The position numbers and the translations under genes are program-made. The notes under the pieces were generated by a model. It worked only from the letters and a program-made list of their open reading frames with translations, was not told the origin of the DNA and made no database searches. Below are positions 1 to 64,000 of a DNA stretch of 64,000 bases, one piece after another. Source of the stretch: Candidatus Alistipes faecavium (GTDB lineage: Bacteria; Bacteroidota; Bacteroidia; Bacteroidales; Rikenellaceae); contig DWYP01000046.1 in the NCBI GenBank assembly GCA_019118605.1, positions 1-64,000 of the forward strand, in the 5' to 3' direction. Numbering within the stretch: position 1 is the stretch's first letter; each line of letters opens with the position of its first letter.

Positions 1-2
1 AG

Positions 3-596
3 CCCGTGGCTTTCGACCACGACTGCCGTGAGGGTATTTGCGGCATGTGCTCGCTGCACATCGACGGACAGGCCCACGGCCCCAGCCAGGGCGCAACGAC
101 CTGCCAGATCTACATGCGCAAGTTCAAGGACGGCGCAACGATCACCATCGAGCCGTGGCGTTCGGCGGCCTTCCCCGTCATCAAGGACCTCGTGGTGAAC
201 CGCTCGGCCTATGACCAGATTCTCCAGGCCGGAGGTTTCATCTCGGTGCGCACGAACTCGGTACCCGATGCCAACGCCATTGCGATTCCGAAGAAGGATG
301 CCGACGAGTCGATGGACGCCGCCGCCTGCATCGGCTGCGGAGCCTGCGCCGCCACCTGCAAGAACGGTTCGGCCATGCTCTTTGTGGCAGCCCGCGTGTC
401 GTCGCTGGCCAAGTTGCCGCAAGGCCGTGTAGAGGGTGCCCGCCGCGCCAAAGCGATGGTTGCCAAGATGGACGAACTGGGATTCGGCAACTGCACCAAT
501 ACGGGTGCCTGCCAGGCCGAGTGCCCGAAGCAGATTTCCATCGCGCATATTGCCCGTCTGAACCGTGAGTTCCTCTCGGCAAAGTTCAAGGACTAA
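3..596 (+). CDS. sdhB: Succinate dehydrogenase/fumarate reductase iron-sulfur subunit (5' truncated by window edge)
   Basis: Translation has 2Fe-2S motif [16 protein letters not shown] and ferredoxin-type [14 protein letters not shown] and [10 protein letters not shown]; frame open to the window start. Confidence 0.93.
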
Positions 597-615
597 GAGT
601 TGCAAACCGCTTAGG

Positions 616-648
616 AAAAACCCCGGAGCTGAAAACTCCGGGGTTTTT
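616..648 (+). terminator. Rho-independent terminator downstream of sdhB
   Basis: AAAAACCCCGGAG-CTGAAAA-CTCCGGGGTTTTT. Confidence 0.9.
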
Positions 649-798
649 GTTGGGTTGACGGGCAATATGCGCTCCACGCGACCGTTGCAGACAATCCCTC
701 CCGACCTCCCTTTGATAAGGGAGGAGAACATACGCCCGTCTGAACCGCGAGTTCCTCTCGGCAAAATTCAAGGACCAAGAGCGCAAACCGCTCAGAAG

Positions 799-829
799 AA
801 CCCCCGGAGCTGAAAACTCCGGGGTTTTT
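799..829 (+). terminator. Second copy of the sdhB terminator
   Basis: ACCCCCGGAGCTGAAAACTCCGGGGTTTTT. Confidence 0.8.
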
Positions 830-875
830 GTTGGGTTAACGGGCAACAGGCACCCCGCGCTCCTCCGCCAAAGCA

Positions 876-904
876 AGAGAGGAGGTTACAAAAACCTCCT
901 CTCT
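876..904. terminator. Hairpin between convergent sdhB and acyl-CoA synthetase genes
   Basis: AGAGAGGAGGTT-ACAAA-AACCTCCTCTCT perfect inverted repeat. Confidence 0.55.
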
Positions 905-950
905 CACATTATCTCCATCCGAGACCCGAACTCGGGTTCAGGCTAACGGT

Positions 951-2600
951 TCAACCTTTCTTGCGGATTTCCGTACGGCGAATCTTACCGCTGATCGTCT
1001 TGGGCAAAGCATCGACGAACTCCACCACACGCGGGTACTTATAAGGAGCCGTGATGCGCTTGACATGGTCCTGCAACTCCTTGACCAGCGCCGCATCGGC
1101 CCGGTCACGGTATCCGGCGGCCAGCACAATCGTCGCCTTGACCACCTGCCCGCGAATTTCATCGGGGACACCCGTAATGGCACACTCCACGACGGCCGGA
1201 TGGGTCATCAGTGCACTCTCCACCTCGAACGGCCCGATGCGGTAGCCCGAGCTCTTGATTACGTCGTCGGCTCGCCCCACGAACCAATAGTAGCCGTCCT
1301 CGTCGCGCCAAGCAACGTCTCCCGTATAGTAGACGCCATCATGCCAGGCCTCGCGCGTCAGCTCTTCATTGAGGTGGTAACCCAGGAACAATCCAACGGG
1401 TTTGCCGCCATCGGTGCGGATAACAATCTGTCCCTGCTCGCCGTCCTCGGCCGAACGTCCGTCGGGCGTCAGCAGGTCGATGCGGTACTGCGGGTTGGGG
1501 ACACCCATACTGCCGGGTTTCGAGGGCATCCACGGGAAGGTGCCGAGCGTCAACGTCGTCTCGGTCTGCCCGAAGCCCTCCATCAGGCGGATTCCGGTCA
1601 ATTTCAGGAAGGTGTCGTAAACGGCACCGTTGAGCGCCTCACCGGCTGTCGTGCAGTATTCAAGCGACGAAAGATCGTACTTCGTAAGGTCCTCGCGGAT
1701 CAGGAAGCGGTAGATCGTCGGAGGAGCGCACAGCGACGTGATGTGGTACTGTTCAATCTTGTGCAGGATGTCGGCCGGCGTAAACTTCTCGTGGTCGTAG
1801 ACGAAGATCGTGGCCCCGGCGAACCACTGCCCGTAAATCTTGCCCCAAGCGGCCTTGGCCCACCCCGTATCGGCGATCGTCAGGTGGAGGCTCCCCTCGT
1901 GGAGGTTGTGCCACAGCAGGCCAGTGGTGATGTGTCCCAGCGGATAGGTGAAGTCGTGGGCCACCATTTTCGGCTCGCCCGTCGTCCCCGACGTGAAGTA
2001 CATCATCATGATGTCGTCGTTGGTGTTCACCGCGGCAGGGCGCTCGAACGGAGCCGCCGTGGCGATGCCGCCATGGAAATCGAGGAACCCTTCGGGCACT
2101 TCGGGTCCCACGCTGACGAGCACCTTCGTCGTGGGACACTCGGGCATGGCCGCCACGATATGGTCGGTAATGACGTTCTCGCCCGCCGCAACGATCGCCT
2201 TGATCGAGGCCATGTTGCAACGGTAGACGATATCCTTCTTGGTAAGCAGGTGCGTGGCGGGAATCACCACGGCCCCGAGCTTGTGCAACGCCAGGATCGA
2301 GAACCAGAATTCATAGCGACGCTTGAGGATCAGCATCACCGTATCGCCCTTGCCGATGCCGAGACTTTGGAACCACGAAGCCGTGCGGTCGCTCTCGCGC
2401 TTCATGTCGGCGAAGGTGAAGCGGTGCACCTCGTCGTGGTCGTTGGTCCACAACATGGCCAGTTTGTCGGGTTGCTCGGCGGCATAGGCATCAACCACGT
2501 CGTAGGCGAAATTGAAATTTTCGAGAACCCGGATATGGAGGTTCCGGATGAAGTCCTCCTGCGACGTGAAGGAGGTCTGAGTGAGGAATCGTTCTACCAT
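951..2600 (-). CDS. AMP-binding acyl-CoA synthetase (acetyl-/medium-chain acyl-CoA ligase type)
   Basis: [69 protein letters not shown]-binding and C-terminal ligase motifs. Confidence 0.93.
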
Positions 2601-2604
2601 AAGC

Positions 2605-3162
2605 CTACATGATTATAGCCAGGAAACGTACTTTCTTACCGTCGAGGGCCTTCATGCCGTGGGGCAGCGACGAGTCGAAATAGAGGCTGTCGCCGACATT
2701 GAGCACGATCTCCTTGCCGTTGAGCCCGATCAGCAGACGACCCTCGAGCACATAGTTCATCTCCTGCCCGGAGTGGGAGTTCAGGTGCATCGGCACGTCG
2801 TCGGAGGTCGGTTCGACGGTCACGATGAAGGGGTCGATGCGGCGATCGCGGAATCCCGAAGCCAGCGCCTCGTATTTGTAGGCCTTCTGGCGCTCGACCG
2901 ACACCCCCTTGTCGGCTCGGGTGATGAAATAGGCGCTCATCTTGGGTTCTTCGCCGAACATCAGTACGTCGAGGCTGATGTCGTAGCGACGGGCGATAGA
3001 CTGCAGGACATTTACCGAAATATCGCTTTCGGCACGCTCCATGGCCCGGTACTCCTCGAGGGAGATGTGGCAACTTTCGGCCACCTCCTCTTCCGAGAGC
3101 TCGAGGACTTCGCGGAGTCCGCGCAGACGGGTCGCAATCGATTGAATAGGGTCGTCACACAT
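2605..3162 (-). CDS. XRE-family HTH regulator with C-terminal cupin domain
   Basis: N-terminal HTH ([38 protein letters not shown]); C-terminal cupin ([44 protein letters not shown]); 4 nt upstream of the ligase gene. Confidence 0.9.
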
Positions 3163-3338
3163 GGATCGGATATTTTTTGGTTATGGAAACGGTCGGTTCG
3201 TCCCGGCAGCCGGAGTAACGATTCGGAAGCCAGCACAGGCAGACATCTTTCCTCGGGCAATTCCGGGACCGAATAACAACTTGGGCGTAAATATACTAAA
3301 AAACCTTAGAAATTACAATACGCAACAGCAATTCCTCA

Positions 3339-3388
3339 TTCCGGGGAGGGTACTTATATATTATAAGCAGGATAATCCCTTCCCGGAA
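3339..3388. repeat. Nested inverted repeat in the xre/his divergent intergenic region
   Basis: TTCCGGGGAGGG...CCCTTCCCGGAA outer arms (12 bp, one G-U) enclosing CTTATA-TAT-TATAAG. Confidence 0.7.
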
Positions 3389-3471
3389 GCCCTTTTCGGC
3401 CCCTTGGAGACTGACAACAGCCTCCACGCACGGCAAAATAGGGTTCCGGGGAGATTTTTTTCGCTTCGAAT

Positions 3472-3502
3472 TTTGTTTTCTCGCAGAGAAAGACTATATT
3501 TG
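3472..3502 (+). promoter_or_regulatory. Bacteroidota-type promoter for the his operon (TTTG-N19-TATATTTG)
   Basis: TTTG 3472-3475, TATATTTG 3495-3502, exactly 19-bp spacer. Confidence 0.85.
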
Positions 3503-3526
3503 TCCCATACGATACAACAAACCGAC

Positions 3527-3580
3527 ATGACGATTTTCACCCATATCCACCATCACCACCACCACTTCATCGAGGGGTAG
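3527..3580 (+). CDS. hisL: His leader peptide MTIFTHIHHHHHHFIEG (7 His in 17 aa)
   Basis: ATG ACG ATT TTC ACC CAT ATC CAC CAT CAC CAC CAC CAC TTC ATC GAG GGG TAG, about 20 nt after the predicted start of transcription and upstream of hisG. Confidence 0.88.
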   Translation: MTIFTHIHHHHHHFIEG

Positions 3581-3614
3581 GCGATCCTGTATATGGCAAT
3601 CCATGGAATATACG

Positions 3615-3645
3615 AAGCTCATCCCTCTGCGGATGGGCTTTTTTT
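3615..3645 (+). terminator. Attenuator terminator of the his operon
   Basis: AAGCTCATCC-CTCTGC-GGATGGGCTTTTTTT hairpin plus U-tract between leader peptide and hisG. Confidence 0.85.
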
Positions 3646-3693
3646 CTTGCCTCACGCAGCGGGTGCGCAAAAAACCTCAATACACCGAAAAAC

Positions 3694-4545
3694 ATGCTGA
3701 AAATAGCGATCCAGGCCAAGGGCCGACTCAATGAACAAAGCATCGAACTGCTCGCCGAAGCGGGAATCCGCGTCGCCGAGAGCAAACGCAAACTCATCTC
3801 GCGGGCCGAAGGTTTCCCGCTCGAGGTGCTCTACCTGCGCGACGACGACATTCCCCAGGCCGTGGCAATGGGTGTCGCCGACCTGGGCATCGTCGGGATG
3901 AACGAAGTGGCCGAAAAGGGCTTCCCGGTCGAGGAGGTCATGCGCCTCGGGTTCGGCGACTGCCGCATCTCGCTCGCCGTGCCCAACACGGTCGACTACC
4001 CGGGCCTTGCGTTTTTCAACGGCAAGCGCGTGGCAACCTCCTATCCCAAAATTCTCTCGCGGTTCTTCGCCGAGCAGGGAATCCAGGCCGAGATCCACAC
4101 CATCGAGGGATCGGTCGAGATAGCCCCGGCCGTGGGCATGGCCGACGCCATCTTCGACATCGTCTCCTCGGGCGGCACGCTCATCTCCAACGGACTGGTC
4201 GAGGTCGAAAAGGTCTTCTATTCGGAATCGGTGCTCATCGCTTCGCCATCGCTCGGCGATGCGGCCCGTCAGGAGATCGGGCAGCTCACCTTCCGTTTCC
4301 GCTCGATTCTCGAGAGCCGCGGCATGAAGTACGTGCTCATGAACCTCCCGAAAGAGCGCCTCGACGAGGCCATCCGCATCCTGCCCGGCATGCGCAGCCC
4401 GACGGTGCTGCCCTTGGCCCAGGAGGGATGGTGTTCGATCCACGCCGTCATCTCGGAAGAACAACTTTGGGAGCGCATCGAACGGCTCAAGGCCATCGGC
4501 GCCGAGGGGATCCTGGTCCTCGCCCTCGAAAACATGATCCGATGA
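3694..4545 (+). CDS. hisG: ATP phosphoribosyltransferase
   Basis: MLKIAIQAKGRLNEQSIELLAEAGI... long-form HisG with C-terminal regulatory domain; first gene of his operon. Confidence 0.95.
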   Translation: MLKIAIQAKGRLNEQSIELLAEAGIRVAESKRKLISRAEGFPLEVLYLRDDDIPQAVAMGVADLGIVGMNEVAEKGFPVEEVMRLGFGDCRISLAVPNTVDYPGLAFFNGKRVATSYPKILSRFFAEQGIQAEIHTIEGSVEIAPAVGMADAIFDIVSSGGTLISNGLVEVEKVFYSESVLIASPSLGDAARQEIGQLTFRFRSILESRGMKYVLMNLPKERLDEAIRILPGMRSPTVLPLAQEGWCSIHAVISEEQLWERIERLKAIGAEGILVLALENMIR

Positions 4546-4564
4546 ACCCAACCCTTACGACCAC

Positions 4565-5878
4565 ATGGAGACATTGAAGATATACAACGAGCCCGAACGG
4601 GCCGAATGGGCGGCGCTCACCGAACGCGTCACCCGAGCCGAGGAGGAGATCACACAACAGGTCGCCGCGATCCTCGCGGAGATAAAGGCGGGCGGCGACC
4701 ACGCCCTGCGCGCCATCACACACCGCATCGAGGGTCGTGAAGCCGTCCAGTTCGAAATTCCGGCCACAGTACGCCGCGCTGCCGCCGAGCGGATTCCCGC
4801 GGCGCTGAAAAAGGCGCTCGCCACGGCAAAGACCAACATCGAGGCCTTCCACCGGGCGCAACTGCCCGGGGAGGTGAGCGTCGAGACAATGCCGGGCGTA
4901 CGGTGCGTCCAGCGCGCGCTGCCGATCCGCCGCGTGGGACTCTACGTCCCGGGCGGGAAAGCCCCGCTCTTCTCCACGGTGCTCATGCTGGCCGTTCCGG
5001 CACGTGTCGCCGGATGCCGCGAGGTGATTCTCTGCACCCCAGCCTCGCGCGAAGGCGAGGTCGCACCCGAGATTCTCTATGCCGCCGAGCTGTGCGGTGT
5101 CGACCGCATCTTCGCCGTGGGCGGAGCGCAGGCCGTCGCCGCCATGGCCTACGGCACCGAGAGCATTCCGCGCGTAGACAAGATTTTCGGCCCTGGGAAC
5201 CGCTACGTGACGAAGGCCAAGCAACTGGTCGGCGCCAACGAGGTAGCCGTCGACCTGCCGGCCGGGCCCTCCGAAGTCCTCGTCCTGGCTGACGATACGG
5301 CTTCGCCCGCAGCGGTTGCCGCCGACCTGCTCTCGCAGGCCGAGCACGGCGCCGACAGCCAGGCAGTACTGGTCTGTGCCTCAACGGCCTTCGCCCGCAA
5401 TGTCCAGCGGGCCGTCACCGAACAGCTGAAGGTCCGCCGCCGCGGGGAGATCATCCGCGAGGCGTTGCAGCAAAGCCGCATCATCGTGCTGCCCCGACGC
5501 GCCGACCGCATCGAATTTTCGAACGCCTACGCCCCGGAGCACCTGATCCTCTCGACGGAGGAGCCGTGGAGCGTCGCGGCCGAGATCACCGCCGCCGGAA
5601 GCGTCTTCGTGGGAGCCTGGTCGCCCGAAAGTGCCGGCGACTACGCTTCGGGGACGAACCATACCCTCCCGACGGGCGGCTGGGCACGAGCCTACAGCGG
5701 GGTGAACACCGATTCGTTCCTGCGCAAGATCACCTTCCAGGAATTGACGCGCGAAGGGCTCGAACGGCTGGCCCCGACCATCGTATCGATGGCCGAAGCC
5801 GAGGGGCTCGACGGTCACGCCGCAGCCGTACGCATCCGCCTCGAAGAGGCACAACGGCAGGAAGGAGGTGCGCAATGA
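4565..5878 (+). CDS. hisD: Histidinol dehydrogenase
   Basis: GLYVPGGKAPLFSTVLMLAVPA, GPGNRYVTKAKQLV, GPSEVLVLAD. Confidence 0.97.
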   Translation: METLKIYNEPERAEWAALTERVTRAEEEITQQVAAILAEIKAGGDHALRAITHRIEGREAVQFEIPATVRRAAAERIPAALKKALATAKTNIEAFHRAQLPGEVSVETMPGVRCVQRALPIRRVGLYVPGGKAPLFSTVLMLAVPARVAGCREVILCTPASREGEVAPEILYAAELCGVDRIFAVGGAQAVAAMAYGTESIPRVDKIFGPGNRYVTKAKQLVGANEVAVDLPAGPSEVLVLADDTASPAAVAADLLSQAEHGADSQAVLVCASTAFARNVQRAVTEQLKVRRRGEIIREALQQSRIIVLPRRADRIEFSNAYAPEHLILSTEEPWSVAAEITAAGSVFVGAWSPESAGDYASGTNHTLPTGGWARAYSGVNTDSFLRKITFQELTREGLERLAPTIVSMAEAEGLDGHAAAVRIRLEEAQRQEGGAQ

Positions 5879-6909
5879 GGAGCCTCGACGAACTGGTACG
5901 CCCCAACATCCGGGCGCTGAAACCCTACTCCACGGCCCGCGACGAATACGCCGGCGGGGCAATCTCGACGTGGCTCGATGCCAATGAGAATCCCTATGAC
6001 AACGGTATGAACCGCTACCCCGACCCGCACCAGCGGGAGTTGAAACGGCGGATCGCCCGCCTGAAGGGGGTGCGCGAAGGCCAGATATTTCTGGGAAACG
6101 GCAGTGACGAAGCGATCGACCTCCCCTACCGGATCTTCTGCTCGCCGGGGCGGGACAACGCCGTCTCGATCGCCCCGACCTACGGCATGTACCGCGTGGC
6201 GGCCGACATCAACGACATCGAGATGCGCGAGGTGCCGCTCGGCGACGACTTCGCGCTGCCGGTCGACGCCCTGCTGGCCGCCTGCGACGAACACACGAAG
6301 TTGCTGTGGCTCTGCTCGCCGAACAACCCCACGGGCAACGCCTTCCCGGCGGCCGAGATCGAGCGCCTCGTGCGTGCGTTCGACGGCATGGTCATTCTCG
6401 ACGAGGCCTACATCGATTTCGCCTCGGAACCGGGATTCCTGCCGCGTCTCGACGAGTTCCCGAACCTGATCGTCCTGCAAACCTTCTCCAAAGCGTGGGG
6501 CATGGCGGGCGTGCGTCTCGGTATGGCCTTCGCCTCGGAGCCGGTCGCCAAGCTCATGGCCCGCGTAAAATATCCCTACAACATCAACTGCCTGGCACAG
6601 GCGACAGCAGCCGAGCGCCTCGCATTCGACATCACACCACAGGTGGCGGAACTCCGCTCCGAACGCAGCCGCATGATCGAGGCCCTCGCCACGTGCCGGG
6701 CCATCGAGCGGGTCTACCCTTCGGATGCCAACTTCCTGCTGGTACGCACCCCGGCACCCGACCGGTTGTACAACGCACTGATCGAAGCCGGGGTCATCGT
6801 CCGCAACCGCTCGCACGTGCGGGGCTGCGAAGGATGCCTACGCATCACGATCGGGCGTCCTGAGGAGAACGACCGCATGTTACGAACCGTACAAGATTTC
6901 CGCCCATGA
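5875..6909 (+). CDS. hisC: Histidinol-phosphate aminotransferase
   Basis: [48 protein letters not shown] overlap with hisD. Confidence 0.96.
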
Positions 6910-8033
6910 AAAAAGCCCTCTTCATCGACCGCGACGGCACGATCATCGCGGAACCCGCCGACGAGCAGATCGACAGTCTCGAAAAACTGGCGTTCGTACC
7001 CGGAGCGATCTCGGGGTTGAAGTCCCTCACGGGTCTCGGTTTCGAACTCGTGCTGGCCACGAACCAGGACGGTCTGGGCACGGCGTCGTTTCCCGAAGAG
7101 ACCTTTTGGCCCGCGCACGAAAAAATGCTCGCAACGCTCCGCGGCGAGGGGGTCACCTTCGACGAAGAGCTCATCGACCGCACGTTCGAGCACGACAACG
7201 CCCCGACACGCAAACCCCGCACAGGGATGCTCGCCCGCTACATGGACGGCTCGTACGACCTTTCCGGGAGCTACGTCATCGGCGACCGTGTGACCGACAT
7301 CCTGCTGGCCCGCAACCTCGGGGCGCAAGGCATTCTGCTCCGGCCCGCGGACGAAGGGCGCCGGATGCTGAAGGAGGCCGAAACCTCCGACACCTGTGTC
7401 CTGGTGACCGACTCGTGGAAGGAGGTCGCCGAATTCATCCGTCGCGGGGAACGACGGGTCGAAATTCGGCGCGAGACGCGCGAGACGCAGATCCGCGTGC
7501 GCCTCGACCTTGACGGGCGCGGCGACTTCAACGACCGCATCTCGACCGGGCTGCGCTTTCTGGACCACATGCTCTCGCAGATCGCCCACCACGGCGGCGT
7601 AGCCCTCGAGGTGGAGGCCCGGGGCGACCTCGACATCGACGAGCACCACACGATGGAGGACGTGGCCATCACGCTGGGCGAGGCGATCGACCGCGCTCTG
7701 GGCTCGAAAGCCGGCATTGCCCGTTACGGATTCGCCCTGCCGATGGACGACTGCCGGGCGATGGTGCTCCTCGACTTCGGCGGGCGGATCGACTTCGAGT
7801 GGGAGGCCGAATTCCACCGCGAACGGGTCGGCGACGTCCCCACGGAGATGTTCCGCCACTTCTTCCACGCGCTGTGCTGCGCCGCACGGTGCAACCTCCA
7901 GATCGCGGCCCGCGGCGAAAACGACCACCACAAGGCCGAAGCGATTTTCAAGGCCTTCGCCCGCGCGCTGCGCATGGCCGTAGCGCGGCAAGGATTCGGA
8001 TACGACATACCCAGCAGCAAAGGAGTCCTATGA
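6906..8033 (+). CDS. hisB: Bifunctional histidinol-phosphatase/imidazoleglycerol-phosphate dehydratase
   Basis: N-terminal [13 protein letters not shown]-terminal [34 protein letters not shown]. Confidence 0.97.
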
Positions 8034-8632
8034 TAGCCGTCGTCGATTATGCCACGGGCAACCTGAGATCGGTTGCCGATGCCCTGCACCGTGCCGGGGC
8101 CGAATTTACCCTGACGGCCGATCCCGCGCTGCTGCGCACGGCCGACCGGGTCATCCTGCCCGGCGTCGGCGAGGCCTCGAGCGCCATGGCGAAGCTCCGC
8201 GAACGGGGCCTCGACGCGGTGATTCCCACGCTCTCATGCCCCGTGCTGGGCATCTGCATCGGCATGCAACTGATGTGCCTCACGAGCGAGGAGGGCGACG
8301 CCCGCTGCATGGGTATCTTCCCGACACACGTGCGGCGGCTTGCGGGCGACACGCCGGAGGGCGGGCGGCTGAAGGTGCCCCACGTGGGGTGGAACACGAT
8401 CGAAGGGCTGCAAACGCCCCTCTTCGAAGGGCTTCCGGAGGAGAGTTTCGTCTACTACGTACACTCCTACGCGGCCGAACTCTGTCCGGCGACGATCGCC
8501 ACGACCCGTTACGGCGAGGCGTTCAGTGCGGCACTCGCGCGCGACAACTTCTTCGGCACGCAGTTCCATCCCGAAAAGAGCGGCCCCACCGGAGCAAGGA
8601 TCATTCAGAACTTTCTAAACCTACGTCCATGA
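8030..8632 (+). CDS. hisH: Imidazole glycerol phosphate synthase glutaminase subunit
   Basis: [39 protein letters not shown]; overlaps hisB stop. Confidence 0.96.
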
Positions 8633-9360
8633 ACATCACCATCATACCGGCCACGGACCTGATCGACGGACAGTGCGTGCGCCTGACGCAGGGCGACTAC
8701 GCCAGCAGCAAAACCTATTACCGCGACCCGCTCGAGGCGGCCCTGCGCTTCGAGGAGGCGGGCATCCGCCGCCTCCACATGGTCGACCTCGACGGCGCCA
8801 AGGCCGCAGAGCCGCGGAACCTGCGGGTCCTCGAACGCGTGGCGACGAAGACCTCGCTCGAAGTGCAGTTCGGCGGCGGCATCAAGAGCCGCGAAGCCCT
8901 CGGGAGCGTCTTCAACGCCGGGGCCCGGCGGGCCATCTGCGGCAGCGTGGCGGTGCGAGACCCGGAGGCGTTCGCCGAATGGCTCGAGGAGTTCGGCCCG
9001 GAACGCCTGATCCTCGGCGCCGACCTGCGTGACGGAAAAGTCGCCATCCAGGGATGGCTCGAGGAGTCCTCCATCACCGGTTCGGAACTGATCGGACAAT
9101 TTGCCGCACGGGGACTCACGCAGGCCATCTGCACCGACATCTCGCGCGACGGCATGCTCTGCGGCCCGTCGGCCGCCCTCTACGCGGAGTTGCAACGGCA
9201 GTTCCCCGAGGTGGAGATCACCGTCAGCGGCGGGATTGCGGCGATGGACGACATCCGGGAACTCGACCGGCAGGGATTGCGCAGCGTCATCGTCGGCAAG
9301 GCCCTCTACGAAGGACGTATCACCCTCAACGAAATCGAACGATGCTTGCGAAACGCATAA
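8629..9360 (+). CDS. hisA: ProFAR isomerase
   Basis: [38 protein letters not shown]. Confidence 0.96.
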
Positions 9361-10094
9361 TCCCCTGCCTCGACATCCGCGACGGCCAAACTGTCAAGGG
9401 TATCCATTTCGAGGGGCTGCGACAGGTCGGCGACCCCGTGGAACTGGGGGCGAAATATGCCGCCGAGGGGGCCGACGAACTGGTCTACCTCGACATCAGC
9501 GCCACACACGAAGGACGCCGGACATTCACCGACCTGGTGGCACGCATTGCCGCACGCATCGACATTCCGTTCACCGTGGGCGGCGGCATCGCATCGGTCG
9601 ACGACGCCGGGCGGCTGCTCGACGCCGGGGCCGACAAGATCACACTCAACAGCGCCGCCGTGCGTGAACCGGCACTGATCGACGCCATCGCCTCGAAATA
9701 CGGGTCCCAGTTCGTCGTGGCGGCAATCGACGCCCGCACGGTCGACGGCCGCTGGGTCGTGACGACCCACGGCGGACGCCGCCCCACCGAACGCGAGCTT
9801 TTCACATGGGCCCGGGAGGCCGTCGAACGCGGCGCCGGGGAGATTCTCTTCACCTCGATGGACCACGACGGCACAAAAAACGGTTATCCGTGCGAAACCT
9901 TTGCGCGGCTTGCCGAGTTGCCCGTGCCGATCATCGCCTCGGGAGGCGCCGGAACGGCAGACCACATCGCCGACGTCCTGACCCTCGGGAAGGCCGATGC
10001 AGCCCTGGCGGCCAGCATCTTCCACTACAACGAGATTCCGATCCCCGTGCTGAAGCAGGAGTTGAAACAACGGGGCATCGCCGTCAGACTCTAA
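9342..10094 (+). CDS. hisF: Imidazole glycerol phosphate synthase cyclase subunit
   Basis: [45 protein letters not shown]. Confidence 0.97.
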
Positions 10095-10133
10095 AAAACA
10101 ACGAACATAAAATCACGAAAAAACAGGAAAACC

Positions 10134-10754
10134 ATGAAAATTTCCGGAAAACCCTTCTCGGAACTCGCTACCGAGAAACTCCCCGGCGGACTGGTGCCCG
10201 CCGTCATCCAGGACGCACGCACCCTCCAGGTGCTCATGCTGGGCTACATGAACGAAGAGGCCTACGACAAGAGCCTCGCCGAAGGACGCGTGACCTTCTA
10301 CAGCCGCTCGCGCCAGTGCCTTTGGACGAAGGGAGAGACCAGCGGACACTGGCTCGATATCGTCTCGGTGGCCGCCGACTGCGACAACGACACGCTGCTC
10401 GTGCGCGTCATTCCCCATGGCCCGACGTGCCACACCGGTTCGAAAACCTGCTTCGGAGAGGCCGTACCCGAAACCGAAGGGTTCATCCGTTACCTGCAAA
10501 GCGTCATTCAGGGACGCCATGCCGAAATGCCCGAAGGCTCCTACACCTCGAAACTCTTCACGCGCGGAGTGAACAAAATCGCCCAGAAAGTCGGCGAGGA
10601 GGCCGTCGAAACGGTGATCGAAGCCGTCGCCGGCAACCGCGATGCAATGATCTACGAGGCGTCGGATCTCATCTACCACCTGCTCGTCCTGCTCGAGGCC
10701 ACGGGATGCACGATCGCCGACCTCGAAAAGGAGCTCGCCCGACGCCACTCCTGA
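10134..10754 (+). CDS. hisIE: Bifunctional phosphoribosyl-AMP cyclohydrolase/phosphoribosyl-ATP pyrophosphatase
   Basis: VTFYSRSRQCLWTKGETSGHWLDI; TRGVNKIAQKVGEEAVETVIEA. Confidence 0.96.
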   Translation: MKISGKPFSELATEKLPGGLVPAVIQDARTLQVLMLGYMNEEAYDKSLAEGRVTFYSRSRQCLWTKGETSGHWLDIVSVAADCDNDTLLVRVIPHGPTCHTGSKTCFGEAVPETEGFIRYLQSVIQGRHAEMPEGSYTSKLFTRGVNKIAQKVGEEAVETVIEAVAGNRDAMIYEASDLIYHLLVLLEATGCTIADLEKELARRHS

Positions 10755-10778
10755 TCTGCCCGCAAAACGCAGCAAACC

Positions 10779-10852
10779 AGGGGATGCGGCAACACGAAAA
10801 AAGACACTACTCTTCCCAAAAAGTATCTTTTTTCCATATTGCCGCATCCTCT
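10779..10852. terminator. Large nested inverted repeat after hisIE (likely operon terminator)
   Basis: AGGGGATGCGGCAA...TTGCCGCATCCTCT outer arms enclosing AAAAAAGACACT...AGTATCTTTTTT. Confidence 0.6.
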
Positions 10853-10982
10853 GCTATGTTTTATATACGTTTTCGCATACCTTTACGTAAAAAAATCGTA
10901 TATTTGCGAAATGGGATTGGCACACCAATATCCTGTGCCGAAGTTCCGAAATACCACGAACAACCATAAAACCAATACGACC

Positions 10983-12287
10983 ATGAACCTCAAATCTTCC
11001 CGACGCCCGTTCCAGGCCCTCCTGGGGACCGGGCTCCTTGCTTTCGGGCTCTGCGCGTGCGGACCGCAACACAACACCCTCACCGACGAAGAAATCGCCG
11101 ACGGTTGGCAACTGCTCTTCGACGGCAAGAGCCTCGACCAATGGAAAGACTTCAACGGCGACTCGCTCACGATGCCCTGGCACGTAGTCGACGGCTGCAT
11201 CCAGGCCGCCGGCGACGGGAGCGACCTCTCGGGATACATCGTCACCAAGAAACAATACGAAAACTTTATCCTCGACTGGGATTGGAAGCTCTCCTACGGC
11301 GGAAACAGCGGCATGCTCTACCATGTGGTCGAGGACCCCTATTTCCAGGTACCCTATGTCACGGGACCGGAGTATCAGCTGATCGACAACGAGGGCTGGG
11401 AGGAGCGTAACGCCCCGACGAAACTCGAAGAGTGGCAGCAGCTGGGCGTCGACTACGCCATGCACCTGCCGAATCCCGACTCGATGTTCGTCAACCCGCA
11501 GGGCGAGTGGAACAACTCGCGCATCGTCTGCGACAACGGGCACATCGAACATTGGCTCAACGGACACAAGATTCTCGAATTCGAAGCCTACACCGACGAC
11601 TGGTTCGCCCGCAAGAACAGCGGCAAATGGGAGATGGCTCCCGAATACGGTCTGGCCCACAAAGGCGTCATCTGCCTCCAGGACCACGGAGACCCCGCGT
11701 CGTTCCGCAACCTGAAGATCAAGGAGCTGCCGCGCAAGGCCGGCCGTGAAGTCAGCCTCTTCAACGGCAAGGACCTCTCGGGTTGGGAGGCCTACGGAAC
11801 CGAAAAGTGGTACGTCGACAAGCAGGGACAACTCGTCTGCGAAAGCGGCCCCGACAAGCAATACGGCTACCTCGCCACGCGCGAATACTACAACGATTTC
11901 GACCTCACGCTGGAGTTCAAGCAGCTGGCCAACGGCAACTCGGGCGTCTTCTTCCGCTCGTTCGTCGAGCCGCCCGTAAAGGTGCACGGATGGCAGTGCG
12001 AAGTGGCTCCCAAGGGCTTCGACACCGCCGGCATCTACGAATCCTACGGCCGCGGATGGCTCGTACAGATTCCCGACGAAAAAGAGTCGATCCTCAAGGA
12101 GGGCGACTGGAACACGCTGCGCCTGCGCGTCGAGGGCGACCGGGTGCAGACCTGGCTCAACGGCGAGGAGATGGTTGACATCACCGACGCCAAGATCGGC
12201 GCCGCCCAGGGCCGCATCGCCCTGCAGATCCACGACGGCGGAGGCATCAAGGTCCTCTGGCGCAACATCCGGCTGACCACCCTGTAA
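10983..12287 (+). CDS. Lipoprotein with two tandem DUF1080 (3-keto-disaccharide hydrolase-like) domains
   Basis: Signal peptide with lipobox-like GLCACG; WQLLFDGKSLDQWKDFNG and VSLFNGKDLSGWEAYG starts; both domains end in FRNLKIKEL/WRNIRLTTL. Confidence 0.85.
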   Translation: MNLKSSRRPFQALLGTGLLAFGLCACGPQHNTLTDEEIADGWQLLFDGKSLDQWKDFNGDSLTMPWHVVDGCIQAAGDGSDLSGYIVTKKQYENFILDWDWKLSYGGNSGMLYHVVEDPYFQVPYVTGPEYQLIDNEGWEERNAPTKLEEWQQLGVDYAMHLPNPDSMFVNPQGEWNNSRIVCDNGHIEHWLNGHKILEFEAYTDDWFARKNSGKWEMAPEYGLAHKGVICLQDHGDPASFRNLKIKELPRKAGREVSLFNGKDLSGWEAYGTEKWYVDKQGQLVCESGPDKQYGYLATREYYNDFDLTLEFKQLANGNSGVFFRSFVEPPVKVHGWQCEVAPKGFDTAGIYESYGRGWLVQIPDEKESILKEGDWNTLRLRVEGDRVQTWLNGEEMVDITDAKIGAAQGRIALQIHDGGGIKVLWRNIRLTTL

Positions 12288-12317
12288 ACGCATCGCAACC
12301 CAAACCAAACCGAAGAT

Positions 12318-13598
12318 ATGACGACCCGAAGGAACTTTCTCAAGACATTGGGCGGACTGACGCTGCTGACCATCGTTCCGCGCAATGTACTCGGCGGCCC
12401 GAAGCACATCGCCCCGAGCGACCAACTGACTAAAGGTATCATCGGCGTGGGCGGCATCGGCCGCAGCAGCTACCACTTCACCAGCGATAAGGCTTGCCGA
12501 CTGGTAGCCATCTGCGACGTCGACCGCAACCACCTGCAAAGCGCCCTGGAGATGGGCAAGAAGAAATTCGGCGAGACGCTCCAGACCTACCACGACTACC
12601 GCGACCTGATCAAGGACGTCAATGTCGACGTGGTGCACATCGCCACCCCGCCCCACTGGCACGCCCTGATGGCCGTCGAGGCGGCCAAGGCCGGGAAGGA
12701 CATCTGGTGCGAAAAGCCCATGACGCGCACCATCGGCGAAGGAAAACGCGTCGTGGAGGCCGTACGTCAGAACGGACGCATCTTCCGGCTGAACACCTGG
12801 TTCCGCTTTACGGACACCTTCTACGGACTGGGTACGACGGTCGAGCCGCTGAAGAAACTCGTCGACAGCGGGTTGCTCGGATGGCCGCTGAAGGTGACCA
12901 TCTCGGGATCGACGGGATTCACGTGGAAATTCTTCTGGGTGGGCAAGGAGAATCTCAAGCCCGAACCCGTTCCCGCCGAACTGGATTACGACATGTGGCT
13001 GGGCCCCGCCCCCTACAAACCCTATAACAGCCACCGCGTGCACCAGACCTTCCGCGGCTACTGGGACTACGACGGAGGAGGCCTTACGGACATGGGCCAG
13101 CACTACATGGACCCCGTGCAGTACCTGCTGGGCAAGGACGACACCTCACCCGTAAAGATCGAGGTCGACGCCCCGCAGCAGCACCCTGACGCCGTGGGCA
13201 TCTGGCACAAGATCGTCTACACCTACGACGACGGCTGCCAGATCATCCTCGAGGGTGAAGGGTTCGAGAGCCCCGGCAAAACGCCCTACATCGAGGGGCC
13301 GCTGGGTAAAGTCTACAAGGGTTTCGAGTGCACGATTCCCAACGTGATGGAGAAGATCGCCGAACTGCCCGATCCGAAGCCGCAGAACACCGACTTCATC
13401 CGCTGCATCCACAACCGTGAACGCTTTGCGCTGAACGAGGAGAACGGACACCGCAGTTCGACGCTCGTGAACCTTGGTGCCTGCGCCGTGCGGCTCAACC
13501 GCACGCTGCACTTCGATCCCGTGAAGCAGCTCTTCATCGGGGACGATGCCGCCAACCGGCTCATCGACCAACCGATGCGTTCGCCGTGGAAAATCTGA
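12318..13598 (+). CDS. Gfo/Idh/MocA-family oxidoreductase with twin-arginine signal
   Basis: TTRRNFLKTLGGLTLLTIV Tat-like signal; IGVGGIGRSS Rossmann; CEKPMTRTIGEG. Confidence 0.9.
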   Translation: MTTRRNFLKTLGGLTLLTIVPRNVLGGPKHIAPSDQLTKGIIGVGGIGRSSYHFTSDKACRLVAICDVDRNHLQSALEMGKKKFGETLQTYHDYRDLIKDVNVDVVHIATPPHWHALMAVEAAKAGKDIWCEKPMTRTIGEGKRVVEAVRQNGRIFRLNTWFRFTDTFYGLGTTVEPLKKLVDSGLLGWPLKVTISGSTGFTWKFFWVGKENLKPEPVPAELDYDMWLGPAPYKPYNSHRVHQTFRGYWDYDGGGLTDMGQHYMDPVQYLLGKDDTSPVKIEVDAPQQHPDAVGIWHKIVYTYDDGCQIILEGEGFESPGKTPYIEGPLGKVYKGFECTIPNVMEKIAELPDPKPQNTDFIRCIHNRERFALNEENGHRSSTLVNLGACAVRLNRTLHFDPVKQLFIGDDAANRLIDQPMRSPWKI

Positions 13599-13621
13599 CA
13601 ACCCCCTAACCCGACAAGACG

Positions 13622-16396
13622 ATGAAAAAATTCCTATATCTGTTTCTGCTCTTCCTGCTGCCGGCAACGGCCGGGGCACAGGATGCCCGCCAGCGCAGTC
13701 TCGAGACGATCGTGGCCGACGGACTGGCCCAACTCCCGGCCGAAAACACGCAGTCGCTCAATGCCGTGATGCAGGAGCTCGCCGCCACGGGAGCGCGCGG
13801 TGTGGAGATGATGGCCGGGATGCTCGTCCCCGCCGCCGAAGGGAAAAACGCCACGGTGGAATATGCCCTAAGCGGCGTGGTGAACTACGCCACGGCCAAA
13901 GGACAGGAAGCGCAGCTCGAAGGTATCCGCCAGGGATTGGAAAAGGCCCTGAATGCCTGCACCGACAAGACGAACCAGGCATTTCTGCTCTCGCTGCTCC
14001 AGCTGTGCTCGACCGAAGAGCAGATTCCGCTCTTCGTACGGTATGCCGATGACGAGTACCTGGCCGATGCAGCCATTCGTGCCCTCATCCAGACCCCGTC
14101 ATCGGAGTCCGCGATCCTTTCACTGATGCAGAACCGGGAGGGCGGAGAACCCTCAGCGCTGCTGGCCTATGCCGCCTCGAAACGTCCGAGCGAAGGGGCC
14201 GAAGATATTCTCCTTGCTTGGCTTGCAGACTACGAGACCGACAACGCAACGAAAGAGGCCATCTACAACGCCTTGGCCGCATGCGGCACGTCGAAATCAC
14301 TGAAAACGCTCGCCGAAGCAGCCGAGGCCTCGGATTATGGATTCCTGCCCTGCGACGCCACGAGCGCCTACCTGCGCCTGCTGGGCCGCCTGGCTGTGGA
14401 CGGTAACCGCAAAGCCCTTTCAACCGCCAAATCGCTGCTGCGCTCCGACCGTCCGAACATCCGCACAACGGCCCTCGACATCGTGCTCCGCGCCGACGCG
14501 GCCAAACGGACCCAATACCTGCTGGCAGCATTGAAGGATGACAACCGCGAATACCGCTGCGCCGCCCTGCACCTGGCCGACTGCTTCGCCGACGAAGCGC
14601 TCTACGCAGCCGTCGCCGGGAAGGCTTCGTCGCTCGACAACACGGCACGGACGGATATCGTCAACTGGCTCGGAAGCCGCCACGCCGTCTCGCAGAGCGG
14701 GATGGTCATCGCCTCGATGGCTTCGGAAAACGAAGAGTTGGCCCTCGCAGCCATCCGCGCCGCCGGGAAAATCGGCGGAACGGAGGCGCTCGAAGCGCTG
14801 ATCGCCCAACTCGACGGCCCGTACGGAGCCCAGGCCGAAGCCGCCATCGCCGCCTTCAACGGCAATGCCAACGACGCACTCGTCGCGGCACTCGACGCTT
14901 CGCCCGCCACCCAGGCCCGGGCACTCGGGCTCGTTGCCGCACGCCGCAACGTCAAAGCCGCCGACAAGGTCTTCACGCTGCTGAACGCCGAGTCCGCCGA
15001 AGTAAGGGATGCAGCCTACCGGGCGCTCGCGGGCGTCACTTCGCCGAGCGATTTCGACCGGCTGTGCGACCTGCTCGACAAGGCCTCGGACGATCGGGTT
15101 GCGGCGTTGCAGGACGGGCTCAAAAACGCCCTTGCCGGCGTGGAGGCCGACGAACAGTACCGGCTCGTAGCCGGCCGCATGGAAGCCTCCGCAGACGCAC
15201 CGCGTTACTATCCGCTGCTGGCTCAGGCCGCAACGCGTCAGGCGATCGACGCTCTGCTCGCCGCCACGGACCGTGAGGCCGCCTTCAAAGCCCTGCTGAC
15301 GCTCGACAACCCGGAGATGATCGGTGTATTGTACGACCTTGCCAAGGAGAATCCGGCCTGGAAGGATGCCGCCATCTCGCGCTTTGCGGACTTCGTGGCA
15401 GCCGCTCCGGCCGACAAGCAGGTTGGGTACTACCGCCAGGGGCTTGAGACCGAACCGTCGGAAGAGGTACAGAACAAACTGCTCACCGCCCTGGCCGACA
15501 CCCGTTCGCTGCCGGCCGTGGAGATCGCAGCCCACTACCTCGACAATCGGGCTACCGCAGTATCCGCCGCCTACGCCGTGAAGAGCATCGCGGCAAAAAA
15601 TCCCGGCATGGGAGGCGAAACGGTCGTTGCGGCGCTCGAGAAGGCCCGGGAGGTCTATATCGACTGGTCCAAGACCGACCCCGATGCCGGATACGCCGTT
15701 GACGAGATCAAGGGGCTGCTGGCCAAATACGCCGCCGTGCCGCGCTTCGAGCTCTCGCCCGAGGAGGCCGCCGAAGGGTTTGAGGTTCTCTTCGACGGGC
15801 TTTCGCTCGAAAAGTGGACGGGCAATAAGACCAACTATGTGCCCGTCGACGGGACAATCTACGTCACTGCCCAGTACGGAGGCAGCGGGAATCTCTACAC
15901 GATCAAGGAGTACGGCGATTTTGTCCTGCGCTTCGAGTTCGCCTTCGACCGCGAAGGCGTCAACAACGGCATCGGGATCCGTACGCCGATGGGCGTCGAC
16001 GCCGCCTACCACGGCATGGAGATCCAGGTGCTCGACCACGACGCCCCGATCTACAAGGACCTGCACGTCTACCAGCAACATGGATCGGTCTACGGCGTGA
16101 TCCCGGCAAAACGGGTCAAGTTCCCGCCGCTGGGGACATGGAACGTCGAGGAGATTCGCGCCGTCGGCGACCGGATCACCGTAACGGTCAACGGAGAGGT
16201 GATTCTCGACGGCAATATCCGCCAGGCCTGCAAGGGACACAACGTGGCACCCGACGGATCGTCGAAGAACCCCTATACGGTGGATCACCGCAACCACCCG
16301 GGACTCTTCAACAAGAGAGGACACATCGGGCTGCTCGGACACGGCCCCGGGATCAAGTTCCGCAACATCCGCATCAAGGAGTTGCCGGCGAAATAA
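13622..16396 (+). CDS. HEAT-repeat protein fused to a C-terminal DUF1080 domain
   Basis: Signal peptide; helical repeats (e.g. LALAAIRAAGKIGGTEALEALIAQL); C-terminal FEVLFDGLSLEKWTGNK...GPGIKFRNIRIKELPAK. Confidence 0.85.
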   Translation: MKKFLYLFLLFLLPATAGAQDARQRSLETIVADGLAQLPAENTQSLNAVMQELAATGARGVEMMAGMLVPAAEGKNATVEYALSGVVNYATAKGQEAQLEGIRQGLEKALNACTDKTNQAFLLSLLQLCSTEEQIPLFVRYADDEYLADAAIRALIQTPSSESAILSLMQNREGGEPSALLAYAASKRPSEGAEDILLAWLADYETDNATKEAIYNALAACGTSKSLKTLAEAAEASDYGFLPCDATSAYLRLLGRLAVDGNRKALSTAKSLLRSDRPNIRTTALDIVLRADAAKRTQYLLAALKDDNREYRCAALHLADCFADEALYAAVAGKASSLDNTARTDIVNWLGSRHAVSQSGMVIASMASENEELALAAIRAAGKIGGTEALEALIAQLDGPYGAQAEAAIAAFNGNANDALVAALDASPATQARALGLVAARRNVKAADKVFTLLNAESAEVRDAAYRALAGVTSPSDFDRLCDLLDKASDDRVAALQDGLKNALAGVEADEQYRLVAGRMEASADAPRYYPLLAQAATRQAIDALLAATDREAAFKALLTLDNPEMIGVLYDLAKENPAWKDAAISRFADFVAAAPADKQVGYYRQGLETEPSEEVQNKLLTALADTRSLPAVEIAAHYLDNRATAVSAAYAVKSIAAKNPGMGGETVVAALEKAREVYIDWSKTDPDAGYAVDEIKGLLAKYAAVPRFELSPEEAAEGFEVLFDGLSLEKWTGNKTNYVPVDGTIYVTAQYGGSGNLYTIKEYGDFVLRFEFAFDREGVNNGIGIRTPMGVDAAYHGMEIQVLDHDAPIYKDLHVYQQHGSVYGVIPAKRVKFPPLGTWNVEEIRAVGDRITVTVNGEVILDGNIRQACKGHNVAPDGSSKNPYTVDHRNHPGLFNKRGHIGLLGHGPGIKFRNIRIKELPAK

Positions 16397-16498
16397 CATG
16401 GCTACCGTCGGGGAAGGATCGCAAAACGGAGCGTATCCCTTCCCGGCAGTATGGTTTTGTCGCAAATAAGTCGTACCTTTGTTCCACATCGGGAAGTG

Positions 16499-16527
16499 CT
16501 CCTCGCGGACGTGTCGCCCGCGAGGAG
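16499..16527 (+). promoter_or_regulatory. Strong hairpin in the 5' UTR of the second Gfo/Idh/MocA gene
   Basis: CTCCTCGCGG-acgtgtcgc-CCGCGAGGAG between TACCTTTG (16474-16481) and ATG 16565. Confidence 0.5.
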
Positions 16528-16564
16528 TTCTGGTACGATCCACTTTCCACAACCGCAGAAACCC

Positions 16565-17836
16565 ATGAACGACAACACTGCGTCCCGCCCGATCACAATC
16601 GTGGCCATCGGAGCCGGGAACCGTACCAACAAATACCTCGAATACGCCGTCCGCTATCCCGAACGGCTGCAATTGGTCGGAGTCGTCGAACTGAACGACA
16701 TCCGCCGGCATGCCGTAGCCGAAAAGTTCGGCCTGAAGGCAGAGCAATGCTTTACGGATTACGACTTGTTTTTCGAGCACCCGATCCCGGCCGACGCCAT
16801 TCTGATCGGCACACCGGAGAACCGGCACTTCGACCCCTGCATGAAGGCCATCGAGGCAGGATACCACGTCCTGCTGGAGAAGCCCATCGCCCAGACCCTG
16901 CCGGAATGTTGTCGGATCGCCGAGGCCGCACGCCGCAAGGGGGTTATCGTCGGCGTCTGCCACGTGTTGCGGTACCACCCCTACTTCATCAAGATCAAGG
17001 AGCTGGTCGATTCGGGCGAACTGGGAGAGATCATCTCCATCAGCCACCTGACAGCCGTGGGACTGGACCGCTCGACCCATGGATTCGTCCGGGGCATGTG
17101 GCGACGCGAGGAGCTCTCCAATCCGATGCTGATCTCCAAGAGCTGCCACGACATCGACTTTCTGCTCTGGCTTACCAAGTCCCGCTGCCGGCGGCTCTCT
17201 TCGTTCGGGTCGCTGCGCTGGTTCCGACGCGAAAACGCACCGCAGGGAAGCACGGCCCGCTGCATCGACTGCCCGCTTGAGCCACAGTGCCCCTACTCGG
17301 CCGTCGACCTCTATGACGTACGCCGCGACTGGATATCGAATTTCGACGTCCCGGCCGGATCGACCCTCGACGAGGTCATCCAGCGCGAACTCCGCGAAGG
17401 CGACTACGGACGCTGCGTATTCCATTGCGACAACAACGTCGTCGACCACCAGATCGTATCGATGGAGATGGAGAATGAAGTCACGATCTCGTTCTCGATG
17501 GATGCCTTCACGCTCGGCGACCAGCGGGAAACACACATCCGACTCACCCACGGAGAAATCGACGGTGATGAACGGACCCTGCGTGTGCAAACCTTCCGCG
17601 GGCGGAAAGAGCGGGTCTACGACTTCTCGGACATCCTCGGAACGCCGTTCCACGCGGGCGCCGACCTGAACCTGATCGAGGATTTCGTCGACATCCTGAC
17701 TCATCCCGACCGACAGTTGCGCACAACCATCGACCATTCGGTTGAAAGCCATCGTATCTGTTTCGAGGCCGAGCGCAGCCGCCTCACCGGCGAGACAATC
17801 ACGCTGGACCGCGGCCCGATCCTCCAGAAGAAATAA
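16565..17836 (+). CDS. Gfo/Idh/MocA-family oxidoreductase (cytoplasmic)
   Basis: ITIVAIGAGNRTNKYLEYA; LLEKPIAQTLPEC; no signal peptide. Confidence 0.88.
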   Translation: MNDNTASRPITIVAIGAGNRTNKYLEYAVRYPERLQLVGVVELNDIRRHAVAEKFGLKAEQCFTDYDLFFEHPIPADAILIGTPENRHFDPCMKAIEAGYHVLLEKPIAQTLPECCRIAEAARRKGVIVGVCHVLRYHPYFIKIKELVDSGELGEIISISHLTAVGLDRSTHGFVRGMWRREELSNPMLISKSCHDIDFLLWLTKSRCRRLSSFGSLRWFRRENAPQGSTARCIDCPLEPQCPYSAVDLYDVRRDWISNFDVPAGSTLDEVIQRELREGDYGRCVFHCDNNVVDHQIVSMEMENEVTISFSMDAFTLGDQRETHIRLTHGEIDGDERTLRVQTFRGRKERVYDFSDILGTPFHAGADLNLIEDFVDILTHPDRQLRTTIDHSVESHRICFEAERSRLTGETITLDRGPILQKK

Positions 17837-17944
17837 AAGGCCGGAAGCCATTGCCCAAGCAGCAGTTATTTTCGGAGACGGCAGGCGCTCCGAAGCCGAT
17901 TTTTTCGTACCTTTGCCGAAGAAACCAATACATCAGTCAGTTTT

Positions 17945-18313
17945 ATGGAATTCGAAGGAACGGTATTCAAAATAATGCCTGTTACGAAAGGCACATCGGC
18001 ACGCGGCGAATGGCAGCGCCAGGATGTGGTTTTCGAAATGAATGAAGGGTCGTTCACGCGAAAAATCTGCGTAACGTTTTTCAATCGCCCCGACGACGTC
18101 GCACGGCTCAAAGAGGGTGCGGCCTATACGGTCTCGGTAAACATCGAATCCCGGGAGTACAACGGACGCTGGTACACCGACGTCCGCGCCTGGCGCCTTC
18201 AGCCCAAGCAGGAGAGCGCCCCGGCACCGCCGATGCCCGACATGCCGCCCATCGCCGAGGAGACCTCGTATGCCTCGTCGCCTGCCGAGGCGGCCGACGA
18301 CCTGCCCTTCTGA
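17945..18313 (+). CDS. DUF3127 domain protein
   Basis: MEFEGTVFKIMPVTKGTSARGEWQRQDVVFEMNEG...; TACCTTTG at 17908-17915. Confidence 0.75.
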   Translation: MEFEGTVFKIMPVTKGTSARGEWQRQDVVFEMNEGSFTRKICVTFFNRPDDVARLKEGAAYTVSVNIESREYNGRWYTDVRAWRLQPKQESAPAPPMPDMPPIAEETSYASSPAEAADDLPF

Positions 18314-18337
18314 GACACGGTCACGACACACCCGCTC

Positions 18338-18373
18338 AAAAATCTCCGGAGACGATTCTCCGGAGATTTTTTG
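18338..18373 (+). terminator. Rho-independent terminator after the DUF3127 gene
   Basis: AAAAATCTCCGGAGACGATTCTCCGGAGATTTTTTG. Confidence 0.88.
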
Positions 18374-18433
18374 TCCCCATACCCCTCGCCCCACTCCGTG
18401 ACGTGACATCGCACTCTCATTGCGGCCACCGGC

Positions 18434-18475
18434 AAAAACAAAAACGGCCGGAGTACCTCTACGCACTCCGGCCGC
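18434..18475 (-). terminator. Terminator of the FKBP gene
   Basis: Minus strand: CGGCCGGAGTGCGTAGAGGTACTCCGGCCGTTTTTGTTTTT. Confidence 0.85.
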
Positions 18476-18497
18476 ATATCGCGGGTTCCGCAGGAGA

Positions 18498-19631
18498 CTA
18501 CTTCACAGGAGCGGCCTCGGGTTTCTCGGCCGTAGCGGTCGAATCGGCCGGTGCGGGCTCCACGTAAGGGGTTACATCAACCAGCTCGACCTCGAACTCC
18601 AAAGCCTGGTTAGGGCCGATCATACGGCCTGCACCGTTCGTACCGTAAGCCAGATCAGAGGGGATCCACAGCATGATCTTACCGCCCTTGCCGACGAGCT
18701 GCATACCCTCGGTCCAACCCGGAATCACCCGGTTCAGCGGGAACTCAACGGGCTGGTCCTCCTCCTTAAGGTTGCCCTTCTCGTCGAACATGTCGGGACG
18801 CTGCCGGCGCATCAACTCCTGCTGCTCTTCCGAACGGTTGGCGAAGATCGACGAATCGAAAACCTTGCCGTCACGCGTGCGGCCCGTATAATGTACCTTC
18901 ACTACATCGCGCGGGTCCTTGGCCATGGCCGTGGTATCACCGGGTTCGATCAGTTTGTACAGCAGGCCCGATTCGGTCTTCTTCACGCCCGACTTCTTCT
19001 CGATGCCCTCGAGCCACTCCTTCGATGCGGCGGCATTCTCGGCAGGAAGCTTCACCATGAAGTAGTACTGAAGGTACTGGTTCACTTCGTCCTCCTTCAT
19101 CTTGGCCGTGTTGTCGTTAACATTCTGAATGGCCTCGCAGATCCATACCAGCTGGATGGGCATGCCGCTCTGGGAGATGTTGTATCCCAAGTCGTTACCG
19201 AAAGCGTACGAAATCTGCTCGCGCTCCTCCTCCGACTCGAACATCTCGGCATCGGCTACCGGATACTCTACTTTCGTCGAGTCACCGCCGGCCAGACGGA
19301 TGCTGTCGGCCTTGGCACGCTTCATGGAAATGGCCTGGGCGCGTGCACCGCGCTTCGACATGAAGTACTCGCGCAGCAGCTTCAGCGACTCTTCGTGATC
19401 CTGCGACGCCTTGCCCAGCGCACCCTCCTTGATGGCCTTGGACATGACGTCGTAATCAAACGGAATATCCTTCATCTCATAGCTGAGACCATAACCGATA
19501 TTGGCGCCGAGCGCGTACGACAGCGAGTCGAAGTCCGAAAGACTTCCCATTTGCACGCCGCCCTTGTTTCCTCCGCAGGAGGCGAGCATGGCAGCACCCG
19601 CAAGTGCTGCGACAAAAAAGAGTTTTTTCAT
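18498..19631 (-). CDS. FKBP-type peptidyl-prolyl cis-trans isomerase (lipoprotein)
   Basis: MKKLFFVAALAGAAMLASCGG; VVKVHYTGRTRDGKVFDSS; VIPGWTEGMQLVGKGGKIMLWIPSDLAYG. Confidence 0.93.
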   Translation of the reverse strand: MKKLFFVAALAGAAMLASCGGNKGGVQMGSLSDFDSLSYALGANIGYGLSYEMKDIPFDYDVMSKAIKEGALGKASQDHEESLKLLREYFMSKRGARAQAISMKRAKADSIRLAGGDSTKVEYPVADAEMFESEEEREQISYAFGNDLGYNISQSGMPIQLVWICEAIQNVNDNTAKMKEDEVNQYLQYYFMVKLPAENAAASKEWLEGIEKKSGVKKTESGLLYKLIEPGDTTAMAKDPRDVVKVHYTGRTRDGKVFDSSIFANRSEEQQELMRRQRPDMFDEKGNLKEEDQPVEFPLNRVIPGWTEGMQLVGKGGKIMLWIPSDLAYGTNGAGRMIGPNQALEFEVELVDVTPYVEPAPADSTATAEKPEAAPVK

Positions 19632-19824
19632 AATTTTGTTGACTATGTTTTTAATGTGCATGCTGTTTCGTTCGCGCAAAGATATAAAATTTTCACAAAC
19701 GAAATCATTCCGAACGGGTTAAATCCTCGGCAAGAGCGTTTTTTACCCCGTCTCGGTTCCTATGGAGGGGATCGCCGGGAAAAATCCACTCGCGCACGCA
19801 AATGCACGTCATGAAAACATGGCA

Positions 19825-19854
19825 CAAAAAAAGAAGTGCGCGAGCGCACTTCCC
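19825..19854 (-). terminator. Terminator of the second FKBP gene
   Basis: Minus strand: AAGTGCGCTCGCGCACTTCTTTTTTT. Confidence 0.85.
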
Positions 19855-19888
19855 TGAAATTGCAACCGGACGGTACCACGGAGCGGCA

Positions 19889-20581
19889 TCAACGGCGGCG
19901 CGAGGAGTATTTATCCACGTCGACGAGTTCGATTTCGTAATAGAGCGTGGTATTGGGTGCGATCTTCAGTGCGGGATCCCCCTCGGGGCCATAGGCGGCC
20001 TTCGACGGAACCCACGCCTTGATGCGCCCGCCACGACCGATCAGCCGGACACTCTCCTGCACGCCCTTGCGCAGATCGCGCAGCAGCGAGCGCACCGTAT
20101 CGCCGCGTTCGTACGAAGAGACGATTTCATTGCCGTCGGCCGTGCGGATCACCCAGCGCAGCATCACGCTGTCTCGGTCCGACATGGGGACGAGGTTCTG
20201 ATCGCCGACATCGTCGACCGTATAGGTCACGCCCGACGACGTACGGGCGTACGAGCGGTTCGATTTGGCAATATCGGCCAGGAACTGCTCCTCGTAGGCA
20301 CGGGCCTTCTCGGGCAGGGCGTAGTTCATATAACTCAGGTAGTAGGTCTCAGCCTGCTCGAGGCTCATGCGGGGCTGTCCGCGGAAGATGTCGCGAATAC
20401 CCTCACACACGGCCCCGACATTGATCGTCGAATCCATCCGCTGAAGGTTCAGGCCGACGTTCAGGCCAATGACGTAGGCCACCGAGTCGAGATCGTTTTT
20501 CAATTTTGCGCCATTGCCCGACTGTTTCGAGCAGGCTCCGGCCAACGTCAGGGCCGCAAACAGATAAATCAGTTTTTTCAT
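19889..20581 (-). CDS. FKBP-type peptidyl-prolyl isomerase lipoprotein
   Basis: MKKLIYLFAALTLAGACSKQSG; SVRLIGRGGRIKAWVPSKAAYGPEGDPALKIAPNTTLYYEIELVDV. Confidence 0.88.
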   Translation of the reverse strand: MKKLIYLFAALTLAGACSKQSGNGAKLKNDLDSVAYVIGLNVGLNLQRMDSTINVGAVCEGIRDIFRGQPRMSLEQAETYYLSYMNYALPEKARAYEEQFLADIAKSNRSYARTSSGVTYTVDDVGDQNLVPMSDRDSVMLRWVIRTADGNEIVSSYERGDTVRSLLRDLRKGVQESVRLIGRGGRIKAWVPSKAAYGPEGDPALKIAPNTTLYYEIELVDVDKYSSRRR

Positions 20582-20583
20582 GG

Positions 20584-21966
20584 TCAGGATTTCCGGCGTT
20601 TACACGACAACAGCAGGATCAGCACGCTTCCGAGAATCGCCGCAGCCGTCGATCCCATCAGGATGGCGATCTTGCCCCGGTCGATCAGGTCCACATCGGT
20701 ATAGGCCAGCGAATCGACGAAAAGCGACATCGTAAAACCGATACCGCCCAGGCAGGCTACGGCCAGCAACATGCGCCACGTGGCACCTTCGGGCATCACG
20801 GCCAGTCCCGAGCGCACGGCGCCCCAGCTGGCGAGGAAGATACCCAGCGGTTTGCCGATCAGCAAACCGAAGAAGACCCCCATGCCGACCGATCCGATCT
20901 CGGGCGAGGAATGGAATATATTGAGATATTCGAGCGACCCGATCTCGACACCGGCATTGGCCAGGGCGAAGATCGGCATGATGAGGAACGTCACATAGGG
21001 CGCCAGGGCATGTTCGAGGCGGTAGCTCATACCCACGGAGTTGGCCGTCAAGTCGTGCATGCGCCGCAGGTAGAAACGCTGCTCCTCGTTGGGGAACGGC
21101 TCCTCGGTCTCGGCCCGCAGCATCAGCGTCTTGAGCCATTTCATCTTGTGGACGTAGTACTCCTTGCTGTAACGCGGCTCCATGGGGATGAGCAGCGCCA
21201 TGGCAACGCCCGAGATGGTCGAATGCACACCGGAGTAATAGAACAGCCCCCATACGACGAACGCCGGGACAAGATAGAAGAACATCCGTTTTTCGCCCAT
21301 CTGCTTCATAAAATAGACCCCGAGCATGATGAGCAGCGCGATAAGCAGGCATTCGATCTGCACTTGCCCCCCGTAGAAGAGCGCAATGACCAGAATGGCC
21401 CCCAAGTCATCGGCCACGGCAAGCGCCGTCAGGAAGATCTTCAACGATACCGGGACCCGGTCGTCGAGCATCGAGAGAATGCCGATGGCAAAGGCGATGT
21501 CAGTAGCCGTAGGGATTCCCCAGCCGTTAGCCGCCAATGTTCCGTGGTTGAAGAGCAGGAAGATGATCGCCGGGGCAAGCATACCGCCGGCCGCCGCCAG
21601 GACCGGAAGAATCGCCTTACGCACTGAAGAAAGTTGCCCGCAGACAATTTCCCGCTTGATTTCCAGGCCGATAGCAAAAAAGAAGATCACCATCAGGCCA
21701 TCGTTGACGAACTTCTCGACGGTCATTCCCCGCGGGAAGAGCCAGTCGATCAGACCGTCCGGAGAATGGACCATCAACGAAAGGTCGGTTTCAAGCATGT
21801 CGTGATAATAGGCTTTCGTTACAGGGAGGTTGGCCAACAGCATGGCAATAATGACGCAAACCAACAAGACGACACCCCCCGCCCAGGGAGCCTCTACGAA
21901 ATTGCGGCCTCGGAGGCCGATCATGTGGCGGTTCCGTACCCAGCGGTACATTGAGAAAAGTCGCAT
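20584..21966 (-). CDS. nhaA: Na+/H+ antiporter NhaA
   Basis: GLIDWLFPRGMTVEKFVNDGLMVIFFFAIGLEIKREIVCGQLSS; GIPTATDIAFAIGIL; FLTALAVADDLGAILVIALFY. Confidence 0.96.
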   Translation of the reverse strand: MRLFSMYRWVRNRHMIGLRGRNFVEAPWAGGVVLLVCVIIAMLLANLPVTKAYYHDMLETDLSLMVHSPDGLIDWLFPRGMTVEKFVNDGLMVIFFFAIGLEIKREIVCGQLSSVRKAILPVLAAAGGMLAPAIIFLLFNHGTLAANGWGIPTATDIAFAIGILSMLDDRVPVSLKIFLTALAVADDLGAILVIALFYGGQVQIECLLIALLIMLGVYFMKQMGEKRMFFYLVPAFVVWGLFYYSGVHSTISGVAMALLIPMEPRYSKEYYVHKMKWLKTLMLRAETEEPFPNEEQRFYLRRMHDLTANSVGMSYRLEHALAPYVTFLIMPIFALANAGVEIGSLEYLNIFHSSPEIGSVGMGVFFGLLIGKPLGIFLASWGAVRSGLAVMPEGATWRMLLAVACLGGIGFTMSLFVDSLAYTDVDLIDRGKIAILMGSTAAAILGSVLILLLSCKRRKS

Positions 21967-21976
21967 CTGTCCAAAT

Positions 21977-23026
21977 TTAATTTTGAGTCCGAACCTCCGA
22001 CAGCAACGTTTGGCCACAGAGTTTCCACAATACCCGTGCCCCGGTGATGGCATCGATGCGGTCGTCGGCCGAAGGGCACACCTCCACCATGTCGAAGCCG
22101 ATGATGCGGCGCCCCGAGCGTACGAGCGTCGCCACGAGCCACACGGCCTCATTGAAGGTCAGACCTCCGGAGACGGGCGTTCCCGTATGGGGGCAATTCT
22201 CGAAAGTCAGTGCGTCGATATCGAAGCTCACATAGACCTCCTGCGGGAGCGATGCCACGATCCGCTGGCACTGGGCGTCCCAAGTCTCGCCACGGAACGC
22301 GGCGGTCGACAGTGCGAGGTCGTCGAAGGTGACGATACGCTCCGTGGCGGCTGCGAGGTTCGCCTCGGTCTCACTGAAGTCGCGCACGCCGACCTGGGCG
22401 ATACGCACGACTTGCGGCACATCGCGCAGTACGTTGTACATGATCGAAGCATGGGAGTAGGCAAAGCCCTCGTAAGCATCGCGCAGATCGCAGTGCGCAT
22501 CGAGGTGAAGGATGCCGAAAGCCTCGTGACGCTTCCCGAGGGCACGGATCAGTCCGTAGGGGGTCGAATGGTCGCCTCCGACCAACCCTACGGTCTTCCC
22601 GGCCTCGAGCCAGCGCGCGGCCTGTGCTTCGATGTTGGCATTCATCGCCGCACACCCTTCGTTCACACGGCGCAACTTGCGCACGACATAATCGTCATCG
22701 GGGCTACCGCCTCCTTCGAGGTGGTCGATGACCCGTTCTGCATCGGAGCGCAACCGCTGCGAGGTTTCGAGCAGCGTGTAGTCGACGTCAGCCGTGGCAA
22801 TGCCGCGCCGCCAGGCACCGGGCGCCAAAGGGTCGTGGAAATCGAGTTGCGTCGAAGCTTCGATAATGGCATCGGGAGCAAAAGCCGTTCCGGCGCCATA
22901 GGAGACCGTGACATCCCACGGGGCCGAGACCAGCACCAGACGGGCCGTTTCCGGATCGAACGGGAGCCCGAAATAGGAGCCGTTGGCCACGCCGACGCCG
23001 TCGGGATCGAAAGTTTTCTGTTCCAT
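21977..23026 (-). CDS. Arginase/agmatinase/formimidoylglutamase family protein
   Basis: LVGGDHSTPYGLIRAL, ILHLDAHCDLRDAYEGFAYSHAS, VYVSFDIDAL: metal-binding motifs. Confidence 0.9.
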   Translation of the reverse strand: MEQKTFDPDGVGVANGSYFGLPFDPETARLVLVSAPWDVTVSYGAGTAFAPDAIIEASTQLDFHDPLAPGAWRRGIATADVDYTLLETSQRLRSDAERVIDHLEGGGSPDDDYVVRKLRRVNEGCAAMNANIEAQAARWLEAGKTVGLVGGDHSTPYGLIRALGKRHEAFGILHLDAHCDLRDAYEGFAYSHASIMYNVLRDVPQVVRIAQVGVRDFSETEANLAAATERIVTFDDLALSTAAFRGETWDAQCQRIVASLPQEVYVSFDIDALTFENCPHTGTPVSGGLTFNEAVWLVATLVRSGRRIIGFDMVEVCPSADDRIDAITGARVLWKLCGQTLLSEVRTQN

Positions 23027-23216
23027 GTCGTATCGTAAATGGTCCACCGGCCATGTCGTTCCGGCCGGAGGCGCCTCTCCGGACAGCCGCCGGCGGCAAA
23101 TGCCGCAAAGGAGAAGCACTTTTAAATACAAAGGTACGAAAATTTTAATTTTTCCCTATATTTGCCCGCAGGAAAGCGACATGCGAAACAACAATCAACC
23201 GAAAATCCCCACCGCC

Positions 23217-24212
23217 ATGAAATTCGTCATTGACAGCGCCATTCCTTACCTGCAAGGGGTTCTGGAGCCCTACGCACAAGTCGTATACCTGCCCGGCCGC
23301 GAGATCGGAGCCGCCGACGTGCGCGACGCCGACGCACTCATTGTCCGTACGCGCACCCGCTGCGACGCCTCGCTGCTGAGCGGCTCCCGCGTGCGGATGA
23401 TCGCCACGGCCACCATCGGGTTCGACCACATCGACCTGCCGTGGTGCGCCGCCCAAGGCATCGAGGTAACGACCGCCGCCGGATGCAACGCCCGCGGCGT
23501 ATTGCAATGGGTTGCCGCCGTCCTCGAAGCGCTCTCCCGCCACCAGGGCTGGACTCCGAAGCAGAAAACCCTGGGCATCATCGGCGTAGGGCATGTCGGA
23601 TCGCTCGTCAAAAGCTATGCCGAACTGTGGGGATTCCGGGTTCTCTGCTGCGACCCGCCGCGCGAGGAGCGCGAGCGGTGCGGCTTCCTGCCCCTTGAGG
23701 AGGTCGCCCGCAAAGCCGACCTCGTGACCTTCCACACGCCGCTCGACGCCACGACCCGCCACATGGGCAACAAGACGCTCCTGCGGCAGATGAAACCCGA
23801 CGCCGTCGTCATCAACTCCTCGCGCGGCGAAGTGGTCGACAACGAAGCGCTGTATGCCAGCGGACACCCCTGTGTCCTCGACGTCTGGGAAAACGAGCCC
23901 GACCTCCACCCCGGGCTGCTCGAACGGGCGCTGCTCGCCACGCCACACATCGCCGGCTATTCGCAACAGGGCAAAGCCAACGCCGCCGCGATGTCGATCG
24001 CCGCACTCGCCCGCCGCTTCGCGCTGCCACTCGACGGGTGGTACCCCTCCGAGGTCACCCCCTCCGCCCCGTGCCCGATCTCCTGGGAGAGACTCGGTTC
24101 GACGATCCGCGATGCCTACGACATCGAAGCCGAAAGCCGACGCCTGAAGTCCCACCCGGAGGATTTCGAAACACTACGCGACCATTACGCCTACCGAAAA
24201 GAATATTTTTAG
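23217..24212 (+). CDS. pdxB: Erythronate-4-phosphate dehydrogenase
   Basis: MKFVIDSAIPYLQGVLEPYAQVVYLPGREI; ATIGFDHIDLPWC; 2-hydroxyacid dehydrogenase fold; TATATTTG 23157-23164. Confidence 0.9.
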   Translation: MKFVIDSAIPYLQGVLEPYAQVVYLPGREIGAADVRDADALIVRTRTRCDASLLSGSRVRMIATATIGFDHIDLPWCAAQGIEVTTAAGCNARGVLQWVAAVLEALSRHQGWTPKQKTLGIIGVGHVGSLVKSYAELWGFRVLCCDPPREERERCGFLPLEEVARKADLVTFHTPLDATTRHMGNKTLLRQMKPDAVVINSSRGEVVDNEALYASGHPCVLDVWENEPDLHPGLLERALLATPHIAGYSQQGKANAAAMSIAALARRFALPLDGWYPSEVTPSAPCPISWERLGSTIRDAYDIEAESRRLKSHPEDFETLRDHYAYRKEYF

Positions 24213-24257
24213 CGAATTCACTCTTTTTTATTACCTTTGCGGCAACATTCGAATCAG

Positions 24258-25490
24258 ATGTACCGCCATATCATAAAACCGATCCTCTTCTCACTCACCA
24301 TCGAGCAGGCGCACCACGTAGTGATGCTCCTCCTGCGCATCATCGGAGTGATTCCCGGAGGAAGGTGGCTGTTGCGCAAGTGCTGCGCCGTCAAGCACCC
24401 GGCTCTCGAACGGGAGGTCTTCGGCATCCGCTTCCCCAACCCGGTGGGTCTGGCCGCAGGATTCGACCGCAACGGCGAAGCCCTGCGGGAGATTGCCGCC
24501 CTGGGATTCGGATTCATCGAAATCGGCACCGTCACGCCGCGCCCCCAGTCCGGGAATCCGCGGCCGCGGGTTTTCCGACTCCCCAAGGACAATGCCATCA
24601 TCAACCGCATCGGGCTGGCCAACCGCGGACTCGAAGCCACCATCCGGCAACTGCGCCGCCCCCACGACGGCGTAATCGTCGGCTGCAATATCGGCAAAAA
24701 CGCCGCCACACCCCCTGAAGAGGCCCCTTACGACTATCTGAAACTCTTTCGCAACCTCTACCAATACGCCGATTACTTCACGGTGAACATCTGCTGCGAC
24801 AATGCCGTCCGCGAGGAGTGGGACAATGCCCGTGAATACATTCTGCAGATTCTCAACCCGTTGTTCGACTTCCGCCGCGGCCAGAACCAGTACCGGCCGG
24901 TCATGCTCAAGATTTCGCCCGACATGCCCGACGAGGTGATCGACCGGATCACCGACATCCTGCTCGAGACACCTCTCGACGGAATCGTCGCCACCAACGG
25001 CACCCACCACCGTGAAAAACTACGTACGAGCCATACCTCACTGACAAAGATCGGCAGCGGCCGCCTGAGCGGCGCTCCGCTGACCCAACGGGCCATCGAG
25101 ATCGTGCGACGCATCCAAACACGGGTAAACGGTGCCTACCCCATTATCGGCGTGGGCGGGCTGATGACTCCCGACGATGTGCGGGCAATGCTCGACGCGG
25201 GAGCCGACCTCGTACAACTCTACACAGGATACATCTACAACGGCCCCGGAATGGTCAAGGAGGTGTGCCGCGCACTCATCGACGACGCCCGGAAGGCAGA
25301 AGGGACACAAGTTGCCGAAGCCAAGGCGGAAACCGCCGGGAGCCGTACGACGGCCGAATCGCAGCCGGACGTGCCAACCCTCACGGAAACCGATACAGCC
25401 GCGAAACCCGCGGAAGAGGTCTCCGACGCAACGCCGGACAAAGAGGCTGCGGCCCGACAGACGTCGCAGGAGCCCGCGTCATCCCTGTAA
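24258..25490 (+). CDS. pyrD: Dihydroorotate dehydrogenase (quinone-type) with a long low-complexity C-terminal tail
   Basis: FPNPVGLAAGFDRNGEAL, IGTVTPRPQSGNPRPRVFRL, VGGLMTPDDVRAMLDAGADLVQLYTGYIYNGPG. Confidence 0.94.
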   Translation: MYRHIIKPILFSLTIEQAHHVVMLLLRIIGVIPGGRWLLRKCCAVKHPALEREVFGIRFPNPVGLAAGFDRNGEALREIAALGFGFIEIGTVTPRPQSGNPRPRVFRLPKDNAIINRIGLANRGLEATIRQLRRPHDGVIVGCNIGKNAATPPEEAPYDYLKLFRNLYQYADYFTVNICCDNAVREEWDNAREYILQILNPLFDFRRGQNQYRPVMLKISPDMPDEVIDRITDILLETPLDGIVATNGTHHREKLRTSHTSLTKIGSGRLSGAPLTQRAIEIVRRIQTRVNGAYPIIGVGGLMTPDDVRAMLDAGADLVQLYTGYIYNGPGMVKEVCRALIDDARKAEGTQVAEAKAETAGSRTTAESQPDVPTLTETDTAAKPAEEVSDATPDKEAAARQTSQEPASSL

Positions 25491-25503
25491 AAATCCGCTT
25501 CGC

Positions 25504-26745
25504 ATGAAAGCATCCATCATTACCATCGGCGACGAAATCCTCATCGGACAGATCGTCGACACCAATTCGGTCTCCATCGCCCGGCACCTGAATGCCGCAG
25601 GTATCGTCGTACGCGAAAAGCGCTCGATCGGTGACGACCGCACGCAGATCATCCAGACCGTCGAACAGGCATTGAAAAGCTGCGAGGTGACGATCCTTAC
25701 CGGAGGCCTCGGCCCGACGAAGGACGACATCACGAAAAAGACCCTGGCCGAGATGTTCCACTGCGAGATGCGCTACGACCAACAGGTCGCCGCGCATGTC
25801 GAGAAGATGCTCACCGGACGCGGCATCGAGTTCAACGACCTGAACCGCTCGCAGGCACTGGTCCCCACCGCCTGCACGGTGCTGTTCAACGCCCACGGGA
25901 CGGCCCCGGGAATGTGGTTCGAACGCAACGGGCACGTCGTGATTTCATTGCCCGGCGTACCCTACGAAATGGAACACCTGATGCAGGACGAGGTGATGCC
26001 CCGTCTGAAGGCACACTTCTCGTTGCGGCAGATCGTACACCGCACGATGATCACCGCCGGGCTGCCCGAGTCGATGCTCGCCAAACGCATCGAAGCGTGG
26101 GAGAACGCCCTGCCCCGCTACCTCAAGCTCGCCTACCTGCCCAACCCGGGAGCCGTGCGGCTACGCCTGTCGGCCTACGAGGTCGAGGGCGAGAGCGTGG
26201 CCCGAGAGATCGACCGGCAGTTCGAGGCGCTGCGCAAGATCATCCCCCACAACGTCATCGGGTTCGAAACCGCCTCGATGCAGGAACTCGTGCACGGCAT
26301 CCTCACCGAACGGCACCTGACCCTCGCCACGGCCGAAAGCTGCACGGGAGGATCGATCGCGGCACGTTTCACGGCCCTGCCCGGCGCCTCGGCCTACTTC
26401 CGCTGCGGGGTGGTTTCGTACAGCAACGACGCGAAGGTCGACCTGCTGGGCGTCCGGGCCGAAGACATTGCACAGTATGGCGCCGTGAGCGAGCAGGTGG
26501 CCCGCCAGATGGCCGAAGGGGCTCGACGGGTGGCCAGCGCCGACTATGCCATCGCCACCACGGGCATCGCCGGTCCAACGGGAGGGTCGGCCGAAAAGCC
26601 CGTCGGTACGGTCTGGATCGCCGTGGCAACCCCCGAACGCACGGTGGCCCAACTGCGGCAGTGCGGCTCCGACCGCGGGCAGATCATCGACCGCGCCAGC
26701 GCCTTTGCGATCAGCCTGCTGCGCGACTGCCTGACCGGCAAATAG
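25504..26745 (+). CDS. cinA: CinA family nicotinamide mononucleotide deamidase-related protein
   Basis: MKASIITIGDEILIGQIVDTNSVSIAR; ILTGGLGPTKDDITK; LATAESCTGGSIAARFTALPGAS. Confidence 0.94.
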   Translation: MKASIITIGDEILIGQIVDTNSVSIARHLNAAGIVVREKRSIGDDRTQIIQTVEQALKSCEVTILTGGLGPTKDDITKKTLAEMFHCEMRYDQQVAAHVEKMLTGRGIEFNDLNRSQALVPTACTVLFNAHGTAPGMWFERNGHVVISLPGVPYEMEHLMQDEVMPRLKAHFSLRQIVHRTMITAGLPESMLAKRIEAWENALPRYLKLAYLPNPGAVRLRLSAYEVEGESVAREIDRQFEALRKIIPHNVIGFETASMQELVHGILTERHLTLATAESCTGGSIAARFTALPGASAYFRCGVVSYSNDAKVDLLGVRAEDIAQYGAVSEQVARQMAEGARRVASADYAIATTGIAGPTGGSAEKPVGTVWIAVATPERTVAQLRQCGSDRGQIIDRASAFAISLLRDCLTGK

Positions 26746-26842
26746 GAGCCCCGGGAAACGGGAATCCCGGCCATGACATCGCCGGCTACGGCCCGTAACC
26801 TGCCGCAGGCACTTCCCTCCGCGGTAAAAAATCGTGAAAACC

Positions 26843-26873
26843 TTTGCTATTTGGCGAAAAGGTCGTATATTTG
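26843..26873 (+). promoter_or_regulatory. Promoter of the rpmB operon (TTTG-N19-TATATTTG)
   Basis: TTTG 26843-26846; TATATTTG 26866-26873. Confidence 0.8.
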
Positions 26874-26915
26874 CACTCCCTTAAAAGGGTTTTAACGTAA
26901 AAATTTTATAACCAA

Positions 26916-27149
26916 ATGAAAGTTTGCGAAATCACAGGCAAGGTAGCGGTTGTGGGCAACAACGTCTCGCACTCGCACCTGAAGACCAAACGCAAATTCA
27001 GTCCCAATCTGAAAACCAAGCGTTTCTGGTCTGAGCAGGAGGGCCGCTGGATTACCCTGAAGGTAACGGCCGCCGGCATGAAAACCATCAACAAGAAAGG
27101 GCTCGCAGTTGCGCTGCGCGAGGCTGCCGCACCCAAAAGCGTGTACTAA
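26916..27149 (+). CDS. rpmB: Ribosomal protein bL28
   Basis: MKVCEITGKVAVVGNNVSHSHLKTKRKFSPNLKTKRFW. Confidence 0.97.
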   Translation: MKVCEITGKVAVVGNNVSHSHLKTKRKFSPNLKTKRFWSEQEGRWITLKVTAAGMKTINKKGLAVALREAAAPKSVY

Positions 27150-27165
27150 AAACATCGAGTAACAA

Positions 27166-27348
27166 ATGGCAAAGAAAGGCAACAGAGTGCAGGTCATCCT
27201 CGAATGCACCGAGCAGAAAGAGAGCGGCGTTGCGGGAATGTCCCGTTACATCACCACCAAGAACAAGAAAAACACCCCCGAGCGTCTGGAGCGCAAGAAG
27301 TACAATCCCTTCCTCAAGCGGGTTACCGTTCACCGTGAAATCAAATAG
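27166..27348 (+). CDS. rpmG: Ribosomal protein bL33
   Basis: [60 protein letters not shown]. Confidence 0.97.
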
Positions 27349-27360
27349 TAAAGTAGCTCT

Positions 27361-27522
27361 ATGGCAAAGAAAGTAGTCGCAACCCTGAAAACCGGCACGG
27401 GTAAGCAGTTTACCAAGTGCATCAAGATGGTCAAGTCGGACAAGACCGGAGCCTACATGTTCAAGGAGAGCATCGTTCCCAACGACCAGATCAAGGATTT
27501 CTTCGCAGAAGAGAAGAAATAG
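27361..27522 (+). CDS. DUF4295 small protein (53 aa; absent from supplied ORF track)
   Basis: MAKKVVATLKTGTGKQFTKCIKMVKSDKTGAYMFKESIVPNDQIKDFFAEEKK; downstream of rpmG. Confidence 0.9.
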   Translation: MAKKVVATLKTGTGKQFTKCIKMVKSDKTGAYMFKESIVPNDQIKDFFAEEKK

Positions 27523-27548
27523 TATTTTAAGAGCCGACCTCTTAAATA

Positions 27549-27585
27549 CAAAGGGCATCCCGCAGGGAATGCCCTTTGTGTTTTT
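27549..27585 (+). terminator. Terminator of the rpmB-rpmG-DUF4295 operon
   Basis: AAAGGGCATCCCGCAGGGAATGCCCTTTGTGTTTTT. Confidence 0.85.
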
Positions 27586-27739
27586 CATATCCCGGCAGGC
27601 TCTTTCGCGAACCTCACGACCGGGATCTCCCAGGCCCGGAAGCGCACCTCCGGAAGCCGCAGATCGAAACGGCTCCCCCGGGGCTCTCCGTCCCTTCGGC
27701 CCCGCACAGGCACCGCTTCGAAGCCGGAACACGCCGGAA

Positions 27740-28627
27740 TCAGAACTTGTGCACCGCCCGCACGAGGAACTTGTTGTACTTGGGAATCTCCACCACGTAG
27801 GGAGGTTCGATGCTCATGTGCGAGGTGTAGGCCTCCTTCTCGTTCTTCTCGGTCGACGAGAAGTAGTAGACCATCCGGTCCATGCGCTCGCCTCCGGCAT
27901 CCTTCAGCGCATCGTTGAAGGCGTTGCGGGCCTTGCGGTTGTTGCGCAGGCGGGTTCCGCCGTTGTAGTTGTTCCCGATGACCAGGATCTCGTCGATGGC
28001 CGGGAGATACCACCCCTCACCCTTCTCGCGGCACCACTTGAATGCCGGGAAGTCGTCCCACGAAAGGCCGTTTTCGGCGATGTAGCGCTCCACGGTCTCC
28101 ATGTTCACCATGCCGTCGGAGGATTCATCGGTGCCGATCACCCGCAGGTCGGGCTTGCGGAAGGTGCTCCAGTGCAGATAGATCTCATCGAGCGAGATAA
28201 CCAGTCCGTGCTGGCCGTCTTCGGACAGCGCACAGATGATGCCCTTCACTCCGTCCTGATCGTAAAGTTCGCCGATCTCGTATCGCTGGAGCACGTAGCG
28301 GCCGCCGGGCGTCTCGACCTCGGCCGGCAGCGAAGATCCGGTCTCCGCAGCCGCTTCGGGGGTTTCCGCGGGCTCCGCGGCATCGGAGGGGCGGGTGTAG
28401 AACTCCTTCTCCCCGTTGGCATACCGGATGTAGTGGATTTCGGCCACGGGAAGCACATAGGTCGGGCCGTCGGGATTGGAGAAGCGCTTGTAACGCACGG
28501 CATCGGGCGACACCTCCACCACGTTGGCCTCGATCTTCGAGGCATCGGTCTTGACAATCAGGTCCTGGGCCGCGGCCGTCAGGATGCCGCACCACATGGC
28601 AAAAAGCAGAATAACAATCTTTCTCAT
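27740..28627 (-). CDS. Secreted hypothetical protein (DUF1566-like C-terminal region)
   Basis: Signal peptide MRKIVILLFAMWCGILTAAAQ; GEGWYLPAIDEILVIGNNYNGG resembling DUF1566/paralogous domain. Confidence 0.6.
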   Translation of the reverse strand: MRKIVILLFAMWCGILTAAAQDLIVKTDASKIEANVVEVSPDAVRYKRFSNPDGPTYVLPVAEIHYIRYANGEKEFYTRPSDAAEPAETPEAAAETGSSLPAEVETPGGRYVLQRYEIGELYDQDGVKGIICALSEDGQHGLVISLDEIYLHWSTFRKPDLRVIGTDESSDGMVNMETVERYIAENGLSWDDFPAFKWCREKGEGWYLPAIDEILVIGNNYNGGTRLRNNRKARNAFNDALKDAGGERMDRMVYYFSSTEKNEKEAYTSHMSIEPPYVVEIPKYNKFLVRAVHKF

Positions 28628-28799
28628 CGTTCAAGCTTAAATATGGCACCCGCATCGGAGGCTTTTCCGGAGGGATCCGGGGTTCGGGGAGGGAATCCGG
28701 AGCCGGGGACCGGGGCCGGAGATTCGGGCCGTTGCAAATATAACGTTTTTTCGCGAAGAATCTTGTCCGTCGGGCTGAGAAAATCTCCTCCGGAGGCTC

Positions 28800-28985
28800 T
28801 GCCCGAGGCGGCCTGCGGAGGGCAGGGAGCCTGCGACGGCAGAAGGGGCCCGGCAAGAGAGGTGCGGCAGGAGGGGCATGGCAGGAAGGGGCGTGGAAGG
28901 AGGGGCGTGGCAGGAGGGGCGCAGCAGGAGAGGCGCGGCAAAAGGGTACGGGGACGAAGGAAAGCGGGCAGGCAGCCCCGCGCAT
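28800..28985. repeat. Purine-rich degenerate tandem repeat (unit like GGCGTGGCAGGAGG)
   Basis: ggtgcggcaggaggggcatggcaggaaggggcgtggaaggaggggcgtggcaggaggggcgcagcaggagaggcgcggc. Confidence 0.75.
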
Positions 28986-29004
28986 AAAAAATAGCGACAT
29001 TCCT

Positions 29005-29035
29005 TTTGTTTTTCATCGCGGAATAGCTATATTTG
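29005..29035 (+). promoter_or_regulatory. Promoter of the first GH92 gene (TTTG-N19-TATATTTG)
   Basis: TTTG 29005-29008; TATATTTG 29028-29035. Confidence 0.82.
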
Positions 29036-29094
29036 TACCAACTTCAAATAATATGTATATACATAATATACCCCAAACTTAAAATTTTTATCCC

Positions 29095-32000
29095 ATGAAC
29101 TGGAAGAGACTCTCAGGCTGGATGATCGCCGCATGCTGTCTGGCAGGACAGGAGATCCGCGCGGAGATTCCGGCTGCGGCGGCTGCGGCGGCTGCACCGG
29201 GCATTTCGGGCACTCCGAACACCCCGGCAGCGGCCGTATCGTCGACATCGGCCGCATCGGCCGCATCGCAATCGCCGTCGGAAACCGTATGGGCCATCGG
29301 CGAGCGCGACGGACGCCCCGAAGGATTCGCCCTCGCACCCGACCGTTTCCGGGACTTCATCGCCCGGGACTTCGGATACGAGGACAAATACTACCTGATC
29401 GGGCACTCCGCGCCCGCAAACGACTTCCCCTACGTGCTGCCCGGCCCGGCCGACACGTGGGGCGGAACATGGCCGACGTCGGGATGGCGGACGCACGAGG
29501 TTCGCATCCTCTTCGGACTCGAAGACGTACCCGACGGAGAGTACACGCTGCATGTCGACCTTGCCGACTACTCCAAGCGCTTCCCGCCGCGGGTCAAGGT
29601 GAGCGTCAACCGACAGGACGCGACCTTCCAGCTCGACGACCCGGCGGATCCGACCGCACGCCTGCGCCGCTACGGGTTGCAGGAGCCGCTCACCGACACC
29701 CTCTCGCTCAAGGGCGACTACCGCGGGGCGACTCCGCAGCCGCTGGAGATTCCGCTTCGCCGCGGGACGCTGCACAAGGGCGGCAACGAGGTGATCGTCA
29801 CCGTGCTGGAGGGTTCGTGGATTCTCTTCGACCGCATTGCGCTCGAAGGGCCTTCCGACACCGCAGTGAGCGCTCCCGAGGGGCTCTTTGTCCGGGGTGT
29901 GGCTCCGGCGCTCTACGAGCTGGAGCGTAACGGGAAGTCCGTGCAGCCGCTGCTTGTCGACGTGGAGTGGCTCGAAGGCACTCCGACGCTGAGCGTCGAG
30001 CTCGACGGCCGGGAGATCTTCCGCCGGAAGGTCGAGGCCGGGCGTTCGCGCTTCGAGACCCCAATGCCTGCGGTCAAGCGGCACAAGCGCAGCGAATACC
30101 GTATCTTGCGCGACGGACGTGAGATTGCCCGCGGGGAGGTCGAGCGCGCCCCGCAGCGCACGCAGACCCCGGCCGACTACGTCGACACGCGCATCGGCAC
30201 GGCGCACTCGCGCTGGATGATCGCCCCGGGGCCGTGGATGCCCTTCAGCATGGTCAAGATGTCGCCGGACAACCAGAATCCCGGATGGCAGGCCGGCTAC
30301 CAGCCGTCGTTCGAGAACATCGGGTGTTTCAGCCACATCCACGAATGGACGCTCGGAGGCCTGGGCATCATGGCGGCGAACGGCGAGCTGCAGGTGCGCG
30401 TGGGCGACGAGCGGCGTCCCGACGAAGGGTACCGCTCGCGCATCGACAAGCGCACCGAAGTGGCCGCAATCGGATATTACGCCGCCGACCTGACCGACTA
30501 CGGGATCCGCGCCGAGGTGACGGCCACGACCCGCTGCGGATTCGAACGCTTCACCTTCCCCGCCGACCGCGGCGAGGGACGCATCCTGATCGAGCTGCAC
30601 CCCGCGGCGGAGTATGACTTCGAGCTGCGGAGCGTCTCGGTGCGGCAGGTCGGAGACCGCCGGCTGGAGGGTTCCTGCCACCAGTATTCGGGAGGCGTCT
30701 GGAGCAACGACGCCGACCAGGACTACACGCTGCATTTCGTCATCGAGTTCGACCAGCCCATCGAGTCGCTCGGAAACTGGTGCGACGGCACGATCCGCCG
30801 CGGGACGTCCTGCCTGGAGAGCGGCCCCTGCCGGGAGGCGGGCCTCTTCGCGACGTTCGACCCTGCCCGCACGCCCGTCGTGCAGGTGCGCTCGGGCATC
30901 TCGCTGGTCAGCCTCGAAAACGCCGCCGAGAACCTCGAAAAGGAGGTGAGCGAACCCTTCGGATGGTCGTTCGACGCCGTACGCCAGCATCAGGTCGACA
31001 CGTGGAACGGGATCTTCGCCCGCGTGCGGGTGCAGTCGGACGACTTCCTCGAAAAGCAGCGTTTCTACAACAACATGTACCGCGCGCTCTGCAGCCGCAA
31101 CACCTGGAGCGACGTCAACGGCGAGTGGGTCTCGACCGACGGTGCGGTGCGCCGCGTGTCCGACCCGTCGAACGACGTGATGCTGGGTTGCGACGCCTTC
31201 TGGAACACCTTCTGGAACCTCAATCCGTTCTGGAACCTCGTCACCCCGGAGTGGTCGGGACGCTGGGTGCGCTCGCAGCTGGCCATGTACGAAGCGAACG
31301 GATGGCTGGCGAAGGGCCCCGCGGGGCTGAACTACATCCCCGTGATGGTCGCCGAGCACGAAATCCCGCAGATCGTCTCGGCCTGGCAGATGGGAATCCG
31401 CGACTTCGACGGGCAGAAGGCCCTCGAGGCGGCCGTGAAGATGCAGACCACCCCGGCCCGCAAGGTGCACAAGGGCTTTGCGGGAAACCGTGACCTGGAG
31501 GCCTACATGCAATACCGCTACGTGCCCAGCGACAAGGGACGCTTCTCCAACACGATGGAATATTCGTTCGACGACTGGACCGTCGGGCAGTTGGCCCTGG
31601 CTCTGGGCGACGAGCAGACATACCGCACCTTCAACGACCGCGGCTACTGGTGGCGGAACGTCATCAGCGACGAGGGGTACTGCCACCTGCGCGACAGCAA
31701 AGGCCGCTGGATGGAGGGGTTCGACCCGTTCCGCAGCGGCGCGAACCACCACTATGTCGAGGGGAATGCCTGGCAGCTGACCTTCTTCGTCCCGCAGGAC
31801 GTCCCGGCGCTGGTGGACAAGATCGGGCGCGAACGCTTCCTCGAGCGGCTGCAGTGGGGATTCGCACAGGACGAGGCGTGGCGCTACAACGCCCCGAACG
31901 ACCAGTACTGGGATCACCCGATCGTGCAGGGCAACCAGCAGTCGATGCACTTCGCCTTCCTGTTCAACTATGCCGGGGCTCCGTGGCTGACGCAGCGCTG

Positions 32001-32391
32001 GAGCCGCTCGATCCTCGACCGCTACTACGGCTGCGGCATCGCCAACGCCTACCTCGGCGACGAGGATCAGGGGCAGATGAGCGCCTGGGCCGTGATGGCG
32101 GCCATCGGGCTGTTCCAGATCGACGGCGGATGCGCCGCGGAGCCGACCTACGAGATTGCCAGCCCGCTCTTCGAGGAGGTTACGATCGACCTCGGCGAGC
32201 GTTACGGGCGCGGCCGGGAGTTCACCATCCGGGCGAAAGGCGCCTCGCGCCGGAACATCTACGTGCAGCGCGCCACGCTCAACGGGAAGGAGCTCCGGTC
32301 GTTCCGCTTCCCGGCCTCGGAGCTGCTCGGAGGAGGCACGCTGGAGCTGGAGATGGGCCCGGAGCCCAACCGCGAATGGGGATTGGAATAA
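29095..32391 (+). CDS. GH92 alpha-mannosidase with N-terminal accessory module (PL4-domain-III/CBM-like)
   Basis: GH92 hallmarks FSHIHEWTLGGLGIM, EGNAWQLTFFVPQD, LGDEDQGQMSAWAVMAAIGLFQIDGG; extra N-terminal module VWAIGERDG...YVLPGPADTWGG. Confidence 0.9.
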   Translation: MNWKRLSGWMIAACCLAGQEIRAEIPAAAAAAAAPGISGTPNTPAAAVSSTSAASAASQSPSETVWAIGERDGRPEGFALAPDRFRDFIARDFGYEDKYYLIGHSAPANDFPYVLPGPADTWGGTWPTSGWRTHEVRILFGLEDVPDGEYTLHVDLADYSKRFPPRVKVSVNRQDATFQLDDPADPTARLRRYGLQEPLTDTLSLKGDYRGATPQPLEIPLRRGTLHKGGNEVIVTVLEGSWILFDRIALEGPSDTAVSAPEGLFVRGVAPALYELERNGKSVQPLLVDVEWLEGTPTLSVELDGREIFRRKVEAGRSRFETPMPAVKRHKRSEYRILRDGREIARGEVERAPQRTQTPADYVDTRIGTAHSRWMIAPGPWMPFSMVKMSPDNQNPGWQAGYQPSFENIGCFSHIHEWTLGGLGIMAANGELQVRVGDERRPDEGYRSRIDKRTEVAAIGYYAADLTDYGIRAEVTATTRCGFERFTFPADRGEGRILIELHPAAEYDFELRSVSVRQVGDRRLEGSCHQYSGGVWSNDADQDYTLHFVIEFDQPIESLGNWCDGTIRRGTSCLESGPCREAGLFATFDPARTPVVQVRSGISLVSLENAAENLEKEVSEPFGWSFDAVRQHQVDTWNGIFARVRVQSDDFLEKQRFYNNMYRALCSRNTWSDVNGEWVSTDGAVRRVSDPSNDVMLGCDAFWNTFWNLNPFWNLVTPEWSGRWVRSQLAMYEANGWLAKGPAGLNYIPVMVAEHEIPQIVSAWQMGIRDFDGQKALEAAVKMQTTPARKVHKGFAGNRDLEAYMQYRYVPSDKGRFSNTMEYSFDDWTVGQLALALGDEQTYRTFNDRGYWWRNVISDEGYCHLRDSKGRWMEGFDPFRSGANHHYVEGNAWQLTFFVPQDVPALVDKIGRERFLERLQWGFAQDEAWRYNAPNDQYWDHPIVQGNQQSMHFAFLFNYAGAPWLTQRWSRSILDRYYGCGIANAYLGDEDQGQMSAWAVMAAIGLFQIDGGCAAEPTYEIASPLFEEVTIDLGERYGRGREFTIRAKGASRRNIYVQRATLNGKELRSFRFPASELLGGGTLELEMGPEPNREWGLE

Positions 32392-32418
32392 CGCGGCCGA
32401 AACTCCGGACGACGCGGC

Positions 32419-32452
32419 GGCGGCACCCGAAAGGTGTCGCCGCCGGTTTGTT
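32419..32452 (+). terminator. Terminator after the first GH92 gene
   Basis: GGCGGCGGCACCCGAAAGGTGTCGCCGCCGGTTTGTTT. Confidence 0.75.
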
Positions 32453-32652
32453 TGACGGGGAGCAAGGAGCGGCCTGCGGGCCGGGGAGATGCGCTCCGAC
32501 CCGCGCAGGGGAAGGGTTGCAAAGCGCTTTGTACGTAAAAAAGGCGGGGCGCATGGCTTGCGGAGGGCCCGGGAGTCGGGCTGGTTGCAGGGCACGGCGG
32601 ATCCCGTATCAGCGAAGCCGCCCGGGTCGGTTTGCGGCGCGGGCAGAGGCAT

Positions 32653-32755
32653 TTTCTAAAGGAGACATTTCCAAAAGGAGGCATCCCCCAAAAGGAAGTA
32701 TTCTCAAAAAGAAGGCATTTCCAAAAAGAGGCATTCCCCCAACAAAAGGAAGCCC
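32653..32755. repeat. Degenerate ~16-17 bp tandem repeat
   Basis: tttctaaaggagaca/tttccaaaaggaggca/tcccccaaaaggaagta/ttctcaaaaagaaggca/tttccaaaaagaggca/ttcccccaacaaaaggaagc. Confidence 0.75.
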
Positions 32756-32756
32756 C

Positions 32757-32792
32757 CAAAAAAGATTGCGGGGCCGGAACTCCGGCCCCGCG
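32757..32792 (-). terminator. Terminator of the GH38-like/ROK/isomerase/GH92 minus-strand cluster
   Basis: Minus strand: CGCGGGGCCGGAGTTCCGGCCCCGCAATCTTTTTT. Confidence 0.8.
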
Positions 32793-32882
32793 ATCCCCAT
32801 GCGGCAAAAGGCTTGAAAAAGGTTGAAAAGGCTGAAAAATCTTGCGCGGATCAGAACGCAAGGGCTTAAAAAACTGCTCCGA

Positions 32883-34877
32883 TCAGGGCAGGAGCTCGAT
32901 CCGGAAGCGGTAGCGCATGCTGCCTTCCCACCACATGCAGAAGTTCGTGCCCCAGAGGTTGTTGCCGAGGCAGAAATGCACTCCCTTGCTGCAATCGGGA
33001 AGCTCCGTCGAGTAATTCAGCGCGTTGCGCTCGCCCACGACGACGAGGAAGGCGTCCAAGGGCGTGATGCGCCACGTTCCCTGCCGGGTGACGAGATCCA
33101 CGTAGCCGTCCACGCCGTGCATCTGCCGGTTCCCGCCCGGAACGACATCCAGCAGGTCGACGCGCGAGCCGGTCTTCTCGGCGATCACCCCCGTCATCTG
33201 CTCGGGAACGAACGAGACCCAATAGGCCTCGGGCAGGCGGTTGGCGGGTTTGCCGATCAGATCCACCGTAAGTTCCGCGCTGCATCCGTCCGGAGCGACG
33301 AGCCACTCGGTCTGCACCTCGGGAAGCACGCGTGCGTCGACCCTCCCGTCGTCCGGGAAGCGCAGGATGCTGCGGATCCTGCGGCCCTGCGCCTCGCGCG
33401 ACGAGGCGCACTGCGTCACGGCAGCCTCGAGCACGGCACTGCGTGCGGAGCTGTTTTCAAGGCCCGGTTTTCCGTTGTCCTCCAGGGCCCACTGCACACG
33501 GCTGGTCAGGTAGCGATCCTGAAAGCGGAGGTAGTCCTCGTTCGAGAAGCTCTGGTAGGCAACGGCGCCCGCCAGGCACTTCGCACCCCCGCGCCCGAGT
33601 TCGTAGCGTCCCGCGGCATCCACGCCGCGGATCTTGTCGTGCGAGGCGATGTCGTACGGCGCGGGGTTTCCGAGCGCCTCCACGGCTTCGCGGGCCTCCG
33701 TGCGGAGCGGCTCGGGCAGCAGGGCCACGGCCTTGTCGATGTTTTCGTCAAGCTCCCGCCAGGAAGCCTCCACGAAGAGGAACTCCGGCTGGCGCCGCGC
33801 CGCCTGGAAGGCGTCGAAATCGTATTTGTCCCAGTTGCGCAGGTACGACTTCACGTCGGCACCCCACGTGTGTTCGGCAATCATGCCGAGGCGCACGGCG
33901 AAATCCACCGCGGCATCGCTTGCGGGGTCGAGGCGCCCCGCTTCGATCCACCGGGCATAGAGGCGTCCGAGCTCCCGGAAACGGGCCATGCGCAGCGGGG
34001 CGCTGCCGTACCCGTAGATCCAGGTATCGCCGATCTCGGAGGTTACGACCGGAAGCGCGTCACGCATCGGCTCGAGCGCCGCGGCCACGTCGTTCAGCGA
34101 CGCCGCAACGATCCGCGCGTGCGGATAGCGGGCATGCAGCGAAGCGTAGATCGCCCGCACCTGTTCGACCGTATGGGGCCCGTGGTTGTCGCCCGTGAGG
34201 TTGACCGACACGGCGGTCTCCCCGTCGGGCAGCACCATGGTATCGCCGTAGGAGCCCTGGTACATCAGCAGGATCTCGCTTCCCGAAGGATCCCGCCAGC
34301 GGCACACCGGCGGCACCTGCGGAACGCTTACCGCGGGGTTGGTTCCGACGTGCAGGAAGCGGATCCCCGCCCCGGCCAGCAGCGGGACGATGCTGCGCGT
34401 ATGTCCGGGAACATCGGTCATCTTCACGGCGGTCGTCCGGCGCCCGAAGCGGGCATCGAGGCGCTGCGAGAGGCGCAGCATCCCTTCGAAAAGCGCCCTG
34501 TTCATCGACTCCGACTCCACGGTGTAGGGCACGCCGTTCCACACGATGTCGCCCCGCCCGACGGCCTCCTCCAGCTCCGCAACCGCCGCGGGCGACGCCT
34601 GCCGGAGGTAGGCATCGATCAGCCACGCCCCCGTAGTCCACACGTAGCGCTCCTCGCCGCCCGCCTCGCGGAGGCTCCGCGCCACGTCGATGGCCTGCGG
34701 AATGAAGGACTCGACGTAGCGTTGTTCGACCTTCGAGCTCAGGTCGGTAAATCCGATATCGAGGTGGGTCTTGAAGACGACGAGCACCTTCTTCACATTC
34801 GAATCGTCCGGGGCGGGCTGCGCCGTCCCTGTCCACATGGCAAACACCAGTGGAAGCAGCATCGCTATTTTCCTCAT
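32883..34877 (-). CDS. GH38-like/DUF5054 family secreted glycosidase
   Basis: Signal peptide MRKIAMLLPLVFAMWTGTAQ; VLVVFKTHLDIGFTDLSSKVEQRYVESFIPQAID (HxDxGxTD alpha-mannosidase-type motif). Confidence 0.75.
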   Translation of the reverse strand: MRKIAMLLPLVFAMWTGTAQPAPDDSNVKKVLVVFKTHLDIGFTDLSSKVEQRYVESFIPQAIDVARSLREAGGEERYVWTTGAWLIDAYLRQASPAAVAELEEAVGRGDIVWNGVPYTVESESMNRALFEGMLRLSQRLDARFGRRTTAVKMTDVPGHTRSIVPLLAGAGIRFLHVGTNPAVSVPQVPPVCRWRDPSGSEILLMYQGSYGDTMVLPDGETAVSVNLTGDNHGPHTVEQVRAIYASLHARYPHARIVAASLNDVAAALEPMRDALPVVTSEIGDTWIYGYGSAPLRMARFRELGRLYARWIEAGRLDPASDAAVDFAVRLGMIAEHTWGADVKSYLRNWDKYDFDAFQAARRQPEFLFVEASWRELDENIDKAVALLPEPLRTEAREAVEALGNPAPYDIASHDKIRGVDAAGRYELGRGGAKCLAGAVAYQSFSNEDYLRFQDRYLTSRVQWALEDNGKPGLENSSARSAVLEAAVTQCASSREAQGRRIRSILRFPDDGRVDARVLPEVQTEWLVAPDGCSAELTVDLIGKPANRLPEAYWVSFVPEQMTGVIAEKTGSRVDLLDVVPGGNRQMHGVDGYVDLVTRQGTWRITPLDAFLVVVGERNALNYSTELPDCSKGVHFCLGNNLWGTNFCMWWEGSMRYRFRIELLP

Positions 34878-34911
34878 GGTTCGGGTTTCGTTTTGCCGCC
34901 GCACGTGAGGA

Positions 34912-36015
34912 TCATCCGCGGCGGTCGAGTTCGCTGATGGCATAGGCATAGGCGCCCAGGGAGATGGCGCGGCTTGCGCCGAGCTTCGAGCACACGACAG
35001 GAGTCTGGCGGACATGGTGGTAGCGCACCCGGGCGTCGGAACCCGGCACTCCGACCAGCAGCGACTTCTCGCGCACGAAATCGGCGCATTCCCCGGGTTT
35101 GTCGAGGTCGTAGGCGTGCATCTGCAGGCGCGGGAACCGCTCCCCGGCGAATGTCCCGATGTCGCTGCGCATCTCCTGCAGCAGCGCCGGCATGAAGTGG
35201 TGCGCGGCACCCGTCAGGCCGCCGCCCAGCACGACGATTCCGTCGACGACGGTCAGCGCCTGGGAGATGACGTCGCCCGCCACCTCCCCGAACTGTCGGA
35301 AGCTCTCCTTCGCAGCGTCCCGGTTGCCGTCGCGCACGCCGTCGGCGATCTCGCAGATGTCGCGGGGCGTCAACGCCGAGGCGTCCTCGCCGCTCAGCTC
35401 CCCGTAGACGCGCCGGATGGCCCGGATGCTGACACTCTCCTCGCAGATCATCCCTGCATGGCATTTGTTGCGGAAGACCCAGACGTCGCCCCCGCAGCCG
35501 TTGTCGCCCGTGAGCAGGCGTCCGTCGATCACCACCCCGGCGCCGAATCCCGTGCCGAGCGTCACACCCAGCAGGTTGCGGTAGCGCTTCGTGGAGCCCG
35601 CCTCGGCGAGCAGGGCGTTCACCTCGGGAAGCGCTCCACAGATCGCCTCCCCGTAGGCAAAGAGGTTGCCGTCGTTGTTGATGTAGACCGGAATCCCGAA
35701 GCTGCGCTCGAGGTAGGGGCCCAGGGCCACGCCTCCGCGGAAGGAGGGGAAGTTCGGAAGATCCCCGATGATGCCGTGGGCATAGTCCGCAGGCCCGGGG
35801 AATGCGAAACTGATCGCCACGGGCGCAGTGTCAAGCTGCCGCATCACGGCACGGAAGCCTTCGACAAGGGTCGAAAGCATGCGGTCGAGGTCGTTCGGCG
35901 AGGAGTGAAAATGGACGGGCTCAACGACTTCGCGGTTTCCCGCGATAGCCGAGAAGATGAGGTTCGTGCCTCCGGCGTCGAGCGTAAGGACGGTGCGGGT
36001 ATCGTTTTCCAGCAT
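34912..36015 (-). CDS. ROK family sugar kinase
   Basis: VLTLDAGGTNLIFSAI; GVTLGTGFGAGVVIDGRLLTG; VVLGGGLTGAAHHFMPAL; no HTH domain. Confidence 0.88.
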   Translation of the reverse strand: MLENDTRTVLTLDAGGTNLIFSAIAGNREVVEPVHFHSSPNDLDRMLSTLVEGFRAVMRQLDTAPVAISFAFPGPADYAHGIIGDLPNFPSFRGGVALGPYLERSFGIPVYINNDGNLFAYGEAICGALPEVNALLAEAGSTKRYRNLLGVTLGTGFGAGVVIDGRLLTGDNGCGGDVWVFRNKCHAGMICEESVSIRAIRRVYGELSGEDASALTPRDICEIADGVRDGNRDAAKESFRQFGEVAGDVISQALTVVDGIVVLGGGLTGAAHHFMPALLQEMRSDIGTFAGERFPRLQMHAYDLDKPGECADFVREKSLLVGVPGSDARVRYHHVRQTPVVCSKLGASRAISLGAYAYAISELDRRG

Positions 36016-36028
36016 ATCGGGCGTATTT

Positions 36029-37774
36029 TTAGTGACGGACATAGGCCTTGATCGTGCCGCACGACGCTCCGGGCTCCAGCGGCCGGATCGTGTAGCGGCC
36101 GACCGACGCCGGGATGATGAAGGTCTCGGCATAGTGAACCGTAAAGGGTTCGAAAGCCTGCGTGGGGCTCTCGACCACCGCGGCGGCGCCTTCGATGAGG
36201 TTGAAGACCTGCACGCCGTCGCAGGTGTCGTGCTGCACCGGGACGGTGAACCAGTGGCGGCGCGTCTCGATGAACTCCGCCTCGTGCAACCCCGTGCGCT
36301 CCTCGCGCCACCCCTCGCCCGAAGCCACGGGCTCGAAGCAGTTGCAGTGGCGCCGCAGGATCTCATCCGTATCGCGGCTCCAGTTGATGACGTGCGAGGC
36401 GTGTCCGATATTGATCGGGCGGGGTTTCCCGTCGAGGCCCATGCGGCCCCAGTCCCACATCTTGAAGGTAAAGATGTTGGGCGTGGCGCTGATCTCCAGG
36501 ACCATGGCCCCGGCTCCCGAGCAGTGGATCGTCCCCGCGGGGATCAGGTAATGGTCGTGCTTCTGCGCCGGGAAGCGGTTCACGTACCGCTCGGCATCGA
36601 ACGCAACGCCCTCCTCCTGGGCCCTGCGCAGGTCGGCGAGCATCCGTTCGGGATCCACCCCCCGCCTGAGGCCGAGGTAGACGCATGCCCCGGGCTCGGC
36701 ATCGAGCAGGTAGTAGCTCTCGTCCTGCGTGTAGCGCATGCCGAAGGTCCGGCGGATATAGCTGTTCGTGGGGTGCACCTGGAGGCTGAGGTTCCCGCCG
36801 CCGATCGTATCGAGGAAGTCGAAGCGGATCGGGAAGCTCTCCCCGAAGCGCTGGCGGTCGGCCGCGCCGAGCAGCTCCTCGGGACGCAGGTAGACGAGGT
36901 TCTGCGCCGGCATCTCGAAACGCTCGCCGTCGATGCTCAGCAGCAGGCTGTTCTCCTCGGGCACGCAGTCGAAGCACCATCCGAAGTTGGCGCGCGAACG
37001 GTCGAGGTCGCAGACCTCCTTCATCCACTGCCCGCCCCACGGCGCAGGGTCGAAGAACGGCACGACGCGGAACGGACGGCGCACCGTGCGCGCGATGCCC
37101 TGCATGAAGGTCTCCGCGGCAATCATCAGCGGACGTCCGGGATGGTGGGTATCGATCCAGTAGTCGACGCGGTGGTAGAGGCTCTTCTTGTGGTTGTCCA
37201 GCACGGGCCAGTCGTTGAAATAGCCGCGTTTGTACTGCCGCGCGGGGCGCTCCTGCGAGTTGTCGACGCCCAGGCCGTGGATCGCGTGGGCGCGGAAGCG
37301 CTGCTGGATCTCCCAGCGGGCCATGTCGGCATAGAGTGTCAGGTCGGCGTTCGGCGCCACATAGCCGGCGCCGCAGCCGTAGACGATCACGCGCCCCGTG
37401 CGGCGGCGGATCCGCTCCCGGGCCTCCGCCAGGCGCGCGGGGTCGAAATAATCGGCGATCCCGAGTGGCGAGAGGTATCCGAAGAGTTCGTCGTCGGTCA
37501 CATAGGGCTCGGTCAGCGCCCGCAGATAGGCTTCGTCGTGAAAAAGGCTCTCCGTGGTGATCCATTCGGCCTCGGGCCAGATCTTTCCGACCGCCTCGGT
37601 CAGTTCCGCATCGTAGACGCCGTGATAGGTGTCGAATACGAGCAGGGCGTTTTCGCCGGAGGTCCGGAGGGCGATCTCGCTGCAGATTTCCGTCCATCCA
37701 CGCCATATGGGACCCTGGGTCTCCGTCGCCGGAAACTTATCGTAATCCGATCGGGTAAATCGACATGTGTTCAT
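36029..37774 (-). CDS. Class I mannose-6-phosphate isomerase-like protein with long N-terminal domain
   Basis: NLSLQVHPTNSYIRRTFGMRYTQDESYYLL; HDHYLIPAGTIHCSGAGAMVLEIS cupin/PMI motifs. Confidence 0.8.
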   Translation of the reverse strand: MNTCRFTRSDYDKFPATETQGPIWRGWTEICSEIALRTSGENALLVFDTYHGVYDAELTEAVGKIWPEAEWITTESLFHDEAYLRALTEPYVTDDELFGYLSPLGIADYFDPARLAEARERIRRRTGRVIVYGCGAGYVAPNADLTLYADMARWEIQQRFRAHAIHGLGVDNSQERPARQYKRGYFNDWPVLDNHKKSLYHRVDYWIDTHHPGRPLMIAAETFMQGIARTVRRPFRVVPFFDPAPWGGQWMKEVCDLDRSRANFGWCFDCVPEENSLLLSIDGERFEMPAQNLVYLRPEELLGAADRQRFGESFPIRFDFLDTIGGGNLSLQVHPTNSYIRRTFGMRYTQDESYYLLDAEPGACVYLGLRRGVDPERMLADLRRAQEEGVAFDAERYVNRFPAQKHDHYLIPAGTIHCSGAGAMVLEISATPNIFTFKMWDWGRMGLDGKPRPINIGHASHVINWSRDTDEILRRHCNCFEPVASGEGWREERTGLHEAEFIETRRHWFTVPVQHDTCDGVQVFNLIEGAAAVVESPTQAFEPFTVHYAETFIIPASVGRYTIRPLEPGASCGTIKAYVRH

Positions 37775-37976
37775 AGAATGTATATTTGTTCTTTGTATGT
37801 GCAAACATAATACTTTTTTTTCAAATAGCAATCTTTTCGGCGATATTTTAATGGTTTGAACATGATTCCGGAAACAAAACGCAGGACAAAAGACTCCCGA
37901 AGGAGAAGGACGCCGGAACCGGCGCGCGGCCGCAGGGAAAGGAGGAGTGCGCACCCCGCCGGAACCCCCTCATCGG

Positions 37977-40265
37977 TCACCGGTAGCAGTCGGGAGCCGG
38001 ATCGGGCCCCATCTCCAGCACCAGCGTCCCCCCGGCAGCAATCGCCGCAAAGGGAATACGGGGCTCCCGCAGCCGCTTCCCGTTCAGGAAGGCCCGCTGC
38101 ACGTAGACATTCTCCGGAGAGTTGTTCCGCGCCTCGATCGTGAACTCCCGGCCGGAGTAATAGGCCGGATCGAGGTGGATCGTGATCTTCTCGAAAAGCG
38201 GGCTTCCCAGCTCCACCATCGGGTCGGCCGAACATCCTCCGTCCATCTCGAAAAGCCCCATGGCGCTCATCACGTACCACGCGCCGAGCTGTCCTTCGTC
38301 CTCGTCTCCCTCCCAGCCGTGGAAGGGTGTGGCGCCGTAGAAGGTGTCGAGGATCGCCCGCGCCCAACGCTGTGCAAGCCAGGGCTTTCCCGAATAGTTG
38401 AACAGATACGGCGTGCACATGTTCACCTCGTTGCCGTGGTTGATGTAGAACTCCGCCGTCTGGCCCGCCGTCCGGTCGAAGACGTGCGCCGCAAAGCGGT
38501 GGCGTTCGGACTTTTCGAAGCCCTCCTCGAGCCGCCGGTTGAACTCCTCCGCGCCGAGCAGCTCCACCACCCCCGCGATGTCGTGCGGCACGTACCAGGA
38601 GTACTGCCAGCTGTTGCCCTCGATGAACCCGGCATTCGAGAAGCGGTCGAAGGAGGGATCCCAACGCCCCAGGGTGTCGCGGCGCGTGACGTACTTCGTT
38701 TCGGGGTGGAAGACGTTCCGGTAATTCTTCGACCGGGCCTCCAGCCGACGGGCGTTCGCGCGGTCGCCGACGGCCCGCGCCAGCTGCGCCACGCACCAGT
38801 CGTCGAAGGCGTAGTCGAGGGTCTTCGACACGACGCCGTACTCCTGCGGCATGTATCCGTACCGCTCGTAGACGTCGAGCAGCGGATTCCCGGCATTCCC
38901 GCCGCCCGGATGGTTGACGCCCGGGACGGTCACGTTCTTGAGCACCGCCTCGTAGACGGCCTCCCGGTCATGGCGGATCCCCTTCTGGCAGGCCGACACC
39001 ATCAGGGCCGTTTCGTGCGACCCCTCCATGATGCCCGAATACTCCAGCCCCGCGGGGCCCTTGCAGGTCCAGCCCGTCCAGCGGAACATCTCGAGCTGCG
39101 TGGTCACCCAGTCGTCGACGATGCGCGGCGAAACGATCGACCAGAGGCCGTTGAGATTCCAGTAGGTATTCCAGAAGGCGTCGCCGCCGTACATGTTCCC
39201 GGACTCGAGCCGGCGGACATGCTCCTCGGCATCGACATAGCTGCCGCCGACGTCGTTCCAGGTCTGCTTGCCCGCATAGGCGCGGTAGAGGTTCGTGTAG
39301 AACTTCACCCTGTCCTCCTCACTTCCGCCCTCGACCGTCACGCGCCCGAGCAGCTCGTTCCAGCAGGCTCGCGCCGCCGCAGCCGTGCGGTCGAAGTCGT
39401 AGCCGAGCGGTTCGAGCTCGGCGGTCATGTTGCGCCGCGCCTGCCCGATGCTCACGAGCGAGAGCCCCGTGCAGACGGTGATCTGCTCCTGATCCGAAGT
39501 GGGGAAGACCGCGAAGACCCCCAGGTCGCCCTTGCCGGCGATCTCGCGCAGATCCTCCTCGATGCGCCCCTCGTTCCAGCCTCCGAGCCGCCCGATGGGG
39601 CGGCTGAAGCGGATCACGAAATGCAGCCGGTATTCGTTCCACCAGCTCCACGGCCCCGACTGGCAGTCCGCATAGCCCTCGAGTTCCGACTCCCCGACGC
39701 GCTCGATCCGGGCGTCGCGGACCCGGAACCCGTAGTCCCACTCGGTGGGGAACTGCAGGTCGATCAGGATGCGCGATTCGGGGCATTCGGGGAAGGTATA
39801 GCGGTGGACGCCGCAGCGGGTCGTCGCGGTGAGCTCGGCGCGCACGCCGGCGTCGTAGAGAAAGACGGAGTAGTATCCCGGCGAGGTGGTTTCGGTCTGT
39901 TTGAGGATCCGCGAATGGTACCCCGCGTTGGCCCCCCGGTAGGGGGAGTCGGCCGAAGGATTGACGACCGTCAGGTCGCCGGTCGAGGGCATGACCGTCA
40001 GTCCGCCCATCGTCCATGCGTGGAGGTGGCTGAAGCCCGAGACGTTGTGGATCGAATATTCGTAGCCGCCCATCCAGACATCCCCCTGATTGTCGGGACC
40101 CAGCTGCACCATTCCGAAAGGAAGCTGGGCATAGGGGCCCAGCATCCAGCGGGAATTGGAGGTGCCGATGAACATATCCACGTAATCGACGGGCTGCTTG
40201 GCCAGGGCGTTCGCGGCGGCCGCACAGCCCAACAAAACGGAGAGAACCAGGTGTCGCAGTTTCAT
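37977..40265 (-). CDS. GH92 alpha-mannosidase
   Basis: FSHLHAWTMGGLTVMPSTG, EGNSWQYSWYVPHD, GDEDEGQLGAWYVMSAMGLFEMDGG. Confidence 0.93.
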   Translation of the reverse strand: MKLRHLVLSVLLGCAAAANALAKQPVDYVDMFIGTSNSRWMLGPYAQLPFGMVQLGPDNQGDVWMGGYEYSIHNVSGFSHLHAWTMGGLTVMPSTGDLTVVNPSADSPYRGANAGYHSRILKQTETTSPGYYSVFLYDAGVRAELTATTRCGVHRYTFPECPESRILIDLQFPTEWDYGFRVRDARIERVGESELEGYADCQSGPWSWWNEYRLHFVIRFSRPIGRLGGWNEGRIEEDLREIAGKGDLGVFAVFPTSDQEQITVCTGLSLVSIGQARRNMTAELEPLGYDFDRTAAAARACWNELLGRVTVEGGSEEDRVKFYTNLYRAYAGKQTWNDVGGSYVDAEEHVRRLESGNMYGGDAFWNTYWNLNGLWSIVSPRIVDDWVTTQLEMFRWTGWTCKGPAGLEYSGIMEGSHETALMVSACQKGIRHDREAVYEAVLKNVTVPGVNHPGGGNAGNPLLDVYERYGYMPQEYGVVSKTLDYAFDDWCVAQLARAVGDRANARRLEARSKNYRNVFHPETKYVTRRDTLGRWDPSFDRFSNAGFIEGNSWQYSWYVPHDIAGVVELLGAEEFNRRLEEGFEKSERHRFAAHVFDRTAGQTAEFYINHGNEVNMCTPYLFNYSGKPWLAQRWARAILDTFYGATPFHGWEGDEDEGQLGAWYVMSAMGLFEMDGGCSADPMVELGSPLFEKITIHLDPAYYSGREFTIEARNNSPENVYVQRAFLNGKRLREPRIPFAAIAAGGTLVLEMGPDPAPDCYR

Positions 40266-40308
40266 GACATGTACCATTATTATATTATATGTAGGTACAA
40301 ATATCGTC

Positions 40309-40328
40309 ATTTTATTTGAAAATAAAAT
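40309..40328. promoter_or_regulatory. 20-bp palindrome in divergent GH92/GH2 promoter region (candidate operator)
   Basis: ATTTTATTT-GA-AAATAAAAT overlapping the TTTG -33 element. Confidence 0.45.
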
Positions 40329-40345
40329 CAAATCGACTATTTTTG
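40315..40345 (+). promoter_or_regulatory. Promoter of the GH2 gene (TTTG-N19-TATTTTTG)
   Basis: TTTG 40315-40318; TATTTTTG 40338-40345. Confidence 0.78.
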
Positions 40346-40471
40346 TTCGCGGAAAGGGTTTTACCCCTGCGGGCGGGCATCCGAAAGCCCGAAAAACCGG
40401 CAATCGGACAATCCGGAACCCTCCGCCAAAAAAGAATACCCGGGAACCTCAAAAAACAAGCATCCCGAATC

Positions 40472-42889
40472 ATGAACGCTAAAAACATCTGGCTCCTGAC
40501 GGCCGGCGTGTGGGGGCTGCTGCTCGGAGCGGCGCCCGCACAGGCGCAAGTAAGCTTCGGACATGCCGAAAAGTGCTGCGAAGAGTGGCTGTTCCGGCTC
40601 GGAGACGACTCCGCGGCCCTGCATCCGGCATACGACGACAGCCGCTGGACACGCGTGCGCCTGCCCCACGACTGGTCGGTCAAACAGCCCCTGTCGCCGT
40701 CGCTGGCCAGCTGCACGGGATACCTCCCCGGAGGCATCGGATGGTACCGCAGGCACTTCACGGTCGACGACTCCGCGGCACGCCACTACATCTATTTCGA
40801 AGGCATCTACAACCGGAGCCGCGTCTACCTCAACGGGCACCTGCTCGGGGAGCGCCCCAACGGATACGTCTCGTTCCTTTACGACATGACACCTTATCTT
40901 AATATGGGCGACAACGTGCTCGCCGTGCGGGTCGATCACAGCCGTTATGCGGACTCCCGCTGGTACACCGGCTCGGGCATCTACCGCGACGCCTGGATCG
41001 TCGCAGCGCCCGAAATCCACCTCGCACCGTGGGGCACGGCCTACCGCTGCGAAAAGCTGACCGACCGCCGGGCCGACATCGCCGTGGAGTTCGCCGTGGA
41101 GCGGCACGACGCCGCCGCAGGGACTCTCGAGGTGCGGGCCGCACTCCTCGACGACACAGGGAAGCGCGTGGCGGAGGGCAAATGCCGCGTACAGGAGCGC
41201 ACGCAGGGGCCCGAGGGCGGGACGCTGCGCCTGCGCGTGGACAATCCCCGCCGGTGGGACACGCAGGATCCCTATCTCTACACCCTGTCGGTCACGCTGC
41301 TGCGCGACGGAGAGGCCGTCGACAGCTGCCGGATCCGCGCCGGGCTGCGCACGCTCGACTTCGATCCCGACCGCGGGTTCGCACTCAACGGCCGCTGGAT
41401 GAAGGTCAAGGGCGTATGCCTGCACCACGACGCCGGGGTTCTGGGCGCCGCCGTGCCGCCCGAGGTGTGGCGCCGTCGGCTCGAAAACCTCCGCGCCATC
41501 GGGGTCAACGCCATCCGCATGAGCCACAACCCCCAGGCGCCCGTCGTCTACGACCTCTGCGACGAACTGGGGCTGCTGGTCATGGACGAGGCCTCCGACG
41601 AGTGGGAGTTCCCCAAGCGCAAATGGATCGAGGGGTGGAACGTCGGAACCCCGGGCTTCGACGGTTCGTACGACTTTTTCGAGGAGTGGATCGAGCGCGA
41701 CGTGACGGACATGGTGCGCCGCGACCGGAACCACCCGTCGGTCTTCCTGTGGTCGATCGGCAACGAGGTCGACTACCCGAACGACCCCTATTCGCACCCG
41801 ATCCTCGACGGATCGGCGATCTCGCAGCCGATGTTCGGCGGATACAATCCCGAAGCCCCGCACGCCGAGCGCATCGGACGGATTGCCAAACGCCTGGCAG
41901 CCTGCGTACGGGCCGTCGACACCTCGCGTCCGGTGACCGGGGCGCTGGCCGGCGTGGTGATGTCCAACGAGACGGAGTACCCCGAGGCGGTCGATGTCGT
42001 AGGGTACAACTACACCGAAGACCGCTACGACACAGACCACGCGGCCTACCCCGACCGCATCATCTACGGCAGCGAGAACCGTCCGGACATCGACGCATGG
42101 TACGCCGTGCGGGACCGGGAGTTCATCTTCGGGCAGTTCATCTGGACCGGGACGGACTACCTCGGGGAGTCGGGCCCGTGGCCATCGCGGGGCTTCTACA
42201 CCGGACTGCTCGACTTCGGGAGCTTCCGCAAACCCCGCGGATGGTTCCGGGCTGCGCTCTGGAGCGACGAGCCGGTGACCTACCTCGGAACCTACCCTGC
42301 GGGAGACTACCTCTCGGCCGATGCCTGGGACAGCTGGAACTACGCCCCCGGAGAGATGATCCGGGTCGTATGCTACACGAACGCCCCACAGGCGCGGCTG
42401 CTGCTCGACGGCAGGACGGTCGGGGAGATGAAGCCCTGCGACCCGAAGACGGGAATCATCCACTGGGACATCCCCTACGCCCCCGGGGAGCTGCGGGCCG
42501 AGGGGTGCGACGCCGCGGGGAAAGTCCTGTCGTCGTACGCCGTGAGAAGTTCGGGACGCCCCTACGCACTGCGTGTGACGGCCGACCGCAGCGTTCTTTC
42601 GAAGGAACGCGCCACGGCGCACCTGACCGTGGAGGTCGTCGACGAGCAGGGGGTTGTGGTGAAGCTGGGCGACAGCGAGATCACCTGCACCGTGGAGGGG
42701 CCCGGGGAGCTGCTCGGGCTCGAGGGTTCCGACAACAGCGACATGAGCGACTACACCGACAACCGGCACCGGGCATACCGCGGGAGGCTGCTCGCCTATG
42801 TCCAAACAATCGAACAAAAAGGCGATATATCTGTCCATTTCTCCTCCCCGTTGCTGAAGGGCGCAGAGATCACGCTGCGCGCCGAATAA
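40472..42889 (+). CDS. GH2 family glycosidase
   Basis: VRLPHDWSV, RHYIYFEGIYNRSRVYLNGHLLGERPNGYVSFLYDMT, NAIRMSHNPQAPVVYDLCDELGLLVMDEASDEW, VFLWSIGNEVDY. Confidence 0.93.
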   Translation: MNAKNIWLLTAGVWGLLLGAAPAQAQVSFGHAEKCCEEWLFRLGDDSAALHPAYDDSRWTRVRLPHDWSVKQPLSPSLASCTGYLPGGIGWYRRHFTVDDSAARHYIYFEGIYNRSRVYLNGHLLGERPNGYVSFLYDMTPYLNMGDNVLAVRVDHSRYADSRWYTGSGIYRDAWIVAAPEIHLAPWGTAYRCEKLTDRRADIAVEFAVERHDAAAGTLEVRAALLDDTGKRVAEGKCRVQERTQGPEGGTLRLRVDNPRRWDTQDPYLYTLSVTLLRDGEAVDSCRIRAGLRTLDFDPDRGFALNGRWMKVKGVCLHHDAGVLGAAVPPEVWRRRLENLRAIGVNAIRMSHNPQAPVVYDLCDELGLLVMDEASDEWEFPKRKWIEGWNVGTPGFDGSYDFFEEWIERDVTDMVRRDRNHPSVFLWSIGNEVDYPNDPYSHPILDGSAISQPMFGGYNPEAPHAERIGRIAKRLAACVRAVDTSRPVTGALAGVVMSNETEYPEAVDVVGYNYTEDRYDTDHAAYPDRIIYGSENRPDIDAWYAVRDREFIFGQFIWTGTDYLGESGPWPSRGFYTGLLDFGSFRKPRGWFRAALWSDEPVTYLGTYPAGDYLSADAWDSWNYAPGEMIRVVCYTNAPQARLLLDGRTVGEMKPCDPKTGIIHWDIPYAPGELRAEGCDAAGKVLSSYAVRSSGRPYALRVTADRSVLSKERATAHLTVEVVDEQGVVVKLGDSEITCTVEGPGELLGLEGSDNSDMSDYTDNRHRAYRGRLLAYVQTIEQKGDISVHFSSPLLKGAEITLRAE

Positions 42890-42914
42890 CATAAAACACT
42901 ATCATTCGGACAAT

Positions 42915-42960
42915 TAGCGCGGCAGGAGCCTATAAAGGGCTCCCGCCGCGCTCGTTTTAT
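42915..42960 (+). terminator. Terminator between GH2 and susC
   Basis: AGCGCGGCAGGAGCC-TATAAA-GGGCTCCCGCCGCGCTCGTTTTAT. Confidence 0.8.
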
Positions 42961-43058
42961 AAATACCTGATATTCAAAACAGACGCACGAAAGACAACAG
43001 AAAAGTCGCAGAGATGCGAAATTTTGTCCGAACTATTGCATTTTTAAATTTCTCTTTT

Positions 43059-43066
43059 TATATTTG
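43059..43066 (+). promoter_or_regulatory. -7 box of susC promoter
   Basis: TATATTTG; ATTG at 43035-43038 in the -33 position. Confidence 0.65.
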
Positions 43067-43135
43067 CAGACGGATACATGTTTGAACAAACAGACATGCT
43101 TCAAACATAAACCTACAAACCTAAAAATCTTACAC

Positions 43136-46100
43136 ATGAACAGTCTGGACCAGAAATCCGCACGCACCCTGTGGAACAATGCGGGCGGAACCTTCAGGAA
43201 ATGTGTGGCGATCCTGCTGTCGGCATCGCTGCTGCCGATAACGGCCGCCGCAGAAAATTCGGATCTCCCCGACGCGCTTACGCAGACAGCTGTCTCCTCC
43301 CCCTCGCAAAACAAGGCCGTATCGGGCACGGTGCGCAACGCCGCCGGAGACCCCATCCCGGGGGTGGCCGTCACAGTCGTCGGAGGATCGCAGGGCGTCA
43401 TCACCGACGCCGCTGGCGCCTACACAATCGATGGCGTAAAGGCAAATAACGAGCTGGAATTCAGCTTCCTCGGCATGCTCTCGCAGAAAGAGAAGGTCGG
43501 CACGCGCACGACCATCGACGTCACGCTGCGCGAAGACATGATCGGTCTCGAGGATGTCGTCGTCACGGGTTACACCGCCATGAAACGTAAGGACATCACC
43601 GGATCGGTCGCTTCGGTTTCGGCCGAGCAGATCGCCCGCATCCCGGCCTACGACCTCACGACCAGCCTGGTCGGCGTTCCCGGCATCCGCGTCGACGGAG
43701 GCTCGATCCGCATCCGCGGTACGCGTTCGACCAACGCCGGAAACGACCCGCTGATCGTCCTCGACGGAATCCCCTACGACGAAACCCTGACGTCGATCAA
43801 CCCCGGCGACATCGAGTCGATCGACATCCTGAAGGATGCCTCCTCGACGGCCATCTACGGTGCGAAGGGTGCCAACGGCGTCATCCTCATCACCACCAAG
43901 CAGGCAAAGAAGGGCGAGACGAAGGTCACCTACGACGGATTCTTCGGCGTGGGCGTCAACAACTGGGGAACGCTCGACGTGATGAACGCCGACGAATACA
44001 TCGCCTTCCAGCGCGAAGCGAGCCGCGCGGCCGGTTCCTGGAGCTCGCCCGACGACGACAGCAAGGCCTTCTTCGGAGCCGAGATCGCCAACATGGGCAA
44101 GATGGACACCGACTGGATGGGCAAGTATTTCAACCAGAAGCGCCTCTGGCACAGCCATTCGCTGACGATCGCCTCGGGCAACGAAAAGACCCAGTACAAG
44201 ATCTCGTTCAACTACAAGAACAACGAGGAGCGCTACAAGGGCGACCACCGCGACTACTTCTACCTGACGACCGACCTGACGCACCAGGTGCTCCCGTTCC
44301 TGAAGGTCGGCATCTCGAACCGCGCCTACTACAACGTCAACAACTCGATGCCCGGGATGTTCGACACCTTCCTGCACATGTCGCCGCTGACGCCGATCTA
44401 CAACGAGGACGGATCCTACAACGAATATCCGTTCGGCGACCCCTTCGTGAAGAACCCCTACATGAACGAGACCGAAGGCGCCTACAAGGACAAGACCGAG
44501 GAGTGGAAGCTCTACATGCGCTTCTTCGCCCAGGTGGACCTCTACAAGGGACTGACCTTCAACACCAACTTCGCATACACCCCGGCCTTCTCCTCGCGCG
44601 GATACTACTATGACGATCGCCGCGTGGGCTACACCGACGAACGCAACGTCGCCGGCATGCACAACAACCGCAAGGCCGACTGGGTATGGAACAACATCCT
44701 CAACTACAAGCAGACCTTCGGCAAGCACACCATCGACGTCTCGGCCATCTTCGAGATGCAGAACCGCCAGACGGTGAACTCCTCGATGTCGGGCAAGGAC
44801 CAGGAGTCCCCGGCCTACCTGTGGTACAACATGGGCCGCCTCACCGACTCGAAGTCCATCAGTTCGGGATTCATCCGCAACCAGATGGTATCGGCCATCG
44901 GACGCCTGCAGTACACCTACGACGACCGCTACATCATCACGGCCTCGTTCCGCGAGGACGGCGCCTCGCAGCTCTCGCCCGGAAACAAGTGGGCATTCTT
45001 CCCCTCGGCAGCCGTCGCATGGCGCATCTCGGAGGAGAACTTCGTCAAGGACAACGCCGACTGGATCACGAACCTCAAGCTGCGCGCAAGCTACGGTATG
45101 ACCGGTAACTACTCGATCGCCGCCTACGCCACGCTCGGAACCCTCTTCGGACGCTATGCGAACTTCGGATTCGGCGGCGAGACTCACCTCCCGGGCCTGG
45201 AGCCCCAGACCCGCCCGACGCCCGACCTGGGGTGGGAGCGCAACAAGATGCTCGACATCGGTCTGGACTTCGGATTCCTCAACGGCCGCATCTACGGTAC
45301 GGTCGAGTACTACGACTCGAAGAGCTACGACCTTCTCTACCTGAAGGTGCTGCCCTACACGACGGGATTCAACAAGGCATGGACCAACATCGGCGACACC
45401 CGCAACCGCGGATGGGAGGTATCGCTCTCGACGGTGCCCATCCAGAAGAAGGACTTCACGCTCAACGTCAACCTCTCGTACTACCGCAACAAGGAGGAGC
45501 TGGTGCGCCTGCAGGACCCCAACATGAAACAGGACCTGAACAACAACCTCTTCGTGGGATATCCGGTCAACGGCGTGCACTACAACTACAAGCAGGTAGG
45601 CATCTGGCAGGAGGACGAGGCCGATCTGGCCGCCCTCTACGGACAGAAGCCCGGCGAGGTGAAGGTCGCCGATCTGGACGGAAACGGCGTGATCGACGGC
45701 AACGACCGCATGATCCTCGGAACGACGCGTCCCGACTGGGTCGGAGGGCTCTCGATCAGCGGCCGCTGGAAAAACCTCGACTTCTCGGTGGACATCTACG
45801 GAGAGTTCGGCTCCCTGGCCTATGACAGCCGGAGCACGAGCGGCTGGGCAAGCGAACTGGGCCGCTGGAACACCTACAAGATCGACTACTGGACGCCCGA
45901 GAACCCGACGAACCGCTACCCGCGGCCCGTCGAGGGACAGTCGATCAAGTACCTCGGCGCCGCAGGTTACTACGACAACGACTACGTGAACATCCGCAAC
46001 ATCACGATCGGCTACACGCTGCCCTCGTCGTGGATGGGACGCGTCGTCAAGAACACGCGCTTCTACTTCACGATGAACGATCCGTGGGGATACAGCCAGT

Positions 46101-46168
46101 TCCGCGACCAGGGTGCCATCTCGTGGTGGGAGTCCTACTACATCTTCGGAGCCAGCGTACAGTTTTAA
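43136..46168 (+). CDS. SusC/RagA-family TonB-linked outer membrane protein
   Basis: SGTVRNAAGDPIPGVAVTVVGGSQGVITDAAGAYTIDGV; plug SVSAEQIARIPAYDLTTSLVGVPGI...DPLIVLDGIPYDETLTSINPGDIESIDILKDASSTAIYGAKGANGVILITTK. Confidence 0.97.
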   Translation: MNSLDQKSARTLWNNAGGTFRKCVAILLSASLLPITAAAENSDLPDALTQTAVSSPSQNKAVSGTVRNAAGDPIPGVAVTVVGGSQGVITDAAGAYTIDGVKANNELEFSFLGMLSQKEKVGTRTTIDVTLREDMIGLEDVVVTGYTAMKRKDITGSVASVSAEQIARIPAYDLTTSLVGVPGIRVDGGSIRIRGTRSTNAGNDPLIVLDGIPYDETLTSINPGDIESIDILKDASSTAIYGAKGANGVILITTKQAKKGETKVTYDGFFGVGVNNWGTLDVMNADEYIAFQREASRAAGSWSSPDDDSKAFFGAEIANMGKMDTDWMGKYFNQKRLWHSHSLTIASGNEKTQYKISFNYKNNEERYKGDHRDYFYLTTDLTHQVLPFLKVGISNRAYYNVNNSMPGMFDTFLHMSPLTPIYNEDGSYNEYPFGDPFVKNPYMNETEGAYKDKTEEWKLYMRFFAQVDLYKGLTFNTNFAYTPAFSSRGYYYDDRRVGYTDERNVAGMHNNRKADWVWNNILNYKQTFGKHTIDVSAIFEMQNRQTVNSSMSGKDQESPAYLWYNMGRLTDSKSISSGFIRNQMVSAIGRLQYTYDDRYIITASFREDGASQLSPGNKWAFFPSAAVAWRISEENFVKDNADWITNLKLRASYGMTGNYSIAAYATLGTLFGRYANFGFGGETHLPGLEPQTRPTPDLGWERNKMLDIGLDFGFLNGRIYGTVEYYDSKSYDLLYLKVLPYTTGFNKAWTNIGDTRNRGWEVSLSTVPIQKKDFTLNVNLSYYRNKEELVRLQDPNMKQDLNNNLFVGYPVNGVHYNYKQVGIWQEDEADLAALYGQKPGEVKVADLDGNGVIDGNDRMILGTTRPDWVGGLSISGRWKNLDFSVDIYGEFGSLAYDSRSTSGWASELGRWNTYKIDYWTPENPTNRYPRPVEGQSIKYLGAAGYYDNDYVNIRNITIGYTLPSSWMGRVVKNTRFYFTMNDPWGYSQFRDQGAISWWESYYIFGASVQF

Positions 46169-46186
46169 TTCAAAAACACCAAGAAC

Positions 46187-47860
46187 ATGAAAAAGATAGT
46201 TACGATCCTTCTCTCTGCCGCGACGCTTGTCGGCGTGACCGGCTGCGAGAGCTTCCTGGAAGAGGAATCCTACGGATCGACCACCGACCTTTTCAACGAG
46301 GAGAACGGTCTGAAAGCCTTCGTCAACCTCTCCTACACGAAGATCAACAACCTGTACGGAGGCGACGGATGGTGGCCTCTGATGACCGAACTGGGTACGG
46401 ACATCTTCCTGCGCGGGAAGAACCAGGGCGACACCGGGCTGACCGACTACTACGGACTGGACGCCAACAACGGCAACATCTCGAAGGTCTGGAACCACTG
46501 CTACAAGGCCCTTGCCAACATCAACATGTTCATGGAGACGATCGACACCACGCCCTTCGCCGACGAGTCGGAGAAGCTGCAGTGCAAGGCCGAGATGCTC
46601 GTCATGCGCTCGATGTTCCTGTGGATCATCACCGAGACCTGGGGCGACACCTACCTGCCGCGCACGACCGACGAGACCGAAGGTCTGGAAGCACGGCGTT
46701 CGACGCGCGAGGATTTCTACAAGGAGATCATCGGAGGCCTCGAGCAGGTGGTCAAGGAGGGGATGCTCGCCGACGAGCGCACCTCGGAGGCCGGACGCAT
46801 CGACATGCCCACGGCCAAGGCCTTCCTGGCACGCATGTACCTCTACAACGAGCAGTTCGAGGAGGCCGCACAGATGGCCTCGGAGGTGATCGACGGCCCC
46901 TACGGATTCGAACTCACTCCCTCGCTCACCAACCTCTGGGCCGATGACAAGACCAACGACGAGTTCATCTGGACGACGAACTTCACCAACGACGAATCCT
47001 ACTCGCAATCCAACGGATACTGGGAGTGGTACGCCATGTACATCGACCGCTTCCCCGGCGTGCAGACCATGCTCAAATGGACCGGATACGGCGGCTGCCA
47101 GGCCATTCCGTCGCTCTACTACATCGACAACTTCAACCGCGAGGCCGACCTTCGCTGGCGCGACCTGCACCAGTGGGTATGGTACTACAACGACGAGACC
47201 GACGACCGCTCGGCATTCCCCGACAACCAGTGGCGCGAGTACATCGACACGGCGCTCTACTGCTGTCCCGACGTGCTGCCCGAGGCCGAGCGCGAGCGCA
47301 TGAAGACCTGCTTCACCTTCTTCGACCGCAACGACATGTACGACGCGAAGGGCGTTCCGCAGGACCGCTGGACCTTCATCGGCATGACGAAGTTCTACGA
47401 CCACACCCGTCCGGGCAACATGTCGAAGCTCTCCGACCGTTCGTATCCGGTGATGCGTCTGGGCGAGCTCTACCTGATCCGCGCCGAGGCCAACATCCGC
47501 AAGGCAAGTCCCGACCTGAAGGCGGCGGCCGCAGACATCATGACGCTGCGCGAGCGTGCCATCCGCCAGGATTCCGACGACCCCGATCAGAACAAGGCCT
47601 GGCGTGACGCGATGACCGTCACGGCCTCCGACATGAGCGTGGACTTCATCCTCGAGGAGCGTGCCCGCGAGCTGGCCGGAGAGTGGCAGCGCTGGCTGGA
47701 CCTCAAGCGCCTGGGCAAACTCGTCGAGCGCGTGAAGCTCTACAACCCCGACGCCGCGGAGAACATCAAGGATTACCACGTGGTGCGTCCGATCCCGCAG
47801 TCGCAGTTCGACGGCATGCCCGACTGGACGACGCTCGGACAGAACGAAGGCTACAATTAA
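46187..47860 (+). CDS. SusD/RagB-family nutrient-binding lipoprotein
   Basis: MKKIVTILLSAATLVGVTGCESFLEEE; RSYPVMRLGELYLIRAEANIRKASPDLKAAAADIMTLRERA; ELAGEWQRWLDLKRLGKL. Confidence 0.96.
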   Translation: MKKIVTILLSAATLVGVTGCESFLEEESYGSTTDLFNEENGLKAFVNLSYTKINNLYGGDGWWPLMTELGTDIFLRGKNQGDTGLTDYYGLDANNGNISKVWNHCYKALANINMFMETIDTTPFADESEKLQCKAEMLVMRSMFLWIITETWGDTYLPRTTDETEGLEARRSTREDFYKEIIGGLEQVVKEGMLADERTSEAGRIDMPTAKAFLARMYLYNEQFEEAAQMASEVIDGPYGFELTPSLTNLWADDKTNDEFIWTTNFTNDESYSQSNGYWEWYAMYIDRFPGVQTMLKWTGYGGCQAIPSLYYIDNFNREADLRWRDLHQWVWYYNDETDDRSAFPDNQWREYIDTALYCCPDVLPEAERERMKTCFTFFDRNDMYDAKGVPQDRWTFIGMTKFYDHTRPGNMSKLSDRSYPVMRLGELYLIRAEANIRKASPDLKAAAADIMTLRERAIRQDSDDPDQNKAWRDAMTVTASDMSVDFILEERARELAGEWQRWLDLKRLGKLVERVKLYNPDAAENIKDYHVVRPIPQSQFDGMPDWTTLGQNEGYN

Positions 47861-47887
47861 CCGTAAACAGCTTAAAAACAAGGATCC

Positions 47888-48823
47888 ATGAAAACAATCA
47901 TCAAAATATGGACTACCGTCGTCTGCTGCGCGGGAATGCTGCTCGCATCGTGCACCGACGAAAAGATCTCCGACTCGAAGCAGTCGCTGATGGACCTGAT
48001 CCGGGAGGCGGAGACGCTGATCGTCGAGATCGAGGAGGGCACCAACGAAGGGGATATCGCCCCGGGGTCGAAGAAGGTCCTGCAAACGCGCATCGACCAG
48101 GCCTACTACATCATGAACAACACCTCCCGGGACGAGGGATACGTCAACGCCCGGGAACTGCTTGAGGAGGCCATCGCAGCCTTCAACGCCAACATCGTGA
48201 AGGCCGGTGTCCCGCACTTCGGACTCGGCTCGAAGATGAACCTCGGCGCCTCGGCCGACTGGGGTCTCGAGGATGCCTTCACCGTGGAGATGAAGGTCCG
48301 CTATTCGGAATTCGCCTCGGGCGACCAGTCGATCATCTCCAACGAGGCGGGCGCCGCAGGATTCATGGTGCGCAACAACAGCAACCAGCTGCAGTTCTAC
48401 ATCTACGACGCCGACATCAACAACTGGAACGGCGGAGGATGCTGCACGATCGAGCTCAACAAGTGGTACCACATCGCCGCCACCTACCAGGCCGGCGGGA
48501 AGATGGTCTTCTACCTCGACGGCGTGCAGGTGAGCTCCGTAAACTGCGGCACGCTGGCCGCATCGGCCTCCGACCTGCAGCTGGGCACCTCGCCCTACTA
48601 CAGCAACCGCTACATGCGCGGCGACATCCAGCAGGTTTCGATCTGGGACGACGTCCGCACGGCCGCGGAGGTGGCTGCCGACGTAGCCTGCGATTTCGAC
48701 GGCACGGAAGAGGGGCTGATGGCCTACTGGCCGCTGACGCTCAACGTCGGAACGGAGATCACCGACCAGACCGGCAACCATGTGGCCTCGCTGGTCGATG
48801 TCACCTGGCTCGACGTCGACTGA
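47888..48823 (+). CDS. LamG/concanavalin A-like surface lipoprotein (SusE/F position)
   Basis: Lipobox LLASC; KMNLGASADWGLEDAFTVEMKVRYSEF...NKWYHIAATYQAGGKMVFYLDGVQVSS LamG pattern; helical DUF4972-like N-terminus. Confidence 0.82.
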   Translation: MKTIIKIWTTVVCCAGMLLASCTDEKISDSKQSLMDLIREAETLIVEIEEGTNEGDIAPGSKKVLQTRIDQAYYIMNNTSRDEGYVNARELLEEAIAAFNANIVKAGVPHFGLGSKMNLGASADWGLEDAFTVEMKVRYSEFASGDQSIISNEAGAAGFMVRNNSNQLQFYIYDADINNWNGGGCCTIELNKWYHIAATYQAGGKMVFYLDGVQVSSVNCGTLAASASDLQLGTSPYYSNRYMRGDIQQVSIWDDVRTAAEVAADVACDFDGTEEGLMAYWPLTLNVGTEITDQTGNHVASLVDVTWLDVD

Positions 48824-48863
48824 TACCCGGATCTTTCACATTCACGAATCAAAACATCCTACC

Positions 48864-51800
48864 ATGAAGCATCGCAGACTGGCGATCCTGTCTATCCTGA
48901 TGTGCCTGGCGGGGACGGCTCTCGGAGCCCGTCCCTACCCGGCCCAGGTGTGGCAGATCGGAAAAACCGACAACTCCTCCGCCGAATTCGCGCTCGACGA
49001 GCAGGGGTATTCCGCCCTTCCGGAGCACTTCCCGGCAGGGGTCGCGCTCTACACCGTCGGGCGCAGCGCATCCACCGACATCCCGTTCGTCATCCCCGGG
49101 CCCGCGGATTCCTGGGCCGGGAACGTTCAGGGAGGCCTGCTGATCCGCTTCGCCGTGAAGCAGGCCGATCCTGCCGCCGCCCTGCGCCTGGCCTTCGACT
49201 TTGTCGAGGTACACAGCGCTTCGGCGCCCCGGCTTGAGGTCTCGATCAACGGATTCCGCACGGAGCTCCAGACCCCGGCAGGGGCGGATCAGAACTACCT
49301 CGACACCCGGAAAACTCCGTCGAAGGGGCTCTCCGCAGAGGTGGAGATCCCGGCGGGCACCCTCTGCTCGGGAGACAACATCCTCTCGATCCGCTCGGTA
49401 GCGGGCAGCTGGATGGTTCTCGACGCCCTCCGTCTGGAGTCCACGGTGCCCGTGGCAACGACCGCGCCCAAAGGAGGCGTGACGCTCTTCTCGGCCATAT
49501 CGGAACCGGCGCTGATCTACGGCACGACGCCTGACGAGCAACTGCATCCCGTCGTGCTGAACGTCGCGAACTGGGACGCCAAGCCGCGGAAAGCGACGTG
49601 GAGCTACGACGGGAAACCGGGCGGCGAGCTGCGCCTCGCCCCGGGCATGAACAGCCTGCAGGTAGGCATTCCCGAGGGATACGACGGCCGGAAGGTGACC
49701 TTCGCCCTGGAGGCGAACGGCAACAGGCAGTCCCTCGACGCAGAGATCCTTCCCGCGGAGCGCTGGACGATCTACCTCGTACAGCACACCCACACCGACA
49801 TCGGCTACACGAAACCCCAGACGGAGATCCTGACCGAGCACCTGCGCTACATCGACTACGCCCTGGAGTACTGCGAGGCAACGGAGAATTACCCCGACGA
49901 CGCGAAGTTCCGCTGGACGTGCGAGGCCTCGTGGGCCGTGCGCGAATGGCTGCGCATCCGTCCGCAGGAGCAGATCGACAAGTTCCTGCACTACGTGAAG
50001 AACGGACAGATCGAGGTGACCGCGATGTTCTTCAACATGTCGGAACTCTCGGGCGAGAACGCCTACAAGACCTTCCTCGAGCCGATCGCCGGGTTCCACA
50101 AGCTGGGCATCCCGGTCCAGACGGCCATGCAGGACGACGTGAACGGCGTGGCGTGGTGCCTGGCCGACTACCTGCCCGACCTCGGTGTGAAGTACCTGAC
50201 CATGGGCTCGAACGGACACCGGGCGCTGATTCCCTTCGACCGTCCGACGCTCTACCGCTGGGAATCCCCCTCGGGCAAGAGCCTGCTGTCGTTCCGCGCC
50301 GACCACTACATGACGGCCAACTTCTGGGGTATCGACCGCGGCGACATGGAGGGGGTGCGCAACGGCGTCTTCTCCTACATCCGCACGCTGCGCTCCCGCG
50401 GCTATGACTTCCCGCTCATCACGGCGCAGTACTCGGGATACTCCACAGACAACTCGCCCCCGTCGATGCAGGAGTGCGCGCTGATCCGCGACTGGAACGA
50501 CCACTACGCGTGGCCGAAGCTGCGCAGCGCCACGGTGCATGAGTTCCTCGAGCAGATCGACACGAAATACGGCGACCGCCTGCCGGTCTACCGCGCCGCC
50601 TATCCCGACTGGTGGACCGACGGATTCGGCTCCGCAGCGCGTGAAACGGCCGCCTCGCGCAAGACGCAGTCCGACATGATCACCATCGCGGGCATGCTCT
50701 CGATGGCCTCCCTGTCGGGAGACCCGGGAGTGCCGGGGACGCTCGACGAGCTGCGCCGGATCCACGAGAACCTGCTCTTCTACGACGAGCACACGTTCGG
50801 CGCCGCCGAGAGCATCCGCGACCCGCTGTGCGAGAACTCGCAGGTCCAGTGGGCCGAGAAGGGCTCCTACGTCTGGGAGGCGCTCAAGAGTGCGCAGATG
50901 CTCTACGAGACCTCGATCGGGCGCCTGCAGGGAGAGCTGCACCGCGCGGAGCGCCCGACGCTGACCTTCTTCAACCCGATGGGTTGGGAGCGTTCGGCGA
51001 TGACGACCGTCTACATCGACTTCGAGGTGATCCCCCGCGACCGCGCCTTCCGCCTGCTCGACGAGCAGGGGCATGCGCTCCGCGTACAGCCGCTGCGCTC
51101 GCGCAGCGAGGGCCGCTACTATGCCATCTGGGCCGAACGGATCCCGGCCATGGGATACAAGACCTACGAGATCGTCCTCGACGAGGGGAAAGCCGCTGCG
51201 CCGCAGCCCTTCGATCCGGCGGAGCATACCGTCGAGAACGCCTTCTACCGCATGACCTTCGATCCCGCGACGGGCGGCATCCGCTCGCTCGTGGACAAGG
51301 AGCTGGGAATGGAGCTGGTCGACGCCGGAGCCGAATGGAAGCTTGGCGACTTCATCTACGAGTCGCTCGAAGGAGACCGGCACCAGATGGAGCGCAAGGT
51401 CTTCGAGCGCTTCCACCGCACGGGGCTGCGCAACGTCCGCTTCACGGGAGCAACCTCCGGGGAGATCTATACGTCGGTCAACCTGCGCGGCGAGGCCGAC
51501 GGGTGCGAGCCCGACTTCGGGGTACGCATCGAGGTGCGCCTCTACAACGACATCAAGCGCATCGAGTTCCACTACGCCGCCAGGCGTCTTCCGGAGACCG
51601 ATCCTTCGGGTCTCTACGTCGCCTTCCCCTTCGCACTGGAGGGCGGGCGGCTGGCCTTCGACGTCCCGGGCGGCGTGGTCTACGCCGGAGAGAACCAGAT
51701 TCCCGGCACCTCGGCCTCGTGGAACACCGTGCAGAACTTCGTCTCGGTGCGCAACGACCGGGCGCAGATCCTCGTGAGCTGCGACGCCATTCCGCTCTTC

Positions 51801-52313
51801 ATGATGGGCGAGCTGCTCAACGACCCCTACCGCCAGCCGCGCCTCTACGAGAAGCCGCATCTCTTCTCGTGGGTGACGAACAACTACTGGACGACGAATT
51901 TCCGCGCCTCGCAGGAGGGCGAACTCAACTGGAGCTACGCGATCACCTCGCAAGCCGACACGTCGAACGCCGAGGCCTCGGCGTTCGGTTGGGGCAACCG
52001 CGTGCCGCTCTACGCCCGCGTCATGCCGGCGTCGCGCGCCGACAACGGCAAAGCCTGGTCGCGGTCGTTCCTCAGCACGGGATGCGACCATGTGCTGATG
52101 ACCTCGTGCGTGCCCTCGAAGGCCGAGGAGGGCGCCGTGCTGATCAACCTGCGCGAGACCGACGGACGCGACGCCACCCTGACGCTGCTCAACGCCGACG
52201 GACAGCCGCTGCCGTTCGAACGGGTGAACGTCCTGGACGAGGTGCAGGGAGAGAAGGTTACCTCGCTGCCGCTCAAGGGCTATGAAAACGTCTTCGTACG
52301 CGTCCGCCTGTAA
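48864..52313 (+). CDS. GH38 alpha-mannosidase with N-terminal module shared with the first GH92
   Basis: YLVQHTHTDIGYTKPQTEILTEHLRYIDYALEYC; N-terminal VWQIGKTDNSSAEFAL...PFVIPGPADSWAG. Confidence 0.88.
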   Translation: MKHRRLAILSILMCLAGTALGARPYPAQVWQIGKTDNSSAEFALDEQGYSALPEHFPAGVALYTVGRSASTDIPFVIPGPADSWAGNVQGGLLIRFAVKQADPAAALRLAFDFVEVHSASAPRLEVSINGFRTELQTPAGADQNYLDTRKTPSKGLSAEVEIPAGTLCSGDNILSIRSVAGSWMVLDALRLESTVPVATTAPKGGVTLFSAISEPALIYGTTPDEQLHPVVLNVANWDAKPRKATWSYDGKPGGELRLAPGMNSLQVGIPEGYDGRKVTFALEANGNRQSLDAEILPAERWTIYLVQHTHTDIGYTKPQTEILTEHLRYIDYALEYCEATENYPDDAKFRWTCEASWAVREWLRIRPQEQIDKFLHYVKNGQIEVTAMFFNMSELSGENAYKTFLEPIAGFHKLGIPVQTAMQDDVNGVAWCLADYLPDLGVKYLTMGSNGHRALIPFDRPTLYRWESPSGKSLLSFRADHYMTANFWGIDRGDMEGVRNGVFSYIRTLRSRGYDFPLITAQYSGYSTDNSPPSMQECALIRDWNDHYAWPKLRSATVHEFLEQIDTKYGDRLPVYRAAYPDWWTDGFGSAARETAASRKTQSDMITIAGMLSMASLSGDPGVPGTLDELRRIHENLLFYDEHTFGAAESIRDPLCENSQVQWAEKGSYVWEALKSAQMLYETSIGRLQGELHRAERPTLTFFNPMGWERSAMTTVYIDFEVIPRDRAFRLLDEQGHALRVQPLRSRSEGRYYAIWAERIPAMGYKTYEIVLDEGKAAAPQPFDPAEHTVENAFYRMTFDPATGGIRSLVDKELGMELVDAGAEWKLGDFIYESLEGDRHQMERKVFERFHRTGLRNVRFTGATSGEIYTSVNLRGEADGCEPDFGVRIEVRLYNDIKRIEFHYAARRLPETDPSGLYVAFPFALEGGRLAFDVPGGVVYAGENQIPGTSASWNTVQNFVSVRNDRAQILVSCDAIPLFMMGELLNDPYRQPRLYEKPHLFSWVTNNYWTTNFRASQEGELNWSYAITSQADTSNAEASAFGWGNRVPLYARVMPASRADNGKAWSRSFLSTGCDHVLMTSCVPSKAEEGAVLINLRETDGRDATLTLLNADGQPLPFERVNVLDEVQGEKVTSLPLKGYENVFVRVRL

Positions 52314-52337
52314 GCGGGACGCCGGACGACTGCCGAA

Positions 52338-52366
52338 AGCCGGGGAAGAAACGCTCTTCCCCGGCT
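52338..52366 (+). promoter_or_regulatory. Intergenic hairpin between GH38 and third GH92 (no U-tract; possible processing/stability element)
   Basis: AGCCGGGGAAGA-AACGC-TCTTCCCCGGCT. Confidence 0.6.
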
Positions 52367-52410
52367 GTTCGGGTTATTTACGGACTTTACCGATTCATCC
52401 ATAAACTACC

Positions 52411-54759
52411 ATGAAAAAGTTCCTCATTCTTCTTGCGGCATGTGCGGCGGCAGCCTGTTCGAAGGCCCCGCAGCCCATCGACTGCGTCAACCCCAACCTG
52501 GGATCCGTCCACAGCCGCTGGTTCTTCTACACCCCCGCCGCCGAGCCCTTCGGACTGGCCAAGCAGGGGCCCTCGACCAACGGCAGCTATACGAGCCCGA
52601 GCGGCTGGGAGGCCGTCGGCTATGAAGACATCCATACCTCGATCGAAGGATTCCCCTGCCTGCACGAGTTTCAGGTCGGCGGCGTACTGCTGATGCCCAC
52701 CGTCGGGGAGATCCGAACCGTCCCCGGACGCCTGGACGACCCCGACGGAGGGTTCCGCTCGCGTTTCGACAAGGCCGACGAGGTGGCCCGCCCGGGCTAC
52801 TACTCCGTCGTGCTGAAGGATTACGGCGTGCGTGCGGAGCTGACCTCGACCACCCGCGTGGCCTTCCAGCGCTACACCTTCCCGGCCTCCGAGGAGTCGA
52901 ATATCCTCTTCGACATCGGCAACGCCATCGGTGAAAGCGGCCCGGTGGTCGACGCCTACGTGCATGTGCTCGACCCGCAGCGGATCGAGGGATACGCCGT
53001 CTACGAGCCGCTCTACGCGCAGAAATACCAGCCCGGGGCGACGATCGGCGTCTACTTCCACGCCGAACTGAGCCGCCCGGCCGACACGTGGATGCTCTAC
53101 CGCCGGGGCGGGGAGCCCTTTGCGGGCGACGAGCTGCGCGGCATCGGGGCGGGTGCGGCCCTGCGCTACAAGACCTCCGCCGAAGAGCAGATCGAAGTAC
53201 GCATCGGACTCTCCTACACCTCGGTCGAGAACGCCCTTGCGAACCTGCGGGGCGAGGCCGACGGGCTCGACTTCGACAAGGTGCGCAGGCGCACCGAAGG
53301 CAAGTGGAAGGAGAGCCTCGGGCGCATCCGCGTCGAGGGCGGCAGCGAAGAGGCGCGCGTGAAGTTCTACACGGGCCTCTACCACGCACTGCTCGGACGC
53401 GGCATCGCCAGCGACATCAACGGCGCCTACCCGCGCAACGACGGCACCGTGGGGCAGATCCCGACCGATGCCGAGGGGCGTCCGCTCTTCTGCCACTACA
53501 ACACCGATGCGGTCTGGGGCGCCTACTGGAACCTCACGCTGCTGTGGGAACTGGCCTACCCGGACTACTACAACGACTTCATCCGCAGCCAGCTGCTCGT
53601 CTACGACGACGCCGGATGGCTCGGCGACGGCATCGCCTGCAGCAAATACGTCTCGGGCGTGGGGACCAACATGGTGAGCGTCGTGATGGCCGGAGCCTAC
53701 CAGAACGGCATCCGGGACTTCGACGTCGAGAAGGCCTACGAAGCGGCCCTGCGCAACGAACTGGACGGCGAGAACCGCCCCCTGGGCGCCGGAAAGGAGG
53801 ACGTCGCCTCGTTCGTAAGGCTCGGATACGCACCCTACGACGACGGCACGCAGTCGATCGCCGGACTCCCGGGCTCGTCGTTCAGCGCCTCCCATACGCT
53901 CGAATACTCCTTCAGCACCTACGCCGTGGCACAGTGGGCCAAGGCCCTCGGGCGCGAAGGCGACTACGAGCGTCTCATGTGGCTGTCAAAGGGCTGGGAG
54001 CGGCTTTTCGACCCCGAGCTCAAGATGATCCGCCCGCGCCGCGCCGACGGATCGTTCATCGAGAACTTCAACCCGCTGGAGTCCTGGCGCGGCTTCCAGG
54101 AGGGCAACGCCATGCAGTACACCTTCTTCGTGCCGGGCGATCCCGAGGCGCTCATCGAGCGGGTCGGCGCCGAGGCCTTCACCGCACGCCTCGACTCGAT
54201 CTTCACCGTTGCCCGGGCCTCGATCTTCGGAGGCGGGAAGGTCGTCAACGCCTTCTCGGGACTTTCGAGCCCCTACAACCACGGCAACCAGCCGAGCCTG
54301 CACATCTCCTGGCTGTTCAACTATGCGCACAAGCCGTGGCTGACGCAGAAGTGGACGCGCCTGATCTGCGACGAGTTCTACGGCACGGACGGCGAGCACG
54401 GATACGGATACGGACAGGACGAGGACCAGGGACAGCTCGGTGCCTGGTACGTGATGGCCGCGATGGGTCTGTTCGACGTGCAGGGCGGCACGAGCCTGCG
54501 CCCGACCTTCCAGATCGGTAGCCCGCAGTTCGACCGCATCGTCATCCGCAACGACCGCGGCGAGCGTTTCACGATCAAGGTCGACGGAAACGGCCCCGAG
54601 GCGTACTACGTGCAATCGGCCACGCTCAACGGAAAGCCTCTGGACAACTGCTGGTTCTTCCGCGAGGCGATGCACGACGGCGGCACCCTGCACCTGCAGA
54701 TGGGACCGGAGCCCAACGAGGCATGGGGCGCGGAGGAGACGCCCGACTACTCGAAATAA
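52411..54759 (+). CDS. GH92 family protein (divergent)
   Basis: LHEFQVGGVLLMPTVG, EGNAMQYTFFVPGD, NHGNQPSLHISWLFNYAHKPWLTQKW, GQDEDQGQLGAWYVMAAMGLFDVQGG. Confidence 0.9.
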   Translation: MKKFLILLAACAAAACSKAPQPIDCVNPNLGSVHSRWFFYTPAAEPFGLAKQGPSTNGSYTSPSGWEAVGYEDIHTSIEGFPCLHEFQVGGVLLMPTVGEIRTVPGRLDDPDGGFRSRFDKADEVARPGYYSVVLKDYGVRAELTSTTRVAFQRYTFPASEESNILFDIGNAIGESGPVVDAYVHVLDPQRIEGYAVYEPLYAQKYQPGATIGVYFHAELSRPADTWMLYRRGGEPFAGDELRGIGAGAALRYKTSAEEQIEVRIGLSYTSVENALANLRGEADGLDFDKVRRRTEGKWKESLGRIRVEGGSEEARVKFYTGLYHALLGRGIASDINGAYPRNDGTVGQIPTDAEGRPLFCHYNTDAVWGAYWNLTLLWELAYPDYYNDFIRSQLLVYDDAGWLGDGIACSKYVSGVGTNMVSVVMAGAYQNGIRDFDVEKAYEAALRNELDGENRPLGAGKEDVASFVRLGYAPYDDGTQSIAGLPGSSFSASHTLEYSFSTYAVAQWAKALGREGDYERLMWLSKGWERLFDPELKMIRPRRADGSFIENFNPLESWRGFQEGNAMQYTFFVPGDPEALIERVGAEAFTARLDSIFTVARASIFGGGKVVNAFSGLSSPYNHGNQPSLHISWLFNYAHKPWLTQKWTRLICDEFYGTDGEHGYGYGQDEDQGQLGAWYVMAAMGLFDVQGGTSLRPTFQIGSPQFDRIVIRNDRGERFTIKVDGNGPEAYYVQSATLNGKPLDNCWFFREAMHDGGTLHLQMGPEPNEAWGAEETPDYSK

Positions 54760-54811
54760 CGCTTTGGGAGGCTCCCGCAGGGAGCCGTCCGAAGAGGCAT
54801 TTCCGCCGCAG

Positions 54812-54848
54812 ACTCCCTCACGCGAACATGCGTGAGGGAGTTTCTTTT
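54812..54848 (+). terminator. Terminator whose U-tract merges with the ftsY -33 element
   Basis: ACTCCCTCACGC-GAACAT-GCGTGAGGGAGTTTCTTTT. Confidence 0.85.
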
Positions 54849-54876
54849 GCCGGGCTTTCATTTTTTCGTATCTTTG
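54846..54876 (+). promoter_or_regulatory. Promoter of ftsY (TTTG-N19-TATCTTTG)
   Basis: TTTG 54846-54849; TATCTTTG 54869-54876. Confidence 0.8.
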
Positions 54877-54898
54877 CCCCAAAGAAAATCCCTAACGT

Positions 54899-55897
54899 AT
54901 GGCATTTTTCGATATTTTCAAGAAGAAGAAGCAGGCCCCGCCCAGCGAGGAGCAGCTCCGCAGGGAGCAGGAGGAGCTCAGCGCGGGGCTCGAGAAGACC
55001 AAGTCGGGACTCTTCTCCAAGATCGCCAGGGCCGTTGCCGGACGTTCGAGCGTCGATGCCGACGTGCTCGACGACCTGGAGGAGGTGCTCATCACCTCGG
55101 ACGTCGGCGTGGAGACCACCGTGAAGATCATCCGCCGCATCGAGGAGCGTGTGGCGCGCGACAAATACATGAACGCCTCGGAACTGCAGTCGATCCTGCG
55201 CGAGGAGGTCGCCGCGCTGCTCGAGGAGGCGCACGGATCGTCCGCGCATTTCGGGCTCGACGCCCGGGAGGGCGAGCCCTACGTGGTGATGGTCGTGGGC
55301 GTCAACGGCGCGGGGAAAACCACCACCATCGGCAAGCTCGCCGCGCAGCTCACCAAGGCGGGCCGCAAGGTCTGGATCGGCGCCGCCGACACGTTCCGCG
55401 CCGCGGCCATCGACCAGCTGCAGGTATGGGCCGACCGCGCCGGGGCCACGATGATCCACCAGCAGATGGGCTCCGACCCCGCGTCGGTGGCCTACGACAC
55501 CCTCGCCTCGGCAAAGGCCAACGGCGCCGACGTGGTGCTGATCGACACCGCGGGGCGCCTGCACAACAAGGTCAACCTGATGAACGAGCTCACGAAGATC
55601 CGCAACGTCATGGCCAAGGTCATCCCCGGGGCGCCGCACGAGGTGATGCTCGTGCTGGACGGTTCGACCGGGCAGAACGCCTTCGAGCAGGCCCGGCAGT
55701 TCACGCAGGCCACGCAGGTCACCTCACTGGCCATCACGAAGCTCGACGGCACGGCAAAGGGCGGCGTGGTGATCGGCATCAGCGACCAGTTCCGCATCCC
55801 GGTGCGCTACATCGGCATCGGAGAGGGTATCGACCAGCTGCGGATCTTCGACCGCCGGGAATTTGTCAACGCACTCTTCGGAGATGAAAAAAATTAA
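54899..55897 (+). CDS. ftsY: Signal recognition particle receptor FtsY
   Basis: [74 protein letters not shown]. Confidence 0.97.
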
Positions 55898-57188
55898 CGT
55901 CATCACGCTCGGCTGTTCGAAGAACACCGTCGATTCGGAACACCTCATGGCGCGCCTTGCGGCCGCAGGCTACGAGGTGCTCTTCGACAGCGACCGCACC
56001 GACGCCAAGGTCGTCGTAATCAACACCTGCGGATTCATCGGCGACGCCAAACAGGAGTCCGTCGAGATGATCCTCCGCGCCGCCGCGGCCAAGCAGGCCG
56101 GGAAGATCGAACGTCTGTTTGTCATCGGATGCCTCTCGGAGCGCTATGCCGACGAGCTGCGCACGGAGATCCCCGAAGTCGACGAATACTTCGGGGCCCG
56201 CACGTGGGACGGCATCATCCGCGCACTCGGGGCCTCGGACGACCCCGCACTCGCCACGGCGCGCCTGCTGACGACCCCGAAGCACTACGCCTACCTGAAG
56301 ATCTCCGAGGGATGCAACTGGAAATGCGGCTACTGCGCCATCCCGCTCATCCGCGGCGAACACCGCTCGGTGCCGATGGAGGAGCTCGAGGAGGAGGCCC
56401 GCAGGCTGGCCGCCGGGGGCGTCCGCGAGCTGATGGTCATCGCCCAGGACACGACATACTACGGATTGGACCTCTACGGACGCCGCTGCCTGGCCGAGCT
56501 GCTGCGCCGCCTGTGCCGCATCGACAGCCTCGAGTGGATCCGACTCCACTACGCCTACCCCACGGCCTTCCCCGAGGAGGTGATCGAGGTGATGGCCTCC
56601 GAGCCGAAGATCTGCAAATACCTCGACATTCCCTTCCAGCACATCTCCGACGCACAGCTTGCGGCGATGCACCGCCGCCACACGAAGGCCGAGGCCCTGG
56701 AGCTGATCGCCCGCCTGCGGCATGCGATTCCCGACCTGGCACTCCGCACCACCCTGCTGGTGGGCTATCCCGGGGAGAGGGAGGCCGACTTCGAGGAGCT
56801 GCTCGACTTCGTGCGCGCGACCCGTTTCGACCGCCTCGGGGTCTTCGCGTACTCCGAGGAGGAGGGAACCTTCTCGGCACGCGAGCTCCGCGACGACGTC
56901 CCCGAGGAGGTCAAGCAGCAGCGCGTGGAGCGCGTCATGGCCCTGCAGAACGAAATATCGCTCGCGAACAACCTCCGGCGCGTCGGACGCACGGAACGCG
57001 TGGTGATCGACTCCCGGCAGGGGGATTTCTACGTCGGACGTTCGCAGTACGACTCCCCGGAGGTCGACCAGGAGATCCTCATCCCCGCGGCGGGCCGCAG
57101 GCTGCTCCGCGGCCGCTTCTACGACGTGAAGATCACCTCCGCGGCCGACTACGACCTCTATGCGGAGCCGGTGGACAAAGCAAAATAA
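55884..57188 (+). CDS. rimO: Ribosomal protein S12 methylthiotransferase RimO
   Basis: [55 protein letters not shown]; overlaps ftsY by 14 nt. Confidence 0.96.
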   Translation: MKKINVITLGCSKNTVDSEHLMARLAAAGYEVLFDSDRTDAKVVVINTCGFIGDAKQESVEMILRAAAAKQAGKIERLFVIGCLSERYADELRTEIPEVDEYFGARTWDGIIRALGASDDPALATARLLTTPKHYAYLKISEGCNWKCGYCAIPLIRGEHRSVPMEELEEEARRLAAGGVRELMVIAQDTTYYGLDLYGRRCLAELLRRLCRIDSLEWIRLHYAYPTAFPEEVIEVMASEPKICKYLDIPFQHISDAQLAAMHRRHTKAEALELIARLRHAIPDLALRTTLLVGYPGEREADFEELLDFVRATRFDRLGVFAYSEEEGTFSARELRDDVPEEVKQQRVERVMALQNEISLANNLRRVGRTERVVIDSRQGDFYVGRSQYDSPEVDQEILIPAAGRRLLRGRFYDVKITSAADYDLYAEPVDKAK

Positions 57189-57199
57189 ATTTCGCCTTT

Positions 57200-57230
57200 T
57201 TTGCTTTTTGGTATTTTTTTCGTACCTTTG
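57200..57230 (+). promoter_or_regulatory. Promoter of the zapA operon (TTTG-N19-TACCTTTG)
   Basis: TTTG 57200-57203; TACCTTTG 57223-57230. Confidence 0.78.
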
Positions 57231-57258
57231 AAATGTAAACCGGATTTCACTGCCGCAG

Positions 57259-57633
57259 ATGGTCGACAAAAGTGTCATAACGAACCTCGAAACCCGTATC
57301 GGACAACTTATGGACGACCATCGCAGACTTTCGGAGCTCTGCTCGGAACTGACGGCGCGGTGCGAGGCGTTGCGCAGCGAGAAGCGCACGCTCGAGGAGC
57401 GCGTGAAGGCTCAGGAGGCCGAACTGGCACGGAGGCAGCTCTCCGAAGGGCTGGCAGGCGGAAGCCGGGACAAAGAGAAAGCGCGGGCGCGCGTCAACCG
57501 TCTTATGCGGGAGGTCGACAAATGCATCGCGCTGCTGGAACGACAGACGGAGACCCTTGCGAAAAAGAATGCACCCCGGGAGACGTCCGGAACGCCCGAA
57601 GACGCGGCGGCCGGGGGTTCGACCGAAAAATAG
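57259..57633 (+). CDS. Coiled-coil protein upstream of zapA (hypothetical)
   Basis: LETRIGQLMDDHRRLSELCSELTARCEALRSEKRTLEERVKAQEAELARR heptad-like pattern. Confidence 0.7.
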   Translation: MVDKSVITNLETRIGQLMDDHRRLSELCSELTARCEALRSEKRTLEERVKAQEAELARRQLSEGLAGGSRDKEKARARVNRLMREVDKCIALLERQTETLAKKNAPRETSGTPEDAAAGGSTEK

Positions 57634-57642
57634 CAACACAAC

Positions 57643-57945
57643 ATGGCCAAGCAGCAGGCGATAACGCTGAAGGTGGCAGGTAAAAGCTACCAGTTCAATA
57701 TCGAAAGCGGTAAAGAAGAGGCGTATCGCCTGGCGGAAAGGGAGGTGAACAACTTCCTCGCGGCCATCAAGAAGCGCAACTTCGAAAACTGGACCGACCG
57801 GGATTACCTGTCGATCACCGCCCTGCAGTTCGCCATTGCCAACGTCACGGCCCGTCAGAGCCGCGAAGCCGACGACGACGACCTGCGACGCCTCGAACAG
57901 TTGGGTCAGAACATTGACGCCTATCTGAACAACCCCCGCCAATAA
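57643..57945 (+). CDS. zapA: Cell division protein ZapA
   Basis: ITLKVAGKSYQFNIESGKEEAYRLAEREVNNFLAAIKKRNFENWTDRDYLSITALQFA. Confidence 0.9.
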   Translation: MAKQQAITLKVAGKSYQFNIESGKEEAYRLAEREVNNFLAAIKKRNFENWTDRDYLSITALQFAIANVTARQSREADDDDLRRLEQLGQNIDAYLNNPRQ

Positions 57946-57959
57946 AGGCAACCCGGGGG

Positions 57960-58175
57960 CCAAACAAGGGGCCGGGCAGAGGGGAAGGACAGAGAGGCCG
58001 GACAAGAGGCCGGACAGAGGGAGAGCAAGGAGAGTGCGAGAGGAGAGAGAGACGAGGGAGAGAGGAAAGAGACGAAGGAAAGAGACGAAGGAGCGAGGAG
58101 GGAGCGAGAAAGACGAGAAGAAGAAACGGCCGGAACGGGAGCGGGAGGAGAGAAGTGAAGGGAAAGACCCGGGGA
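57960..58175. repeat. Purine-biased low-complexity tract between zapA and the 6S-like RNA
   Basis: gagaggccggacaagaggccggacagagggagagcaaggagag...gacgaaggaaagagacgaaggagcgaggagg. Confidence 0.8.
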
Positions 58176-58233
58176 ACGGACTCGAAACAAACCGCAACAC
58201 AGGTTGCAATGTTCTTTAACATACGAGAATCTA

Positions 58234-58437
58234 CCCGCATAGATTCCTTACAAGCTTTGCGAAACTGAACACTTTTTAAATTGGGGCAACTTCAGGTGCT
58301 TCAAAATCAGGCCTTACTACCCTTCGGGGGAGTGCGCCCCGGCGCACCGTTGGAAGATTGCGATTCCCGGAGCCCCCACACTTGACTGATCTTGCAGATT
58401 CGTCAAACAAGACTAAGGAATCCTATGCGGTTTTTTT
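58234..58437 (+). ncRNA. ssrS: Candidate 6S RNA (6S-Flavo/SsrS-like), about 200 nt
   Basis: 5' CCGCATAGATTCCTTA (58235-58250) pairs with 3' TAAGGAATCCTATGCGG (58414-58430) followed by T7; no ORF inside; sits between zapA and rny. Confidence 0.75.
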
Positions 58438-58490
58438 ATGGCTACACGTATTTATATATATTATTAACAAATAAAAAAGCATCAGGATAA

Positions 58491-60038
58491 ATGTATACCA
58501 CCATTTTAGTGGCCTGCATCGCGGCCGTCGCGGCCGTCGCCGTATATGCCGTCGTCACGAACATGATCGCCAAGACCTCGATCCGCAAACGGCGCGAGGC
58601 GGCGATCAAGGAGGCGGAGGCCGAAGGCGAGATGATCAAGAAGGAGCGGATCCTTCAGGCCAAGGAGAAATTCATACAACTCAAGAGCGAATACGACCGG
58701 CAGGTCAACGAGCGCAACCAGAAACTCGCACAGAGCGAGCAGCGCGCAAAACAGATCGAGCAGAACCTCCAGAACAAGGAGCGCGACCTCGAGAACCGCA
58801 TCCGCGAAAACGACCGGCTCAAGGAACAGATGCAGAACCAGATGCAGCTGCTCGAACACAAGAAGGAGGAGATCGAGCAGGTGCGCCGCGAACAGAACGT
58901 CCGCCTGGAGCAGATCTCCGGCATGAGTTCCGAGGATGCCAAGAACATCCTGATCGAGAACATGAAGGCCGAGGCCAAGACCGAAGCCGCAGCCTATGTC
59001 AACGAAACCATCGAGGAGGCCAAGATGACCGCCTCGAAGGAGGCCAAGCGCATCATCGTGGCCTCGATCCAGCGCGTGGCGACAGAAACGGCCATCGAAA
59101 ACGCCGTCACGGTCTTCAACATCGAGAGCGACGAGGTAAAGGGCCGCATCATCGGACGTGAGGGCCGCAACATCCGCGCTCTGGAGGCCGCAACGGGCAT
59201 CGAGATCATCGTCGACGACACCCCCGAGGCGATCATCCTCTCGGGATTCGACCCCGTGCGGCGTGAAATCGCTCGCCTGGCACTCCACCAGCTCGTCACC
59301 GACGGCCGCATCCACCCCGCACGCATCGAGGAGGTCGTGGCCAAGGTTCAGAAGCAGATCGAGGAGGAGATCGTCGAGGTCGGCAAGCGCACGGCCATCG
59401 ACCTGGGAATCCACGGACTCCACCCGGAGCTGATCCGCATGATCGGCAAGATGAAATACCGCTCCTCGTACGGCCAGAACCTCCTGCAGCACGCACGCGA
59501 GACGGCAAACCTCGCAGGTATCATGGCCGCCGAGCTGGGCCTCAACCCCAAGATCGCACGCCGCGCGGGGCTGCTGCACGACATCGGCAAGGTGCCCGAC
59601 GACGAACCCGAACTCCCGCACGCAATCATCGGCATGAAGCTCGCCGAGAAGTACAAGGAGAAGGCCGAGGTCTGCAACGCCATCGGCGCCCACCACGACG
59701 AGGTGGAGATGACCTCGCTCATCGCCCCGATCATCCAGGCCTGCGACGCCATCTCGGGAGCTCGCCCCGGAGCACGCCGCGAAGTGGTCGAAAGCTACAT
59801 CAAGCGCCTCAAGGAGATGGAGGACATCGCCCTCTCGTACCCCGGCGTGGTGAAGACCTACGCCATCCAGGCGGGCCGCGAGCTGCGCGTGATCGTCGGA
59901 GCCGACAAGCTCTCGGATCAGGAGTCGGAGGGACTCTCGCACGAAATCGCCAAGAAGATCCAGGACGAGATGACCTACCCCGGACAGGTGAAGATCACCG
60001 TGATCCGCGAGACCCGGGCCGTCTCCTACGCGAAATAA
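58491..60038 (+). CDS. rny: Ribonuclease Y
   Basis: N-terminal TM, coiled coil, KH ([46 protein letters not shown]), HD ([22 protein letters not shown]). Confidence 0.97.
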
Positions 60039-60109
60039 CCGCGGCGCGGGATTTTCAAGTCGCAAGGTGCTTTCAAACTGCACGAGGCTTTCAAGCTGCA
60101 CGACATTTT

Positions 60110-60148
60110 CAAAAAGATCCCTTCGGAACCTTCCGGAGGGATTTTTTC
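60110..60148 (+). terminator. rny terminator
   Basis: AAAGATCCCTTCGGAACCTTCCGGAGGGATTTTTT. Confidence 0.8.
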
Positions 60149-60162
60149 ATACCTTTGCCATC

Positions 60163-60882
60163 ATGAATCCCGAACTGAAAGAGTATATCGAGCGGGAGAT
60201 CCTCCCGCGCTACGAACACTTCGACGCCGCACACCGCACGGACCACGTGCGCACGGTCATTTCGCAGAGCCTCGCCCTGGCAGCGCGCTGCAACGTCGAC
60301 CCGGAGATGGTCTATACGATCGCGGCCTACCACGACACGGGGCTCGCCTACGGACGCGAACGCCACCACCTCGACGCTGGGCGGATCCTTGCCGGGGACG
60401 CCACGCTGCGCCGATGGTTCACGGAGGAGCAGATCGCCACGATGCGCGAGGCGGTGGAAGACCACCGCGCCTCGTCGAACCGCGCGCCGCGGACAATCTA
60501 CGGACGCATCGTCGCCGAAGCCGACCGGGTAATCGAACCCGGGACGATCGTCCGCCGCACGGTGCAGTACGGACTGGCGAACTACCCCACGCTGAATCGC
60601 GAGGGGCACTACGCCCGCTGCCGCGAGCACCTGCAGAAGAAGTACGGCGAGGGCGGTTATCTGCGCCTCTGGATTCCCGAGTCGGACAACGCCCGGCGCC
60701 TCGGGGAGCTGCGGGCGATTCTCCGCGACGAAGCGGCGCTGCGCGCACTTTTCGACAGAATCTTCGACCGCGAGACTGCCGAGACTGCCGAGACCGCCGA
60801 GACCGCCGAGACTGCCGAGACCGGGAAAACCGAAAAGACCGAAAAAGCCGAAAATCCCGGCAAATCCGGCGAGGCGCGCTGA
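60163..60882 (+). CDS. HD-domain phosphohydrolase with C-terminal (ETA)n repeat tail
   Basis: DAAHRTDHVRTVISQSL; YTIAAYHDTGLAYGRERHHLDAGRIL; tail ETAETAETAETAETAETGKTEKTEKAE. Confidence 0.85.
   Translation: MNPELKEYIEREILPRYEHFDAAHRTDHVRTVISQSLALAARCNVDPEMVYTIAAYHDTGLAYGRERHHLDAGRILAGDATLRRWFTEEQIATMREAVEDHRASSNRAPRTIYGRIVAEADRVIEPGTIVRRTVQYGLANYPTLNREGHYARCREHLQKKYGEGGYLRLWIPESDNARRLGELRAILRDEAALRALFDRIFDRETAETAETAETAETAETGKTEKTEKAENPGKSGEAR
60772..60825 (+). repeat. 9-bp in-frame tandem repeat GAGAC[T/C]GCC, six units
   Basis: gagactgcc gagactgcc gagaccgcc gagaccgcc gagactgcc gagaccggg. Confidence 0.9.
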
Positions 60883-60914
60883 CACGCAAAAAACTTATCC
60901 CCGCAAAATATACG

Positions 60915-60957
60915 CAGCAGGCGCACGGCAGGACGTATGTCCGCCGTGCGCCTGCTG
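60915..60957. terminator. Long convergent-gene hairpin
   Basis: CAGCAGGCGCACGGC-A-GGAC-GTAT-GTCC-GCCGTGCGCCTGCTG between the convergent HD gene and FAD oxidoreductase. Confidence 0.7.
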
Positions 60958-60974
60958 TATGGAGATTCCGAAGA

Positions 60975-63854
60975 CTACTCCGCGCCGGCGCTTCGGGGCG
61001 TCGTGCAGGCATCGACCAGGTAGACGATCGAGACGTAGGGAATTCCGGAGTGCGTCGTCAGGCCGATTTCGCACGTGCGGCTGTTCGAATAGCCGATCCG
61101 GGCCCCGGAGCATTCGATTGCGGGCCGCAGTTTCCGCAGGGCGTAGGCGTTCACCTCGGGATGGGTGAAGCCGCGGTCCCCGGCAAACCCGCAGCAGCCG
61201 ACCTCCTCGGGCACCACGACCTGCTCGGCGCACAGGCGCGCCAGAGCGAGGATCGTGTCGGCGAGGCCCATGCGGCGCATCGAGCAGGTGATATGCAGCG
61301 CCACGGTCTCCGCACGGCGGTGGAATTCGAGCCGCTGCCGCAGGAACGTCCAGATGAATTCGGCGGGTTCGTAGAGCTTCATCCGCCGGATCTTCTCCCG
61401 CATGCGGTGCAGGCAGGGGCTCTGGTCGCACAGCACCGGATAACGACCTCCGTCGCTCGCCTTCCACAGCGCCTCCTCCAACTCGGCCGTCTTGCGGTCG
61501 GCGATGTCGGCCATTCCCTTGCTCTCCCAGATCGTCCCGCAGCACAGGTGCTCCATCCCTTCGGGGAAGATCACCTCATATCCTGCCTTATGGAGCAGGG
61601 AGACCATCTTTTCGGCCAGCGGCTCCTGCACGGGCGTCTCGCGCGCGAGGCCCATCGTCTGGTTGATGCAGCTCGGGAAGTAGACCACGCGCAGGGGTTC
61701 GGATGCGGCTGCCGGGGATGCGGCGGAGCCGGAAGATTCCGTGCGTGCGGGGCGCTTGAGCCGTTCGGGGATCCGGTAGGCGCGGGGCATCGAGGGCTGC
61801 CAGAGCGGAAGGCCCGCACGGTGCAGCCCGCGGCCCAGCGACGCCATCGCCCGCACTCCGAGCAGGCGGCGTCCCGTATCGGCGAGCGTCAGCACGGGGC
61901 GCAGCGACGCCTTGACGCCCTCGAAGTGGCGTGCGGCAAAGTCCCCCGCGGCGTATCCGAGGGTGCCGGGATGCAGCATCGCCCCGCGCACGGCGTGCGT
62001 CAGCTCCCCGGTATTGATACCCAGCGGGCAGGAAAGCGAGCAGAGCCCGTCCCCGGCGCAGGTCGCCGCCCCGGCGTAGCGGTACTGCCTCTTCAGGGCC
62101 CGCAGGCGCCGGGGATCCTCGCCGCTGCGCTCCAGGCGCGCGATTTCGCGCCGCACGACGATGCGCTGACGCGAGGAGAGCGTCAGCCCGTACGAGAGGC
62201 AGTTCACCTCGCAGAAGCCGCACTCGATGCAGCGGTCGATGAGCGGGTCGGTCAGCGGCAGGGGCTTGAATCCCGAGAGGTGGCATCGCGGGTCGTCGTT
62301 GAAGATCACCCCGGGGTTGAGCAGCCCTTCGGGGTCGAAGAGCTCCTTGATGCGCTTCATCACGGCATAGGCCTCATCGCCCCACTCCCTCCGCACGAAG
62401 GGCGCCATGTTGCGTCCCGTGCCGTGCTCGGCCTTGAGCGACCCGTCGTATTTGCCCACGACGAGTTCCACGACGTCGTTCATCAGCGCCTCGTAGCGCG
62501 CCACCTCCTCCTCCGAGGAGAACGACTGGTTGATGATGAAGTGGTAGTTGCCCTCGAGGGCGTGTCCATAGATGCAGGCGTCGTCGTATCCGTGCCGGGC
62601 GATCAGGGCCTGCAGGTCGCAGGTCGCCTCCGGGAGGTCCTCGATGTGGAAGGCCACATCCTCGATCAGGCAGGTCGTGCCCGGACGGCGCATGCTGCCC
62701 ACCGAGGGGAAAATCCCCGAGCGGATCGCCCAGTACCGGGCATACTCCTCCGCACGGTCGGTGAAATGCACAGGCGCGAAGGTCTCGAACCCCGCAAGCA
62801 ACTCTTCGATGCGGGCGATCCGCCGCGCGAGCTCCTCCGGCGTGCGGGCCTTCGTCTCGGTGAGCACCGCCGTGAGGCCCTCGCCCGTGGGGTCGTGCAC
62901 CGCCTCGAGCGACTTGCGGTCGAGCATCTCGGCGCTGAAAACAATCCGCTCGCCGCTTTCGCGCTCCAGGCGCTTCATCGCCACGACGGCCCGGCAGGCC
63001 TCGCGCATGTCGCGGAAATAGACCATCGCACTGGCCTTGCAGGGAAAGTCGTACTCCGTGCGCATGACCGCTTCCGAAAGGAAGGCCAGCGTACCCTCCG
63101 AGCCGACCATCAGGTGGGCGATCATCTCGAAGGGGTCGTCGAAGGTCACCAGCGGCTGGAGGTTCAGTCCCGTGACGTTCTTGATCGAATATTTGTAGCG
63201 GATGCGCTGCACGAGGGCCTCGTCGGAGCGCACACGGTCGCGCAGCTCCTCCAGGCCGCGCAGCAGCGCGCCGTGGCTTGCGGCGAAGGCCTCGCGGCTC
63301 GCCGGGTCGCCCGTATCGAGCAGCGTGCCGTCGGCCAGCACGAGGCGCGCCGAGCGGAGCATGCGGTCGCTGTTGGCGTGCGTTCCGCAGTTCATCCCCG
63401 AGGCGTTGTTCATCACGATGCCCCCGACCATCGCACTGGCCACCGAGGCCGGGTCGGGCGAGAAGCGGCGTCCGTAGGGCTTCAGGATGCGGTTGACCTG
63501 CGCTCCGACGATCCCCGGCTGCAGGCGGATCGCATCGCCCCCGTCGAGCACCTCGTAACGCTCCCAGTGCTTGCCCGCGACGACGAGGATCGAATCGCTG
63601 ACGGTCTGTCCCGAGAGGCTGGTTCCGGCGGCCCGGAAGGTCACCGGAAGCCCCAGACTCCGGGCCGTGCGCAGCAGGCGCACGACCTCCTGCTCGTCGA
63701 CGCTGCGGACGACGATCTGCGGCACAAGGCGGTAGAACCCCGCATCGGTGCCCCACGCCAGGCGGCGCAGGGGGTCGGTGTAGATCCGCTCGCGGGGAAT
63801 GAAGCGGCCGACGATTCGCAGGAACTTGCGGTACTTTTCGCTCATGGATCCCAT
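60975..63854 (-). CDS. FAD-linked oxidase (D-lactate/2-hydroxyacid dehydrogenase type) fused to Fe-S and CCG cysteine-rich domains
   Basis: VTFRAAGTSLSGQTVSDSILV FAD-binding; CIECGFCEVNC and CAGDGLCSLSCPLGINTG Fe-S; CCGTIWESKG and CCGFAGDRGFTHPE CCG motifs. Confidence 0.9.
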   Translation of the reverse strand: MGSMSEKYRKFLRIVGRFIPRERIYTDPLRRLAWGTDAGFYRLVPQIVVRSVDEQEVVRLLRTARSLGLPVTFRAAGTSLSGQTVSDSILVVAGKHWERYEVLDGGDAIRLQPGIVGAQVNRILKPYGRRFSPDPASVASAMVGGIVMNNASGMNCGTHANSDRMLRSARLVLADGTLLDTGDPASREAFAASHGALLRGLEELRDRVRSDEALVQRIRYKYSIKNVTGLNLQPLVTFDDPFEMIAHLMVGSEGTLAFLSEAVMRTEYDFPCKASAMVYFRDMREACRAVVAMKRLERESGERIVFSAEMLDRKSLEAVHDPTGEGLTAVLTETKARTPEELARRIARIEELLAGFETFAPVHFTDRAEEYARYWAIRSGIFPSVGSMRRPGTTCLIEDVAFHIEDLPEATCDLQALIARHGYDDACIYGHALEGNYHFIINQSFSSEEEVARYEALMNDVVELVVGKYDGSLKAEHGTGRNMAPFVRREWGDEAYAVMKRIKELFDPEGLLNPGVIFNDDPRCHLSGFKPLPLTDPLIDRCIECGFCEVNCLSYGLTLSSRQRIVVRREIARLERSGEDPRRLRALKRQYRYAGAATCAGDGLCSLSCPLGINTGELTHAVRGAMLHPGTLGYAAGDFAARHFEGVKASLRPVLTLADTGRRLLGVRAMASLGRGLHRAGLPLWQPSMPRAYRIPERLKRPARTESSGSAASPAAASEPLRVVYFPSCINQTMGLARETPVQEPLAEKMVSLLHKAGYEVIFPEGMEHLCCGTIWESKGMADIADRKTAELEEALWKASDGGRYPVLCDQSPCLHRMREKIRRMKLYEPAEFIWTFLRQRLEFHRRAETVALHITCSMRRMGLADTILALARLCAEQVVVPEEVGCCGFAGDRGFTHPEVNAYALRKLRPAIECSGARIGYSNSRTCEIGLTTHSGIPYVSIVYLVDACTTPRSAGAE

Positions 63855-63951
63855 ATTTCGAACGGGGGAAGACCCGCACGGCCTTCCCCAGCTCCCGTTG
63901 TATCGAGAAAAAATCTGTGGCGCGGGGCCGCTCCCGGCCGCCGCGTATAGG

Positions 63952-64000
63952 CTACTCCACCCCGTGGGGGAAGTACTTCATGTACTGCACGCGCTGGTAG
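63952..64000 (-). CDS. C-terminal end of an unidentified gene (YQRVQYMKYFPHGVE*), truncated by window edge
   Basis: Open minus-strand frame from window end to TAG at 63954-63952. Confidence 0.4.
   Translation of the reverse strand, partial: YQRVQYMKYFPHGVE

Follow-up and report, generated by a model that had tools for sequence, protein, structure and literature searches.

The region upstream of hisG in Candidatus Alistipes faecavium carries an element which, judged from its sequence and from modelled folds, very probably attenuates transcription of the his operon by a ribosome-mediated mechanism. Most likely, this putative RNA switch turns the operon on only when histidine is short. The element is located in the window analysed here, a continuous stretch of 64,000 nucleotides, and precedes a complete his operon, hisGDCBHAF(IE), in which each gene was assigned by NCBIfam models with scores over the cut-off. 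The leader, the promoter boxes, the terminator and an alternative pairing together with its covariation can be recognized in the sequences themselves; their coordinates are compiled in Table 1.

Table 1. Features of the his operon upstream region in the 64,000-nucleotide window
Feature	Position	Strand	Basis or remark
Divergent gene	2605-3162	minus	other side of the leader region from the his operon
Bacteroidota-type promoter	3472..3502	+	sequence; TTTG (3472-3475), N19, TATATTTG (3495-3502)
Leader ORF, MTIFTHIHHHHHHFIEG*	3527..3580	+	17 codons, 7 His (codons 6 and 8-13; 3542-3565)
Possible protective hairpin (classical 1:2 stem)	3541..3597, approximate	+	predicted fold; His-codon region with leader end/downstream
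Antiterminator 5' arm, GAGGGGUAGGC	3572..3582	+	overlaps the final two sense codons plus the stop (UAG)
Intrinsic terminator	3614..3645	+	11-bp hairpin, 3614-3624 with 3631-3641; T run 3639-3645 (T7)
Antiterminator 3' arm, GCUCAUCCCUC	3617..3627	+	pairing, covariation
hisG, first gene of the operon	3694..4545	+	TIGR00070, 198 bits against a cut-off of 75.75
hisD, hisC, hisB (bifunctional), hisH, hisA, hisF, hisIE	4565..10754	+	NCBIfam matches above cut-off

A preliminary description of this DNA had proposed a TTTG-N19-TATATTTG promoter, followed after about 20 nt by a 17-codon leader with seven His codons upstream of hisG. Promoter and leader were both found in the sequence and in this order, but the distance has to be corrected, as the leader ATG at 3527 lies 24 nt past the end of the TATATTTG box. 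The leader ends with a UAG stop codon at 3578-3580. The longer ORF 3161-3580, of which the leader forms the tail, had been regarded as an artefact, and it does begin upstream of the promoter. Besides the leader, neither strand of the 64-kb window contains another short ORF with five or more His within eight codons. No short ORF with five His in eight codons occurred in 20 shuffled windows, of which one strand was scanned. Because the leader ORF is unique in 64 kb and no counterpart appeared in the shuffled windows, it is not a product of chance.

The T7 run of the terminator ends approximately 49 nt upstream of the hisG ATG. A hairpin with a U-tract had been noted here before (3615-3645); it is present and slightly larger than described, comprising 11 bp from position 3614. 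The pairing of GAGGGGT (3572-3578) with 3621-3627, likewise proposed earlier, holds and extends through the stop codon, which results in an antiterminator helix of 10 bp between 3572-3582 and 3617-3627 with one A-C mismatch. Positions 3617-3624 are common to the antiterminator 3' arm and the terminator 5' arm.

The effect of a ribosome on these structures was modelled by folding with forced occupancy, in which the leading edge of the ribosome was assumed to lie 12 nt past the A-site codon's first base, with the polymerase placed at 3627, where the terminator 3' arm is not yet made. With the A site at His6 to His11, the full 10-bp antiterminator is predicted (−19.2 kcal/mol including the inner hairpin). 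The antiterminator has −16.1 kcal/mol with the A site at His12 and −8.6 kcal/mol at His13, and with a ribosome on the stop codon no antiterminator forms and only the terminator is obtained. These models agree with the earlier proposal that stalling on His codons frees GAGGGGT while a ribosome at the stop masks it. When no ribosome is present, the leader is predicted to fold back on itself and the terminator forms. In the full-length RNA, the terminator fold was the minimum-energy structure in every modelled state, and therefore antitermination must be kinetic. His6 and His8-10 are the same in all of ten close relatives, and codons 11-13 are freely replaced by Arg, Cys, Asn or Ser. This pattern is expected if stalls count only at the early codons; a codon-position test of synonymous constraint was uninformative.

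We infer from this arrangement that ribosome stalling, coupling of ribosome and polymerase, and termination together mediate a response to histidine. Transcription would begin near 3509, and a ribosome on the His-rich leader would trail the RNA polymerase closely. When charged tRNA-His is plentiful, the ribosome would reach the stop codon (3578-3580) and cover the leader end, the terminator 5' arm would then pair with its 3' arm, and transcription would stop near 3645. A shortage of charged tRNA-His would make the ribosome stall at the early His codons and leave 3572-3582 free. The free leader end would pair with 3617-3627 before the terminator 3' arm is made, and the polymerase would enter hisGDCBHAFIE.

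A set of 80 hisG loci from public genomes was used for comparison with close relatives. Of the 78 scorable HisG rows, including that of the window, 43 had the leader; this count contains L042, L047 and L060, which were judged by eye, and L064, a probable chance ORF. Where enough upstream sequence was available, every Alistipes of the window's own clade had the leader. Its sequence drifts among the relatives (MTIFNHIHHHHNHFPKG, MQFIHIHHHHHHFDQG..., MSNNSHLHHHHHYHPTT, MTRRFIRHHHHDTATEW), and in nearly every case it is followed by a hairpin and a T run, the 5' arm of the hairpin being complementary to the leader end.

For a survey of the phylum, 80 further hisG upstream regions (40 from the same order, 30 from the class and 10 from the phylum) were searched for short ORFs that begin with ATG and have four or more His within 10 codons. 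A His leader was detected in 64 of the 80 regions (order 30/40, class 27/30, phylum 7/10), compared with an expectation of 0.1 in 80 from shuffled sequences. The same test for the other 19 amino acids gave at most 11 of 80 (Ile), and none of 20 ilvD upstream regions contained a His ORF. Most regions that lacked the leader also lacked a terminator. Of 98 loci, 78 have the motif TAnnTTTG ahead of the leader ATG, at a median distance of about 19.5 nt; 5.3 would be expected from shuffled sequences. These sequence comparisons indicate that the attenuator is not confined to Rikenellaceae and is found in most sampled families of Bacteroidota.

In one family of the same class (f4; L122, L131, L134, L136 and L143), the distance from the His leader to hisG is 67-91 nt; the leader end bears a conserved CATCGCC..GGCGATA hairpin, and no clear terminator is seen. 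The terminator of this family may be weak, or the family may use a translational version of the element. Such leaders suggest that a version may exist in the phylum in which the alternative pairing gates the hisG start rather than termination. For the window, mainly translational control is nevertheless highly unlikely, since relatives strongly conserve its terminator with T7, which ends about 49 nt upstream of the hisG ATG, and no part of the predicted folds, examined up to 3655, covers the hisG start.

Transcription attenuation by alternative pairing is further supported by covariation. The duplex formed by the leader end with the terminator 5' arm was evaluated at 98 loci that have both elements, with own and with swapped partners. 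The sum for the own pairings was −1341 kcal/mol compared with −995 ± 26 kcal/mol for permuted ones, and 0 of 10,000 permutations reached a value as low. For 43 dissimilar representatives, a z of −8.8 was obtained (again 0/10,000), where, as in all such permutations, some effect of shared ancestry is left. Both sides of the pairing differ in sequence between clades. In Alistipes, GGGGUAG faces CUCACCCC; Cryptobacteroides and its kin have AGUGGUAG opposite CUUACCACU, and the class-level families f7 have CUCAAGCG opposite CGUUUGAG. At some order-level loci, the own pairing was no better than average.

In an alignment of 26 sequences from Rikenellaceae and allied groups, 98.1% of the pair cells of the terminator were paired, with 27 double-change cells. 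The antiterminator showed 81.2% paired cells and 16 double-change cells, which none of 500 shuffles exceeded and which lies well above every slid version. Column pair 61:118 of the antiterminator, for example, occurs as GC (13), UA (5), AU (4) and CG (1); column 65:114 is mismatched in 12 of the 26 sequences. The 1:2 hairpin can be assigned more tentatively: 71.6% of its cells are paired and the pairing is position-specific, with covariation within the shuffled range. Covariation analysis of hisG upstream regions in relatives had been suggested in the preliminary description as a check, and the leader, the promoter, the terminator and the pairing of the leader end with the terminator indeed proved to be conserved and covarying. 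That a CAC/CAT-rich stretch and a hairpin unrelated to it came together by chance is thus vanishingly improbable; this reading would have only the shortness of the ORF in its favour and is refuted by the conservation, the enrichment in the survey, the covariation and the uniqueness of the ORF in the window.

The distribution of the leader follows the HisG tree. To account for the leader label on the 81 rows of this tree, 4 changes are needed, compared with 25.7 after shuffling. One supported clade, comprising 34 rows (L023-L081) with labels such as Bacteroidaceae, Prevotellaceae, Muribaculaceae and Barnesiellaceae, contains 32 leaderless rows, one row with a chance-like ORF and one that could not be scored. 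The exceptional ORF, at L064, has no terminator and was judged to have arisen by chance. Muribaculaceae- and Bacteroidaceae-type hisG regions contained no leaders even when any start codon was allowed. In 32 of the 34 rows of this clade, the terminator upstream of hisG is missing too. This mostly joint loss of leaders and terminators bears on the possibility that the terminator is constitutive or responds to a signal other than the leader, such as a protein or a metabolite-binding RNA, and that the His-rich ORF is incidental or only a translated small ORF. Such a reading would fit the terminator being the most stable element, which folds alone in every modelled state, yet it is very unlikely given the joint loss, the specificity of the His enrichment for hisG upstream regions, the covariation of leader ends with terminator arms and zero Rfam riboswitch matches.

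Since leaders occur on both sides of the leaderless clade and in the rest of the phylum, a single loss in the Bacteroidaceae/Prevotellaceae/Muribaculaceae lineage is the simplest reading of a tree which, as a HisG gene tree, may include transfer of hisG. Smaller losses of the leader were found within Rikenellaceae (L041, L061 and L079). On the broader proposal that His attenuation is ancestral for Bacteroidota hisG, was lost once in the lineage named above and represents an undescribed phylum-wide RNA family, we consider the case evenly balanced. If the ancestral reading is true, the covariation would imply that the leading ribosome follows the RNA polymerase closely in a phylum that makes little use of Shine-Dalgarno initiation.

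Ribosome-mediated attenuation of his operons is classical in gammaproteobacteria. With hisL of E. coli and Salmonella (RF00514, His_leader), the element shares a leader with a run of His codons before hisG as the first gene, mutually exclusive antiterminator and terminator structures and the regulatory logic. It differs from hisL in having a Bacteroidota promoter, an antiterminator arm that overlaps the last leader codons and the stop, and a 1:2 hairpin that lacks covariation support. An Rfam scan at the gathering threshold and with E up to 1 yielded only sub-threshold matches for the leaders. The RF00514 model gave no match over threshold in the window and, with E up to 1, nothing close to the leader; the scores of two relatives, 36 and 32.8 bits, fell short of the cut-off of 49. 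The single sub-threshold His_leader match elsewhere in the genome (L162) was dismissed as a strong plain hairpin without a His ORF. The likeness to Thr_leader (RF00506), limited to a codon run and a terminator, is weak (20.6 bits for the window and 39.1 for one relative); this candidate was rejected as well, being under the cut-off of 55 and having the wrong codons and the wrong operon. The Bacteroid-trp RNA motif (RF01692) is regarded as a likely leader-peptide attenuator. It is listed as a cis-regulatory RNA for trp in Bacteroidetes (Weinberg 2010, PMC2864571) and so shares the phylum and the mode of regulation in cis, but differs in its association with Trp genes. It had zero matches in the window genome. 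As RF00514, RF00506 and RF01692 all remained sub-threshold, the element is not a member of these sequence families; by its predicted mechanism, it works like the gammaproteobacterial his attenuator.

Leader-peptide attenuation has been considered in this phylum before. For Flavobacterium psychrophilum, a study from 2021 reported 'strong clues' that amino-acid operons are preceded by leader-peptide attenuators, based on transcription-start mapping and structured 5' regions (PMC9723704). Phylum and mechanism are the same as here, but the main text of that paper names no operons and describes no His leader or covariation. Small ORFs in long 5' UTRs reminiscent of leader peptides were noted in the B. 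thetaiotaomicron transcriptome (PMC7366714), and a 2021 study of Bacteroidota his genes described no leader (PMC8305728). A comparative study of his genes from 2022 assigned T-boxes to Firmicutes and Actinobacteria and attenuators to Proteobacteria and left Bacteroidetes unmentioned (PMC9413887). Some His-leader attenuators in Firmicutes lineages have been predicted by comparison (PMC9413887; PMC2965389); these likewise have a His-rich leader, a terminator and an antiterminator outside Proteobacteria, but occur in another phylum and in scattered lineages. According to our data, a His leader is present in most of the sampled Bacteroidota that have hisG, in most cases with a covarying antiterminator. 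The mechanism itself is known, and the added value apparently lies in the phylum-wide extent and the covariation, which were not found in the literature searched. A 2010 survey by Lopatovskaya et al., cited in PMC4833913, may already contain a prediction of attenuation in Bacteroidetes. The His leaders could provide a ready assay for transcription-translation coupling in Bacteroidota, and the putative attenuator predicts how gut Alistipes tune histidine synthesis. In addition, it supplies apparently unannotated small ORFs and a candidate RNA family for annotation.

The window genome contains hisG, leuA and ilvD. Leaders were also sought upstream of leuA and of aspartokinase, where none was found. 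No chorismate-binding gene (PF00425, TrpE/PabB) was detected in the assembly, which is about 90% complete; possibly, the organism does not synthesize tryptophan from chorismate, or the assembly has a gap. A second candidate leader-peptide attenuator is located upstream of ilvD in the same genome (L167, G000:C12; ilvD match from locus position 1501). It comprises the ORF MTVLNHSNINVINLLLVVLKR*, rich in Ile, Val and Leu, a TATCTTTG box and a terminator, and the sequence GGGAGAAAGGT right after the stop is complementary to ACCTTTCTCCC in the terminator. When the same screen was applied to 19 genomes of this family, it revealed no leader of this type before ilvD, and the candidate may be narrowly distributed or diverged. 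Finally, a contig titled 'Clostridia bacterium isolate AH.B6_2' (L053) carries a Bacteroidota-type hisG with the attenuator and groups with Rikenellaceae-like rows; this contig is probably mislabelled or misbinned.

Follow-up and report, generated by a model that had tools for sequence, protein, structure and literature searches.

Four adjoining genes in Candidatus Alistipes faecavium encode two DUF1080 (PF06439) proteins and two Gfo/Idh/MocA oxidoreductases, and raise the question of whether they make up a periplasmic system that oxidises glycosides in order to cleave them, and how such a system would relate to the oxidoreductive enzymes already known. A preliminary description had proposed an oxidise-then-cleave system of minimal composition, arranged as one compact unit. 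Here we examine each element of that proposal in the window, that is, the whole stretch of 64,000 nucleotides analysed (contig DWYP01000046.1), and in related genomes.

Gene layout and transcription units

The genes, designated G1 to G4, are all present exactly at the positions first given for them. All are on the plus strand, flanked by the end of the his operon (hisIE ends at 10754) and a DUF3127 gene, with his genes upstream and DUF3127 and FKBP genes downstream. G1 (10983–12287, 434 aa) encodes a lipoprotein with the lipobox LCAC and two PF06439 domains. G2 (12318–13598) encodes an oxidoreductase that combines a Rossmann domain with PF19051 and starts with the twin-arginine leader MTTRRNFLK. 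G3 (13622–16396, 924 aa) has a Sec signal, a HEAT solenoid and a C-terminal PF06439 domain. G4 (16565–17836), which is loosely linked, encodes a cytoplasmic Gfo/Idh/MocA oxidoreductase with no leader and with conserved Cys233, Cys236 and Cys242. No SusCD pair, transporter or classical GH adjoins G1–G4 in the window. Relative to the sister locus L006, all four genes are under purifying selection, with dN/dS values of 0.07 for G1, 0.04 for G2, 0.18 for G3 and 0.09 for G4.

Intergenic gaps measure 30 bp between G1 and G2, 23 bp between G2 and G3, and 168 bp between G3 and G4. The Bacteroidota -7 motif TANNTTTG, present in 24 copies in the window against 6.3 expected, occurs 84 bp before G1 (TATATTTG, 10899–10906, plus strand) and 91 bp before G4 (TACCTTTG, 16474–16481, plus strand), and is absent within 250 bp upstream of G2 and of G3. 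Judging from this motif distribution, G1, G2 and G3 appear to be transcribed together, with G4 perhaps forming a second, separate unit. A search for TTTG-TANNTTTG with 17–23 bp spacing picked up none of the four genes, in contrast to the -7 part alone, and a sigma-70 consensus scan gave no useful result. Among six relatives tested, one (L069) has a similar -7 motif before G4 and the other five have none, so a separate promoter for G4 may be confined to this lineage. A single operon comprising all genes was ruled out by the -7 motif of G4 itself, by the frequent absence or displacement of G4 in relatives, and by the frequent location of G1 elsewhere. The idea of one compact unit was accordingly abandoned; G1 and G4 are separable.

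Domain architecture and conserved residues

Pfam detects PF06439 twice in G1 (289.5 bits in total) and once in G3 (126.8 bits), against a gathering cut-off of 26.8, and HEAT_2 in G3 at 72.5 bits. The first G1 domain (11103–11723, plus strand) carries the candidate catalytic His235 in a QDHG motif (11685–11687), the second (11751–12275, plus strand) carries the equivalent His417 in QIH (12231–12233), and the G3 domain (15776–16378, plus strand) carries the invariant His907 (16340–16342). In our alignment the QDHG-type histidine is kept in both G1 domains, in G3, and in two further DUF1080 genes (on C23, discussed below, and C49); across 11 G1 and 24 G3 sequences the histidine at the catalytic position is invariant. 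Absence of the DUF1080 catalytic residues had been named as grounds for discarding the proposal, and the histidine is present in all three domains.

Two structures of the B. theta 3-keto-glycoside eliminase/hydratase, 8rr2 and 9fbe, differ at this position, 9fbe reading QDNG where 8rr2 reads QDHG in the alignment. The H275N variant of the B. theta lyase is described as hydration-deficient (PMC13273386), and by its position and the PDB titles the His-to-Asn difference in 9fbe would correspond to H275N. AL2 and BT2157 are hydratases by PDB title. The chemistry would be elimination followed by hydration and not direct hydrolysis, with the domains of G1 and G3 as putative eliminases. The B. theta eliminase/hydratase (8rr2, 9fbe; BT2157) shares the PF06439 fold and the QDHG histidine with all window domains, but sequence identity is ~25–33% and the B. 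theta enzyme is single-domain, whereas the window copies are doubled in G1 or fused to HEAT repeats in G3. BT3469 (4jqt; double DUF1080, function not assigned) has a tandem PF06439 pair like those of G1 and the C49 gene, with the domain order reversed relative to G1: the first G1 domain matches the second of BT3469 and the second G1 domain matches the first.

The AlphaFold2 model of G3 (mean pLDDT 88, pTM 0.58) consists of a helical solenoid at residues ~27–704 followed by a beta domain; given the low pTM, the model is not a reliable guide to how the two are placed relative to each other. In Foldseek the solenoid matched importins and other HEAT proteins; for the beta domain the matches were DUF1080 structures, among them AL2, BT2157 and the eliminase/hydratase 8rr2/9fbe. 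A literature search on DUF1080 with 3-keto or HEAT returned nothing on a HEAT–PF06439 architecture. Most likely, the solenoid serves to dock G2 or substrate.

G2 matches GFO_IDH_MocA at 75.8 bits and PF19051, over the whole domain, at 472.4 bits. It has the hallmarks of Gfo/Idh/MocA enzymes, namely a Rossmann NAD-binding domain, the EKP lysine (Lys133) and a D-x3-H motif (Asp258, His262), and these three residues are invariant in 25/25 aligned sequences, AL3-like ones included. The nearest solved fold to the G2 model (pLDDT 74.6, moderate confidence) is the Alistipes glucoside-3-dehydrogenase AL3 (8tdf, E 7e-17; also 8tdh); two AL3-like rows were contained in the alignment behind the model, so this match is supporting and not independent evidence. 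The AL3-like enzyme encoded elsewhere in this genome matches PF19051 only partly (57.8 bits) and is ~30% identical to G2 over ~260 residues. Against the BT_2158_fam glycoside 3-dehydrogenase equivalog (NF058561) G2 scores 141.6 bits, below the cut-off of 750. By these sequence comparisons G2 is a subfamily apart from the AL3/BT_2158 enzymes. G4 matches GFO_IDH_MocA at 80.9 bits, retains EKP and has a K-x2-H variant in place of D-x3-H; its score of 41.5 bits against the BT_2159 family (disaccharide 3-dehydrogenase) falls below the cut-off of 650, and it is probably a cytoplasmic accessory oxidoreductase.

Relation to the AL1–AL3 cluster and to Tat export

AL1-AL2-AL3 of Alistipes and BT2157-2160 of B. 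theta reportedly constitute an oxidoreductive glycosidase pathway (Nasseri et al. 2024, Nature 631:199, as cited in PMC13273386). A complete AL1-AL2-AL3 cluster is found elsewhere in the genome of the window, on contig C23, in the order BT2159-like, tatA, BT2158-family, DUF1080, TIM barrel, tatC. The BT_2158_fam gene scores 901 bits, the BT_2159 family gene 698 bits and the TIM barrel 431 bits against 8tcd, while the DUF1080 gene is close to 8v31 (titled AL2, 3-keto-2-hydroxy-glucal hydratase; 530 bits). The window locus resembles AL1-AL3/BT2157-2160 in having a putatively exported Gfo/Idh enzyme with a twin-arginine motif beside a PF06439 protein, in its conserved catalytic residues, in the linkage of such loci to tat genes and in the fold of G2, which is nearest to AL3. 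It differs in that G2 is of a separate subfamily with a full PF19051 domain, that a TIM-barrel lyase and a BT_2159 family member are lacking, and that PF06439 is fused to a HEAT solenoid in G3 and doubled in G1. An AL1-like query matched C23 loci only, finding no TIM-barrel lyase of AL1 type in the window. Identity of the locus with the known cluster was ruled out by the BT_2158 and BT_2159 models together with the missing lyase.

G2 had been called apparently Tat-exported. Its leader, which contains RRNFLK, scores 15.6 bits with TIGR01409, just below the cut-off of 16.7, and RK replaces RR in a ruminant clade of relatives. The genome (90% complete) encodes one tatA and one tatC that we could find, both inside the AL cluster on C23. 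The encoded TatA and TatC speak for Tat export of G2, the leader score and the RK clade against it. Some relatives have the arrangement G1-G2-G3-tatA-tatC-G4; L007 (tatC seen by tblastn), L009 (Alistipes montrealensis) and L032 carry tatA-tatC in the interval separating G3 from G4, and L071 carries them after G3. TatC is encoded by 20/20 G2-bearing genomes against 41/71 others (p ~1e-4), and by 33/34 genomes with either dehydrogenase against 28/57 (p ~6e-7), both p values ignoring relatedness and genome incompleteness; in 8/30 genomes the distance from tatC to the BT_2158 family gene is at most ~2.1 kb. A Tat system serving Gfo/Idh enzymes only was rejected, as other candidate leaders occur on aldo/keto reductase–ferredoxin-like proteins and on one unassigned protein. 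Because G2 would carry its own cofactor through Tat, the link would account for an NAD-dependent enzyme at work in the periplasm.

Co-conservation and possible functions

The preliminary description called for a synteny survey, and this revealed a conserved core of two genes. G2 lies directly upstream of G3 in 39 of the 40 Bacteroidota loci found with G3, the sole exception (L033) being a 4-kb contig that begins inside G3. Among 91 genomes of the family G2 is present in 20, with G3 next to G2 in 20/21 copies; in the genus of the window the pair occurs in only 3/13 sampled genomes, a patchy distribution. Lack of co-conservation had been a further ground for discarding the proposal; G2 and G3 are co-conserved, but this does not extend to the whole gene set, G1 and G4 often being elsewhere or absent. 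Of the 17 genomes with G1, 11 also have G2, and of the 15 with G4, 9 do; several G2-bearing genomes have G1 and G4 on other contigs. Homologues of G1 that are 79–94% identical adjoin G2 in 12 named loci, and G1, when elsewhere, is mostly beside housekeeping genes. In one genome (G003) it lies between Tat-leader proteins and more Gfo/Idh-like matches. Upstream of the pair, the order SusC-SusD-G2-G3 is seen in L029, L039 and L082, with FecR also in L029, pointing to imported oligosaccharides in those loci; SusC-SusD is absent from the window. The picture of a minimal locus devoid of SusCD, transporter and GH genes consequently holds in the window and fails in general, since SusCD or tatAC adjoin G2-G3 in relatives: being minimal, without SusCD, is a lineage-specific trait.

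On balance, we consider that G1-G2-G3 probably form a periplasmic oxidise-eliminate-hydrate-reduce glycoside system that is a variant of AL1-AL3/BT2157-2160. In it, G2 would fold in the cytoplasm with bound NAD, undergo Tat export and oxidise the C3 hydroxyl of a sugar; the PF06439 domains, in G3 and in G1, would catalyse beta-elimination of the aglycone and then addition of water to the 2-hydroxy-3-keto-glycal; and reduction of the 3-keto sugar by G2 would regenerate NAD+. The reaction, the bound NAD, the C3 specificity and the substrate are what we infer for the system. Oxidation followed by cleavage in the periplasm is thus retained from the original proposal, in view of the catalytic histidines, the AL3 fold, the Tat genes and the G2-G3 pairing, and the qualifiers "minimal" and "single unit" are dropped. 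A more elaborate version is rather unlikely: G2 and G3 would be obligate partners in a periplasmic complex, with the HEAT solenoid keeping the NAD-loaded dehydrogenase in place next to the eliminase/hydratase; a glycoside would then pass through oxidation, cleavage, hydration and re-reduction with 3-keto intermediates never released, and the Tat translocase that delivers G2 would evolve as part of such loci.

Specificity for uronides, with G2 oxidising glucuronide C3 and G3 eliminating the aglycone to feed hexuronate catabolism, is unlikely for the pair. Hundreds of folds match the G2 model, and among them is the glucuronide-3-dehydrogenase P2B11 (8tdi), which shares the Gfo/Idh fold and glycoside C3 oxidation; it ranks behind AL3, however, and is farther from G2. 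In a ruminant Alistipes clade uxuA (mannonate dehydratase, 580 bits) and a D-mannonate oxidoreductase gene (365 bits) lie divergently beside G2-G3, pointing to uronide substrates there, yet divergent neighbours need not share a substrate, and in the window lineage the neighbours are his genes, with no uxu genes.

The locus might instead supplement the AL cluster, G1-G3 acting on 3-keto intermediates that AL3 produces, and sharing the AL Tat translocase, with no pathway of their own. We regard this as improbable. A BT_2158 family enzyme is also encoded in 16/20 G2-bearing genomes (Fisher p ~1e-6), and the only Tat genes found in the window's own genome are those of the AL cluster; against this, four genomes (G015, G052, G058 and G064; 83–90% complete) carry G2-G3 and lack any BT_2158 family gene; one of them, G058, has tatA-tatC next to G2-G3. 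That G2 has some other Gfo/Idh function (e.g., as an aldose or inositol oxidoreductase), with the DUF1080 domains as glycan-binding modules and no oxidative cleavage, is very unlikely: Gfo/Idh folds serve many reactions, as the many folds matching G2 illustrate, and the DUF1080 domain overlaps CBM66 (PMC5673643), but the catalytic histidine is kept in every domain, and G2 and G3 go together, a gene pairing seen in the known AL cluster as well.

The periplasmic oxidise-eliminate-hydrate-reduce system that we favour points to a wider range of oxidation-based glycan cleavage among gut Bacteroidota than the AL/BT2157-2160 enzymes represent, including a second dehydrogenase subfamily conserved jointly with a HEAT-PF06439 partner. 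Cultured carriers of G2-G3 include Alistipes montrealensis, Dysgonomonas hofstadii and Parabacteroides bouchesdurhonensis, in which the pair can be tested directly.

Neighbours and variants of the locus

Histidine biosynthesis genes lie directly upstream of the G1-G4 locus, at 3694-10754, and run from about 3694 to hisIE. In the uxuA-linked clade (L008, L010-L017, L019-L020, L030-L031 and L034), uxuA adjoins the twin-arginine Gfo/Idh gene G2 and the HEAT-PF06439 gene G3, the double-DUF1080 lipoprotein G1 is absent, and the G2 leader carries RK in place of RR. Longer G3 homologues (1112-1166 aa), exceeding the 924-aa window protein by about 190-240 aa, are encoded in ten loci (L021, L022, L024, L025, L028, L032, L036-L038 and L040). 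Single-domain PF06439 proteins without HEAT repeats, 60-70% identical to the G3 C-terminus, are encoded at G089:C14:44759-45433 and G080:C9:41911-42543; G2 was not found in either genome.

Related loci in the window's genome

The known AL-type cluster is present on contig C23 (L067, 3966-9947) in the order BT2159-like, tatA, BT_2158 family, AL2-like DUF1080, AL1-like TIM barrel and tatC, and GH97 and SusR-like genes adjoin it. No tatA or tatC outside this cluster was found in the genome (G000). A second variant is located on contig C49 (L068, 4649-7440), where a twin-arginine Gfo/Idh, scoring 276 bits against BT_2158_fam (cut-off 750 bits), precedes a double-DUF1080 protein resembling BT3469.

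Candidate twin-arginine leaders elsewhere

Three further candidate leaders occur in G000, at C47:127468-127527, C6:80638-80721 and C45:8434-8502; one is on an unassigned protein, and two appear to belong to aldo/keto reductase-ferredoxin-like proteins.
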